Below, in pieces: positions 1-51,423 of a DNA stretch of 51,423 bases (within the stretch, counting starts at the first letter, position 1; every line of letters starts with the position of its first letter). Origin of the DNA: Cytophagales bacterium (lineage in GTDB: Bacteria > Bacteroidota > Bacteroidia > Cytophagales > Spirosomataceae); assembly GCA_013298215.1 (NCBI GenBank), contig JAAFKE010000025.1:1-51423 (forward strand), in the 5' to 3' direction. A program made the position numbers and the translations under genes. Below the pieces are notes generated by a model. The model ran no database searches. It had not been told where the DNA came from and saw nothing but the letters and a program-made list of their open reading frames with translations.

Positions 1-70
1 AATTTTAGTAGGGTACAGTATCCTGTTCCTAATTCTACTCAAACTTTCAGGACTAAGTGCTTGGGCAAAA

Positions 71-286
71 TTATTTATCAACATAATTAAACGGACTGAA
101 GCTAATATTCAGTTCAGAACCCACGGATAGAAGAGCTAATTGGAGAGCATATCGAAGGGTTTCAAAAGAGAAATAATCTTCGGGTCTTAGCCACCTCTGC
201 TTGAGTTCGTGCCATAGTTTTTCAATAATATTTGGCTCATCCATGATTTCTGCGAAAAGTGTTAATATTGTTTCAAAACTAAGCTA
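71..286 (-). pseudogene. IS630-family transposase, C-terminal fragment
   Basis: Reading the minus strand from about 283 down to a TAA at 71-73 gives an open frame of about 70 codons, with an ATG at 244-242 that leaves 57 residues. It contains NIIEKLWHELKQRWL followed by a Tyr/Phe-rich stretch and SVGSELNISFSPF. The N-(I/P)-IE-x-LW-x-x-LK block is the third catalytic (Glu) motif of IS630/Tc1-mariner DDE transposases, and the tail is typical of Bacteroidota members. A TAG at 286-284 closes the frame upstream, so the N-terminal DDE residues are absent and this is a remnant. The sequence is AT-rich like the neighbouring IS remains. Positions 1-70 hold the trailing end of the element and no gene that I can see. 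Confidence 0.7.
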
Positions 287-965
287 ATGATAGATTTAAA
301 GACGATAGAAATTTTGCTTGATATTCCCTTTTTAAGTGTTACAAAAGTGGATATAGCTTCCAAAAGCATTGAGGTGTATTGCGAATATAACACTGCGGAA
401 TCTATGTGTCGGTCTTGTTTACAAAAAAGCGTTTATGTAAAGCAAACGCTCACTCGTAGTATCCGTGATTTATCGTTACTTGGTAAATCAGTGTATACTG
501 GAGTGAAAGTGATTTTGGGGTTTTAAAATCTTAAAAATAGCAGAATCAGGTCTCTATGCACGTTTTTAGAAAACAGTAATCCGAAAACCAATTTCACTTG
601 TGTATATCTACATTTGACAACTCGACAATTTTATTGTGAAACATGCCGCCACTATTTTCAGGAACGATTTATGTTCGTAGAACCCAGCAAAACGATGACA
701 ATTCGATATGAGCAATATGTGTACCAATGCTGTCGTAATTCAAGTATAGAACGCGTTAGTGTTCAAGAAAATATTGTTTGGGATACTGTTCAAAGCATTT
801 TTAAAATTTATGGCAAAAAAGAGGCACAGTTTTTAAGTTCCCATCAGCCCACTCGTATTGGCATAGATGAAGCGGTTCGCCGCTGCGATTGCACTAAAAA
901 AAGGGCATCAAGATTTTGCGACTGTCATCATAGATTTAGATAAAGGGTATGTTATTGATGTATTC
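287..965 (+). pseudogene. ISL3-family transposase, 5' part, decayed
   Basis: Three frame segments add up to the N-terminal half of an ISL3 transposase. Residues from ATG 287 give the zinc-finger region (C-R-S-C near codons 41-44) and RSIRDLSLLGKSVY. After an insertion the frame resumes at about 602 with YLHLTTRQFYCETCRHYF, the second Cys pair. Then comes a helix-turn-helix-like stretch and IGIDE at 857-871, the first catalytic Asp motif. A 16-nt GC-rich insert at 872-887 shifts the frame, and the expected continuation (IALKKGHQDFATVIIDLDKG) is read from 888 onward. The gene stops at the left inverted repeat of the ISAs1 element at 966, and its 3' half is not found on the other side. It is a dead remnant. 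Confidence 0.75.
498..599. mobile_element. Possible MITE-like insertion in the ISL3 remnant
   Basis: About 102 bp with no coding content interrupts the ISL3 reading frame between GKSVY and YLHLTTRQ. It is flanked by the direct repeat GTGTATA (491-497 and 600-606). The ends form an imperfect inverted repeat: 501-519 against the complement of 581-599 agree at 15 of 19 positions, around AGTGAAA, TG and TTTT. Exact borders are uncertain because reconstructing the transposase frame favours a 108- or 111-bp insert over 109 bp. It has the size and shape of a miniature inverted-repeat element, but no relative is available here for comparison. Confidence 0.4.
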
Positions 966-2244
966 AGGGCATTTTCATAAAAGGGGGAAATGAACGACCT
1001 TTGTAATTTTTACGACCAAGTAAAATGCAAACGACGATCGCCCACTCGCCAAAAAAACGGGGAACCGTTCTTTTAACAAAGTTAAAGGATATTTTGAAGA
1101 ATTACAAAATACTCTCCCCGATAATCGAGATGTTCGAGGACGTAGACATAATTTAGCCTTTGTACTGACAAGTTTTTTGATGTCATTACTTCGTTGCACG
1201 GGTCATGTAAGCTTAGCAATGCTTCACCGCAGAATGGTAAAAGAACATACTTTAATGGTCAATGATACAGGCTTTCGAGCGAAGAAATGTGTTTCCTACG
1301 TTCAGTTAGGAAGAATCATTGAAAGTGTTGATTACGAGTATTTTAATCGAATAAATGACCAATATTTTAAAGTTCAATCCGAGCAAATTGAAGGGCTTTG
1401 GCGTGCCATAGATGGGAAAGAATTGAGGGGGACGATAGACGGGGTCTCAGGCGATAAAAGAGGGGAGAATGTTATAAAAGTGGTTAGTCATGAAGATTCG
1501 GAAAGTCAAATTATCGGATTTTATTCAGGTAAGAAAGAATCTGAAAAAACGATAGTCCAAGAATATTTCAATCAACACGATACTTTGAATAGTGCTTACA
1601 GCTTTGATGCCTTACACACTTGCCCTGTTTTGTTGGAAAGTATTGAAAGTAAAGAAGGAATTTATTTAGCTCAGGCGGCCGCCGCTGCGGTCAAGAAGAA
1701 TCAGCCAGAGTTACTCGAAGAATGCCAACATATGGTTCAGAATCTACCTTTCATCTATGATTTTGAGGACTTAGAAAAAGGGCATGGTCGTATAGAACAT
1801 CGAATTGCAGGGCTTTATGCTATGGAAGTTTCTTTGTTAGATGAAAGATGGCAAAGCTGTAATATTCAGACACTTGTAGCTATTTATCGTAAAAGAGAGC
1901 GGACAAAAGACAAGAAAATTAGTCAAGAAATAGTCTATTTTATTAGCAATAAGGCTTTGCTTACCATCAATGACGGAAACGAGCTTTACAGAGCAGTTCG
2001 TAATCATTGGAGCGTTGAATCCGATAACTATGTCAAGGATGTTAATTTGGGTGAGGATTACCTTAAGTGTTATAAAACCAACCGAAGTAGAGCCATTGCA
2101 TCTGTTTTTAACGTGGCAGTTAATTTACTCAGGAGAAAAAATAAAATAAATAATCTCAGAGTTATCAGAGAGGATTGTAACTTCGATAGAAAATATGCAA
2201 AGTCTTGCTTTTCAACAAGTTAAACCCTTTTATGAAAATGCCCT
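966..2244 (+). mobile_element. ISAs1-family insertion sequence, both ends present
   Basis: A 1279-bp element bounded by perfect 20-bp inverted repeats: AGGGCATTTTCATAAAAGGG at 966-985 and its exact complement at 2225-2244. Length, repeat size and the single transposase fit the ISAs1 family. The bases next to the two ends (left ...GATGTATTC, right ACATTTATT...) share no 8-10-bp duplication, so this is not a simple insertion with both original flanks. The left flank is the ISL3 remnant and the right flank is the fmt 3' end, so a deletion or recombination must have removed the ISL3 right half. The right repeat ends 8 bp from the fmt stop codon. Confidence 0.85.
1025..2223 (+). pseudogene. ISAs1-family transposase, frame-disrupted start
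   Basis: From about 1056 to the TAA at 2221 the frame encodes an ISAs1 (H-repeat type) DDE transposase. It has the N-terminal block F-x-EL...DNRDVRGRRHNLAFVL, the first Asp motif in AIDGKELRGT (about 1405-1435), the second Asp in SFDALHT (about 1600-1620), the K-x-NQ motif at 1693-1704, and NHW-x-VE near 2005-2022. No in-frame start exists between the stop at 1021 and a TTG at 1177, which lies inside the conserved domain. An ATG at 1025 is in the next frame and runs into A7 (1050-1056), where a -1 slip would join it to the main frame. In addition, 15 bp encoding five alanines (1675-1689) split the conserved YLAQ-VKKNQ segment. I read it as inactive, or as a transposase needing frameshifting. 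Confidence 0.7.
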
Positions 2245-2252
2245 ACATTTAT

Positions 2253-3230
2253 TTAGAACCTAAACCCCCGCAAAAACTCGTCAGTCTTCATTCTCTTTTT
2301 ACCCTCAATCTGCAAGTCTTCGACCGAAATCCAGCCGTCGGTGGTTTCAATAAACAAGTATTTTTTGTTGTCGGATAATATTCTTGGGTCGTCGCCCACC
2401 GTTTGCATGGTGTCTAAGTGGGTGGTATCTGTTGCTACTTTGGTGTCAAAAATCTTACACATTTTACCGCCCAGCATAGTCCAGGCGGCGGGGTAGGGGG
2501 CAAGCCCACGCACAAAGTTGCGGATGTTTTGGGCGGGTTGCTGCCAATTTATCTGGCAGGTTTCTTTAAATATCTTGGGCGCGGTGCGGGGTGTCTCAGC
2601 CACAGGCTGCGGTATTTGTGGGTAGTTTCCCGCCGCAATGGCGCGCACGGTTTTCAGGGTCAGGGCCGCGCCCTTGTTCATGAGGCGCTCGTAAAGTTGG
2701 CCTACGGTATCGTTGGGAAGTATCGGTTCGGTTTCTTGAAAAATAATTTTGCCAGTATCAATCTCCTGTTCAATAAAAAAAGTGGTGCAGCCCGTTTGGG
2801 TTTCGCCGTTTATGATGGCCCAGTTGATGGGCGCGGCACCACGGTATTGCGGCAGCAGCGACGCGTGCAGGTTGAAGGTGCCGCGTGGGGGCATGGCCCA
2901 GACCACCTGCGGCAGCATTCTGAAAGCTACCACCACAAACAAATCGGCACCAAAGGCGGCCAACTGCTCCAAGAAACCAGCATCCCGCATTTTTTCTGGT
3001 TGCAAAACTGGAATCCCCACCGAGGTAGCGTACTGTTTCACTGGCGAGGCCGTCAGTTGCAAACCGCGCCCCGCTGGCTTGTCGGGGCTGGTCACCACGG
3101 CTACCACATTTTGGTTGCCCTCTACCAAGGCGCGTAAGTTGGCCACCGCAAATTCGGGCGTGCCCATAAAAATGAGTTTGAGCGCGGGTTCTGCTGGCTC
3201 TGGGGTAGAATTATGCGTTAAGTGAAACAT
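2253..3230 (-). CDS. fmt: Methionyl-tRNA formyltransferase
   Basis: Cytoplasmic enzyme that formylates initiator Met-tRNA using 10-formyltetrahydrofolate. The 325-residue product shows the N-terminal formyltransferase domain (FMGTPEF near residue 21), the catalytic triad Asn120-His122-Asp158 in TFNLHASLLPQYRGAAPINW and EIDTG, and the C-terminal OB-like domain after about residue 215. Usual length is 305-320. The frame stays open to 3275, but a start at ATG 3230 already leaves about 20 residues before the conserved beginning, and a start nearer KLIFMGTPEF is possible. The gene is divergent from the greA operon, and its 3' end lies 8 bp from an IS element without being damaged. Confidence 0.93.
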   Translation of the reverse strand: MFHLTHNSTPEPAEPALKLIFMGTPEFAVANLRALVEGNQNVVAVVTSPDKPAGRGLQLTASPVKQYATSVGIPVLQPEKMRDAGFLEQLAAFGADLFVVVAFRMLPQVVWAMPPRGTFNLHASLLPQYRGAAPINWAIINGETQTGCTTFFIEQEIDTGKIIFQETEPILPNDTVGQLYERLMNKGAALTLKTVRAIAAGNYPQIPQPVAETPRTAPKIFKETCQINWQQPAQNIRNFVRGLAPYPAAWTMLGGKMCKIFDTKVATDTTHLDTMQTVGDDPRILSDNKKYLFIETTDGWISVEDLQIEGKKRMKTDEFLRGFRF

Positions 3231-3259
3231 CGGTAATCGGTTACATTGTGCGCTAAGTG

Positions 3260-3290
3260 TTGCATTACTTTGCAAATATTGTTATTTTTG
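3260..3290 (+). promoter_or_regulatory. Predicted greA operon promoter
   Basis: A TTG at 3260-3262 and TATTTTTG at 3283-3290, separated by 20 bp, match the Bacteroidota sigma-factor consensus TTG-N19/20-TAnnTTTG. Transcription should begin near 3297, leaving a leader of about 160 nt before the greA ATG at 3457. The site lies just upstream of the divergent fmt start. Confidence 0.55.
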
Positions 3291-3385
3291 CTGTCCAATT
3301 TTGCACAACCAACCAAAAGATTGCTTGCGCAGTTGATACAGAAAACAATTGGGCAGCACACGCCTGTCCGCACGCTGGTTTTTTT

Positions 3386-3420
3386 CAGAACGGTTTCCTC
3401 CCGTTCTGTTTTTATTTTTT
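3386..3420 (+). terminator. Leader terminator upstream of greA
   Basis: An 8-bp perfect stem, CAGAACGG / CCGTTCTG, with a 7-nt loop, followed at 3409-3420 by T5-A-T6. The U-tract lies on the plus-strand side only, so it acts on rightward transcripts. The only gene to its left is fmt, on the minus strand, so it can only act within the leader of greA itself, 37 nt before the ATG. Confidence 0.6.
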
Positions 3421-3456
3421 ACAGTACAGAACTTATACATTTTAGAATAGTTTACC

Positions 3457-3930
3457 ATGACAAAATTTTCGTATTATACCCCAGAGGGACTCGAAAGGCT
3501 CAAGAATGAGTTGCAAGAAATGAAAACAAAGGGTCGTTTGGAGGTGGCAAAAGCTATTGCCGAAGCCCGCGATAAAGGTGATTTGAGCGAAAATGCCGAG
3601 TACGATGCCGCAAAAGATGCCCAGGGAATGCTGGAAATGAAAATTTCTAAGTTAGAAAACGTCATGTCGAACGCCCGCTTGGTGGACGAATCGACGATTG
3701 ATGCGTCGCAAGTTTCGATTTTGTCGAAGGTCAAAATAATGAATCTGAAAAATAACATGACCATGACCTACACGCTGGTATCGGAAGAGGAGGCCAACCT
3801 CAAAGAAGGCAAAATATCGGTCGGGTCGCCAATTGGCAAGGGAATTTTAGGCAAAAAAGTCGGCGATATTGCGCAGGTTCAAACGCCTGCGGGTGCGCTC
3901 GAATTTAAAATTGAGGAAATTAGTCGTTAG
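3457..3930 (+). CDS. greA: Transcription elongation factor GreA
   Basis: Rescues backtracked RNA polymerase by stimulating transcript cleavage through the secondary channel. At 157 residues it has standard length. The N-terminal coiled-coil hairpin carries the acidic tip Asp42/Glu45 in GDLSENAEYDAAKD, followed by the C-terminal FKBP-like domain that starts near residue 80 and includes VGSPIGKGILGKKVGD. It is the first gene of a tight plus-strand group: the HIT gene starts 16 bp after its stop. The leader carries a predicted promoter and an intrinsic terminator, which suggests attenuation or a leader RNA. Confidence 0.97.
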   Translation: MTKFSYYTPEGLERLKNELQEMKTKGRLEVAKAIAEARDKGDLSENAEYDAAKDAQGMLEMKISKLENVMSNARLVDESTIDASQVSILSKVKIMNLKNNMTMTYTLVSEEEANLKEGKISVGSPIGKGILGKKVGDIAQVQTPAGALEFKIEEISR

Positions 3931-3945
3931 AAATCCAACCCGAAG

Positions 3946-4356
3946 ATGGCATCTATTTTCACTAAAATCGTAAACGGGGAGATACCAGCCTACAAAATTG
4001 CCGAAAATGAAGACTTTTTGGCCTTTTTAGACGTAAACCCCTGCGCACCAGGCCACACGCTGGTAATCCCCAAAAAAGAAGTTGATTCGATCTTTGACCT
4101 CAGCGACGAACTCTATTTGGGGCTCATGGCCTTTGCCAAGCGCATCGAACCCGCCATCAGACAATCGGTGCCGTGCAAGCGGGTAGCGGTGGCCGTTATT
4201 GGCCTCGAAGTGCCCCACGCCCACGTGCACCTGATCCCGATCAGCTCATTGGCCGACATGGATTTTACCAAAAAAAATAGCCCAACGCCCCAACAATTAA
4301 CTGCGGTTGCTTCTCGTATTCAAGCAAATATCCCACTGTCGGTGTTGAATGGATAA
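3946..4356 (+). CDS. HIT family nucleotide-binding hydrolase
   Basis: A 136-residue histidine-triad protein. N-terminal SIFTKIVNGEIPAYKI is the signature of the HINT/protein kinase C inhibitor-like branch. The triad is at His91, His93 and His95 in VPHAHVHLIPI, where the middle His is the nucleophile in the family. HINT-type members hydrolyse AMP-linked phosphoramidates, and the substrate here is unknown. The stop overlaps the start of the following patatin gene by 8 bp, so the two are probably translationally coupled. Confidence 0.93.
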   Translation: MASIFTKIVNGEIPAYKIAENEDFLAFLDVNPCAPGHTLVIPKKEVDSIFDLSDELYLGLMAFAKRIEPAIRQSVPCKRVAVAVIGLEVPHAHVHLIPISSLADMDFTKKNSPTPQQLTAVASRIQANIPLSVLNG

Positions 4357-5173
4357 ATCTAAAAAAACAACCGAAACTGTACCTTCCTTGCGGGTTGGCC
4401 TGGCGTTGTCGGGCGGGGGTGCGCGGGGAATTGCCCATTTGGGGGTGGCCAAGGCACTCATGGAGGCAGGCATTCGTTTCAGCGCCATCAGTGGTGCCAG
4501 TGCGGGAGCCATTGCAGGGGCATTTTTGGCCAAAGGTTACTTACCCGAACAAATATTTAACTTTATTTCGAGCATCAAGTTTCTGAGTTACGTGCGGCCT
4601 TCGCTTAACGGAAAAGGTATTTTGAGCATGGCCAAAATGGAGAAGTTGATGCTCACGTATTTTCCTGACGATGACTTTGAGTCGTTGAAAATGCCGCTAA
4701 CCGTGGTGGCTACCGATATTTTGGCGGGCAAAACAACGTACTTCAGCAGCGGGCCGCTCATCAAGCCAGTTTTAGCGTCGAGCAGTATTCCTGGTATTTT
4801 TGAGCCCATTACCTTCAAAGATGTGGTTTATACCGACGGCGGAACGCTCAACAATCTGCCCATCGAACCGCTCATCGGCCAGGTCGATCTGCTGATAGGC
4901 TCCAATTGCAATCCCGTCGGAGCCAGTAGGCCACTCGGAAACATGCGCGACATTGTGCAGCGCAGCCTACTTCTGGCCGCCAACAGCAAAACCCACGACC
5001 GCCTCAGCCAGTGCCACATCAGAATAGAACCCCCCGAACTGAGCAACTACGACGTTTTTGACATCCGAAAAGCGCGCGAAATTTTTAGGGCTGGTTACGA
5101 GTACGTCAAGAAAAACCCCGAACTCATCCGCCAGCCCCTGGCCATGGCCAAGGGCTCGGCGGTTGCGTCTTAG
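4349..5173 (+). CDS. Patatin-like phospholipase (RssA-like)
   Basis: A 274-residue lipid acyl hydrolase of the bacterial patatin family. It shows the oxyanion-hole glycine loop SGGGARG (21-27), the nucleophile elbow GASAG with Ser51, and the catalytic Asp163 in TDGGTLNNLP, so the Ser-Asp dyad is complete. No signal peptide or membrane segment is evident, which suggests a cytoplasmic protein acting on membrane lipids. It is the last gene of the greA-HIT group and overlaps the convergent alcohol dehydrogenase stop by a few bases (5170-5173). Natural substrate unknown. Confidence 0.92.
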   Translation: MDKSKKTTETVPSLRVGLALSGGGARGIAHLGVAKALMEAGIRFSAISGASAGAIAGAFLAKGYLPEQIFNFISSIKFLSYVRPSLNGKGILSMAKMEKLMLTYFPDDDFESLKMPLTVVATDILAGKTTYFSSGPLIKPVLASSSIPGIFEPITFKDVVYTDGGTLNNLPIEPLIGQVDLLIGSNCNPVGASRPLGNMRDIVQRSLLLAANSKTHDRLSQCHIRIEPPELSNYDVFDIRKAREIFRAGYEYVKKNPELIRQPLAMAKGSAVAS

Positions 5174-6324
5174 ATGCTGAGGTTCAGTATTTGCACCACC
5201 ACGTCGGGCGTAATGTCGGCGTGCTCGCCAAAGTTCATGTTACGTGCCACAAATCGTTTTCTAACTTCTTCGACTGTTTCTGGGCCTATTCCGTAGGTTT
5301 TGGCGTGGGTCGGAATCCCCAACGTTTCGTAGAACTGCGCAATTGCTTGGATTGCTCCCTCTACCAACTCATCGTCGGTGCCTTGCAAGTTCCACACCCT
5401 TTTGGCTACCTGAATCAATTTTTCGCGCTTTTCGGTGCTTTTCACGCGGAGTAGGTGCGGCAACACAACGGCCAGCGTGCGGGCGTGGTCTATGCCGTGG
5501 AGGGCGGTGAGCTCGTGGCCAATCTGGTGCGTGGCCCAGTCTTGCGGCACGCCCACGCTGATCCAGCCGTTGAGCGCCACCGTGGCCGCCCACATCATGC
5601 TGGCGCGGGCTTCGTAATTAGTCGGGTTTTTGAGCGTGACAGGACCTACCTCAATGAGGGTTTGCAGCACCGACTCGGCCATGCGGTCTTGCAGCGTTGC
5701 GTCCACGGGGTAGGTCAAGTATTGCTCCATGGTGTGGGTAAAAGCATCGGCAATGCCGTTGGCAATTTGTCGTTCGGGGAGCGAAAAGGTCGTTTCGGGG
5801 TCTAAGATCGAAAAAACGGGATAAACCAGTGGGTTGCCCATGCCCTTTTTTTCTTGGGTGGATGTTCGGCTTATCACGGCAAAATAGTTCATTTCCGAAC
5901 CAGTTGCGGGCAGCGTTAGCACCGCGCCGATGGGTACGGCAGTTTTAATGCGGGCTTTGCTGGCCAAAATCTCCCACGGATCTCCGCCCTCAAACGGAAT
6001 GGCCGCCGCCATAAACTTGGTGCCGTCTAAAACCGACCCGCCACCGACCGACAGCAAGAAATCAATTTTTTCGGTGCGGGCTATCTCCACTCCCCGCATG
6101 AGGGTTTCGTAGGTTGGGTTGGCCTCAATACCCCCAAATTCGATGATGGTACGGTCAGCCAGGGCGGCCTTTACTTGGTCATATACCCCATTTTGCATAA
6201 TGCTTCCGCCGCCGTAGGTGAGCATAATGTTGGCTTGGGCGGGTATCTGCTTGTTCAATTGGGCGATCTGCCCTTTGCCAAACAGCACCCGAACGGGGTT
6301 GTGGTACACGAAATTGCTAAACAT
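5170..6324 (-). CDS. Iron-containing alcohol dehydrogenase (YqhD/Bdh type)
   Basis: A 384-residue group III alcohol/aldehyde dehydrogenase using NAD(P)H. Nucleotide-binding loops are seen at GGGS (38-41) and GGGSVLDGTKFM (94-105). Metal ligands fit Asp193, His197 (DAFTHTMEQYL), His266 region (HQIGHEL) and His280 region (HGIDHARTL), matching the spacing in YqhD. It likely reduces aldehydes to alcohols in the cytoplasm and may have a detoxifying role. It is the last gene of a minus-strand run behind ftsK (22-bp gap), with no metabolic partner next to it. Confidence 0.93.
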   Translation of the reverse strand: MFSNFVYHNPVRVLFGKGQIAQLNKQIPAQANIMLTYGGGSIMQNGVYDQVKAALADRTIIEFGGIEANPTYETLMRGVEIARTEKIDFLLSVGGGSVLDGTKFMAAAIPFEGGDPWEILASKARIKTAVPIGAVLTLPATGSEMNYFAVISRTSTQEKKGMGNPLVYPVFSILDPETTFSLPERQIANGIADAFTHTMEQYLTYPVDATLQDRMAESVLQTLIEVGPVTLKNPTNYEARASMMWAATVALNGWISVGVPQDWATHQIGHELTALHGIDHARTLAVVLPHLLRVKSTEKREKLIQVAKRVWNLQGTDDELVEGAIQAIAQFYETLGIPTHAKTYGIGPETVEEVRKRFVARNMNFGEHADITPDVVVQILNLSI

Positions 6325-6346
6325 GGGTGGAGGGTTGTTTTTAAGT

Positions 6347-8875
6347 TTACAGACTTTTTAATAACATTTCGAGGCTCTCTAAATCGCCGATGAGCACATC
6401 TCGGGCTTTGCTGCCCGTAAAAGCTCCCACCACGCCAGCCGCCTCGAGCTGGTCCATGATGCGCCCCGAGCGGTTGTAGCCCAGTTTCATGCGCCGCTGA
6501 ATAAGCGAGGTGCTGCCCTGCTGGTGCAACACGATGAGCCTGGCGGCCTCGTCGAACATGGCATCGCGGTGGGCCAAGTCCACGTCTCCACGCTCTTCGC
6601 CGCCTTCGTCGCCCTCAAATTCGGGCAAAAAATACGCCGAGTCGTAGCCGTGTTGTTCGCCCACAAACTCGCAGATGTCCTCCACCTCGGGCGTGTCCAC
6701 GAAGGGGCATTGCAGCCTTATCATGTCCGAACCTGTCGAAAGCAACATATCGCCCATGCCAACCAATTGTTCGGCACCGCCCGCATCCAAAATGGTACGA
6801 GAGTCGATTTTCGATGTCACCTTAAACGACAACCGAGCGGGGAAGTTGGCCTTAATCAGTCCCGTGATTACATTGACCGACGGCCGCTGAGTGGCCACCA
6901 CCAAGTGGATTCCGATGGCGCGGGCCAACTGAGCCAAGCGGGCAATGGGCTGCTCGACCTCCTTTCCAGCGGTCATCATTAAGTCGGCCAACTCGTCGAT
7001 AACAAGTACGATATACGGCAAAAAACGGTGTCCTTTTTCGGGATTCAGTCTCCGCTTTACAAATTTTTCGTTGTATTCTTTGATATTTCGGCAGCCCGCG
7101 TCTTGCAGCAGTTTGTAGCGGTTGTCCATTTCGATACACAACGAGTTGAGGGTATTTACCACCTTTTTGGTATCGGTTATAATGGATTCGTCGGAGTTGG
7201 GGAGTTTGGCCAAAAAGTGCCGTTCCAACTTATTGTAGAGCGTAAGCTCCACTTTTTTGGGATCGACCAGTATTAATTTAAGCTGAGAGGGGTGTTTTCG
7301 GTACAGGAGCGAAGTGAGCAAAATGTTGATACCCACTGACTTACCCTGCCCCGTTGCCCCCGCCATGAGCAAGTGGGGCATTTTGGCGAGGTCGGCCACG
7401 TATATTTCGTTCGAGATCGTTTTGCCCAACACAATGGGTAGCTCGTAGTTTGCCTTCTGAAATTTCTCGCTCGTCAGCACCGACCGCGCCGACACCATCT
7501 CGCGGTTTTTGTTGGGTACTTCAATTCCGATTGTGCCTTTGCCAGGCATGGGCGCAATAATTCGGATGCCCAGCGCGGCCAGGTTGAGGGCAATGTCGTC
7601 TTCTAAGTTTTTGATTTTGGAGATGCGCACCCCAGCATCGGGAATAATCTCGTAGAGCGTTACGGTTGGCCCAATGGTGGCTTTGATACTGGCTATTCCG
7701 ATTCCGTAGTTGCCGAGTGTCTCCACAATTTTGTCTTTGTTGAGTTCCAGATCGAGCGGCGACATTTTTTCCTGCGATTTCTCGGGGTAGTCAATCAGCA
7801 GCCCGATGGTGGGCATCTGGTACTTGGGCAGGTCGAGCATGGGGTCGTACAGGCCGTGCTCGCTCACCAAATCGTTGGCGTTGGTTTCTTTTTCGTAGAA
7901 TGTAGGTTCGGCCAAGATAGGCTCCTCGGGCACCACGGGTTCGGGGGTTTCGATGGTGAGCGTAAGTTTGCCAGGTTCTTTGGTAGGGTTGGTTTTGGGT
8001 GTGCCGTTTAGCGAGTTATTTTTTGGGGTCAGTACGGGGGCTTCTTCTATTAAGTCTTCGTGTAAATCAATGTCGAGTTGGTCTTTGTCGGCCACCTCGT
8101 TTTTTTCGTATTCCTTAAATTCCCGTTTTGGGGTAAATGTTTGCGCGTCGCCAAATAAGTCTACCTCTTGGTCGTCGCTGTGCTGGGCGGGGTGCGAGCG
8201 GGAGGCTTCTATCCACCCAAAAACGCGGTCGAACGAGCGAACGTTGTGGTAATAAACCAAAAACAAGAACCAAACGAACAAAATCAAAAATAAGCACCCG
8301 ATGCCCAGTTTTGGGTTTAAGATGGCGTTTACCTCGTACCCCAAACCACCGCTCAAATGGCTCAATTGTAGCTCCGAGCCAGTAGAAATTACAAAATATC
8401 CGAGCAACACGCTAAACCAACACACGTAAAACAGCACCCCTTTTGTGAGCCGGGCCAGCGGAAAAAACTCCTTACCAAACGTGATTTTGATACCCGCCAA
8501 AAGCAGAATGAATGGCAAAGCCAGCGCGGCCAAGCCAAACCACCTGAAAATGAAATAGTGCGCCACCACCGCCCCAACAATACCGAGCGGGTTTTGGGTT
8601 TCGTTGGCGTAGCGTTGGTAGGGGGTGTTGAGCGGCGTGTCGTTGTGGGCCACACTCTGGTCGGCCACCCCCGTGAACGCGTAGGAGGCAAAGGCAATGA
8701 GCATACAGACCGACAAAATGATCGTTAGCACGCCCACGGCCAGTTCTAAGCGGTCGTCGAAGAGCCGCTTGGTGTCTATATTAAACGCAAAGGGTTTGTT
8801 GCCGCCCGTTTGGGGCTTAGAGTTGTCTCTGCGGGGTTGTTGTTGGGCTTGTTTGGGAACGACAATTTTGGCCAT
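6347..8875 (-). CDS. ftsK: DNA translocase FtsK
   Basis: An 842-residue septal DNA pump for chromosome dimer resolution and segregation. The N-terminal ~200 residues hold four or so membrane helices. A low-complexity acidic/proline linker follows (about 230-340), then the RecA-like motor with Walker A GATGQGKS near residue 505 and Walker B YIVLVIDELADLM near 635. The C-terminal ~65 residues form the winged-helix gamma domain (LIQRRMKLGYNRSGRIMDQL), which reads KOPS-like sites. Length is normal for a short-linker FtsK. Starts 70 bp after pyrD in the same direction. Confidence 0.97.
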   Translation of the reverse strand: MAKIVVPKQAQQQPRRDNSKPQTGGNKPFAFNIDTKRLFDDRLELAVGVLTIILSVCMLIAFASYAFTGVADQSVAHNDTPLNTPYQRYANETQNPLGIVGAVVAHYFIFRWFGLAALALPFILLLAGIKITFGKEFFPLARLTKGVLFYVCWFSVLLGYFVISTGSELQLSHLSGGLGYEVNAILNPKLGIGCLFLILFVWFLFLVYYHNVRSFDRVFGWIEASRSHPAQHSDDQEVDLFGDAQTFTPKREFKEYEKNEVADKDQLDIDLHEDLIEEAPVLTPKNNSLNGTPKTNPTKEPGKLTLTIETPEPVVPEEPILAEPTFYEKETNANDLVSEHGLYDPMLDLPKYQMPTIGLLIDYPEKSQEKMSPLDLELNKDKIVETLGNYGIGIASIKATIGPTVTLYEIIPDAGVRISKIKNLEDDIALNLAALGIRIIAPMPGKGTIGIEVPNKNREMVSARSVLTSEKFQKANYELPIVLGKTISNEIYVADLAKMPHLLMAGATGQGKSVGINILLTSLLYRKHPSQLKLILVDPKKVELTLYNKLERHFLAKLPNSDESIITDTKKVVNTLNSLCIEMDNRYKLLQDAGCRNIKEYNEKFVKRRLNPEKGHRFLPYIVLVIDELADLMMTAGKEVEQPIARLAQLARAIGIHLVVATQRPSVNVITGLIKANFPARLSFKVTSKIDSRTILDAGGAEQLVGMGDMLLSTGSDMIRLQCPFVDTPEVEDICEFVGEQHGYDSAYFLPEFEGDEGGEERGDVDLAHRDAMFDEAARLIVLHQQGSTSLIQRRMKLGYNRSGRIMDQLEAAGVVGAFTGSKARDVLIGDLESLEMLLKSL

Positions 8876-8945
8876 AACTCGGGAGGTCGGGTTAGAAACT
8901 TAACAGATGGCTGAACAATAAATGACAAAGAAAAGACGTAATATT

Positions 8946-9980
8946 TTATTTTTTTGAGCGAAGTCCGCGCACAATTCTTTTTACAATACCTGGGCCTTCG
9001 TAAATAAAGCCCGTGTATATCTGAACCAAACTTGCACCAGCCTGCATTTTTTCGAGGGCATCGCTCGGCGACGAAACACCACCAACGCCAATGACCGGAA
9101 ACGCTCCGTTGGACTTCTGGCAAAGGTAACGAATTACTTCGGTCGAACGATACGCCAACGGCTTTCCGCTCAGGCCACCCGCCCCGATCTGCGTGAGCTG
9201 TTCGGCCCCAGTGCGTAGTCCGTTGCGGTTTATGGTGGTATTGGTGGCAATAACGCCCGCAATGCGGGTGCTTTGCACAATCTCCACGATGTCGTCTAAT
9301 TGGCTGTTGGTGAGGTCGGGCGCAATTTTTAGCAGGATCGGCTTGGCTTTTCGGGTGGGTTGGCCTTCGTTTTCGCGTTGCAGTGTTCCTAAAATATGGA
9401 TAAGTGGCTCTTTTTCTTGTAAATCGCGCAGGCCAGGGGTATTGGGAGAACTCACATTGACCACGAAATAATCAACCACCTCGAACAGTTCACGAAAGCA
9501 AATGAGGTAATCGTCCAGGGCATTCTCATTGGGTGTGTCTTTGTTTTTGCCAATATTGCCACCCACCACAATCGTAGATTTGCGTTCGCGGAGGCGTTGG
9601 GCGGCGGCTTTTACGCCCAAATTATTGAAACCCATGCGGTTTACGAGGGCTTCGTCGGGCTTCAATCTAAACAACCTGGGCAGCGGGTTTCCCGTTTGCG
9701 GCCTGGGGGTCACAGTGCCTATTTCCACAAAACCGAAACCTATGTGCGCGAAGGCATCGACCATCTCGGCGTTTTTGTCGAAACCCGCCGCCAATCCGAC
9801 GGCGTTTTTGAAGCGCAGTCCAAATAAATCGACGGGAGTGGTTTTTTCGTCAAAAAACAGTTCGGCAAGCGCCCCTGACCCAGGAATTTTAAAGAAAAAC
9901 TGGATCATGCCGCAAACCCAGTGGTGAACCCGCTCGGCATCGAAACGAAACAAAAAAGGAAGTAATACGCTTTTATACAT
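8946..9980 (-). CDS. pyrD: Dihydroorotate dehydrogenase (quinone), class 2
   Basis: Fourth step of pyrimidine synthesis: oxidises dihydroorotate to orotate and passes electrons to the quinone pool. The 344-residue product has the short N-terminal membrane-associating helix region (residues 1-40) typical of class 2, the FMN barrel signature GLAAGFDKN, the catalytic loop [14 protein letters not shown] with the serine base, and the C-terminal FMN phosphate motif GVGGV...[23 protein letters not shown]. It follows the PAP2-like gene by 12 bp and is probably co-transcribed with it and ftsK. Confidence 0.96.
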
Positions 9981-9992
9981 GATCGAAACTGT

Positions 9993-10631
9993 TTAGATAC
10001 CCACGAACACAGTGAGCGCACTCACAAAAATACCGAGTGCAAAGCCGGCGTAAATTTGGGCGGGGGTGTGGGCGTTGAGCTGCAACCTGGCCCCAGCCAA
10101 ATAGCCCGATAAAATCAGCAGTCCGAGCGCTGGATACATCAGTTGCAGGTCGGCGTATTTTATTAACAGTGCCAATGCCGCACCCACCACCCCACCAATG
10201 CCCACGGTGTGGGCGCTGATCTGCCAGCGTAAACTAATGGCAGCCACCGTGGCAATAGACAGTGCAATGCCCCCCAGCGTTGTGCCAATTTCGGGGGCAA
10301 CTTCCGAGAGGCCACCAAATTTATACCGCAGCAAGTAGGCCGCCATTCCGTACACAACCGCCGACCCCGCGTAGGGCAACCGACGGTCGGGCAGGGTTTC
10401 CATTTTTAGACTTTTTACGTAACCCAGCCGATGCAAATAAAAAATGAGCAGTGCGGGTAGTATAAAAGTGAGCAGGGCAATGAGAAACAACAGGTTGAGG
10501 CGCGCAGAGGCACTGAGGCTATCGACGTTGAGGCGGTTGGGAGCCAAAGAAAACAAAATTCCAAATAAAGCAGTGGGCATGAGTAGGGGGTGTAGTGCCA
10601 CCGACAATATTTGGGCTAATCGGATGTTCAA
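9993..10631 (-). CDS. PAP2-like integral membrane protein
   Basis: A 212-residue protein with about six hydrophobic helices. The order of motifs recalls phosphatidic acid phosphatase type 2: a basic stretch followed by P (KMETLPDRRLPY near 75-87), SAH (in QISAHTVG near 138) and a C-terminal R-x5-H-x3-Q (ARLQLNAHTPAQIYAG). The third motif has Gln where the PAP2 catalytic Asp normally sits, so phosphatase activity is doubtful. It is probably the first gene of the minus-strand pyrD-ftsK group. No more precise role can be given. Confidence 0.7.
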   Translation of the reverse strand: MNIRLAQILSVALHPLLMPTALFGILFSLAPNRLNVDSLSASARLNLLFLIALLTFILPALLIFYLHRLGYVKSLKMETLPDRRLPYAGSAVVYGMAAYLLRYKFGGLSEVAPEIGTTLGGIALSIATVAAISLRWQISAHTVGIGGVVGAALALLIKYADLQLMYPALGLLILSGYLAGARLQLNAHTPAQIYAGFALGIFVSALTVFVGI

Positions 10632-10755
10632 GTTGGTGTTTTGTTTGGTTGTTGCTGGTGCAAAAGTAGTGAATATCTATTGGTTTTGACCACTGACGGG
10701 TGCGGTAAAATGCAGCGAGGGGCTAAGAATTTATAAAGTTTAGAATTGTTTTCGG

Positions 10756-10763
10756 TACATTTG
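10756..10763 (+). promoter_or_regulatory. Probable -7 element for the beta-CASP gene
   Basis: TACATTTG matches the Bacteroidota -7 consensus TAnnTTTG and would place the transcript start near 10770, some 12 nt before the ATG at 10782. It therefore argues against the longer frame that opens at 10746. A matching -33 TTG at the usual distance is not seen. Confidence 0.4.
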
Positions 10764-10781
10764 CACTTTAAAATCTACAAT

Positions 10782-12233
10782 ATGAAATTATCTTTTTGGG
10801 GAGCAGCCCAACAAGTAACGGGTAGCATGTACCTGTTAGAATTAGAAGATGGCTACCGAATTTTGATCGATTGCGGAGCCGACATGGAAAGGTCGAAGAC
10901 CAAAGATGCCGACCAAAAAGAACCCGAGCCAAAATTTACGACTGGTTTTTTTCCGTTTGAAGCCTCCAGTATTAACGTGGTTTTACTGACCCACGCCCAC
11001 ATAGACCACTCGGGCAACCTGCCCATGCTCTACCGCGAGGGTTACGAAGGCCAAATACTGGGCACCGAATCTACGGGCGCGCTCACGGCGCTTTTGCTCA
11101 AAGACTCGGCCATGTTGAACCAGAAAAAACTCAACGCCCTCGGAAGCGGCAAACGCCGAAAAAACCCCAAACGCCAGGACGAAAAACTCCGAACTTCTGC
11201 CAAAGACCTCTATTTTGAACGGCAGGTGCAGCAGACGATGGAAAACTACGTGCCGCTGGCGTTCGACCGCAAGTTTAAGATTTCTGACACGGCCTCTATT
11301 ACGCTCATTCCAGCGGGGCATTTGCTGGGGGCGGCTCACATTGTGATGGAGGTGGTTGAGAACGGTGTTAGAAAGTCTATTTGTTTTTCGGGAGACATTG
11401 GCCGTAAAAATTACCCGCTCCTGACCGACCCAATGCCCGTGCCGCAGGTCGATTATTTGGTGTGCGAGAGTACGTATGGCCACCGTTTTCATACCGATAC
11501 CCAAACGCCCGAGGCGGCACTTGCCGACGTAATTCAGCGCACTTGTATCGATATTCCGGGGCGGCTTATTATTCCTACTTTTAGCGTGGGCCGCACGCAA
11601 GCGTTGTTGTATTCGCTCAATAAATTGTATAACGACTTTAACTTTGAGCCCATCAAAGTGTTTTCGGACAGTGCCCTGGGCATGGCCAGCACCAAGGTTT
11701 ACCAGAAATACGTGCGGGTGCTCAACAAAGAGGCCCGCGAGTTTAACGAAGAAAACGAATCGCTTTTTGATTTTCAAAATCTACAATACGTTGAAAGTGA
11801 GCAGGGTAGCCGCATGATCTCGACCCACAGCGAGCCGTGCATTATTATTTCGTCGTCGGGTATGATTTCGGGTGGGCGCGTTGAGCAGCACGTGGCCGCC
11901 AATATTTCTAACCCCTACGCCACCATTCTGATTATTGGCTACTGCGCCGAAGGAACGCTGGGCTGGCGGCTCATGAACGGTAAAAAAACCCTGAGAATTG
12001 GCAAAACCGACGAGCAGGTGCTTTGCAACGTGGAGCGCATTGACGTGTTTAGTGGCCACGCCGACCAAACGGGTTTGCTCGATTTTGTGAAACAGCAAGA
12101 CCCCGCCAAACTCAAACAAATCTTTTTGATCCACGGGGAGGTTGAGGGCATGAACACGTTTAAAGAACTACTCGAAAATCATTCTTACAAAAATATTGAA
12201 CTGCCAGCCAAAGGCCAGGTGTACGACTTGTGA
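10782..12233 (+). CDS. MBL-fold beta-CASP ribonuclease-like protein
   Basis: A 483-residue metallo-beta-lactamase-fold protein of the RNA-processing (CPSF73/beta-CASP) type. Zinc motif HAHIDHSG is at residues 71-78, further ligands are in AGHLLGAAH and the FSGDIG loop, and the beta-CASP cap runs through the middle. The C-terminal metallo part has [20 protein letters not shown] and IHGE. The family acts as RNA endo/5'-exonucleases, though this branch is less studied than RNase J. The frame could start earlier (10746), but homology begins at [15 protein letters not shown], which sets the start. accA follows 19 bp downstream. Confidence 0.9.
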
Positions 12234-12252
12234 GAACCCAATAACCCAACCT

Positions 12253-13209
12253 ATGAGAACTTACCTTGATTTTGAAAAACCGATAGCTGACCTCGAAGCC
12301 AAACTCGAGGAGATGAAAAAGCTGGCCGAGCAGAGTAAAATGGACGTTTCGGAGGCAGTGCACAGCCTTCAAAGTCGGATTGAGGGCCTTCGCAAAGAAA
12401 TTTTTTCTAACCTCACGCGTTGGCAGCGCGTACAACTGTCGCGCCACCCCGACCGCCCCTACACGCTCGACTACATTGAGCAAATGTGTGAGCAGTTTAT
12501 TGAACTACACGGCGACCGCACCGTGGCCGACGACAAAGCCATGGTGGGCGGATTTTGTGAAATGGACGGCCAGACGGTTATGATTATCGGCCAGCAAAAA
12601 GGCCGCAACACCAAGCAACGCCAAATGCGGAACTTCGGAATGCCCAACCCCGAGGGCTACCGCAAGGCGTTGAGGATGATGAAATTGGCCGAAAAATTCA
12701 ATAAGCCCATCGTCACGCTCATCGACACGCCCGGGGCGTTCCCAGGGTTGGAGGCCGAAGAGCGCGGCCAGGGCGAGGCCATTGCCCGCAATTTGAAAGA
12801 AATGTTTATGCTCAAAGTGCCCGTTATTTGCATCGTCATCGGCGAGGGCGCGTCGGGCGGTGCGCTCGGAATTGCCATCGGCGACCGCGTTTTGATGCTC
12901 GAAAATACCTGGTACTCGGTTATCTCGCCCGAGTCGTGCTCGTCTATTTTGTGGCGCAGTTGGAACTACAAAGAGCAAGCCGCCGAGGCTCTCCGCCTCA
13001 CGGCCAAAGATATGCTGGGCAACGGCCTGGTAGACGGCATCATCGCAGAACCCCTCGGCGGGGCGCACAACGACTACAAAACCGCCGCCCAAACCGTCAA
13101 GAAAACCATCCTGTCGGCCCTGGCCGAGCTCCAAAAACTAACCCCCGAGGCGCGCATCGACCAACGAATCGAGAAATTTAGCGGCATGGGCGTTTTTGAG
13201 GATCAGTAA
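12253..13209 (+). CDS. accA: Acetyl-CoA carboxylase, carboxyltransferase alpha subunit
   Basis: Transfers the carboxyl group from biotin-carrier protein to acetyl-CoA, giving malonyl-CoA for fatty acid synthesis; works with AccD. The 318 residues include the N-terminal helical region ([19 protein letters not shown]), the crotonase-like core with [15 protein letters not shown], the oxyanion glycines in [16 protein letters not shown] and [12 protein letters not shown], and the C-terminal helical tail. The start is chosen at ATG 12253 because upstream in-frame codons are not family-like. Its stop lies 7 bp from the convergent PspC gene. Confidence 0.97.
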
Positions 13210-13216
13210 ACTGGCT

Positions 13217-15715
13217 CTACTGCGTGCGGCTCACTCGGCTGGCACCACTGGTACTTTGTTCGAGGTTATCGACCTGACCAAAATTGGCGTTGCTCACGCC
13301 CGATGCGCTCACGTTGGCGCGTCCTATCTGCATTTGGGTGGCGTCCAACTTGCACGCGCCCGACAGCCCCACTTTGATGGCATCCGCCGCGCCGATTAGC
13401 TTCACATTGGCCGTCCCCGACACGCTCAGGTTTATGTTTTTTGCCCTCACGTCGAAATAAGACTTAGAAGCCCCCGAAATGCCTATTTTTAAGTCCGCCA
13501 GGTTGTCAAAACCCGTGACCTTGGTGTTGGACACCCCCGACAACTCAATGTTTCTGAGCATCGGCATGGTTATCGTTAGGCCAATACGCTTGTTGTTGTT
13601 GTTGTCGGAAAACGACAAATCACGGTCCTGTTTAATGTTCAAGATGCCGTCCGTGACCTGGGCGCGAATGTTCTGCAACTTTTGGTCGTCGTCGCAGTCC
13701 ACTTCTACTTTATAGGCATTGCCTCTCACAACCGAGATCACGTATGTTCCGCCCAAGTCCAAGCCCGTAAAGTCTTTCACGTCGAACATCTTAGATTTGC
13801 TGCCCCTCTGGTCTGGATCGAAAGCATCGCCGAAGGCATTGTCGAGATTTTGCTGCACATCATCTCCGATGGCCTCCAAATTGCCGCCCCCTTCGTTTGG
13901 GCCGGTTTCGTTTTGTACTTCGTAGGTCACATTGTCGTTTAAGCACACCAAACCCAAGTCTTTTTTAAATACCCAGCGCAGGGTTTTGAACTTTTCGTCA
14001 TTTGCCTCGTAATATTCTAAGTTATAATTGTAGGCCATCTCAGGGTCAAACTCCTGGAAAAAGGCGCGGGTCATGCTAAACGGTTTTTGGTAGGGTACGT
14101 AGAGCGTGAGCTGCAATTTTTGGTTGCGAAACGCCGCTTTTCTATTGAGCGTAAAGTTTTCATCGAACCGCAAAACAGAATCTTTTTGGTTCACGTTATA
14201 CGTTATTTGGCGGGCGTTGGCTTCGGCATCGGCGCGGCTGCGGCCTTGGGCTTCAAAGTGCGACACCAGTTTGAGATTGCCCTGCTCCCAACCTTCTAAG
14301 TCTAAATTGGTGTTCTGGATGAAGTCGTCGCCTGCCTGTTTTTTGTCAAAGATTATGCCGTCGGTCATCGAAAAAACTTCATTCTTTTCGATCTCGCCCG
14401 TGCGCGAAAAATTTCCTAAAAACGACGTGAGCGTGGCGATGAAGACCAACAAAGATACCACCCAAACGCCCAGACCAGTGAGCCACGAGTTGCGGCTAAC
14501 GACCCGACGGTTGGCCACCAACGCAACGCCCAGCATCAACATGGCCAAGAAGGGCAAAGCACCCGACAAAAAGCCAGAGAGTAGGAGCAACGGTGATATT
14601 TCGTGGGCAAAAAAAGCAAACGGCACGGGCCCCATCCGCACAAAAGGCGTGTCGGAGAGCCCCAAGCCCACGCCACCCGCCAGCAAAAATGACCCCAACA
14701 CCACAAAACTAATACCTACCACAAACAACCCCACCAGCACCCGAAGCACCGAGCCAAAGCTGCGAAAAACCCTGCCAAGTACCTCAAAAATGGCAGCAAT
14801 GATCCTGAATGGCAACAGTAAAAGTTTGGTCAGACCGCTCTCAGCGCCCGTTTCGTTGTTTAGGTTTTTTTTCACACTTGTCTCTATGTTCGACAGCGTG
14901 ACTGGTTCGCCCTGCATTTCCATTTTTTGGGTCAGCGTGGTGGCCTTTGGTACGGCTATCCACATCAATAAATACGCAAATATACCCACGCCAAAAATCA
15001 GCACGGCCAGCACAAAAACGATCCTGACTATGGCCACATCGACTTTGAAGTAGGCCGCCAATCCTGCCGCCACGCCACCGATTACTTTGTTATCTTGGTC
15101 GCGGAACAGTTTTTTTGATGTACCCTCCTGCATAAACACCGAACCAGGGAAGGCAATCCACATAATAATATACGTGAGTAGCGTGAATCCTGACAAACTC
15201 ACCCAAAAATTATTGTCCCCCCCCGCGAAAGGGGTGAGGCCAAAAAACGCAAATAAAAAGCCCAGCCGCACAAACGCGCGGTCGGTATTGAAATAGTTTG
15301 CCAAACCCGCCGCCACGCCGCCCAGCACCTTGCGTTGGAGGTCGCGCTCTAATCGGCGTTTTTTTGGTGCTTCGGCCTGCTCATTCGGTTGGGTTGGCGC
15401 GGCGGTGGCCTCGGGGCGCGTTGTGGTGGCTGGCTCGTCGTTTGGTTGCATGGCTTCAAAATCGGCCACAGTGCCCATGGCCGCAATGAGTTCGTCCACG
15501 TCGCCGAGCGAAATACCCTGTTTGGTTTCCGCCTTTTGTTTTTTTACAAACCGTTCCGCAATGCGTGCCTCAATGTCCGACACGATTTCTTGGTTGTCCT
15601 CAAAACCTGCAAAATACTTTTGGATCGCGTTTAGGTAGGCGCGAAGCTGCTCGTAGCCGTCTTCCTCGATGTAAAAAATACTTCCTGCTATGTTGATACT
15701 AATTGTTTTTTTCAT
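13217..15715 (-). CDS. Double PspC-domain membrane protein with C-terminal GIN domain
   Basis: An 832-residue envelope protein. Residues 1-90 form a small N-terminal domain. Two PspC domains follow (about 119-190 and 200-260), each with the motif K-(V/L)-(I/L)-GGVAAGLA-x-YF. Further membrane helices lie in the middle, and a C-terminal head-GIN (DUF2807-like) beta-solenoid with repeated short strands sits at about 630-830. PspC proteins respond to envelope stress in proteobacteria, while Bacteroidota versions commonly pair with a PadR repressor as here. The start is ATG 15715, which overlaps the PadR stop by 4 bp (ATGA). Role in envelope stress is inference. Confidence 0.88.
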   Translation of the reverse strand: MKKTISINIAGSIFYIEEDGYEQLRAYLNAIQKYFAGFEDNQEIVSDIEARIAERFVKKQKAETKQGISLGDVDELIAAMGTVADFEAMQPNDEPATTTRPEATAAPTQPNEQAEAPKKRRLERDLQRKVLGGVAAGLANYFNTDRAFVRLGFLFAFFGLTPFAGGDNNFWVSLSGFTLLTYIIMWIAFPGSVFMQEGTSKKLFRDQDNKVIGGVAAGLAAYFKVDVAIVRIVFVLAVLIFGVGIFAYLLMWIAVPKATTLTQKMEMQGEPVTLSNIETSVKKNLNNETGAESGLTKLLLLPFRIIAAIFEVLGRVFRSFGSVLRVLVGLFVVGISFVVLGSFLLAGGVGLGLSDTPFVRMGPVPFAFFAHEISPLLLLSGFLSGALPFLAMLMLGVALVANRRVVSRNSWLTGLGVWVVSLLVFIATLTSFLGNFSRTGEIEKNEVFSMTDGIIFDKKQAGDDFIQNTNLDLEGWEQGNLKLVSHFEAQGRSRADAEANARQITYNVNQKDSVLRFDENFTLNRKAAFRNQKLQLTLYVPYQKPFSMTRAFFQEFDPEMAYNYNLEYYEANDEKFKTLRWVFKKDLGLVCLNDNVTYEVQNETGPNEGGGNLEAIGDDVQQNLDNAFGDAFDPDQRGSKSKMFDVKDFTGLDLGGTYVISVVRGNAYKVEVDCDDDQKLQNIRAQVTDGILNIKQDRDLSFSDNNNNKRIGLTITMPMLRNIELSGVSNTKVTGFDNLADLKIGISGASKSYFDVRAKNINLSVSGTANVKLIGAADAIKVGLSGACKLDATQMQIGRANVSASGVSNANFGQVDNLEQSTSGASRVSRTQ

Positions 15716-16065
15716 GGCTGAACGCTGTTTGTTTGTGAGGTTTTTAGAATAATGGAGTTTACAGATTCGGAGAGCTCTACCCAGGTGTCTTGTAGGGAGG
15801 TCAGAAACTCCCGCCCCATTGGCGTGAGTATATAGTATTTGCGCGGCGGCCCCGACTGCGACTCGACCCACTTGTAGTCGAGCAACCCCGTATTTTTGAG
15901 GCGCGTTAAGAGCGGGTAAAGCGTGCCTTCAACCACCATAATTTTGGCAAAGGTTAGTTCTTCGAGCATATCGGAGGCGTATACTTCCCCCCGCGATATG
16001 ACGTGCAGGATACAGAACTCTAAAATTCCCTTCCGCATTTGCACTTGTGCGTTTTCAACATTCAT
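15712..16065 (-). CDS. PadR-family transcriptional regulator
   Basis: A 117-residue winged-helix repressor. Residues 8-85 carry the PadR pattern: RKGILEFCILHVIS, then SDMLEEL, EGTLYPLLTRLKNTGLLDYKW and GPPRKYYILTPMGREFL. It overlaps the PspC gene by 4 bp (ATGA), so the pair is surely co-transcribed. Two direct 12-bp repeats overlap the predicted promoter, which points to self-repression relieved by an unknown signal. Confidence 0.95.
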   Translation of the reverse strand: MNVENAQVQMRKGILEFCILHVISRGEVYASDMLEELTFAKIMVVEGTLYPLLTRLKNTGLLDYKWVESQSGPPRKYYILTPMGREFLTSLQDTWVELSESVNSIILKTSQTNSVQP

Positions 16066-16128
16066 GGTATGTTCATTGGTTTGTGTGTTTGTATGAATTT
16101 GTTTTCGTGGCTGTTGGTTTTAATGATG

Positions 16129-16169
16129 CAAAGATATTGAAAGGTACTATGCAATGCAAGGTACTTTGC
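16129..16169 (-). promoter_or_regulatory. PadR-PspC promoter with overlapping operator repeats
   Basis: On the minus strand, TTG (16159-16157) and TATCTTTG (16136-16129) are 20 bp apart, matching the Bacteroidota promoter consensus. Two direct repeats AAGGTACTATGC (16141-16152) and AAGGTACTTTGC (16158-16169) are offset by 17 bp and cover the spacer and the -33 element. This is the expected position for a repressor operator. The transcript would start near 16122, about 57 nt before the padR ATG. Confidence 0.6.
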
Positions 16170-16271
16170 GTTTTTTTTTAAAAAATATTTTTTTCTGTTT
16201 CGGGGAATCATAAACCCTCGGTAGGGTTAAAATAGGGGGGGAGAGAAAAGAAGTAGTTGGTTTGAATATGA

Positions 16272-16324
16272 CCCAAAAACAAAAGTGCCAGCGCGAATAA
16301 CCGCACTGGCACTTTGTTTTTGGG
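16272..16324 (-). terminator. Terminator downstream of tRNA-His
   Basis: A long inverted repeat: the arms AAAGTGCCAGCGCG and CGCACTGGCACTTT pair around a 4-6-nt loop with one G-T mismatch, extended by A-rich and T-rich flanks (CAAAAACA / TGTTTTTG). On the minus strand it follows the tRNA 3' end directly and ends in a T-rich run. The stem is symmetrical enough to work in both directions. Confidence 0.75.
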
Positions 16325-16326
16325 AG

Positions 16327-16401
16327 GGACAGCGATGGGGATCGAACCCACGACCTCCAGAATCACAATCTGGCATTCTAACCGACTGAACTACGCCGTC
16401 C
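16327..16401 (-). tRNA. tRNA-His (anticodon GTG)
   Basis: The minus strand folds as a cloverleaf: anticodon stem CCAGA / TCTGG with loop TTGTGAT, giving anticodon GTG; D-arm GTTC...A14; T-arm GTGGG TTCGATC CCCAT. With T8 and A14 fixed, the molecule has the extra G-1 facing C73, the identity mark of histidine tRNA. The acceptor stem pairs GACGGCG with CGCTGTC (one G-T). CCA is not encoded. Confidence 0.95.
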
Positions 16402-16466
16402 GTATTTGGAGGTGCAAAGGTAGGGTCTAATTTTAAAAAATCAAATATTTAGTCAAAAAATTGATT

Positions 16467-17699
16467 TTAAGCGGGCTGCGCCCCCGCTTTTGGTTGGCTC
16501 TCGGAAAACAACACCAGAAAGACCGCCAGCACCGCCGCCGCAATACCCGCTGGCACAAGCCACATGGCCGACCAATCTATGATGCCGTTGGTGGTGTATT
16601 TGCCCGCAACTTGGCCGCTAAACCACGACCCCAGCGTGAGACCGAGGCCGTAGGTGGCAAAGGTAATGAGCCCCTGGGCGGCGTTGCGGATGTCGGGCGA
16701 TGCCTTCTGATCGGTATATATTTGGCCCGTGGCAAAGAAAAAGTCGTAGCAAATTCCGTGCATCAAAACGCCCAGGTAGAGCATCCATGTTTGGCCCTCG
16801 TAGCCAAACTTAAACAGCAGGTAGCGAACAACCCAGGCGGCCATGCCCACCAAAAGTATTTTGCGAACGCCCCAGGTGCGCAGAAAAAAAGGCAGTGCCA
16901 ACAAAAACAAAACCTCCGAACCCTGCCCCAAAACGGCCATGGTGGTTTCTACTTGCGTGAGCTTGGCGCCGCTCGTCAGAAAAACATTGGCAAAACCGTA
17001 GTAGAACGACAGCGGGATGCACAGCAGCACCGACCCAATAAAAAAAATCGAATAAGACCGATCTTTGAACAACACGAGGGCATCTAAACCCAACACTTTA
17101 TAAATGCTGGTTTGGCCAGACGGGTTGGGTGGCGTGTTGGGCAGCGTGAAACTGTAGGCCGCAAACGCCAGCGAAGCCGCCGCAGGAATCAAAAAAATGT
17201 AGTTGGTGTTGCCCCAGTTCATTTGCCCAACCAGCACATTGGCCACAATCCAAGCCACCGTTCCAACCACCCGCAGCTGCGGAAAATCTTTGGTGCTGTC
17301 GTTGCTTTGTTTGAACACAATGCTGTTTGTGAGGCCGATGGTGGGCATATACACCACCGAATACAGCAAGATGAGCCACGAAAACTGACCCACGTCTTTC
17401 ACTGCACTGAGGTAGTAGAGCAGCCCCGCCCCGAGCAGGTGCAAGATGCCGTTCACTTTTTGGGCGGCAAAGAAACGGTCGGCGATCATGCCAATAAAAA
17501 ACGGCGAAATAATGGCCCCGAACCAAGCATTTCCGTAGGCCGTACCGATCTGCACGCCGCTTGCGCCAAGTGCCTCGGACAGGTAGCGGCCCATGGCCAC
17601 AAACCAAGTACCCCAAATAAAGTATTGGAGAAACATCATTCCCGAAAGTTGAAATCTTACTTTGTGCTGCATACCAGGTTTTTTTAGAGATTTTGTCAA
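16467..17699 (-). CDS. MFS permease, nucleoside:H+ symporter-like
   Basis: A 410-residue major facilitator with twelve predicted membrane helices. The N-terminal segment (MMFLQYFIWGTWFVAMGRYL) and GTAYGNAWFGAIISPFFIGMIADRFF match the nucleoside permease (NupG/XapB-like) branch common in Bacteroidota. The C-terminal half contains LHGICYDFFFATGQIYTDQK. It probably imports nucleosides or a related solute across the inner membrane, but the substrate is not proven. A start nine codons later (ATG 17672) is equally possible. It is divergent from blaI. Confidence 0.85.
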   Translation of the reverse strand: MTKSLKKPGMQHKVRFQLSGMMFLQYFIWGTWFVAMGRYLSEALGASGVQIGTAYGNAWFGAIISPFFIGMIADRFFAAQKVNGILHLLGAGLLYYLSAVKDVGQFSWLILLYSVVYMPTIGLTNSIVFKQSNDSTKDFPQLRVVGTVAWIVANVLVGQMNWGNTNYIFLIPAAASLAFAAYSFTLPNTPPNPSGQTSIYKVLGLDALVLFKDRSYSIFFIGSVLLCIPLSFYYGFANVFLTSGAKLTQVETTMAVLGQGSEVLFLLALPFFLRTWGVRKILLVGMAAWVVRYLLFKFGYEGQTWMLYLGVLMHGICYDFFFATGQIYTDQKASPDIRNAAQGLITFATYGLGLTLGSWFSGQVAGKYTTNGIIDWSAMWLVPAGIAAAVLAVFLVLFSESQPKAGAQPA

Positions 17700-17779
17700 G
17701 GGCTTATCCAGCCATAAAAATACTCGAAATTATCTGTTTTTTAGCTCCAATTTTGAATGATTAGTGAGAAACAAAAAAT

Positions 17780-17826
17780 AACCTAAAAATTTAGTTCATT
17801 ATGTTTGTATAACTATAAATTTAGTT
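17780..17826. promoter_or_regulatory. Candidate BlaI operator, two copies
   Basis: Two similar dyads lie upstream of blaI: AACCTAAAAATTTAGTT (17780-17796) and AACTATAAATTTAGTT (17811-17826), the second with perfect 5-bp arms AACTA/TAGTT. The second copy fills the spacer of the predicted blaI promoter. BlaI/MecI repressors bind dyads of about this size, so this is the likely autoregulatory site. Confidence 0.5.
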
Positions 17827-17835
17827 TTACGTTTG
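17805..17835 (+). promoter_or_regulatory. Predicted blaI-blaR promoter
   Basis: TTG at 17805-17807 and TACGTTTG at 17828-17835 with a 20-bp spacer match the Bacteroidota consensus. Transcription would begin near 17842, about 34 nt before the blaI ATG. A dyad repeat lies inside the spacer. Confidence 0.6.
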
Positions 17836-17875
17836 TGCTGTTACCTCATTTTTAGTGTTTCAACTGTTTTAAATC

Positions 17876-18241
17876 ATGCGCGAACTCACCAAAGCCGAAG
17901 AAGAAATCATGCACATACTCTGGGAACTCGAACGCGCCACCGTTTGGGACGTGGTTGGCCAGCTCCCCGAACCCAAGCCAGCCTACAATACGGTTTCTAC
18001 TTTTATCAGAATTTTGGAGCAGAAGGGGTTTATAGACCACCACGCGCTGGGCAAAACGCACACCTATTTTGCCGCCGTGAGCAAAGAGGACTACCGCCGC
18101 CACGAAGCCCAAAAACTGATGACTAATTATTTCGATAACTCGCTGGCCGAACTGGTTTCGTTTTTTGTGAAAGACCAGCGCGTGAGCCTGACCGATGCCG
18201 ACGAGATCATTAGGCTCGTCCAGCAAAAAAATAATGTTTAG
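17876..18241 (+). CDS. BlaI/MecI/CopY-family transcriptional repressor
   Basis: A 121-residue winged-helix repressor with the family start ELTKAEEEIMHILWEL, the recognition region PAYNTVSTFIRILEQKGFI and a C-terminal dimerisation helix (YFDNSLAELVSFFV). In this family the repressor leaves its operator when cut by the cognate membrane peptidase, here encoded 35 bp downstream. Two dyads at the promoter fit autoregulation. In Bacteroidota such pairs are usually not linked to beta-lactam resistance, and no beta-lactamase is nearby. Confidence 0.95.
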   Translation: MRELTKAEEEIMHILWELERATVWDVVGQLPEPKPAYNTVSTFIRILEQKGFIDHHALGKTHTYFAAVSKEDYRRHEAQKLMTNYFDNSLAELVSFFVKDQRVSLTDADEIIRLVQQKNNV

Positions 18242-18276
18242 ATCGTGTAAAACCATCCCCTAAAAACTAAAAAAAC

Positions 18277-20073
18277 ATGGAAGCCCTCGCGTATTTGCTG
18301 AAAGCCAGTGCCGGTCTGGTGGTGTTGTACGGTATTTATTGGCTGTTTTTGCGGCAACACACCTATTTTGCCGCCAACCGTTTTTATTTGTTAGCAGCCC
18401 TTTTTATATCGCTGGCCGCGCCGCTGGTACAAATTCCTGAGACGGTCGTTGAGGTGGCTGCCACGCCAACGGTGCGGTTCGAGCTTGGCGTGGTGACGGT
18501 GGCGGCGCAGCCCGAGACCGTCGATTGGCCGTTTGTGGTGTGGTGTATCTACGCGGCGGGGGTGGGTTTTATGCTGCTTCGGCTGGCCAAAAGACTGGCC
18601 GAATTGCTGTGGCTCATTGCAAGTAACCATTGGCAACCGACGGGCAAGTATATTTTGGTGCGGGCAAAAAACGAAAACGTTTCATCGTTTTCTTTCTTCA
18701 ACTACTTGGTTTTGAGCCACCGAGACGAGGGCCGCTGCGCCGAGGTAATTCTCCGCCACGAGGCAGTTCACATTCGGCAGTGGCACAGTTTCGATTTGCT
18801 GCTGGTGGAGGTACTGCGGTCTTTCTTTTGGTTCAATCCCGTTTTGATCCTATACAAACGCTCACTGCAAGAGGTGCACGAGTTCATTGCCGACGAACTT
18901 TCTACCAACGGCGACCGCCTCGCCTACGCCCGCGAACTGGTTGGCTACTCTTTTGGGGTGGCACCGCAGGCGCTGGTCAATCCTTTTTTTAATTCTTCAC
19001 AACTCAAAAACAGAATCATCATGCTAACCAAAATTCGGAGTTCTTGTTGGGTATTAGGCCGTTATTTACTGGCAATACCCGTTCTTATGGTGCTTGTTTC
19101 GTTTGTTGCCACGCGCCGCAGCGAGCCAGCAAACGTTACGGAGGCAGCCGTTCAAAAAACTGATACGAAAACGGCAACGGGTTTTATTTACGACAAAAAA
19201 ACCAAACAACCCCTGGCAGGAGCCATTGTGGTGGTGGTTGGCACAACCGTGGGAACAACCACCGATGCCAAGGGGGCTTTCAGGATCGACTACGAGGTGG
19301 GCAAAGAACTGGCGGTGTCGTTTGTGGGCTACGAAACCAGCGTTTGCAGTGCCGAAACGCTCAAAAAAGTAGCCAAAGCCGAGCCGATGCAAATTTTCTT
19401 GTCCAAACAATCCGTTGCCTTGAGCGAAATTGTGGTGGTGGCCAACAGCAAGCCCACCTCGGCCGAGGACGTACCCGTCAAAATGCCCAGCACCGATGCC
19501 CAGCCTCAACCCACCAAAGCCGACGAGGTATTTATGGTGGTGGAGCAGCAACCCGAATTTAAGGGCGGCACCAACGCACTGTACCAGTTTTTGGGCAGAA
19601 ACATAAAATACCCCGCCGCCGCCGTCAAAGCCAACGTGGAGGGCAAGGTTTTTGTGCAATTTGTGGTCAATAAAATCGGCGAGACCAGCGACGTAACAAT
19701 TTTGAAAGGCATTGGTTTTGGGTGCGACGAAGAGGCCATGCGCGTGGTGCGCCTGATGCCCAACTGGATTCCCGCCCGCCAGAGCGGCAAAAGCGTGGCG
19801 GTGCAATATACCCTGCCCATTGCTTTTGCGATCGAGGGCAAAACTGCATCCGATGCCAAATCGTTCAGATTTGGCATTGAGCAAAAACCAGGCGAAGAAA
19901 TGTTGGTTATCTTAGACGGCGTTGAGTTAGAACCCTCAAATGATCCTAAGATAGACCCCGCAAACATTCAGTCGGTTGAGGTTTTGAAGGGCGAAACCGC
20001 GCTAAAGCAATACGGACAAAAAGGCAAAAATGGGGTACTAATCATCAAGATCAAAACGCCCAAAAAAGAGTAA
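18277..20073 (+). CDS. BlaR1-type M56 peptidase with carboxypeptidase-regulatory and TonB domains
   Basis: A 598-residue membrane sensor-protease. Residues 1-115 hold three membrane helices. The zinc site HEAVH is at 161-165 with a downstream Glu in EVHEFIADEL, and a fourth helix lies near 265-280. Beyond it the protein is outside the membrane: a CarboxypepD_reg-like beta-sandwich (TGFIYDKKTKQPLAGAIV..., about 295-370), a TonB C-terminal domain (PEFKGG...VEGKVFVQFVVNKIGE..., about 425-510), and a last segment resembling a TonB-receptor plug (SVEVLKGETALKQYG). The penicillin-binding sensor domain of staphylococcal BlaR1 is absent. It probably senses something in the periplasm and cleaves the upstream BlaI-type repressor. 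Confidence 0.9.
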   Translation: MEALAYLLKASAGLVVLYGIYWLFLRQHTYFAANRFYLLAALFISLAAPLVQIPETVVEVAATPTVRFELGVVTVAAQPETVDWPFVVWCIYAAGVGFMLLRLAKRLAELLWLIASNHWQPTGKYILVRAKNENVSSFSFFNYLVLSHRDEGRCAEVILRHEAVHIRQWHSFDLLLVEVLRSFFWFNPVLILYKRSLQEVHEFIADELSTNGDRLAYARELVGYSFGVAPQALVNPFFNSSQLKNRIIMLTKIRSSCWVLGRYLLAIPVLMVLVSFVATRRSEPANVTEAAVQKTDTKTATGFIYDKKTKQPLAGAIVVVVGTTVGTTTDAKGAFRIDYEVGKELAVSFVGYETSVCSAETLKKVAKAEPMQIFLSKQSVALSEIVVVANSKPTSAEDVPVKMPSTDAQPQPTKADEVFMVVEQQPEFKGGTNALYQFLGRNIKYPAAAVKANVEGKVFVQFVVNKIGETSDVTILKGIGFGCDEEAMRVVRLMPNWIPARQSGKSVAVQYTLPIAFAIEGKTASDAKSFRFGIEQKPGEEMLVILDGVELEPSNDPKIDPANIQSVEVLKGETALKQYGQKGKNGVLIIKIKTPKKE

Positions 20074-20207
20074 TTGTTTCGTTGGGTTTGGGAACGTTAG
20101 GAAAGTGAAATAAATAAGTAGTTGGGTTTTTAAATATAAATAGCTGATTGTCAAGCATTATTCAACCACCGCGCGGGCGGTCCCGTCAATAATTCAAAAC
20201 TCATTCC

Positions 20208-21809
20208 TTAGCCGCCCAAACCCAACACTTTTTGCGCAGCTGCGTAGCCAGCAATGCCGCTCACCGCGCCGCCGCGTGCGGCGGTAGCGCCCGCCAAATA
20301 TACCCGCTCTTGGTCGGTTTCTACGCCCCAAACGGGGGCCTGTGCTTTGCGGTCGTCCCAAAACCAACTGAGCTGATTATGAAAAATATTGCCTTGCGGT
20401 AGTCCCAATTCGTTTTCTAAATCGAGCGGACTTTTGGCTTCGATGCAGGGGTTTCCGTGCTGGTCGGTGGCCAGGCAGGTCTCGATGGGTTCTGCCAGGT
20501 AGCTGTTGAGTGCCGCCAAATAGCCCTGCAAATACGCGGCTTTGGTTTGGGCGTGGTTTTGCAGAAACAATCCGTAGGGAGCGTCTAAGCCAAACAGCGT
20601 GAGGGTATGAAAGCCCCGCTGCGCGAGATCTGGCGACAAAATACTCGAATCGGTGAGGGTGTGGCAGTATATTTCGCACGGAAAATACGTTGGCAGGTTC
20701 CCTGCGGCGGTGTCTCGGTACGATTTTTCTAACTGCGTGTACGACTCATTGATGTGGAAAGTACCCGCAAACGCCTGCGCGGCCTCTACCTGGCTGTCTT
20801 TGAGTTTTGGGAGTTTTTTGAGCAGCATATTGACCTTAAAAACCGAGCCTTCGTCGTTTGGGTGAGGCTTGTGGTTGGGTGGGAGCAAAGCCGCGTTTTT
20901 GAGTACGTACCTGGCCGACACCTCGCACACTTGGCCGTCTAACGCCAAAGCAACCGTGTGATTGATCGGACCAGCGTTCAGTGCCACAAACTCCGCGTTG
21001 GTCATAATCTCGACGTTGTTTTGGACAGCCTTTTGCCGCAGTGCCTCCGTGAGCGCACCCATGCCCCCAACGGGCACTTGCCACTCGCCCGTTTTGTTGC
21101 CGATGATGTGGTACAGATACGTGCGGTTTTGCAGCAGCGATGCGTCGTGGGCGTGCGTTACCACGCCTATTTTTGCGTCGGTTAGCACCAAGCCGCGCAA
21201 AACATCGCTTTGGAGGTGGTCTTCAATGAAGTGGCCAATCGGTTTTTCGACCAAGTAATTCCAGATTTGGCGTTCTTCGGCGGTTTGGAAGAGCTGCTGG
21301 TAGTGCGCCTTGGGCAGGAGTGGTTGCAGGAAACTATCCCAGATTTTTTCGGCAAACAGCCGCTGCTTTGCGTACAGCTCGGCCAGTGCGCGGTGTTCGT
21401 TTGCGCCCAGTTTGCCAAGTTGCCGCTCGTTGTGCTTTTCTGAAACATTGCTCAACAGCAGGCCGTGCGCCTGGCCGCCGAGCCAATAGGGCGTGTACGA
21501 AGCCGTTTGCCGCTGGCGGAGGTTTATGTTTAGACCTAAATCGGTAATAATTTTTGCGGGAAGCAGGCTCACCAAATACGAATACCGCGACAGGTTGGCG
21601 TCGTAATCTGGAAAAACCCGTTGGGAGGTAGTGGCTCCGCCCACGTAGTTGTTTCGCTCCACCACGAGCACGCGCTTGCCCGCCATGCCCAAATAGCAGG
21701 CGGCCACGAGTCCGTTGTGGCCCGAACCCACGATTACGACGTCGTACTGCGTTTTCAAAAAGTGCGTGTTGTTATTTGATCCAGAGTTTTTGGTAAACTT
21801 GTCTGCCAT
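20208..21809 (-). CDS. FAD-dependent oxidoreductase, phytoene desaturase-like
   Basis: A 533-residue flavoprotein. The N-terminal dinucleotide fold YDVVIVGSGHNGLVAACYL starts near residue 21 and is followed by VLVVERNNYVGGATTS, typical of the NAD(P)/FAD-dependent, carotenoid-desaturase-like amine oxidase superfamily. The C-terminal FAD-closing segment is VYLAGATAARGGAVSGIAGYAAA. The substrate is unknown and no carotenoid genes are nearby. ATG 21809 is used; it overlaps the 3' end of the upstream T9SS gene by 38 bp. A TTG some 20 codons later would also keep the whole fold. Confidence 0.85.
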   Translation of the reverse strand: MADKFTKNSGSNNNTHFLKTQYDVVIVGSGHNGLVAACYLGMAGKRVLVVERNNYVGGATTSQRVFPDYDANLSRYSYLVSLLPAKIITDLGLNINLRQRQTASYTPYWLGGQAHGLLLSNVSEKHNERQLGKLGANEHRALAELYAKQRLFAEKIWDSFLQPLLPKAHYQQLFQTAEERQIWNYLVEKPIGHFIEDHLQSDVLRGLVLTDAKIGVVTHAHDASLLQNRTYLYHIIGNKTGEWQVPVGGMGALTEALRQKAVQNNVEIMTNAEFVALNAGPINHTVALALDGQVCEVSARYVLKNAALLPPNHKPHPNDEGSVFKVNMLLKKLPKLKDSQVEAAQAFAGTFHINESYTQLEKSYRDTAAGNLPTYFPCEIYCHTLTDSSILSPDLAQRGFHTLTLFGLDAPYGLFLQNHAQTKAAYLQGYLAALNSYLAEPIETCLATDQHGNPCIEAKSPLDLENELGLPQGNIFHNQLSWFWDDRKAQAPVWGVETDQERVYLAGATAARGGAVSGIAGYAAAQKVLGLGG

Positions 21810-23007
21810 TGTTGGCAAAAGAAACCACGTACAGGCCTGCCTGCAACCTTTGGCGCGGAAGTAGTGTGAGGCTGTTGTCGTTCGATGCTTCGACCCCAAA
21901 ATTCATGTCGCGCCCCATCATGTCGGTTATTCTGATGCCCTCGAGGTCAATATCGTCGAACCTCAACTGGATGCGATCGCCGTCGGCGGGGTTTGGGTAA
22001 ATCACAAAAGTGGGCGTATTTGAGGTTACGTTCACGGCCACAATCTTAGAAAACTCGTTGCTTCCGTCTTTATCCACCTGTTTGAGGCGGTAATAATTAA
22101 TGCCAGGCAAGGGAGCCTCGTCGGTAAATTTGTAATCGATTTTGGTGCGCGAGTTGCCCGCCGACTTTATTTGGCCGATACTCTCGTAGTTAATTAAGTC
22201 TAAACTGCGCTGCACTTCAAAAAAATCGGAGTTCAGCTCGGTGGCCGTAGCCCAGCTGAGTTGGGTCTGGTTATCAACGGCTTTGCCCCTGAAAAACATC
22301 AGTTGAACGGGTATAATGCCCGACCAAGCCATGCTGCGCAACCAAATATTTTGGTCGGCCAGCGGCGGGTTTGCACCTGGCGAAATGTTTGAGTAGGTAA
22401 GCACCACCGTTTTCACGGATTCGTTGCTGTAGCCAACCACGTTTACCGAGTTGTCGGTACCGTCGGGGTTTATTCCCAACAGGTTAAAATTTCTTCCGGT
22501 GCTTTGTTGGGTTATAAAATTGTCAACTTGGGTTCGCGTGGGGTCGGGCAAAAACGGTGCGTCTAAGGTTGTAAATGCAGCCACCGATACGGCATCCTTA
22601 AACGTAAACTCGCCGCCACCGCCAGGAATGAGACTCCCCAGGTCAATGTCGCCCAGCACCAAGCTCAGGTCGTTCACGGCGGGGGTGAAGGTAATCAAAA
22701 CAATCATGCTGTTGGAACCCAGTGCGTCGGTTGGCCCAAAACTTGTGCTGAGTTGCAGGCCGCGCGAAGTGTTGAGCGGCGAGTCGTTGATGAGTGTGCC
22801 CGCGTTGGCGATCATTGTAATGGCCACACTGACGGCTGGCGTGCCAATGCCATTAAATGTCTGCGTTACTGCTCCTGGGGTTGTCCAAGGGGTAGAAGTG
22901 CCAGTTGTAAAGTCCAAAAAACCCTGGCCACAAACCACTTTGGTATTGATAAGTGCAATAAGCAGGCAGTATAGGGCAATTTTTTTGTATGTAGCTGTAT
23001 TGTTCAT
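21772..23007 (-). CDS. Secreted protein with T9SS type A sorting domain
   Basis: A 411-residue exported protein. Residues 1-28 form a signal peptide (KKIALYCLLIALINTKVVCGQ). The middle is a beta-rich region with no recognised enzyme motifs, then a fibronectin-like stretch (SWATATELNSDFFEVQRS...). The last ~80 residues are a type A sorting domain: FVIYPNPADGDRIQLRF, IRITDMMGRD, and the closing LQAGLYVVSFANNGRQVYQK. Such proteins cross the outer membrane by the type IX system and are often attached to the surface. Function of the passenger is unknown. Confidence 0.88.
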   Translation of the reverse strand: MNNTATYKKIALYCLLIALINTKVVCGQGFLDFTTGTSTPWTTPGAVTQTFNGIGTPAVSVAITMIANAGTLINDSPLNTSRGLQLSTSFGPTDALGSNSMIVLITFTPAVNDLSLVLGDIDLGSLIPGGGGEFTFKDAVSVAAFTTLDAPFLPDPTRTQVDNFITQQSTGRNFNLLGINPDGTDNSVNVVGYSNESVKTVVLTYSNISPGANPPLADQNIWLRSMAWSGIIPVQLMFFRGKAVDNQTQLSWATATELNSDFFEVQRSLDLINYESIGQIKSAGNSRTKIDYKFTDEAPLPGINYYRLKQVDKDGSNEFSKIVAVNVTSNTPTFVIYPNPADGDRIQLRFDDIDLEGIRITDMMGRDMNFGVEASNDNSLTLLPRQRLQAGLYVVSFANNGRQVYQKLWIK

Positions 23008-23173
23008 GCTATCATGCGGTTTGGAATATTGTTAAAACCGATAACTATTTGCGACGGATGATTACTGTTTAGACTACCAGCGGTAGTCATTGACAACAAC
23101 AAAATTAGTCATATTATTTTTGTTGTTATCATTTTGGCCTTCTAATCTTGGCTTTCAGTGCAACAACAGGCCA

Positions 23174-24046
23174 TTAACCAAACAAATCACTCGACAAATA
23201 GCGGTCTCCACGGTCGCAGACAATGGCAACTATTGTGCCCTCGGTGAGGGTTTCGGCCAATTGGCAGGCACTCCAAATGCTGCCGCCGCTGCTCATTCCC
23301 CCAAAAACACCTTCTTCGCGGGCCAACCGCTGCGCCATGAGCGTGGCATCGGCCTGCGACACCTCAATGATCTGATCTACGCGGCGGCTGTCGTATATTT
23401 TGGGCAGATAAGCCGCGGGCCATTTTCTGATGCCTGGTATGCTCGAGCCGTCGGTGGGCTGGCAACCTACTATCTGAATCCGTTGGTTTTGTTGCTTCAA
23501 AAACTCAGATGTCCCCATAATCGTGCCGGTTGTTCCCATCGACGACACAAAATGGGTGATTTTTCCGTCCGTATCCCGCCAGATCTCTGGGCCAGTTGTC
23601 AGGTAGTGGGCCTCGTAGTTGTCGGGGTTGGCAAATTGATCCAACATATAATAATTGTGGGTCTCCACCTTCCGTTCGGCGTAGTCGCGGGCGGCCTCAA
23701 TGGTATCAGTCAGCGTTACAACCGCCCCAAACGCTTCCATGGTAAGGATGCGCTCTCGGGTCGAGTTTTTGGGCATAACCAGTTCTATGTCAATACTATA
23801 CAGCCTTGCAATCATAGCCAGGGCAATGCCCGTATTACCGCTGGTGGCTTCGATGAGTTTGGTTTTGGCGTTGATGGTGCCCCGCTCCAAGGCACGCCGA
23901 ATCATGTTGTAGGCAGGTCGGTCTTTGACGCTCCCACCTGGGTTGTGGCCCTCTAATTTGCCCAAGAGCCGCACTTTTGGGTTCGGATTAATCCGATTGA
24001 GTTCTACCAGTGGGGTGTTTCCAATGAAATCGAGCAGCGTGGCCAT
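23174..24046 (-). CDS. cysM: Cysteine synthase, CysM-like
   Basis: A 290-residue PLP enzyme of fold type II that makes cysteine from O-acetylserine and a sulfur donor. The PLP lysine is Lys41 in GHNPGGSVKDRPAYNM, the substrate loop is ATSGNTGIALA, and the phosphate-binding glycines are in SSMGTTGTIMG. The segment GCQPTDGSSIPGIRKWP...LPKIYD matches CysM rather than CysK. The frame is open upstream to 24145, but homology begins at MATLLDFIGNTPLVEL. It is divergent from nspC. Confidence 0.93.
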   Translation of the reverse strand: MATLLDFIGNTPLVELNRINPNPKVRLLGKLEGHNPGGSVKDRPAYNMIRRALERGTINAKTKLIEATSGNTGIALAMIARLYSIDIELVMPKNSTRERILTMEAFGAVVTLTDTIEAARDYAERKVETHNYYMLDQFANPDNYEAHYLTTGPEIWRDTDGKITHFVSSMGTTGTIMGTSEFLKQQNQRIQIVGCQPTDGSSIPGIRKWPAAYLPKIYDSRRVDQIIEVSQADATLMAQRLAREEGVFGGMSSGGSIWSACQLAETLTEGTIVAIVCDRGDRYLSSDLFG

Positions 24047-24200
24047 GTTTCTATTTTTAAATGAGGGTGTTTTGTTGGGAATATTCTTAGAAAAAAATGA
24101 AACTTTGTTCCCCAAAATATTCTTAATTATGATGCACGGTAGCATTCAGTCAAATATACTGGGTTTGCCGCCAAAAATGTCATTCAAATCAAACCAATAA

Positions 24201-25364
24201 ATGTCTAAAACCCAAGTGGCTACGTCGGTAGATTTTAGCCAAATTCCTACCCCGTGTTTTGTTTTGGAGGAAAAGTTACTCCGAAAAAACCTCGAATTAC
24301 TCAAATACGTTCAAGTGCAGGCTGGCTGCAACATTATTTTGGCGCTCAAAGGTTTTTCTATGTACAGTGCCTTTGGGCTCATAAAAAACTATTTGGCTGG
24401 TGCCACGTCCAGTTCGCTCAACGAAGCGCGGCTCATCAACGAGTTCATGCACCAAAAAGCGCACATTTATTCGCCAGCCTATTTGGAGCGCGAGTTCGAC
24501 GAGATTATGCTTTGCAGCAGCCACATTACTTTCAACTCGCTGAGCCAGTTCGATAAATTTAAACACCGCGTGGCCAACCACTCCGAAAAAATATCGTGCG
24601 GCATCCGCATCAACCCACAGTATTCGGAGGTGGCCACCGAAATGTACGATCCCTGCGTGCCAGGTTCGCGGTTGGGTATTACCCGAGACCAGATCGGCGA
24701 CACACTGCCCGAAGGCATTGAGGGCATTCATTTTCATACCCTCTGCGAAAACAATTCGGACGTGCTCGAGCGCACCATTGAGGCCATCGAACTCAGATTT
24801 GGCGACCTTTTGCACCAAGCCAAATGGATTAACATGGGCGGTGGGCACCTCATCACCCGCGACGACTACGACGTTGAGCGGCTCATTGGGCTCATTAAGC
24901 GAATCCGAGAAAAATACAACATCGAGGTCACGCTCGAGCCAGGGTCGGCCATTGGCTGGCGAACGGGCTACCTCACGGCCTCGGTTCAGGATATTATGGA
25001 GAGCCAGGGAATAAAAGTGGCCGTGATCGACGTTTCGTTTGCCGCTCACATGCCCGACACGCTCGAAATGCCCTACAAACCACGCATTCACGGGGTTTAT
25101 TCTGACCCCGTACCAGGCAAACCAACCTACCGCTTGGGCGGAATGACCTGCCTGGCGGGCGACTTTATGGGCGATTACTCGTTTGACGAACCCCTTGAAG
25201 TGGGAGATACCCTCGTTTTTGACGACATGATGCACTACACAATGGTCAAAACGACTACCTTCAACGGCGTGGGCTTGCCTTCGATCGGTATTTGGAAAGA
25301 AAACAACACCTTCGAGTTGGTGCGTGAGTACGGCTACGAGAGTTTCAAAGATCGGTTGAGTTGA
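24201..25364 (+). CDS. nspC: Carboxynorspermidine/carboxyspermidine decarboxylase
   Basis: A 387-residue PLP decarboxylase of the alanine-racemase fold. It converts carboxy(nor)spermidine to (nor)spermidine, the last step of the alternative polyamine route common in Bacteroidota. The PLP lysine is Lys50 in IILALKGFSMYS, the glycine-rich phosphate loop is NMGGGHLITRDDYD, and the C-terminal catalytic region includes GMTCLAGDFMGDYSFDEPL. The partner carboxynorspermidine dehydrogenase is not in this window, so the gene stands alone. Confidence 0.94.
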   Translation: MSKTQVATSVDFSQIPTPCFVLEEKLLRKNLELLKYVQVQAGCNIILALKGFSMYSAFGLIKNYLAGATSSSLNEARLINEFMHQKAHIYSPAYLEREFDEIMLCSSHITFNSLSQFDKFKHRVANHSEKISCGIRINPQYSEVATEMYDPCVPGSRLGITRDQIGDTLPEGIEGIHFHTLCENNSDVLERTIEAIELRFGDLLHQAKWINMGGGHLITRDDYDVERLIGLIKRIREKYNIEVTLEPGSAIGWRTGYLTASVQDIMESQGIKVAVIDVSFAAHMPDTLEMPYKPRIHGVYSDPVPGKPTYRLGGMTCLAGDFMGDYSFDEPLEVGDTLVFDDMMHYTMVKTTTFNGVGLPSIGIWKENNTFELVREYGYESFKDRLS

Positions 25365-25463
25365 GCGGCTGGTGGTACAAAGTTTTAAACGCCGTAAAAT
25401 TTATTGCCAAAGTCTTGTTTGTAAATTGACTCGGTGGCCGACATCGTTTAACTCCCCAACAAC

Positions 25464-26591
25464 ATGAAGTTACCACTGATACCCGTTTTTTTATTCGCCT
25501 TGGCCAGTTGCCAAACCCCAAAAGGCGAAACGCAAAGCCCCATTGCTGAGGCCCGCGCCGACCAATTAGTGCTGACGGAGGCGCAAGAAAAGTCGTTTGG
25601 TATTGCGTTGGGTTCGATTTCGGAGCAACCAGTCGTTGAAACCATTCAGGTTACTGGAACAATCGATGCGCTGCCGCAGGGGCGGGCATCGGTGAGTTTC
25701 CCAGTGGTGGCATACGTTCAAACCGTGGCCGTGGTGCCTGGTGGGGCAGTGCGGCGGGGGCAGGTGCTGGCCACCGTTCAAGGCATGGAACTGGTGGAGT
25801 TGCAGCAAGGTTTTTTTCAGACGCAGGCTCAGTTGGTTTTTTTGGACCAAGAACGCCAACGCCAACGCACACTCAATGCCGAAGATGTGGGCTCTAAACG
25901 AAAATTGCAGGAGACCGAGGCCAACTACAAAACCTCGCAGGCACTGCTCAACGCCCTGAAAGCCAAGTTATTGCTGGTGGGTATCGATGCCAACAAACTC
26001 GCGGACGCTCAACTGGTATCTACCCTGCCAGTGCGCTCGCCGATTGACGGGGTGGTGCAGGCAATACATGTGAACGTAGGCAAAATTGCCCAACCCACCG
26101 ACGTACTTTTTGAAATTGATAACCCCCAAAATACGGTTATTCGCTTAAATGTTTTTGAGGCCGATGTTGCAAAAGTTACTAAAAACCAGGTTTGCCAAGT
26201 GACCCTCGGCGACAAAACCCGCGCCGCCCACCTCACGGTCATTGGCCGCAACTTCAACCCCGCCACCCGAACCGTGGATGTGCTGGCGACCTTCGACGCG
26301 CCCGTTTTGGGCCTCTCGGTGGGGCAGTACGTCACGGCTCAAATTCAGACCAAACGCCGCGTGGCGCACACATTGCCGCAAGATGCCGTGGTGCGCGAAG
26401 GTGAACTGGCCTCGGTGTTCGTGAAACTGAACCCAGGCAAGTACCAAAAAGTAATTGTGAAGACGGGCATTGAGCAGGGCAACGCCATCGAAGTAACAGA
26501 CACAGACCCAGTTTTGATGGCTGGTAAAATTGTTCAAAAGGGCGCAAAACTACTGGCCGCAGAAATGTCGAAGGCGGGAGATGAAGAATAG
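25464..26591 (+). CDS. RND efflux periplasmic adaptor lipoprotein, CzcB/CusB-like
   Basis: A 375-residue membrane fusion protein. A lipoprotein signal with lipobox LASC (Cys16) anchors it in the periplasm. The barrel-sandwich hybrid halves flank a helical hairpin (FQTQAQLVFLDQERQRQR... to SQALLNALKAKL), followed by the beta-barrel (VIRLNVFEADVAKVTKNQ) and the membrane-proximal domain. This arrangement links an inner-membrane RND pump to an outer-membrane channel, often for metal ions. Neither pump nor channel gene is adjacent: recG is convergent and nspC is upstream, so the partners must be elsewhere. Confidence 0.87.
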   Translation: MKLPLIPVFLFALASCQTPKGETQSPIAEARADQLVLTEAQEKSFGIALGSISEQPVVETIQVTGTIDALPQGRASVSFPVVAYVQTVAVVPGGAVRRGQVLATVQGMELVELQQGFFQTQAQLVFLDQERQRQRTLNAEDVGSKRKLQETEANYKTSQALLNALKAKLLLVGIDANKLADAQLVSTLPVRSPIDGVVQAIHVNVGKIAQPTDVLFEIDNPQNTVIRLNVFEADVAKVTKNQVCQVTLGDKTRAAHLTVIGRNFNPATRTVDVLATFDAPVLGLSVGQYVTAQIQTKRRVAHTLPQDAVVREGELASVFVKLNPGKYQKVIVKTGIEQGNAIEVTDTDPVLMAGKIVQKGAKLLAAEMSKAGDEE

Positions 26592-26606
26592 GACGTGCGC
26601 ATTTTT

Positions 26607-28712
26607 TTAGGAAATACGACTCCAATTGGTTTCGTCGTTGGTTTGATTCTCGATTTGTAGCCTAATCGGGTCATTTTTGGGCGTTTGCAGCGCGGGATCA
26701 TCCTCCAAAATACGCTCGGCCGAGGCGCGGGCGGCCTTTAGTATTTCACCATCCTTGGCCAGGTCGGCAATAATCAAGCCTGCCAAGCCGCTCTGCTGCG
26801 TACCAGCCAGGTCGCCAGGGCCGCGCAACTGCAAATCTACGTCGGCAATTTCAAAGCCGTTGTTGGTGCGGCACATGGTGTCGAGGCGCGTGCGGGTTTC
26901 GCGGCTTAGTTTCACATCGCTCATCAAAATGCAGTAACTCTGGTCGGCGCCGCGCCCCACCCGCCCCCGCAACTGGTGCAACTGCGACAGCCCGAAACGC
27001 TGCGCACTCTCTATGACCATTAAACTGGCATTTGGCACGTTTACGCCCACTTCAATGACGGTGGTGGCCACCATAATTTGGGTTTCGCGTTTTATGAACC
27101 GCTCCATCTCAAACTCTTTGTCTCTGGGTTTCATTTTGCCATGTAAAATACTAATCTGCGAATCAGAAAAGGCCCGCGAAACGCTTTCGTAGCCGTCCAT
27201 GAGGTCTTTTAAATCAAGTTTTTCGGACTCCTCAATGAGCGGATACACCACATATACTTGCCGCCCCTTGCTAATTTCGTCCTGCATAAACCCAAAAACG
27301 GACAGTCGGTGGGAGTCGTATCGGTGAATGGTTTTGATGGGTTTTCGGCCAGCGGGCATCTCGTCGATCACCGACACGTCCAAGTCGCCGTAGAGCGTCA
27401 TGGCCAGCGTTCGGGGTATTGGCGTGGCGGTCATCACCAAAATATGGGGAAAGAAAACGGGGTTTTTGGCCCAAAGCCTGCTTCTTTGCGCCACGCCGAA
27501 ACGGTGTTGCTCGTCAATAATACAAAGCCCAAGGTTTTTGAACTGAACAACATCTTCGAGTAGTGCGTGCGTGCCCACAATGATGTGCATTGTCCCGTCC
27601 AGCAGTTGTTCGTGAATAATCTTTCGCTCCGATTTTTTACTTGAACCCGTTAGTTTACAAATATTCAGTCCGAGTAGTTCGGCAAAAGGTTTTAGCCCCT
27701 TGTAGTGCTGGTCGGCCAGAATCTCGGTGGGGGCCATTAGGCAAGCCTGGGCGTTGTTGTCGATGGCCATGAGCATGGCAATAAACGCCACAATGGTTTT
27801 GCCACTGCCCACGTCGCCCTGCAAGAGTCGGTTCATTTGCTTACCCGATTTGAGGTCTTCTCTGATTTCTCGCAGCACCCTTTTTTGGGCATTTGTCAGC
27901 GAAAAAGGCAAAAAGTCGTTATAAAACCGCGCAACCGACGGAATTGCACCAAATATTTGGCCAGGAAACTCGGTTTTGTGGAGCAGTTTGTTTTTTATCA
28001 ACCGCAGCTGATTGTAGAATAACTCCTCAAATTTGAGCCTTCGGCGGGCTTGTTCCAGTGCCTCCCAGCTACTCGGCAGGTGAATATACCACACTGCTTC
28101 GGCCTTAGAAACAAGGCGGTATTGCTGCACGAGTTCGGCGGGGAGTGTTTCGCGGATGTGCGGGTGCGCCACTTGCAGCAGGTTTCGCATGGCCTTGCCA
28201 ATGACTTTGCTGTCGATAAACCGCCGGTTGAGCTTGACAGTGAGGTTGTAAATGGGCTGCCAGTAGCCCGCCTTTTCGTTTTCGGGCGTGAGCAAATCGA
28301 TCTCGGGATGCGTAATGCTGTAGCGACTACCAAAAGCCACTGCTTTTCCGTAAACTACATATTCGGCATCTCGGCGAAGAAATTTTTCAAAGTATGCAAT
28401 GCCTTGAAACCACACAAGCTCGATCGTACCAGTGCCGTCCGAAAAAGTGCCCAACAGCCGTTTTTTTGCTCCCTCGCCTTCTATTCGCCAGTCGCGCAGG
28501 CGGCCCTTTAATTGTACTGCGGGCAGGTTTTCGTTGAGTTCTGAGATTGTATAAAACCGCGTTCGGTCTTCGTACCTGAACGGGTAATGTTGCAGTAAAT
28601 CTCGGTACGTAAAGATAGCAAGTTCTTTATTAAGCAACTCGGCTCGTTGCGGGCCAATGCCTTTGATACTGTCAATTTTGGATTCAAAAAAATTATTTAC
28701 GCGCTCGGTCAT
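26607..28712 (-). CDS. recG: ATP-dependent DNA helicase RecG
   Basis: A 701-residue branched-DNA helicase that reverses stalled replication forks and processes Holliday junctions. It has the N-terminal wedge/OB domain (QLKGRLRDWRIEGEGAKKRL near 70-90), Walker A GDVGSGKT near residue 300, the DEQH box followed by RFGVAQR near 400, and the C-terminal helicase half with QLRGRVGRGADQSYC and LRGPGDLAGTQQSG. Length is normal. Its stop is 15 bp from the convergent adaptor gene. Confidence 0.97.
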   Translation of the reverse strand: MTERVNNFFESKIDSIKGIGPQRAELLNKELAIFTYRDLLQHYPFRYEDRTRFYTISELNENLPAVQLKGRLRDWRIEGEGAKKRLLGTFSDGTGTIELVWFQGIAYFEKFLRRDAEYVVYGKAVAFGSRYSITHPEIDLLTPENEKAGYWQPIYNLTVKLNRRFIDSKVIGKAMRNLLQVAHPHIRETLPAELVQQYRLVSKAEAVWYIHLPSSWEALEQARRRLKFEELFYNQLRLIKNKLLHKTEFPGQIFGAIPSVARFYNDFLPFSLTNAQKRVLREIREDLKSGKQMNRLLQGDVGSGKTIVAFIAMLMAIDNNAQACLMAPTEILADQHYKGLKPFAELLGLNICKLTGSSKKSERKIIHEQLLDGTMHIIVGTHALLEDVVQFKNLGLCIIDEQHRFGVAQRSRLWAKNPVFFPHILVMTATPIPRTLAMTLYGDLDVSVIDEMPAGRKPIKTIHRYDSHRLSVFGFMQDEISKGRQVYVVYPLIEESEKLDLKDLMDGYESVSRAFSDSQISILHGKMKPRDKEFEMERFIKRETQIMVATTVIEVGVNVPNASLMVIESAQRFGLSQLHQLRGRVGRGADQSYCILMSDVKLSRETRTRLDTMCRTNNGFEIADVDLQLRGPGDLAGTQQSGLAGLIIADLAKDGEILKAARASAERILEDDPALQTPKNDPIRLQIENQTNDETNWSRIS

Positions 28713-28789
28713 GCGTTTAGTGTCTTTTTTGGCACTAATTTACTAATTTCGGATCACAATACGCCAACATATCCGCTAACCCACTTAAA

Positions 28790-31657
28790 ATGTCAGTTAA
28801 GTTTACGCATTTGTTTTTCCTTTTGGCGTTGGCCAATCTTCGTGCCGAAGCCTCTCACGTTTTGGGGGGTAACATCAATTTGGTGTTGCTGCCCAATGGC
28901 AAGCATGAATTGGCAGCTTTTATTTATCAAGATGCTTTGTCGCTGGTAACACCCAATCCCGAAACAATTTTTGCCACTGTTTATCGACGCAAAACCAACG
29001 CCGTTGCGTTCGAGATTTTGATGTTTCGGCAAGAGATCAGCGACGTGAAAGTCATCAATCCGAAATGCAGTTTTGCGGTCGAGCAAAAACCCGTTCAGGT
29101 TCGCTACACGTCTGGTGGCTTGGCGTTTCCAGTCGATGTTTTCAGCGACCCCGAGGGGTATTATATTGTCTGGGAGCAGTGCTGCCGCAACAGCAATGTG
29201 GCCAACATCAGTCGGGCGGGCGTTGTGGGCATGGTCTTTCCGCTCGAGATCGGCCCCATTTTTCAGAACGGCCAAGCCATAAAAAATTCAACGCCCGAAT
29301 TTTCTCAACCATCGATTCAATACTTGTGCGTAGGCCAGCCTTTTCAGGTTTCGTTTGCCGCCAAAGACCCCGACGGCGACGACCTGCGCTACTCCCTGGC
29401 AACCCCGTGGTTGGGGTTCACCAGCCCAGGTGGGCAGTTTGGGCCGTCGCGCCAAAAAGGGCCTTTTCCCAACATAACTTGGAATGCAGGCTTCGACAGC
29501 ACCAGCGCTATTCCGGGCAGTCCAGCCCTGAGTGTAAATGCCCGCAGTGGTCTCATGGCCGTTACGCCCACGCGGGCGGGTTGGTTTGTGGTGTCGGTAC
29601 GGTGCGAGGAGTTTAGAGTGGGCAATAAGTTGAGTATCAGTTACATAGAATTTTTATATTTGGTTCAGGACTGCCCCGATCCCGCGCCCACACCCGTCAA
29701 TATCGAAGTGAAATATGCCTCGCGAAGTGTTACATTTCAAGCAAATACTGGCGGCCACGTGCCCGCCATTGGCCTCTGCGTGAGCGATACAGTGGTGCTG
29801 CAAACCGACGAAAATTCTGATTTTGCGTTGCAATGGTTCAAAGACGGCAAGGCAATTGCAGGAGCCACCAAGCCCTTTGTTTCGGTGCGTGAGGCAGGCG
29901 TTTATTCCATCCAGAAAAAATTTAGGGACGGTTGCCTGACCACCAAAATAGCGGAGCGTAGTACCAACCTAAACTTCAAATCGAACGATGTGATTGTCTT
30001 AAAACCTGGCCGACAAGTGGGGGTTTGCAACAATCAACGCGTTGATCTTGTGGCCGAAGTGGCCGAAAAAGTCGAGTTCCAGTGGACGCGACAGGGGCAG
30101 GTTGGGGTCGTCAGCACCACAGCCACCGTTGCCAACGTTAGCACCAGCGGTAAATACTTTGTGTCTATTATTAATCCGCGCACCCAGTGCGTCAATAAAG
30201 ATAGTGTGATCGTTCGAACTGGCACAACGCCGCCTGCCAGCCTTAGTGCTTCGGGCAAAACGACCCTTTGCGACAACGAAAAACTTGTGCTGACGGCCAA
30301 CGCAGGTAGCACGCTCAAATACATTTGGTTCAGAAACAACGAAGCGGTGGTTCAGTCGAAACAAAACCAATTTCAGGCCCTCACATCGGGAGAGTACTCG
30401 GTTTTGGTTGTAGACACGACCAGTTTTTGTGACCGTCGGTCCGAAAATATTAGTGTGCAGATAAGCCCCGCGCCCATGGTTACGTTGGATTCGATCCCGT
30501 CCTTTTGTCAAACCCCTAACTCCCAGGTAGTTGCCCTTGTCGGCGCACCAGCGGGCGGAACTTTCAGTGGGAACGGAGTGGTGGGAGCTAATTTCAACGC
30601 AAGCGTGTCGGGTGCTGGCCAACACCTGGTGAGTTACTCTCTGCAAAGCGCGTTGGGGTGCGTGGGGCGTGCCGAGCGCATTGTAGTAGTCAATGCCCTC
30701 CCAGATGCCACCATAAAAACATCAAACCGAACCAATATCTGCGAGGGCGACACGTTGTTTTTGTCGGTTGAGGCGGGTGTATCGTTGCGCTACGAGTGGT
30801 TTTTGAACGAAATCTTACTGCCACAAAGCACCACAAACCAGATTCGCGCCACTGCGGCTGGTAACTACCGCGTTACTGTTACCAACCCGCAGGGAAATTG
30901 TGTGCGTGCTTCGGGTGCTGTTCGGGTGCAGATTAGCCCTAGTACCGTGACGTTGCTCGATTCGATTCCCCCCGTCTGCGGAAGCAAGTCGCAAGCTGTT
31001 ACCCTCAAGGGCACACCAGCGGGCGGCGTGTTTTCGGGAGTCGGTGTGACGGGATCAGTTTTCAATCCGGGTGCGTCGGGCAACGGCACCTTTCGGATAA
31101 CCTACGCCTACCAAAATCAGTTTGGATGCGTTTCTCGAGCCACTCGGACGGTTTTTGTGAGCGCGCCACCCCAAATTACTCTGCCTTCGGCTTTGCTTAT
31201 TAAACCTGGCGAATCGGTGCAGATAGTCAGCGAGGTAGCGGGCAACGGCCAGTACGAATGGTTTCCCAAGACGGGTCTCAACAATTTTTTTACGCCGCGC
31301 CCCGTAGCCACGCCCTCCACGACCACCAAATATCGCCTGCAAGCCAACTTTGAGGGCTGTATCAACGAGGCCGAGGTAACTATTTACGTGTTAGATTTTG
31401 ACATTCCCAATGGTTTTACGCCCAACAACGACGGCATAAACGATGACTGGGAACTGAAAGGTTTGGAGGTATTTCCGCAGTACCGCCTCGAGGTTTTTAA
31501 CCGCTGGGGTAGCCTTCTTTTCAGCTCCGACGATGCCACCAAACGCTGGGACGGCCGCTTCGGCGGTCAAGAAGTGCCGTCTGGAACGTACTATTACCTG
31601 ATTAGTTTTGGGGAACTTGCCTACAACCTGAGCGGAAGCGTGTCGGTGATTCGATGA
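28790..31657 (+). CDS. Large secreted protein with T9SS type B (gliding-associated) C-terminal domain
   Basis: A 955-residue surface or secreted protein. After a signal peptide (about residues 1-22) comes ASHVLGGNINLVLLPNGKHE, the usual opening of the Bacteroidota gliding-associated family, then a roughly 250-residue beta domain. Several Ig/PKD-like repeats follow. Two are near-copies: each starts with L-x-SIP-x(1,2)-C and continues to G-x-PAGG-x-FSG-x-GV, around residues 560 and 725. The last ~85 residues are a type B sorting domain: PNGFTPNNDGINDDWELKGL, FNRWGSLLFSS, WDGRFGGQEVPSGTYYY. It probably contributes to adhesion or gliding; no enzyme motif is visible. Confidence 0.88.
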   Translation: MSVKFTHLFFLLALANLRAEASHVLGGNINLVLLPNGKHELAAFIYQDALSLVTPNPETIFATVYRRKTNAVAFEILMFRQEISDVKVINPKCSFAVEQKPVQVRYTSGGLAFPVDVFSDPEGYYIVWEQCCRNSNVANISRAGVVGMVFPLEIGPIFQNGQAIKNSTPEFSQPSIQYLCVGQPFQVSFAAKDPDGDDLRYSLATPWLGFTSPGGQFGPSRQKGPFPNITWNAGFDSTSAIPGSPALSVNARSGLMAVTPTRAGWFVVSVRCEEFRVGNKLSISYIEFLYLVQDCPDPAPTPVNIEVKYASRSVTFQANTGGHVPAIGLCVSDTVVLQTDENSDFALQWFKDGKAIAGATKPFVSVREAGVYSIQKKFRDGCLTTKIAERSTNLNFKSNDVIVLKPGRQVGVCNNQRVDLVAEVAEKVEFQWTRQGQVGVVSTTATVANVSTSGKYFVSIINPRTQCVNKDSVIVRTGTTPPASLSASGKTTLCDNEKLVLTANAGSTLKYIWFRNNEAVVQSKQNQFQALTSGEYSVLVVDTTSFCDRRSENISVQISPAPMVTLDSIPSFCQTPNSQVVALVGAPAGGTFSGNGVVGANFNASVSGAGQHLVSYSLQSALGCVGRAERIVVVNALPDATIKTSNRTNICEGDTLFLSVEAGVSLRYEWFLNEILLPQSTTNQIRATAAGNYRVTVTNPQGNCVRASGAVRVQISPSTVTLLDSIPPVCGSKSQAVTLKGTPAGGVFSGVGVTGSVFNPGASGNGTFRITYAYQNQFGCVSRATRTVFVSAPPQITLPSALLIKPGESVQIVSEVAGNGQYEWFPKTGLNNFFTPRPVATPSTTTKYRLQANFEGCINEAEVTIYVLDFDIPNGFTPNNDGINDDWELKGLEVFPQYRLEVFNRWGSLLFSSDDATKRWDGRFGGQEVPSGTYYYLISFGELAYNLSGSVSVIR

Positions 31658-31754
31658 GGTGCGTTAAAATTTGTTAAAAAAATCGCATTTCAGAAACCCA
31701 AAAGCTCGTTTTCTCCGTTTTGTGATTACCCCCTATTCAGAAAATATCGACCGT

Positions 31755-32885
31755 ATGAAAAAAAGTTTTTTTGTTTATTTCTTGTCAATCATTGGCCTTT
31801 GTCAGGCTCAAACTACCGTTCGCCCATTTGTGAAAGAGGTGGGAGACCCCGACGTTCGGATGACGCGCATCGAACTAACGTCCAAATACACAATTATTAA
31901 TTTTACGATCGTCAAGCAACGCAGTGGGCTCAGAATGTTGCCCGATGGGCGGGGTTTTTCGTTGGGCGACGCTACGTCGGAGATTTGTTTTAGACCAGAT
32001 GCCCGCCTGCGCGAGATTGGCGGGCGGCAGCGTTCCTACAAATACATCAAAGTAGAAGGAGTGCCCGAAGACCCCAAAAAATACCAGATGCGCGGAGGTG
32101 AAAAACTGGAGTTTACCGTTTGGTTTGAACGACTCGATGAGGGCGTCGAGGCGTTTGATTTGCTCGAATGCAAAAACTCAAATGGATACACGTGCTTTAA
32201 TTTCTATGGCGTGGAGTGTAAAAATCCCCTCAGAAATAGGCCAGTACTCCCCCGAAAGTCGGCCGAAGACCCGCCCGTGCCGATGGAGGTGATCGTGCGC
32301 GGCACTGTGTATAACGCCAAGACCAAGCAAAGTATCGAGGCATCGCTCCTTTATTCGAGTGCCTCCGACAGTGCGGCGGCTCGGACTGTTGGTGGTAAGT
32401 ATGAGTTGAAATTAACTCCAAAAACAAAATACAGTTTTGTGGCATCAGAAAAGGGTTATTTTACCAAATCCGACAGCGTGAATGTGCGCATTGCGGGCCA
32501 GACCCTCACGCGCGATGTCTATCTCGATCCGCTCGAAACGGGGGCAAAAGTAACGTTGAGCAACGTATATTTTGATGTCTCGCTGGCCGTACTGCGCCCC
32601 GAATCGTTCCCAGAGTTGGATAAACTGGTGGTACTCATGCAAGAAAACCCGCTGATAAAGATCAAAGTTGAGGGCCATACCGACGTGGTGGGCGACTACG
32701 ACTCTAACCTCGAATTGTCGCGCAACCGGGTAAAATCGGTGAAGGAGTATTTGGTGACAAAAGGAATAGCCGCCGCCAGAATAGAGGTGATCGGTTACGG
32801 GAGCAGCCGCCCACTGAACCGCAATGGCTCGCCTGAAGACCGCCAGAAAAACCGCCGCGTGGAGTTTGTGGTCACTGAGATTTAA
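31755..32885 (+). CDS. OmpA-family outer-membrane lipid/peptidoglycan-linked protein
   Basis: A 376-residue exported protein with a signal peptide (KKSFFVYFLSIIGLCQAQ). A beta-rich N-terminal part is followed by a CarboxypepD_reg-like domain (GTVYNAKTKQSIEASLLYSS, about 180-255). The C-terminal OmpA/MotB peptidoglycan-binding domain has VYFDVSLAVLRPES, EGHTDVVGDYDSNLELSRNR and GYGSSRPLNRNG...KNRRVEF. The start at ATG 31755 gives a clean signal peptide, and the longer frame to 31671 does not. It follows the gliding-associated gene by about 100 bp in the same direction. Confidence 0.88.
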   Translation: MKKSFFVYFLSIIGLCQAQTTVRPFVKEVGDPDVRMTRIELTSKYTIINFTIVKQRSGLRMLPDGRGFSLGDATSEICFRPDARLREIGGRQRSYKYIKVEGVPEDPKKYQMRGGEKLEFTVWFERLDEGVEAFDLLECKNSNGYTCFNFYGVECKNPLRNRPVLPRKSAEDPPVPMEVIVRGTVYNAKTKQSIEASLLYSSASDSAAARTVGGKYELKLTPKTKYSFVASEKGYFTKSDSVNVRIAGQTLTRDVYLDPLETGAKVTLSNVYFDVSLAVLRPESFPELDKLVVLMQENPLIKIKVEGHTDVVGDYDSNLELSRNRVKSVKEYLVTKGIAAARIEVIGYGSSRPLNRNGSPEDRQKNRRVEFVVTEI

Positions 32886-32899
32886 CGGGACATAAAAAA

Positions 32900-32931
32900 G
32901 GGGGTCAAAAGCGTTTTTGCTTTTGACCCCC
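32900..32931 (+). terminator. Intrinsic terminator after the OmpA-family gene
   Basis: A perfect 13-bp stem GGGGGTCAAAAGC / GCTTTTGACCCCC with a 6-nt loop (GTTTTT), 14 bp after the ompA-like stop. The A6 run before it (32894-32899) also makes it a terminator for the convergent sdhB transcript. Confidence 0.75.
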
Positions 32932-32941
32932 TGAAAAAGCC

Positions 32942-32965
32942 GTTGCCTGTGTCCTCGCAGGCAAC
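32942..32965. other. 8-bp hairpin in the ompA-sdhB intergenic region
   Basis: GTTGCCTG and CAGGCAAC pair perfectly around TGTCCTCG. No T-tract follows in either direction, so it is not a classical terminator. It may stabilise transcript ends. Confidence 0.5.
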
Positions 32966-32983
32966 AATATATTTGCGGTTTTA

Positions 32984-33058
32984 CTTGTCAGTGAGGACAC
33001 TGACAAGGGCATTCACTAACAAGTGCATTCACTAACAAGGGCATTCACTGACAAGGGC
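32984..33058. repeat. Hairpin plus 16-bp tandem repeats next to sdhB
   Basis: A perfect 10-bp stem CTTGTCAGTG / CACTGACAAG with loop AGGA (32984-33007) runs into a tandem array with 16-bp period: ACAAGGGCATTCACTA (33003-33018), ACAAGTGCATTCACTA (33019-33034), ACAAGGGCATTCACTG (33035-33050), then a partial copy to about 33058. It lies just downstream of the sdhB stop (33072, minus strand). Function unknown. Confidence 0.8.
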
Positions 33059-33071
33059 ACTTGACCCAAAT

Positions 33072-33839
33072 CTACATCGTGTCCGAAGTCAGGCGCGCAC
33101 CGAGGTACTCTTGGTTGAGGCGGGCGATGTTCTCCAACGAAATACCCTTTGGGCACTCGGCGTAGCAGGCACCAGTGTTGGTGCACGACCCAAAACCTTC
33201 TGCGTCCATCTGGGCAACCATTTTTTCGGCGCGCATTTTACGCTCTGCTTGGCCTTGGGGCAGCAAAGAATATTGCGAAACCTTGGCCGACACAAACAGC
33301 ATGGCCGAAGCATTTTTGCAAGCCGCCACGCAGGCACCGCAACCAATGCAAGCCGCCGACATGAAAGCCTCATCGGCGTCGTCTTTCGGAATTGGCGTAC
33401 TGTTAGCATCTCTTGCACTGCCCGTATTGACCGACACGTACCCGCCCGAAGCCATTATGCGGTCGAATGCCGAACGGTTCACGGCCAGGTCTTTCACGAC
33501 CGGGAACGCACTGGCGCGCCACGGCTCAACCACAATCGTATCTCCATCGCTGAAAGACCGCATGTGCAGTTGGCAAGTAGTTACGCCCGTTTTTGGCCCG
33601 TGCGGTCGCCCGTTTATGTACATCGAACACATCCCGCAGATACCCTCGCGGCAGTCGTGGTCGAACGCCACTGGCTCAATGCCGTCCGTAATCAGTTTTT
33701 CGTTGAGCACGTCGAACATTTCCAAAAACGACATATCGGGCGATATTCCGTTCACCTTGTAGGTCTCGAGCCGTCCTTCGGCGTTTTTATTTTTTTGTCT
33801 CCACACCTTGAGGGTGAGGTTCATATTACCTTGGCTCAT
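33072..33839 (-). CDS. sdhB: Succinate dehydrogenase/fumarate reductase iron-sulfur subunit
   Basis: A 255-residue electron-transfer subunit of complex II. The N-terminal ferredoxin domain has the 2Fe-2S ligands in [12 protein letters not shown] and the later Cys of GVTTC. The C-terminal domain has [14 protein letters not shown] and [15 protein letters not shown] for the 4Fe-4S and 3Fe-4S clusters. It passes electrons from SdhA to the quinone site of SdhC. It is last in the sdhC-sdhA-sdhB operon, 26 bp after sdhA. The three-gene layout with a single cytochrome b is typical of Bacteroidota. Confidence 0.97.
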
Positions 33840-33865
33840 ACCAATTGAGGTTTCAAATTGAAAAA

Positions 33866-35842
33866 TTATTTGTAGCTACGCTGGGCTATCTTGATGTTTT
33901 CGTAGGCCAAGTCCTCTTTGTGTAGTTCCCAGCTGCTCTCGCCTTTGTGTTCCCAGGCCGACACGTACATAAAATTTTCGTCGTCGCGCAGGGCCTCTCC
34001 GTCCTGAGTTTGGTACTCCTCGCGGAAGTGTCCTCCGCACGACTCGTTGCGGTCGAGGGCATCTACGCACATGAGCTCACCGAGTTCAATGAAGTCAGCT
34101 ACCCGGTTTGCTTTGTCGAGCTCGGGGTTAAACTCGTTCATGTCTCCCAGTATTTTCACGTCCGACCAAAACTCCTTTTTCAGTGCCTGAATATCCGCAA
34201 TGGCCTCAATGAGTCCCTGTTCGCTGCGGGCCATGCCACATTTATCCCACATTATTTTGCCGAGGCGTTTGTGGAAAGACTCGGGGGTTTGCTTGCCTTT
34301 GATGCTCAACAAGCGTTTTTGGCGTGCCAACACTTCGGCTTCGGCTTTTACAAAGGCTTCGTGGTCGGTCGACATTGACTTGGTTCTGATCTCAGAAGAC
34401 AGGTACGAGCCTATTGTGTAAGGCAACACAAAATATCCGTCGGCAAGGCCCTGCATCAACGCACTTGCGCCGAGGCGGTTTGCCCCGTGGTCGGAGAAGT
34501 TAGCCTCGCCGAGGGCATACAGACCAGGTACGGTGGTCATTAAGTTATAGTCCACCCAGAGGCCGCCCATTGTGTAGTGCACGGCAGGATAAATCCGCAT
34601 CGGCACTTGGTAGGGATCTTCGCCAGTAATTTGTTTGTACATATCAAACAAGTTGCCGTACTTTTCTTTCACCACCGCCTTGCCAAGCTCCTGAATTTTG
34701 TCAGCCGACGCATCGTGAAGCCCCAACTTGTTCACTTCTATTTTTCCGTACCGCTCAATGGCGGCGGCGTAGTCTAAATAAACCGCCATTCTCGACGTTC
34801 CCACGCCGTAGCCAGCGTCGCAACGCTCCTTGGCGGCGCGGCTTGCTATGTCGCGCGGCACTAAGTTTCCGAAAGCTGGGTAACGGCGCTCGAGGTAGTA
34901 GTCGCGCTCCTCCTCGGGAATATCGTTGCCGAGACGCGTATCGTTTTGTTTTTTCGGAACCCAAATTCGCCCATCGTTGCGGAGCGACTCCGACATGAGG
35001 GTCAGCTTAGATTGGTGGTCGCCCGAGACTGGAATGCAGGTTGGGTGTATTTGCGTAAAGCAGGGATTGCCGAAGTGCGCCCCTTTTTTGTGCGCCTTCC
35101 AGGTGGCTGTTACGTTAGAACCCATGGCATTGGTAGACAGATAGAATACGTTTCCGTAGCCGCCCGTACACAACAGCACTGAGTGGCCAAAGTGGCGTTC
35201 CAGCTCGCCTGTCACCAGGTTTTTGGCAATAATTCCTCGGCACTTGCCCTCTATCTGAACGATGTCGAGCATTTCGTGGCGGGTAAACATTTCCACGTTT
35301 CCGATTCCGATCTGCCTTTGCAGGGCCGAATACGCACCCAACAAGAGCTGCTGCCCAGTCTGGCCAGCGGCATAAAAAGTGCGTTGCACCTGCGTTCCGC
35401 CAAACGAGCGGTTCGACAGCAGACCGCCGTACTCGCGGGCAAAAGGCACTCCCTGCGCCACGCACTGGTCGATGATGCTGCTCGACACTTCGGCCAAACG
35501 GTACACGTTCGACTCGCGGGCGCGGTAGTCGCCACCCTTAATGGTATCGTAAAAAAGTCGGTAGGTAGAGTCACCGTCGTTTTGGTAATTTTTGGCGGCG
35601 TTTATACCGCCCTGCGCCGCAATTGAGTGGGCACGGCGGGGAGAATCCTGAAAGCAAAACGCTTTTACTTTGTAGCCGAGTTCGGCGAGCGTAGCGGCGG
35701 CAGATGCGCCGGCCAGGCCTGTTCCAACCACAATAATTTCGAGGCTGCGTTTGTTGGCGGGGTTCACAAGGGGTACCGTAGAACGGTATTTGGTCCACTT
35801 TGTTTCGAGCGAACCTTCGGGGATTTTGGCGTCAAGTACCAT
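33866..35842 (-). CDS. sdhA: Succinate dehydrogenase/fumarate reductase flavoprotein subunit
   Basis: A 658-residue catalytic subunit of complex II, oxidising succinate to fumarate. The FAD fold is [22 protein letters not shown] near residue 34. The histidine for covalent FAD lies in [17 protein letters not shown]. The capping domain, THPTC-like [14 protein letters not shown] region and [20 protein letters not shown] are present, as is the C-terminal helical domain ending with the HREEYQ-type segment. Upstream in-frame codons to 35905 are not family-like, so ATG 35842 is used. Confidence 0.97.
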
Positions 35843-35931
35843 TTTGTGTGAATTAAGTGTTTTTACAATTTTTAATACAAAACCTGTCGATGAGTTTACT
35901 GGCACTTACCGAGCTGGCAAACTCATCGACC

Positions 35932-36723
35932 TTAAACTATTCCGATCGATTTTAGGTAAAAATAAAGTGGCATAGCTGCAAAACCCACTGGAATGGCGAT
36001 GCCGAAGCCCCAAAAACCTATAAATTTAATGAAAGGGGTGTATTTTTTGTGGTTGATTCCCAGGGTCTGAAACGCACTCTCGAACCCGTGGATGAGGTGA
36101 AACGAGACCGCCGCCATTGATATGAGGTAAAAAATAACCAGAAACGGGTTTGTGAAGCCCTCTTTTACTTCTTGGTAGAGGTCTTTGATAACAACGGTGC
36201 GGGTCTGCGCAATTTCGTTGAAAGTCTCTACTTTTTTAACTTCCTGCGTGTAGCCAACTGGCATTTTCTCCATCTGAATTTGTCCCGTCAGTAGCTGCTC
36301 GGTGTATTTGGTGTAGGGCAGGTGGCCAAACTTGTATTCGTACCAAAAGTCTCCCATGTGAACCGCAAAATATACCAACAGAACGGTTCCCAAAACGGCC
36401 ATATTTCGGCTCGCCCAGGTGGCAGATTTGTTCTCGTAAACGTAGCGGGTGCTGCGTGCTTTTCGGTTTTGGTAGGTTAGGTAAAGCCCCCAAAATGCGT
36501 GAAACAAAATGAGCGCATACAGGCCGTAAGATATAATTTTGATGAGTGGAAACGTGGTCATAAAAACGGCGTACACGTTGAAAGCATACCCTCCGTCGTC
36601 TTTAAAAACCTGCAAATTTCCAGAGAGGTGCACAATAAGAAAAGTACACAAAAAGATGCCCGTCAGGGACATTAATAGTTTTTTACCGATCGAACTCGTG
36701 AGCGTGTGTGTAATCCAAGACAT
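35932..36723 (-). CDS. sdhC: Succinate dehydrogenase cytochrome b subunit
   Basis: A 263-residue membrane anchor with five predicted helices. It belongs to the single-subunit cytochrome b558 type used with SdhA/SdhB in Bacteroidota. Heme-ligand histidines are expected in the helices carrying FLIVHLSGNLQVF, LILFHAFWGLYL, FAVHMGDFWYEYKFGH and VSFHLIHGFESAFQTLG. It is the first gene of the operon and follows a good predicted promoter. Confidence 0.94.
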   Translation of the reverse strand: MSWITHTLTSSIGKKLLMSLTGIFLCTFLIVHLSGNLQVFKDDGGYAFNVYAVFMTTFPLIKIISYGLYALILFHAFWGLYLTYQNRKARSTRYVYENKSATWASRNMAVLGTVLLVYFAVHMGDFWYEYKFGHLPYTKYTEQLLTGQIQMEKMPVGYTQEVKKVETFNEIAQTRTVVIKDLYQEVKEGFTNPFLVIFYLISMAAVSFHLIHGFESAFQTLGINHKKYTPFIKFIGFWGFGIAIPVGFAAMPLYFYLKSIGIV

Positions 36724-36767
36724 AGAAACGACTTATTAAATGAAACTTTGTGCCCATTTTTGGCGTA

Positions 36768-36798
36768 CAAATGTACTCTACAAACCTTTTACAATCAA
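36768..36798 (-). promoter_or_regulatory. Predicted sdhCAB promoter
   Basis: On the minus strand, TTG (36798-36796) and TACATTTG (36775-36768) are separated by 20 bp, which fits the Bacteroidota consensus. The transcript should start near 36761, about 38 nt before the sdhC ATG. Confidence 0.6.
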
Positions 36799-36916
36799 TG
36801 TTGAACCCGTTTTTTTTAGGAATTAAGACTCAATCTGGCACCTCACTTTTTTTTAACAGATTGTACACAAAATTGTTTTGAATGCGCGGGTTATTGTACC
36901 GATTTTTTAACGGTAA

Positions 36917-39871
36917 TTAATCGTCCAGCAAGGTTAAAATATCGGCCTTGGTGAGCGATTTCACGAATCCTTCTTCGGTGGCAATGAGGTCGTTGAACAG
37001 TTTTCGCTTGGTTTGTTGGAGCGCCATTATTTTCTCTTCGACCGTGTTTTTGGTGATGAACTTGTAGGCAAAAACGGTTTTTTGTTGCCCGATTCGGTGC
37101 GCCCGGTCAATGGCCTGCGCTTCGGTGGCGGGGTTCCACCAGGGGTCAAGCACAAAAACGTATTCGGCCGCAGTGAGGTTCAGGCCCACGCCGCCCGCTT
37201 TGAGGGAGATCAGAAACACCTGCACGCCGGCATCGTTCTGAAACTGCTCTACTGCCTGCTGGCGGTTGGTGGTGGAGCCATCTAAGTACGCGTAACGAAT
37301 GCTTTGCTGGTCTAAAACCTGCCTTACAATGGTTAGATGTTTTACGAACTGACTGAAAATGAGTACTTTGCTGTTTTCCGAAAGTACGGTTTCTAACTTG
37401 GCCAACACCTCGTCCAACTTGCCAGAGTCTGCCTCGTAGTCGGTTTCGACCATCAGTGGGTGGTTGGCCAGTTGCCGTAGTTTGGTTAAACCCTGCAAAA
37501 TAACCATCTGCGACTTGCCGATTCCGTCGGTTTCGATGCGCTCCAAAATCAAATTTCTGAAGTACGATTTCGTTTCTTCGTAGCGTTCGTTTTGGGCCTC
37601 GGTCATTTCGCAGTAGTGAACGCTCTCTACTTTGGGGGGCAAATCTACGGCCACCTGCGACTTGTGGCGGCGCAACAAAAACGGTTTGATGATGCTATTT
37701 AATTTGTGCAGTTGCCGCTGGTCGGACTGTTTTTCGATGGGTTGCTGAAAATTTGCCCTAAAAAACGACTGGCTACCGAGCAGACCAGGGTTTACAAAAC
37801 TCATCTGAGTCCACAAGTCCATGGTGGTATTTTCCAGGGGAGTTCCCGTAAGAATGAGTCGGTGGCGGGCATTGAACGCCATAACGGCCTTGGTTATGCC
37901 CGAGTTGGGGTTTTTGATGGCCTGCGACTCGTCGAGGATCACGTAGTTGAAACGGTAATTTTCGAGTTCTTCGATGTCGAGCCGGACAATGCCGTAGGAG
38001 GTCAGTACAACGTCGTAGCCACTAAATTGGGCGGGGTTTTTGTGGCGGTGCGTGCCAGTGTAGCACACCACTTTGAGGTCGGGCGTAAATTTGCGTGCCT
38101 CCGACTCCCAATTATAAAGCAACGAGGTGGGCATTACCACCATCGACGGTTCGCGGACTCCCGCCTCTTTTTGGGCTTGCAGCAAAGCCAAAGTTTGGAG
38201 GGTTTTGCCCAGTCCCATGTCGTCGGCGAGGCATCCGCCAAATCGGTATTTGTTTAAAAAACAGAGCCAATCGTAGCCTGATTTTTGGTACGGACGCAGG
38301 CTTCCGCGCAGACCGCTGGGAACGGCGGTGGCCTCGATCTCCGAAAAACTACTCAGGTTTTGCAACTTTCGGCTCATGGTGGTGGTGGCCAACTGCCCCG
38401 CCGCCAGCTCCAAAACCAGTGCCACGTGGTGTTTCTTCAAAATAACGTGGTTGGTGGTTGCATCCAGCTCCGAAAAACAAAAAAGCTCGGCGTATTTGCT
38501 AAACCACACCTCTGGAATGACGGCGATCTCACCGTTTGGTAGGGCAAATTCCCTTTTTTTGGCCAAAATCAAATTGCGCAGCGTGATAAACGGAATCTCA
38601 AACGCTCCAAAAAGTACCTTGGCGCGTAGATCGAACCAGTCGCGGCCTTCTTCAACGGACACGTCGATGGACGAATACCCCAAAAAATAATGTTTGCCGC
38701 TGGTTGTGTTTTGGCGGAGCACAAAGTTGGCTGCCTCCAATGCCGCCCCGTGCGCGTGCACCCACGCGAAGGCATCGGCTTTGAGCAGGGTTATCCGTCC
38801 TTGTTTTATTTGCAGGCCGTGCTGTTTCAGAAATGCGAGCTGCTTTTTTTCTAACGCAACATCGCGCCTAATTTTATGAAAAATGTACTCACTGCCGTTT
38901 TTTTGGATGTGTACGTTGGCTTTAGCCGCAAAGCTATCGAACCTAAAATTGAACTCGCCGTACTGAAAAGACAGGTCGAAAATGATTTTTTTTTCGGCTT
39001 TGACGTCGCAGTGGGGTTCGGGTGGTGGGCTGTTTCCGTCGGTCAAAAACGCGGGTACAATTTGGTCGTTTATAGCTTCGGTGAGCGTCAATACAGCCGT
39101 TGGGACGGCGGTCTGGTATTTTATTTCGAAGCCCCTGGCAAAAACATCGTAGGTGGCCACCAGCGGAGCCACGAACTTGTGGTAGTATTGGTCTTCTAAG
39201 TTTTTGGGTATGACAATAAATTTTTTGTTCAAAAACGGCCTTATTTTTTTGCCGTCCACGCTGCGCTCAAAATTAAAAAGTTGGTTGTCCACCATGAGCC
39301 AAGCGGGCTGGTCGCAAATCAGAAAGGCGTTTTTGTACTGAAACGCCAAGCTTTTGCCCTGGTATTTTATGATCGGGAAGTAGTGCGTGTCGGTTTCGTT
39401 GCGCACAAAATGAAAAAACACCCGTGCCCGCTCGGTTGGCAGTTCGATGCGCCGCCGGGTTGGGTCGCCGTCTTTGCTCATCACAAACACCGCTTTGCCA
39501 GCCAGCCGCTCCAAAATTTGCGCCCGCACGCCTTCTACGAACGCACCGATGGCCTCTTGGAGTAGTTTTTCGGGTTTTTGTGGGTGATAAACCCGCGAAA
39601 AAAAATCGATTGTGGGGAGTTTCTTTGGGTTAAATTTTTTGAGGATCGCATCCTGATGAATCGACTCCATGAGCTGCACCAATTCAAAGTCGATGGGAGC
39701 GAGGCCGCCCGCAAACTCGCCAACGTTTTTGGACGAAACGGTTTGAAACTGGTACGTGAGTTCGCCTTTGTTGTTGATTTGCACGACGAAAGGTTCAAAC
39801 AAAAAACCAAAATATTCGTGCTGGAGCAGTGAGTATATAATTTGAAAAGGGGCGCTGGTGGAGACTTTCAT
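36917..39871 (-). CDS. SNF2-family DNA/RNA helicase-like ATPase
   Basis: A 984-residue Swi2/Snf2-type ATPase. The N-terminal ~500 residues are a poorly characterised extension without visible zinc-binding motifs. The motor follows: Walker A DDMGLGKTLQT near residue 550, the DExx box as DESQAIKN, and LTGTPLEN. The second lobe has VFLISLKAGGVGLNLTAAEY and DRAHRIGQQKTVFAYKFI. Bacterial homologues such as RapA-like proteins remodel nucleic-acid complexes, but this branch has no defined target. It is transcribed on its own, divergent from queE. Confidence 0.92.
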   Translation of the reverse strand: MKVSTSAPFQIIYSLLQHEYFGFLFEPFVVQINNKGELTYQFQTVSSKNVGEFAGGLAPIDFELVQLMESIHQDAILKKFNPKKLPTIDFFSRVYHPQKPEKLLQEAIGAFVEGVRAQILERLAGKAVFVMSKDGDPTRRRIELPTERARVFFHFVRNETDTHYFPIIKYQGKSLAFQYKNAFLICDQPAWLMVDNQLFNFERSVDGKKIRPFLNKKFIVIPKNLEDQYYHKFVAPLVATYDVFARGFEIKYQTAVPTAVLTLTEAINDQIVPAFLTDGNSPPPEPHCDVKAEKKIIFDLSFQYGEFNFRFDSFAAKANVHIQKNGSEYIFHKIRRDVALEKKQLAFLKQHGLQIKQGRITLLKADAFAWVHAHGAALEAANFVLRQNTTSGKHYFLGYSSIDVSVEEGRDWFDLRAKVLFGAFEIPFITLRNLILAKKREFALPNGEIAVIPEVWFSKYAELFCFSELDATTNHVILKKHHVALVLELAAGQLATTTMSRKLQNLSSFSEIEATAVPSGLRGSLRPYQKSGYDWLCFLNKYRFGGCLADDMGLGKTLQTLALLQAQKEAGVREPSMVVMPTSLLYNWESEARKFTPDLKVVCYTGTHRHKNPAQFSGYDVVLTSYGIVRLDIEELENYRFNYVILDESQAIKNPNSGITKAVMAFNARHRLILTGTPLENTTMDLWTQMSFVNPGLLGSQSFFRANFQQPIEKQSDQRQLHKLNSIIKPFLLRRHKSQVAVDLPPKVESVHYCEMTEAQNERYEETKSYFRNLILERIETDGIGKSQMVILQGLTKLRQLANHPLMVETDYEADSGKLDEVLAKLETVLSENSKVLIFSQFVKHLTIVRQVLDQQSIRYAYLDGSTTNRQQAVEQFQNDAGVQVFLISLKAGGVGLNLTAAEYVFVLDPWWNPATEAQAIDRAHRIGQQKTVFAYKFITKNTVEEKIMALQQTKRKLFNDLIATEEGFVKSLTKADILTLLDD

Positions 39872-40025
39872 GAAAAAACGGCACTTATTAAAATCTGACG
39901 GTGTTAGAAAATGGTGCAGATGTTTACAAATATAGGCAATGCTCGTTCAACAGCAAGCAACTGGGCGAGGCGAATTGGGCGTTTTTGGCTTACTTTTGCA
40001 AGTAATATTTACATGATTTGAACCA

Positions 40026-40640
40026 ATGATTGAAACAACCGAAAAAAAACTGCCCGTCATGGAGGCTTTTTATACGCTGCAAGGTGAGGGCGCACACTCG
40101 GGTCGGGCGGCCTATTTTGTGAGGCTGGGGGGCTGCGACGTGGGTTGCCATTGGTGCGACGTAAAAGAGTCGTGGAACGCGGCAGTGCATCCGCAATATT
40201 TTGTGGCCGACATTGTGGCGCAGGCCAGCGCGCACCCCGCGCGGCTGGCGGTGGTTACGGGCGGCGAGCCGCTCATGCACCAGCTCGGTGGCCTCACCGA
40301 TGCCCTGCACGCGGAGGGTTTTCAGACCAATATCGAGACATCGGGCGTGCACCCGTTGTCGGGGCGTTGGGACTGGATATGTTTCTCGCCCAAAAAATTT
40401 AAAGACCCGCATCCCTCCATTTATGCGCACGCCAACGAGCTAAAAGTGATCGTTTATCACAAATCAGATTTTGATTTTGCCGAACAACACGCCGCCAAAG
40501 TGGGAGCAGCGTGCCAACTTTTTTTACAACCTGAGTGGTCTAAGGTGCAAGAAATGACCGAATTAATCGTTGAATACGTAAAAAAACACCCCAAATGGCG
40601 CGTTTCTCTGCAAACCCACAAGTACATGGACATTCCCTGA
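40026..40640 (+). CDS. queE: 7-carboxy-7-deazaguanine synthase
   Basis: A 204-residue radical SAM enzyme that contracts carboxy-tetrahydropterin to the deazaguanine ring, a step of queuosine (preQ0) synthesis. The SAM-cluster cysteines are Cys37, Cys41 and Cys44 (GGCDVGCHWCDVKESW), a C-x3-C-x2-C pattern. Also present are FYTLQGEG, VVTGGEPLMH and NIETSG. Other queuosine genes are not in the window. Its 3' end overlaps the next gene by 46 bp in another frame. Confidence 0.93.
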   Translation: MIETTEKKLPVMEAFYTLQGEGAHSGRAAYFVRLGGCDVGCHWCDVKESWNAAVHPQYFVADIVAQASAHPARLAVVTGGEPLMHQLGGLTDALHAEGFQTNIETSGVHPLSGRWDWICFSPKKFKDPHPSIYAHANELKVIVYHKSDFDFAEQHAAKVGAACQLFLQPEWSKVQEMTELIVEYVKKHPKWRVSLQTHKYMDIP

Positions 40641-42592
40641 GGGTTTTGGTTTGGCTGGTTGCTTTTTGCTGGGCCGCACCAACGGGGCAACTCGCTTTTG
40701 GCCAGCAGCGCGTAGAAACTGAGGGTAGTTCGCCCAAAATTAGTGCGTTGTTTAGGCAGGCGCAGCTATTTTTGCAGGTGGGAAAACGCCAAGAGAGTCT
40801 CGAAACGCTCCAAAAAGTACTGGTGCTCGACCCCAAATCGGCGGAGGCTTGCATCAAAATGGGGCTGGTCTACGAACTGAACGGCCAAAAAGACGAGGCC
40901 GTGCGGCAATACGAGCGCAGCATCGAGCTGCAACCCGACGCGCCGCAGACACTGCCGTCGTACCACAAAACGGGCGATTACTACTTCAAATTAGGGCAGT
41001 ACGAAAAGGCACTGCCTTACTTTGAGAAAACGGTGGCCAAAACCTCGTTCGCTACCTCGATTCATAAACGGGCAAAAGCCCAGATTCTAAACTGTCGCTT
41101 TGCGCTCGAGTCGGTCAAAAATCCGCTGATATTCAATAGTTTACCTTTGCAAAAACCCTTCAACGAGTTTGCGTCGCAGGCATTTCCAGTGCTGACGGCC
41201 GACAACGAGACAATTTTTTTTACCCAAAATTCGGGCAACGAAAACATTTTTTATAGTACCCGCGCCGACACCGTTTGGCGGCAGCCCGCCTCTATTTCGG
41301 ACACCATCAATACGCCCCAAAACGAGGGGACGTGCAGTATTTCGGCCGACGGACGCACCTTGGTATTTGCCGCTTGCAGCCGCCCTGACTCGCGCGGGGG
41401 CTGCGACTTGTATATTGTGGGCAAAACTGGGAGCACTTGGGGGGTGCCGCAAAACATGGGCGATGCCGTTAATTCATATGATTGGGATTCTCAACCAGCG
41501 CTCTCTGCCGACGGGCGGACGCTTTATTTTAGCTCCGAGCGGACTGGTGGCCTGGGCAAAGCCGACATTTGGGTGAGCAAAATGTTGCTAAACGGCCAGT
41601 GGGGGAAACCGACAAATTTGGGTAAAACCGTCAATACTGCGGGCGAGGACAAATCGCCGTTTATTCATGCCAACGGCCAGACGCTGTTTTTTGCCACCGA
41701 CGGTTTGGTGGGCATGGGCGGTTTAGACTTGTTTTATACCGAAAACCTGTCGGACACAGCCTGGAGCAAGCCCGTTAATTTGGGCTACCCCATCAACACC
41801 CAAGAAGACCAGGTGAGCCTTTTTATCAGTGCCGATTGCCAAAAAGGATACTACGCCCTCGACCAGCACAACAACCCGCAACTGCGGCAAGAAGCGTTTT
41901 TGGACAAAAAAAGCCCAATGAAAGTGCTGTTGTGTTCGTTCGATTTGCCCGACGAAATTAAGGCCAAATGCCACCAGACCAATTACCTCAAAGGCACGGT
42001 GTATGACGCAAAAACGAACCAAAAAATTGGCGCAGACATTGAGCTAATTGACCTAAAAACCAACCAAACCAAGGCGCTGATGAGCGCCGATGCCCAAACG
42101 GGGGCCTACCTGACGGTGCTCAACAACGGTGCTAAGTACGCGCTGTACGTCAATAAGCCTGGTTATTTTTTCAAGAGTTTGTCGTTCGATTATTCCCAAA
42201 AAAACAACACCAATGGAGTTTTGCTTGACATTGCGCTCACGCCGTTGCAAAAAAATAGCCGCGATGTTTTGAGTAATCTGTTCTTCGATTCGGGTCAGTT
42301 TTCGATCAACGAAGACTCTAAAACCGAGTTGGAGAAACTGGCTAAGTTCTTGAAAACCAACGCGCTGCTGCGGGTAGAAATATCGGGACACACCGACGAT
42401 GTGGGCAACGAACGGGAAAACCTAGCGCTGTCGCAGAAGCGTGCCAAGACGGTTGTGGCGTACCTGTTGCAGCTTGGCATAGACCCCGCCCGAATGGTGG
42501 CATCGGGCTACGGCAAAACCAGGCCGCTGGTCGTGAATGCAACGGAGGAAAGCCGCCGACAGAACCGAAGGATTGAGTGGCGTATTTTGTGA
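40595..42592 (+). CDS. PorE-like protein: TPR, PD40 propeller, CarboxypepD_reg and OmpA domains
   Basis: A 665-residue exported protein. After a signal-like segment (VLVWLVAFCWAAPTGQLAFG) come two or three TPR repeats (about 50-150: LFLQVGKRQESLETLQKVLV, EAVRQYERSIELQP). A PD40/WD40-like propeller follows (about 190-440), with repeated SADGRTL-(V/Y)-F, DSQPALSADGRTLYFSS and HANGQTLFFATDG. Then a CarboxypepD_reg-like domain (GTVYDAKTNQKIGADIELID) and an OmpA C-terminal domain (EISGHTDDVGNERENLALSQ) complete it. This order matches PorE of the type IX secretion system, so it may anchor that machine to peptidoglycan; similar proteins with other roles exist. ATG 40595 lies inside queE; a TTG after the queE stop is an alternative start. 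Confidence 0.82.
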   Translation: MARFSANPQVHGHSLRVLVWLVAFCWAAPTGQLAFGQQRVETEGSSPKISALFRQAQLFLQVGKRQESLETLQKVLVLDPKSAEACIKMGLVYELNGQKDEAVRQYERSIELQPDAPQTLPSYHKTGDYYFKLGQYEKALPYFEKTVAKTSFATSIHKRAKAQILNCRFALESVKNPLIFNSLPLQKPFNEFASQAFPVLTADNETIFFTQNSGNENIFYSTRADTVWRQPASISDTINTPQNEGTCSISADGRTLVFAACSRPDSRGGCDLYIVGKTGSTWGVPQNMGDAVNSYDWDSQPALSADGRTLYFSSERTGGLGKADIWVSKMLLNGQWGKPTNLGKTVNTAGEDKSPFIHANGQTLFFATDGLVGMGGLDLFYTENLSDTAWSKPVNLGYPINTQEDQVSLFISADCQKGYYALDQHNNPQLRQEAFLDKKSPMKVLLCSFDLPDEIKAKCHQTNYLKGTVYDAKTNQKIGADIELIDLKTNQTKALMSADAQTGAYLTVLNNGAKYALYVNKPGYFFKSLSFDYSQKNNTNGVLLDIALTPLQKNSRDVLSNLFFDSGQFSINEDSKTELEKLAKFLKTNALLRVEISGHTDDVGNERENLALSQKRAKTVVAYLLQLGIDPARMVASGYGKTRPLVVNATEESRRQNRRIEWRIL

Positions 42593-42606
42593 CCACAGAC
42601 CGACGG

Positions 42607-44133
42607 CTACTCCTCGTATGCCCAGTCTATTCGGTGTTTCATGTCGCGAATCACTAAGCCTTGGTCTTTGAAACACCGCCGCACTTCGTCCACTTTGTCG
42701 TATTGTTGGGCGGCCTTAAACTGCCGATACTGCGCCAACATACCCTCCACGACGGCCATACCCTGGGTGGGTTCTTCGCGCAGGCCGAGTACATTTTCGA
42801 TCACGCCCACGAACACCTCTTTGAGTTTTCCAAAACTATCTGCACCCAGTGCGGCGGGAGGCAGTTGGTTCATATAAATCATGTTCACGTATTTCAACAA
42901 ATTAAAGAGGTTGGCAATGGCCACCGCCGTGTTGAGGTCGTCGTTGAGGGCATCATAAATACCTTGGACTGATTTTTCGATGTCCGCTTTTTTCTTTTCA
43001 TCGGCCACCACGCCAGGCGTAGATACACTCAAAACGGCGCCGCCAGTGTTTTCTTCCGACGGAATATACTGCATTGAATTGGCCGCGCGCAGGCCGTTGA
43101 TGAGTCGTTTGTAGCCTTTTTGGGCGGCGCGGAGCGCATCGTTCGAGAAGTCTAAGGTGGAACGGTACTGGCTTTGAAGCATAAAAAACCGCGTTGTCAT
43201 GGGGCTGTATGGCTGCTCCAAAAGTGGGTGGCTACCAGCAAAAAGCTCGTGGGGCAGAAACGAGTTGCCGAGCGATTTTGACATCTTTTGGCCGTTCACT
43301 GTCAGCATATTGGCGTGCATCCAGTAGCGAGCGGGCGAGGCCCCGTTTATGCCCGTTCCCTGGGCAATTTCGCACTCGTGGTGCGGAAACTTCAAGTCCA
43401 TCCCACCGCCATGAATATCGAACTGCGTTCCTAAATACTTGGTACTCATGCAGGTACACTCCAAGTGCCAGCCCGGAAACCCCCGTCCCCAGGGCGAGTT
43501 CCACTGCATAATGTGTTCGGGGGCGGCCTTTTTCCAAAGGGCAAAATCGAGCGGGTTGCGTTTTTCGGCCTGCCCGTCGAGGTTGCGGGTTTCGTTCAAT
43601 AAGTCGTCTAAAATACGCCCCGAAAGTTTACCGTAATTGCCACCCTGTTGGTTGTAGGCTTCGATATTAAAATACACCGACCCGTTCGATTCGTAGGCCA
43701 GTCCTTTGCCGATGAGTGTTTGGGCAGCCTCGATCTGTTCGATCAAATGTCCCGTGGCGGTGGGTTCGATGTTGGGAGGGATGGCATTGAACTGCAACAT
43801 CACGTCGTGAAAATCGTTGGTGTAGCGTTGCACAATTTCCATGGGTTCTACTTTTTCGAGTTTTGCCATGCGGTCAATCTTACTCTCTCCCTCGTCGCCG
43901 TCGCCTACCAGGTGGCCCACGTCCGTAATATTCCGAACGTACCGAACCTTGTAGCCAATGTGGGTTAGGTAGCGGTAGAGCGTGTCGAAAGCCAAAAAGG
44001 TGCGCACATTTCCGAGGTGAACATTGTTATAAACGGTCGGTCCGCAGACGTACAAGCCCACAAAAGGCGGTGAAAGGGGCTCAAACAAATCCTTTTGGCG
44101 GGTGAGCGTGTTGTATATTTTGAGTGGTTGCAT
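42607..44133 (-). CDS. cysS: Cysteinyl-tRNA synthetase
   Basis: A 508-residue class I aminoacyl-tRNA synthetase. The active-site start VCGPTVYNNVHLGNVRTF supplies the zinc-binding Cys and the HIGH-like HLGN motif. Further zinc ligands lie in HLECTCMSTKYLG and GGGMDLKFPHHECEIAQ, and the second signature is KMSKSLGN near residue 270. A helical anticodon-binding domain and C-terminal tail follow. Length is slightly above the bacterial average. It converges on the PorE-like gene with a 14-bp gap. Confidence 0.97.
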   Translation of the reverse strand: MQPLKIYNTLTRQKDLFEPLSPPFVGLYVCGPTVYNNVHLGNVRTFLAFDTLYRYLTHIGYKVRYVRNITDVGHLVGDGDEGESKIDRMAKLEKVEPMEIVQRYTNDFHDVMLQFNAIPPNIEPTATGHLIEQIEAAQTLIGKGLAYESNGSVYFNIEAYNQQGGNYGKLSGRILDDLLNETRNLDGQAEKRNPLDFALWKKAAPEHIMQWNSPWGRGFPGWHLECTCMSTKYLGTQFDIHGGGMDLKFPHHECEIAQGTGINGASPARYWMHANMLTVNGQKMSKSLGNSFLPHELFAGSHPLLEQPYSPMTTRFFMLQSQYRSTLDFSNDALRAAQKGYKRLINGLRAANSMQYIPSEENTGGAVLSVSTPGVVADEKKKADIEKSVQGIYDALNDDLNTAVAIANLFNLLKYVNMIYMNQLPPAALGADSFGKLKEVFVGVIENVLGLREEPTQGMAVVEGMLAQYRQFKAAQQYDKVDEVRRCFKDQGLVIRDMKHRIDWAYEE

Positions 44134-44167
44134 GGAGGGGTCTCAAATGGTTCTAATCGTCGTCTTT

Positions 44168-45139
44168 TTAGAAAGCCACGGCTTTTAGGCGCAGGCCTGC
44201 GTCTTCGGGCAGGCCGAATAGCAAGTTCATGTTTTGAACGGCCTGCCCCGACGCGCCCTTGACGAGATTGTCGATAATGCTCGTAACGAGCAGCTGGTCG
44301 TTGTGTTTTTGGAGTGAAATAAAACACTTATTGGTATTCACAACTTGTTTTAAGTCGAGGGGTTGGCCACTAAGATGCGTAAAAGGGTGCGGCGCGTAGA
44401 AATGCTGAAACAGTGCCTCGGACTCGGCCAGCGTGCCATCATATTTGGTATAAAGGTTGGCCATGATGCCCCGCGTGTAGTCGCCACGGTAGGGAATAAA
44501 CTGGATGGCGTGCTCGAAATTGGGCTGCAATTTGCCAACGCTCATCTTTATTTCGGTGAGGTGCTGGTGGGCGAAGGCTTTATAAATCGACACGTTGTTG
44601 TTGCGCCACGAAAAATGCGTGGTGGCACCCAACGCCTGCCCCGCACCCGTGCTGCCCGTCATGGCGCTCACGTGCACCTCTTCTTGCAACAAACCCGCGC
44701 TGGCCAGCGGGAGCAACGCCAGTTCAATGCTGGTAGCAAAGCAACCTGGGTTGGCAATTCGGTTTGCCGTTTTTATTTTTTCGCGTTGCAATTCGGGCAA
44801 ACCATACACAAATCCGTCGGTCTCGTCCCTAAAATCGGTGCTGAGGTCAATGATTTTGGTGGAGGGCGCGAGGGTGTTTTCGGCCAAAAACTTGCGCGAT
44901 TCGCCGTGGCCCGAGCACAAAAACAGCGCATCGACGGGGCCCACGTGGGAGCTAAAAACGAGGTCGCTTTCGCCCAGCAAGTCGGTATGCACGTGGTGGA
45001 GGGGCTTGCCTGCCTGGCTTTTACTGTTCACAAAGCTGATGTTCACCGCTGGGTGGTTCACCAAAATGCGAAGCAACTCGCCGCCCGTGTAGCCCGCTCC
45101 GCCAATTATACCAACGCTAATTTTTTGGTTGTTCGTCAT
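44168..45139 (-). CDS. argC: N-acetyl-gamma-glutamyl-phosphate reductase
   Basis: A 323-residue enzyme of arginine synthesis that reduces N-acetylglutamyl phosphate (or the succinylated form used by some Bacteroidota) with NADPH. The dinucleotide loop is GIIGGAGYTGGELLRIL, and the catalytic cysteine is in ANPGCFATSIELALLPL. A conserved HHxHxTEI-like part appears as FAHQHLTEIKMSVGKL. The start at ATG 45139 puts the fold close to the N terminus; the open frame continues to 45208. No other arg genes are in the window. Confidence 0.94.
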   Translation of the reverse strand: MTNNQKISVGIIGGAGYTGGELLRILVNHPAVNISFVNSKSQAGKPLHHVHTDLLGESDLVFSSHVGPVDALFLCSGHGESRKFLAENTLAPSTKIIDLSTDFRDETDGFVYGLPELQREKIKTANRIANPGCFATSIELALLPLASAGLLQEEVHVSAMTGSTGAGQALGATTHFSWRNNNVSIYKAFAHQHLTEIKMSVGKLQPNFEHAIQFIPYRGDYTRGIMANLYTKYDGTLAESEALFQHFYAPHPFTHLSGQPLDLKQVVNTNKCFISLQKHNDQLLVTSIIDNLVKGASGQAVQNMNLLFGLPEDAGLRLKAVAF

Positions 45140-45200
45140 CAAATTATTCGCATGAAGCAAGTGGTTGTAATAAACGCTTTTCGGCCTTGCCAAACCATCG

Positions 45201-45353
45201 TTATGCACAGGGCTTTACTTGCGATTCTAATTTTTTCATCTTGAAGTATTGTATAATTTCAGTTTTCGTCATTTTAGCCAGTCTATCACTCAGCTTTTCT
45301 CTTTGCTGACGCATAAACTTGACTGCGTCAAATTGTTTCTCAGTCGTCTTCAT
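45201..45353 (-). CDS. Small antitoxin-like protein next to a PIN-domain remnant
   Basis: A 50-residue charged protein with an ATG at 45353 and TAA at 45201-45203. It opens with KTTEKQFDAVKFMRQQREKL and contains LAKMTKTEIIQYFK. As far as I recall, small proteins starting FDAVK-MMR/FMRQ-R accompany PIN-domain toxins in Bacteroidota and cyanobacteria. It overlaps the PIN frame by 14 bp, which suggests coupling. The gene is AT-rich, unlike argC and lepB on either side. Antitoxin function is inferred from position and pattern. Confidence 0.6.
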   Translation of the reverse strand: MKTTEKQFDAVKFMRQQREKLSDRLAKMTKTEIIQYFKMKKLESQVKPCA

Positions 45354-45627
45354 ATTTTACAAAATCTCTTGGTGAACGTATTTCTAACAGTTTGTAGCCA
45401 TTTTTAATATTAATTGCATTGTATCCTCTTATTCGTTCTACGTTTACAATGTGTTTAAAATTCCAACTAATCAAATAGTCAGCTCTGTTAATAGTTGCTA
45501 AGGCAATATGCAAACAGTCTGCATAACTGGTTTGTCCAACCACTTTTTCAGTAATATATTCTGTCGCCAAATCTAATACATATTGTTTAGGTTGTTTTTT
45601 GCGGTAGTTTACACACAACAAGCCCAC
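45340..45627 (-). pseudogene. PIN-domain (VapC-like) toxin, N-terminally truncated
   Basis: The 95-codon frame (GTG start) encodes the C-terminal part of a PIN ribonuclease of the family with DCLHIALATINRADYLISWN followed by FKHIVNVERIRGYNAINI. PIN proteins need an N-terminal Asp in a hydrophobic DTSV-like motif. Here about 80-90 residues that should carry it are missing, and the region directly upstream is the lepB 3' end (lepB stop at 45634). The Asp of ADCLHIA remains. A toxin lacking the first Asp should be inactive. Codon use and base composition are AT-rich. Confidence 0.7.
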
Positions 45628-45633
45628 AAAACC

Positions 45634-46797
45634 CTACTGAATCAGTTTAAACAAGCGATTCCAGCGGATCTTCCACCAGATTGTTTTCGGGTTTGGGTCC
45701 ACCGACATCCAGATCAGGACGGCCTTGCCCACCACGTGGTCGGCAGGAACGAACCCCCAAAAACGCGAATCGGCCGATTCGTAGCGGTTGTCGCCCATCA
45801 TAAAGTAATAATTTTGTTTAAACGTATAGCTTTTCAAAGCCTTGCCGTTCATGGTTATCGCACCTTTGCTCACCTGCACGCTGCTCGAATCGTTGTGGTC
45901 TAAGTACTTAATCACATTGCCGTAGCGCACCACATTGTTCGAGTCGAGTGCCACCGTCAGTCCTTCTTTGGGAATAAGGAGCGGCCCGAAGAAATCGGCG
46001 TTCCATGTTGGGTTTAGGGTATAAATGCCGTAGTCGCCAGCGTTTTTCTGGCGCATTGGTATCTGCTCAGTGTTCGTCACGTAGCCGCTGGCCTTCATGT
46101 CGTTTAAGCTCTCTGGCGATGTGATGATGGCGTACCGAAACGCGTTTTTGTTGCTCGAATCGGGCGCAACGTTGTTCCAACTGCGCACGGCATAGTTCTG
46201 AAAAAACTGCTCATCGACGGCCTCTTTGGTCTGGATCAAATACTCGTTGTTCATCGCTGCGGGCATGGGAGCCAGCTTGCCGTTTATGTAGGCTTGGGCG
46301 TTTTTCACCTCAATCTCGTCGCCAGGCAAGCCAATGCAACGTTTTATAAAGTTGGTACGCAAATCTACGGGGTGAAACCAAAAGCCACCATTGCCGTCCT
46401 CGTCGCGTTCGGTGGGGTCGTTGGCGTTGCCAGGATAATTAAAAACCACCACGTCGTTGTGCTTTACCTCCGAAAACCCAGGCAAGCGGGTCTGCGGAAG
46501 TTGGATCCAGTCTAAATACGACGGAATGCGCGTGAGCCAGATTGTTTGGTGGGTGAGCGGTATTTGAAGTGGTGTTTTTGGGGTGCGCACGCCGTAATGT
46601 AGCTTGCTGACAAACAAAAAATCGCCCGTCATCAGGCTGTTTTCCATCGATGGGGTAGGAATAACGTATGCTTCAAAGAACAGGTAGCGGATTAGGGTAG
46701 CCGCCACCACGGCAAACAAAACGGAGTCCCACCATTCGCGCGCTGCCGATTTTTTAACGGGCGGATTGGTACTTTCTTTTTTCTCAAACAAAGCCAT
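45634..46797 (-). CDS. lepB: Signal peptidase I
   Basis: A 387-residue membrane-bound serine protease that removes signal peptides of exported proteins. After a short cytoplasmic part there is one N-terminal helix (VLFAVVAATLIRYLFFEAYV). The catalytic Ser50 lies in PTPSMENSLMTGDF and the Lys152 base in TNFIKRCIGLPGDEI. A GDNR box appears as MMGDNRYESADSRFWGFVP. It is longer than E. coli LepB because of an insert in the middle, usual for Bacteroidota. It follows dapB by 32 bp and is probably co-transcribed. Confidence 0.96.
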   Translation of the reverse strand: MALFEKKESTNPPVKKSAAREWWDSVLFAVVAATLIRYLFFEAYVIPTPSMENSLMTGDFLFVSKLHYGVRTPKTPLQIPLTHQTIWLTRIPSYLDWIQLPQTRLPGFSEVKHNDVVVFNYPGNANDPTERDEDGNGGFWFHPVDLRTNFIKRCIGLPGDEIEVKNAQAYINGKLAPMPAAMNNEYLIQTKEAVDEQFFQNYAVRSWNNVAPDSSNKNAFRYAIITSPESLNDMKASGYVTNTEQIPMRQKNAGDYGIYTLNPTWNADFFGPLLIPKEGLTVALDSNNVVRYGNVIKYLDHNDSSSVQVSKGAITMNGKALKSYTFKQNYYFMMGDNRYESADSRFWGFVPADHVVGKAVLIWMSVDPNPKTIWWKIRWNRLFKLIQ

Positions 46798-46829
46798 AGT
46801 CGTATTTTGTATTAATATTTGGGTACTGA

Positions 46830-47567
46830 TTAAAGATAAACGGGTGCGCCCAGGAGTTCGTCCATGCCGTATACGCCCGTTTTTTGGTTTAAAAACTCAG
46901 CGGCTACCACCGCCCCGAGGGCAAAACCCGCTCGGCTGTGGGCCACGTGCGCTATTTCGATGCTGTCTACCGCCGATTCGTACTTGACCACGTGCGTGCC
47001 AGGTACATCGCCTTGGCGCAAAGATACAATTTCAATTTCATCTTCGGCAATGGCTGCGCCGCTATTGCCAACCCATTTGGTTTTCAGGGGCAGGTTTTCG
47101 ACAATTCCTTCGGCCAGGGTGATGGCCGTGCCGCTGGGCGCATCGAGCTTTTGGGTGTGGTGCACCTCCGTCATGGCAACGCCGTAGTCGTTTTGGTAGG
47201 GCTGCATCATTTTGGCCAATGCTTTATTTAGCCTAAAAAAAAGATTGACCCCGATGCTGTAATTGGAGGCATAAAAAAAAGCGGCACCGTGTTGTTGGCA
47301 CAGTACTTCTATTTCGGGGCGGTGCGCCAGCCATCCCGTTGTGCCGCACACCACCCGCAGCCCCTGCGCCATGGTTTGTTGCAAGTTTTGGTGGGCGGCT
47401 TCGGGTGCGCTAAACTCAATGACCACGTCGGTATTGTGGGGGTTGTAATTCTTCAGGTCGGCGCGGTTGGTCAGGTCTATCGTGCCAACAATCTGGTGGC
47501 CGCGTTGGGTGGCAACCTGCTCAATGACCTTGCCCATTTTGCCGTAGCCGAGGAGGAGTATTCTCAT
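46830..47567 (-). CDS. dapB: 4-hydroxy-tetrahydrodipicolinate reductase
   Basis: A 245-residue NAD(P)H enzyme of the lysine/diaminopimelate pathway. The N-terminal nucleotide fold is ILLLGYGKMGKVIEQVA, and the catalytic/substrate motif is EVHHTQKLDAPSGTAITLAE. The C-terminal hydrophobic strand with FALGAVVAAEFL is normal. It sits between the DUF5683 gene and lepB on the same strand, so it likely belongs to a par-DUF5683-dapB-lepB group of envelope and segregation functions. Confidence 0.96.
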   Translation of the reverse strand: MRILLLGYGKMGKVIEQVATQRGHQIVGTIDLTNRADLKNYNPHNTDVVIEFSAPEAAHQNLQQTMAQGLRVVCGTTGWLAHRPEIEVLCQQHGAAFFYASNYSIGVNLFFRLNKALAKMMQPYQNDYGVAMTEVHHTQKLDAPSGTAITLAEGIVENLPLKTKWVGNSGAAIAEDEIEIVSLRQGDVPGTHVVKYESAVDSIEIAHVAHSRAGFALGAVVAAEFLNQKTGVYGMDELLGAPVYL

Positions 47568-47607
47568 TTTTGTAGGAATGGTGGATGAATATGCGCTTGG
47601 TGGACGA

Positions 47608-48369
47608 TCAACGAATTGGGACGGTTAGTTTCAGCCCCGCCCACTGCCCCGCCACCATCGACTGCTCCACGGTGGGGGCGAGTTTCCAAGTTAGGGTTTC
47701 GCTTTCGTCGAACGTTTTTAGGTGCGCCGCCACGTTGGCCTCCACGGCGTTCAGCGTCCAGACGGCCAGCAGCACAATGTAGTTAAAATCGCGGTTGCGG
47801 CTATAAAAGTCCACGGCTTGTTTCATTTGGTCAATCGTCAGTTCGATGGTCGTGTCGTTGGCCCGCCGATAGACCATGGCGGTGGGTTTCACCACCACCA
47901 GCCGCCCGTTGTCGGATCTGAAACACGACTCCAGCGGCACGATGTAGTCGTTGTAGCGAATCTTGAAATAATTGATAAAATAAATCGGAACGCCGATGCC
48001 CGCATACACAAACGGTATCTTCCAGGCCTGTTTGTTGTAGGCTTGCCCCAAACCAGGCACAACGATGGAGTACAAAAATGCTTTTTTCGGAATCAGCTTT
48101 TTGGGCTTGCTGAATGCGTTGAGGGCTTTTTGGAACCTACTGAGCGGCAGACCTTTTTTGAGGAGAGAATCGACCTTGACCGTGTCTATTTTGAGTGCTA
48201 CCGCGCTTCTTGTCAAAGTGTTTAGGCTGTCGGTATTGAAGCGTTGGGCACTGGCAAACAAGCACGAAGCCGCCAACATTAACGCGAGCAACGCCGCTTT
48301 TTTTGCGCCAAAGAAACCCCCTGGCGCAATTTTTCTAACAGATCGGTAAGTGCGAAAGGTGTTAAGCAT
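47608..48369 (-). CDS. DUF5683 domain membrane protein
   Basis: A 253-residue exported or membrane protein of unknown function. A signal/membrane segment at about 25-42 (AALLALMLAASCLFASAQ) is followed by a variable region and the DUF5683 signature KAFLYSIVVPGLGQAYNKQAWKIP, a P-G-x-GQ-x-YN motif also seen in small TM2-like membrane proteins. Its ATG overlaps the parB stop by 8 bp, so it is translationally coupled to parB. This linkage to parAB is common in Bacteroidota, but no role is known. Confidence 0.8.
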   Translation of the reverse strand: MLNTFRTYRSVRKIAPGGFFGAKKAALLALMLAASCLFASAQRFNTDSLNTLTRSAVALKIDTVKVDSLLKKGLPLSRFQKALNAFSKPKKLIPKKAFLYSIVVPGLGQAYNKQAWKIPFVYAGIGVPIYFINYFKIRYNDYIVPLESCFRSDNGRLVVVKPTAMVYRRANDTTIELTIDQMKQAVDFYSRNRDFNYIVLLAVWTLNAVEANVAAHLKTFDESETLTWKLAPTVEQSMVAGQWAGLKLTVPIR

Positions 48370-49279
48370 TCACTTTTAAGGCTGATAGAATCTTGTCGAG
48401 TTCTTCCTGCGATGTGAACGGAATCTTGATCTCTCCCTTGCTGTGATCGTCGGCCTTGACCGACACCTTCGTGCCAAACAGCGAGGACAACTTGAACTGC
48501 AAACTCCTAAATTCCTGCTTTATCGTGTTGGGGCGGCGTTCGGGGTTGGTGCTTTCGGCGGCCATGGCCAAGTTTCTGACTGTCTCTTCAATTTTGCGCA
48601 CCGACCAGTCGTCGTCCAAAATTTTTCTAAACAGTTTGAGTTGCAGTTCTGCATCGTCGATGTTTATGATCGCGCGCGCGTGTCCCATGCTCACTTTTCC
48701 GTCGCGGAGGGCGGCCTGAATGACGGGGGGCAGCCTCAGAAGCCGAATGTAATTATTAACTGTTGTGCGGTTTTTGCCCACGCGTTCGCCGAGTTCTTCT
48801 TGTTTGAGGCTACATTCGGTAATGAGCCTTTGGTAGCTCAGGGCAATTTCCATGGCGTTGAGGTTTTCGCGCTGGATGTTCTCGATGAGCGCCATCTCGA
48901 GCATCTGCTGGTCGTTGGCCGTGCGAATGTAGGCTGGAATTGCCGTCAGTCCAGCTATTTTGGATGCCTGCAAGCGGCGTTCGCCCGAGATAAGTTGGTA
49001 CTGGTCGCGCCCGATCTGCCGCACCGTAATGGGCTGAATGATGCCCTGCGTTCTGATCGAGTCGGCCAGTTCTTGCAGGGCTTCCTCGTCGAAACGCGTG
49101 CGGGGTTGGTACGGGTTGGTTTCAATGAGCGTCAGGCTAATCTCCGACATTGAGCTGATGACCTCGAGCGGGTTGCTGTTTTGTTGGCTTTTGTTTTGGG
49201 GTCGGTTCACGTTGTCCGAATCTTGCAACAAAGCCCCCAGCCCGCGCCCAAGTCCAATCATTCTTTTGTTCTTTTCCAT
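48362..49279 (-). CDS. parB: Chromosome partitioning protein ParB
   Basis: A 305-residue CTP-dependent DNA clamp that loads at parS and organises the origin region with ParA and SMC. The N-terminal GLGRGLGALLQD is the ParA-stimulating tail. The CTPase/ParB core has NPYQPRTRFDEEAL and ISGERRLQASKIAG, the HTH lies around GERVGKNRTTVNNYIRLLRL, and the C-terminal dimerisation domain closes the protein. ATG 49279 is preferred over the longer open frame to 49315. No complete parS palindrome was found; two half-sites are upstream of parA. Confidence 0.95.
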   Translation of the reverse strand: MEKNKRMIGLGRGLGALLQDSDNVNRPQNKSQQNSNPLEVISSMSEISLTLIETNPYQPRTRFDEEALQELADSIRTQGIIQPITVRQIGRDQYQLISGERRLQASKIAGLTAIPAYIRTANDQQMLEMALIENIQRENLNAMEIALSYQRLITECSLKQEELGERVGKNRTTVNNYIRLLRLPPVIQAALRDGKVSMGHARAIINIDDAELQLKLFRKILDDDWSVRKIEETVRNLAMAAESTNPERRPNTIKQEFRSLQFKLSSLFGTKVSVKADDHSKGEIKIPFTSQEELDKILSALKVNA

Positions 49280-49345
49280 CTCTAATGTAGGATTATGCAA
49301 TGTTTTGTGCCCCAAATCGGTGCTGGTGTCAGGTTGGCGCGTTTG

Positions 49346-50125
49346 TTAATCTTGTTCGATCAGTCCGTTGCGCGTCAAAATTTCGCGGGCCAAATTTAGG
49401 TAGCTTATCGCGCCTTTGCTGTCGGCATCTTGGGCTATAACGGGTACTCCGAAACTGGGCGACTCGCTCAAACGGATGTTGCGGGGAATAATCGTGTTGA
49501 AAACCATCGACTGAAAATGGGTAGTAACCTCGTTCACCACTTGGTTCGATAGCCGCACCCGCAGGTCGTACATGGTCAATAAAATACCCTCTATTTCTAA
49601 GTCGGTATTGAGCCGAGATTGAATAATTTTGACTGTATTGAGGAGTTTTCCGAGCCCCTCGAGCGCAAAATACTCGCACTGCACGGGAATGACCACCGAG
49701 TCGGCGGCCGTCAGGCTGTTGATCGTAATAAGACCCAACGACGGAGAGCAATCGATGACGATAAAATCGAAGTCGTCTTTTATCGTTAGGAGGGCTTCTT
49801 TCATGCGCTCCTCGCGGTTTTTGAGGTTTATCATCTCAATTTCTGCGCCCACCAAATCAATGTGCGACGGCAGCAGGAACAGGTTCGGAAAGTCGGTTTC
49901 GATTACTGCGTCGGCAGTTCTGTAGCCCTCCACCATGCACTCATAAATACTATTTTCGATTTCTTTGGGGTTGTAGCCCATGCCCGAGGTGGAGTTGGCC
50001 TGTGGGTCAGCGTCCACAATGAGGGTCTTGAATTCGAGCGCGGCCAGGCTGGCTGCGAGATTAATGGCGGTGGTTGTTTTTCCTACGCCGCCTTTCTGAT
50101 TGGCAATGGCAATTATTTTACCCAT
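49346..50125 (-). CDS. parA: Chromosome partitioning ATPase ParA/Soj
   Basis: A 259-residue deviant Walker ATPase that moves ParB-bound origins. The deviant Walker A KGGVGKTTTAINLA is at about residues 11-24, with switch and Walker B parts in LIVDADPQANSTSGMGYN and FIVIDCSPSLGLITINSL. No N-terminal HTH, as expected for chromosomal Soj. The open frame goes to 50155, but homology begins at MGKIIAIANQ. It is transcribed ahead of parB with a gap of 66 bp. Confidence 0.96.
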   Translation of the reverse strand: MGKIIAIANQKGGVGKTTTAINLAASLAALEFKTLIVDADPQANSTSGMGYNPKEIENSIYECMVEGYRTADAVIETDFPNLFLLPSHIDLVGAEIEMINLKNREERMKEALLTIKDDFDFIVIDCSPSLGLITINSLTAADSVVIPVQCEYFALEGLGKLLNTVKIIQSRLNTDLEIEGILLTMYDLRVRLSNQVVNEVTTHFQSMVFNTIIPRNIRLSESPSFGVPVIAQDADSKGAISYLNLAREILTRNGLIEQD

Positions 50126-50188
50126 CGGTTTGTTTGAGGTCGATACCAATAGCAAATATCTACCTTATTACCGACTTTCCCAAATTAG

Positions 50189-50218
50189 TGTTTCACGATT
50201 CTTTAAATATGTTTCACG
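50189..50218. promoter_or_regulatory. Two direct parS-like half-sites
   Basis: TGTTTCACG occurs at 50189-50197 and again at 50210-50218, exactly 21 bp apart. It equals the left half plus one base of the parS palindrome TGTTTCACGTGAAACA. The right half is missing in both. They lie 64-93 bp upstream of the parA start. Confidence 0.45.
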
Positions 50219-50226
50219 CGGGCGGC

Positions 50227-50523
50227 TCAGTTGAGCGACATTAGCGGTATGCGCAGGGCCACAATGTTGTTGAACATCAGTTCTGAGATGTTCGGGGTCA
50301 TGTAGTCAATCAACGGAAAGTCCGACACAATGCCCATTACCTCAAACTCGTCCTTGGCTTTTACCACGCACCAGAGCTTGCTGCGGTCGCTGGCCAGCGA
50401 ATAAGCCAGTATTTTGCCTTCTTCCATTAGCTCGTTCACTTTTTGGCGCTGGAGCGGAACTTTGCGAATAAACTCCTCCGTGAACTCTTCCAACGCAAAC
50501 TCGACCATAAATTGGCTCATCAT
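50227..50523 (-). CDS. Small ferredoxin-fold (muconolactone isomerase/YciI-like) protein
   Basis: A protein of about 98 residues from ATG 50523. The pattern FMVEFALEEFTEEFIRKVPLQRQKV continues to GKILAYSLASDRSKLW, then EFEVMGIVSDFPLIDYM. This resembles small alpha-beta barrel proteins of the muconolactone isomerase/YciI type that are often annotated as hypothetical. A start ten codons earlier at 50553 or at 50682 is also open, but the first residues there are basic and not family-like. No catalytic residue can be assigned. It lies downstream of the XRE gene. Confidence 0.6.
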   Translation of the reverse strand: MMSQFMVEFALEEFTEEFIRKVPLQRQKVNELMEEGKILAYSLASDRSKLWCVVKAKDEFEVMGIVSDFPLIDYMTPNISELMFNNIVALRIPLMSLN

Positions 50524-50665
50524 TTTTTTAGTTATTTTACGTTTTTTTAACATAAACTTCCCCGAATCAGTTTCTTGGGCCGCGCAGAAAGTTATTGTAA
50601 ACGCCAAGAAATGGGGTCTGCGCTCGTTGAGTTTAGATTTTTTGACATATAGTTTGGGGCAAGAT

Positions 50666-50917
50666 TTATAACCTATGCTCAAAGGGCGGAAGGGTAAGGT
50701 CGAATAGATAGGGGAGTTCTACTTGCAGGGTGCGGGCAATAACAAAAACAGTACTGAGGCTGGTGTTGATAACCCCACGCTCAATGCGCCCAATTTGGCT
50801 TAGCGTGAGGCCGCAGGCGTAGGCGAGTTCTTCTTGCGAAAAACCTTGCTCCAAACGTACTTGGCGCAAGCGTTTTCCGAAATACAAAAGACCTTCTTTA
50901 TCGCATAGATACTTCAC
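50666..50917 (-). CDS. XRE-family HTH regulator
   Basis: An 83-residue single-domain regulator. The helix-turn-helix is LRQVRLEQGFSQEELAYACG followed by LTLSQIGRIERGVINTSLST (about residues 17-56), the usual lambda Cro/C1-type fold. No sensor domain. It is divergent from the peptide locus at 51100 and could regulate it; that link is inference from position only. Confidence 0.88.
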   Translation of the reverse strand: MKYLCDKEGLLYFGKRLRQVRLEQGFSQEELAYACGLTLSQIGRIERGVINTSLSTVFVIARTLQVELPYLFDLTLPPFEHRL

Positions 50918-50960
50918 AGCGCAAAGGAGGGAGTAATTAAAAAAAAATATTAGAGCAAAT

Positions 50961-50991
50961 TTGCCTTATTTAAAATTTTGTTTTATGTTTG
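50961..50991 (+). promoter_or_regulatory. Predicted promoter of the peptide locus
   Basis: TTG at 50961-50963 and TATGTTTG at 50984-50991 with an exact 20-bp spacer match the Bacteroidota consensus. The transcript would start near 50998, leaving about 100 nt of leader before the ATG codons at 51100 and 51106. The leader contains a nine-codon open frame (ATG 50999 to TAA 51026-51028). Confidence 0.6.
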
Positions 50992-51099
50992 AGCCGTCAT
51001 GACAAAACACAATTTTTTAGTGGGTTAAGCCAAAAGACCCCGTAGCAGCGAGCCGCAGTTCAAGTTTTTGGCAACATTTCAATTTTTTTTAACTTTTTT

Positions 51100-51311
51100 A
51101 TGAACATGAAAAAATTACAGATTGAACAAATGGAGGGGGAGCAAGTGAGAAAAAGGCAAGTGGGTGGGATTATTATTCCATTTCTTGCGGAGTATCACTG
51201 TCAATACTAAATGCTTCTTTCTTGGCAGGTCCTGTCGTTTTTGGTGCAAATGCAATATATCTTGCAACCTGTGGTTTACTTATACCAATTGCAAAAGCTT
51301 CAGGGTATTAA
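51100..51311 (+). pseudogene. Double-glycine leader bacteriocin-like peptide, one-base frameshift
   Basis: From ATG 51106 (or 51100) the frame reads KKLQIEQME, the usual Bacteroidota form of a GG-type leader. At the G5 run 51135-51139 the reading frame is off by one. Re-reading the last G of the run's first codon gives GG, then ASEKKASGWDYYSIS and a core rich in Gly, Ala, Leu and Ile (CGVSLSILNASFLAGPVVFG, ANAIYLATCGLLIPIAKASG, Tyr) to the TAA at 51309-51311. The mature part would be 56 residues with cysteines at 16 and 44. The unshifted frame instead ends at a TAA at 51223-51225. No transporter or immunity gene is visible before the window ends. It may be a broken gene, a frameshifted one or a base-call error. 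Confidence 0.6.
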
Positions 51312-51423
51312 TTCAATTAATCGTAAATATCTATTTAATTGATAATATTACTACTACTACAAAATCGTCTCATAAATACTTGATTACAAGTAAATTAAAA
51401 TACTGTTAAAATAAATCAATATG
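51312..51423. other. AT-rich end region
   Basis: Very AT-rich, with a short ACTACTACTAC run at 51350-51360. I see no complete gene. The window ends exactly on an ATG (51421-51423), preceded by AAAATAAATCAAT, which could be the start of a further gene. Confidence 0.3.

Follow-up and report, generated by a model that had tools for sequence, protein, structure and literature searches.

The window, meaning the whole 51,423 bp stretch that was analysed, is one entire contig (C18) of its own genome, which we call G000. Near its right end, 112 bp before the assembly stops, lies a small peptide gene whose leader and core are read in different frames. Two start codons open the leader reading frame (ATG 51100 and a second ATG at 51106), and the core is read in a frame that begins further downstream. 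The features of this region, in window coordinates, are listed below.

50666-50917 (-): divergent XRE/HTH_3 regulator, 83 aa, PF01381 E 2.4e-14
50960-50991 (+): promoter-like site TTTG-N20-TATGTTTG, 108 bp before ATG 51100
51100-51210 (+), stop included: readable 36-codon ORF from the start codon, which stops before most of the core
51106-51138 (+): leader half in frame 0, MKKLQIEQMEG, resembling the leaders of intact relatives (8 of 11 residues identical to the G216 leader)
51123-51171 (+): stretch that holds the frame break according to frameshift-aware alignments
51126-51137 (+): TNGG in the core frame (GG 51132-51137), a possible surviving double-glycine cleavage site; the G036 relative has the same TNGGG
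51138-51311 (+): mature-peptide frame, 57 codons plus TAA, with Cys codons at 51186-51188 and 51270-51272
51156-51188 (+): predicted stable RNA hairpin downstream of the leader; folded at two lengths it has z -3.5 and -3.6, and each time a single shuffle of 200 equalled it
51309-51417 (+): stretch that matches an intergenic region of contig C37 at 75% identity

The core frame starts at 51126, right behind an in-frame stop at 51123-51125, and the unaltered DNA read in this frame gives TNGG-GASEKK from that position, with TNGG immediately before the mature peptide. The sequence reads TNGG-GASEKKASGWDYYSISCG... and contains two Cys. The first-pass annotation had described a run of five G and a shifted core frame that stays open to a TAA at 51309 and carries two Cys; the run lies exactly at 51135-51139, and the frame was found open through the TAA at 51309-51311. 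A frame of 57 codons was open by chance in 95 of 5000 simulations, and the openness of the core frame alone is weak evidence.

The same annotation had drawn a promoter and a divergent XRE regulator upstream of the peptide gene, and both were recovered at the coordinates listed above. We take the TTTG-N20-TATGTTTG element to be a Bacteroidetes-type promoter-like site. Four sites of the form TTTG-N19-21-TANNTTTG occur in the window, where 1.03 are expected; of 100 shuffles, one had at least four. On the other side of the gene, an intergenic stretch of 109-115 bp is present in two copies that are 75% identical (window 51309-51417 and G000:C37:24670-24784). No peptide remnant was recognised in the C37 copy when its three same-strand translated frames were compared with the peptide (in the best case, 41 of 500 shuffles were as good).

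Two intact relatives of the peptide were found. A 66-aa precursor is encoded in Flectobacillus longus LYT7W (G036, contig G036:C3, NZ_JASHIC010000003.1), a member of the same family, with 53% identity and E 3e-14, and a 65-aa precursor is encoded in a second genome of that family (G216, profile E 7e-23). Comparing the shifted peptide with the precursors of relatives had been proposed at the outset, and it thus yielded two intact double-glycine (GG) precursors. Both have a 15-aa leader and two Cys that align with the two Cys of the window core, and their mature peptides are 51 aa (G036) and 50 aa (G216) long; the window has 57 codons. Against each relative, the core outscored all 1000 shuffles. 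The frame-0 product gave a similar picture, with alignments lying within the leader; of 1000 shuffles, none did as well against G216 and one did against G036. This homology decides the matter: the core frame comes from a real gene and is not a chance frame, and the leader and core halves come from one precursor.

The core is also without visible decay. Over 49 codons, 26 residues are identical between the window core and G036, 26 between the window core and G216, and 28 between the two relatives, so that the divergence of the core is hardly above that between intact genes. Differences by codon position (1/2/3) amount to 20/14/27 against G036 and 18/11/34 against G216, in both cases highest at the third position. 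The conserved frame is not an antisense one, a finding on which the peptide reading was to fall: in the three antisense frames, stop codons number 5, 2 and 1 for the window core, 7, 1 and 2 for G036, and 4, 1 and 3 for G216.

Nine GG leaders were collected. Locus L051 contributed one, and the other eight come from four clusters in G036 and G216; the weaker cases among them are L051 and a small ORF beside the G216 exporter. All nine are 15-16 aa long, and in all nine there are 3-4 residues between position 10 and the GG. The pattern of the first leader scan picks only leaders of at least 13 aa. A looser scan covered 190 small ORFs in the four cluster stretches. It returned extra ORFs only inside or opposite large genes or on the opposite strand, and on the operon strand outside large genes it found none with a shorter leader. 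As the looser scan adds no cluster-peptide leader, the 15-16 aa rule stands for cluster peptides.

The distance from codon 11 to the first Cys is 14 codons (42 nt) in both relatives and 47 nt in the window. Frameshift-aware alignment to G036 alone places the break at 51124, followed by a TNGGG identical to that of G036, whereas alignment to G216 alone keeps frame 0 up to 51165 and breaks at 51166; each result held in five of five penalty settings, and the two alignments disagree on the position. A joint profile, scored as the better of two change types per position at gap setting 11/1, forms a plateau of 152.5-160 over 51123-51171. Its top score of 160 is common to four changes at 51135-51147, two of which are +2 changes inside the G run (at 51135 and 51138); a -1 change placed at the G5 run reaches 159, and at 51123 no change exceeds 156. 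From these alignments we place the putative break within 51123-51171 and conclude only that they permit the G5 run without singling it out. That the core frame contains a leader-like TNGG points to a break upstream of this site, a placement that the joint profile does not prefer. If this TNGG were the cleavage site, 16 residues would separate the GG from the first Cys compared with 10 in both relatives, and a second length change must therefore be assumed. A 7-base repeat, GCAAGTG, is present at 51141 and 51156, near the longer post-GG stretch of the window.

In both relatives the precursor (peptide A) is the first gene of a cluster. Next in line are a second GG peptide and a small protein that has two hydrophobic segments, then a five-TM protein, a thiol-oxidoreductase-like protein and finally a C39 ABC exporter; the G036 cluster has one additional 81-aa ORF in between. 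The second GG peptide of G216 begins 31 bp past the first. Five hydrophobic segments are present in the five-TM protein of both genomes. The thiol-oxidoreductase-like protein matches AhpC/TSA above the cut-off in G216 and has weak, below-cut-off matches in G036. Both exporters score above the Pfam C39 cut-off and below that of TIGR01193. Further sub-threshold profile matches are DUF4781 for the second peptide of G216 (E 0.06) and MyrrCad for the small TM protein of G036 (E 0.024), and PADLOC returned no match for the five-TM protein or the oxidoreductase of G216. The clusters each hold a C39 exporter and so bear out the earlier suggestion that the GG-leader peptide is tied to C39-peptidase ABC exporters.

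Several neighbouring observations concern clusters of this kind. At L044, in G216, a small ORF (MKVLNINQLAVISGG.., 6433-6591, minus strand) lies between the oxidoreductase and exporter genes, overlaps the start of the exporter ORF and looks like a further GG leader. Two more clusters with a five-TM protein and a C39 exporter occur in the same genome with different GG peptides, two at L085 and one at L086. A similar order is found on the Flammeovirga pectinis plasmid NZ_CP034564.1 (L087), which has a hypothetical protein (27.7% to the five-TM protein), a redoxin and an ABC transporter, with transposases and a LanC-family gene nearby; no GG peptide is annotated in the plasmid stretch shown.

Partners of this kind were sought in the genome of the window itself. 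A search that does recover the five-TM proteins of G036 and G216 found none in G000. Two C39 exporters are present, on contigs C56 and C19; these are the nearest full-length exporters in G000, with 26 and 30% identity to that of G216, and both are accompanied by GG peptide ORFs of other kinds. On C56 (L039), one such ORF (..EAIKGGNAATCHCGC.., 7041-7301) is located some 4 kb upstream of the C39 exporter, and an HlyD-like gene at 75-1001 encodes 308 aa compared with 436 aa for its counterpart on C19, its end adjoining the left end of the contig. On C19 (L040), a GG-type peptide ORF (..MKRVTGGYCKIYF.., 1490-1816) lies upstream of thioredoxin-like genes and the second C39 exporter (5033-7411). The 112 bp past the window's peptide gene contain no second GG peptide. 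The exporter, additional GG peptides and immunity gene that the first-pass annotation had suggested looking for on the right would, if present, lie beyond the contig end. The last 25 bp of the contig occur once in G000 with up to 2 mismatches allowed and pointed to no neighbouring contig. Either the window peptide stands alone in what was assembled, as an orphan, or an unassembled gap holds its partners.

Searches for a wider family returned few relatives. Among 99 genomes, strong matches were confined to G000 and G036, with 36 further genomes weak (E 0.02-1); among 222 genomes, to G000, G036 and G216; in a sample of 390 genomes, to G000 and G036, with 10 others weak (E 0.002-0.043) and G216 giving no match, if it was drawn into that sample; and in a sample of 395 genomes, to G000 alone, with 17 others weak (E 5e-4 to 0.049). 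These four sets overlap. Of the 67 weak matches from the 99-, 390- and 395-genome searches, 15 were inspected on the match strand; one was a GG-leader ORF of another kind (L051, in G412), and on that strand a GG precursor was absent at the other 14. The genome_contigs collection held one relative, that of Flectobacillus longus. No relative was found in IMG/VR with the profile or in plasmids and phages with the core, and G000 itself held no second copy or remnant of the peptide at E <= 10. Neither the window core nor peptide A of the relatives belongs to a curated-level Pfam/NCBIfam family; at E <= 10 the sole match of the window core was Mntp (E 0.044, below the cut-off). Among the genomes searched, the peptide family is apparently rare, with strong matches confined to its own genome and two others, and the known intact relatives number two.

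Taken together, our best reading of the locus is a recently broken or mis-assembled bacteroidetocin-type precursor. Between these, we think it likely that the gene is a recently broken copy of a bacteroidetocin-type bacteriocin precursor, its frame broken as assembled. The break looks recent, given that the core is hardly further from the intact relatives than these are from each other. In the intact relatives, the neighbouring ABC exporter would recognise the 15-aa leader through its C39 domain, cut after the GG and export a mature peptide of 50-51 aa, whose two Cys are probably oxidised by the neighbouring thiol oxidoreductase, by analogy with published bacteroidetocin regions. In the window copy, leader and mature peptide are still recognisable, in different frames, so translation from the start codon would end after 34-36 residues and yield no mature peptide. 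As assembled, the gene probably makes no peptide.

An assembly or base-call error, with the gene intact in the cell as a normal GG precursor, is conceivable because the break is near the contig end: the gene ends 112 bp from it, the core is not decayed, and leader and core are both conserved. We nonetheless regard it as unlikely, since the codon-11-to-Cys length is off by 5 nt against both relatives and one miscalled base would leave an unusual length, since no five-TM protein or close exporter was found in the genome (an unassembled gap would also explain missing partners), and since the 112 bp that follow lack a second GG peptide, which in G216 comes after a gap of 31 bp. The first-pass annotation had proposed a particular form of the broken-gene reading, whose probability overlaps with that of the whole: the loss of one G from a run of six, with a leader ending MEGG. 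Joining the frames at the run does yield a GG, the -1 change there falls one point short of the best joint score, and the best ties include positions of the run, which makes it one of several placements and not a favoured one. The leader it implies fares worse. It would be 12 aa long, with the GG directly after position 10 where all nine collected leaders have 3-4 residues, against a range of 15-16 aa in the bacteroidetocin portions of PMC6671954, and 15 residues instead of 10 would separate GG and Cys. We therefore hold this version to be quite doubtful. What stands of the original proposal is a hidden GG bacteriocin-like peptide, that is, a GG precursor with a broken frame and exporter-linked relatives; the proposed repair is not favoured by the relatives' leaders.

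Programmed -1 frameshifting could in principle join leader and core and supply a GG precursor at a regulated level, and recoding would then set the ratio of the short leader product to the full precursor. The frames overlap with the right offset, a G5 run is present, and the downstream hairpin (z about -3.5) is missing in the relatives, whose matching stretches fold no better than shuffles (z 0.48 and 1.08); in a longer fold the G run is itself base-paired. The relatives, however, encode the peptide in one frame, and the joined product would again have the abnormal 12-aa leader. The stem starts 16 nt past the run, beyond the 5-9 nt usual between run and stem in -1 frameshifting, and the hairpin is seen in one sequence only. 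Such regulated recoding is thus very improbable, and it is just as hard to credit that the precursor is made only through a -1 frameshift at the G run with the hairpin at 51156-51188 as stimulator. A chance open frame without peptide ancestry could draw on the simulations, in which frames of this length did open, and is refuted by the homology to an intact GG precursor (E 3e-14, with no shuffle of 1000 as good).

A recently broken bacteroidetocin-type gene, our preferred reading, would represent a copy caught shortly after the loss of its frame; the alternative would be an assembly flaw that hides a gene. The clusters of the relatives, which have two GG peptides each, merit study more than the window copy does.

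Among known systems, class II double-glycine bacteriocins of Gram-positive bacteria share the GG leader, C39 ABC export and a small hydrophobic peptide, and a like action may be supposed by analogy. They differ in that the window core has no match to any Pfam/NCBIfam bacteriocin model at E <= 10, and class IIa leaders are given as 18-24 aa in PMC6671954. The bacteroidetocins are closer. In the sections of PMC6671954 that describe them, their regions comprise the peptide, a five-TM protein, a thiol oxidoreductase (in most regions) and an ABC/peptidase protein, with leaders of 15-16 aa and mature A/B-like peptides of 42-48 aa (35-50 aa in its discussion); they are described as killing Bacteroidetes, and PMC8546649 gives BamA as their target. 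The window copy departs from this scheme, as its leader and core stand in different frames, its 57 codons fall outside the length range, and no cluster is seen with it at the contig end. The relatives differ in carrying a second GG peptide and in mature peptides of 50-51 aa, at or just above the wider limit. At least two Cys are present in the mature peptide of the window core and of both relatives. The likeness seen in the relatives concerns leader, Cys and gene layout: both have a 15-aa leader ending in GG and two Cys, and their clusters combine a five-TM protein, a thiol-oxidoreductase-like protein (on weak matches in G036) and a C39 exporter, as in the four-gene layout published for bacteroidetocin regions. 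The peptide family would thereby be added to the bacteroidetocin-type clusters.
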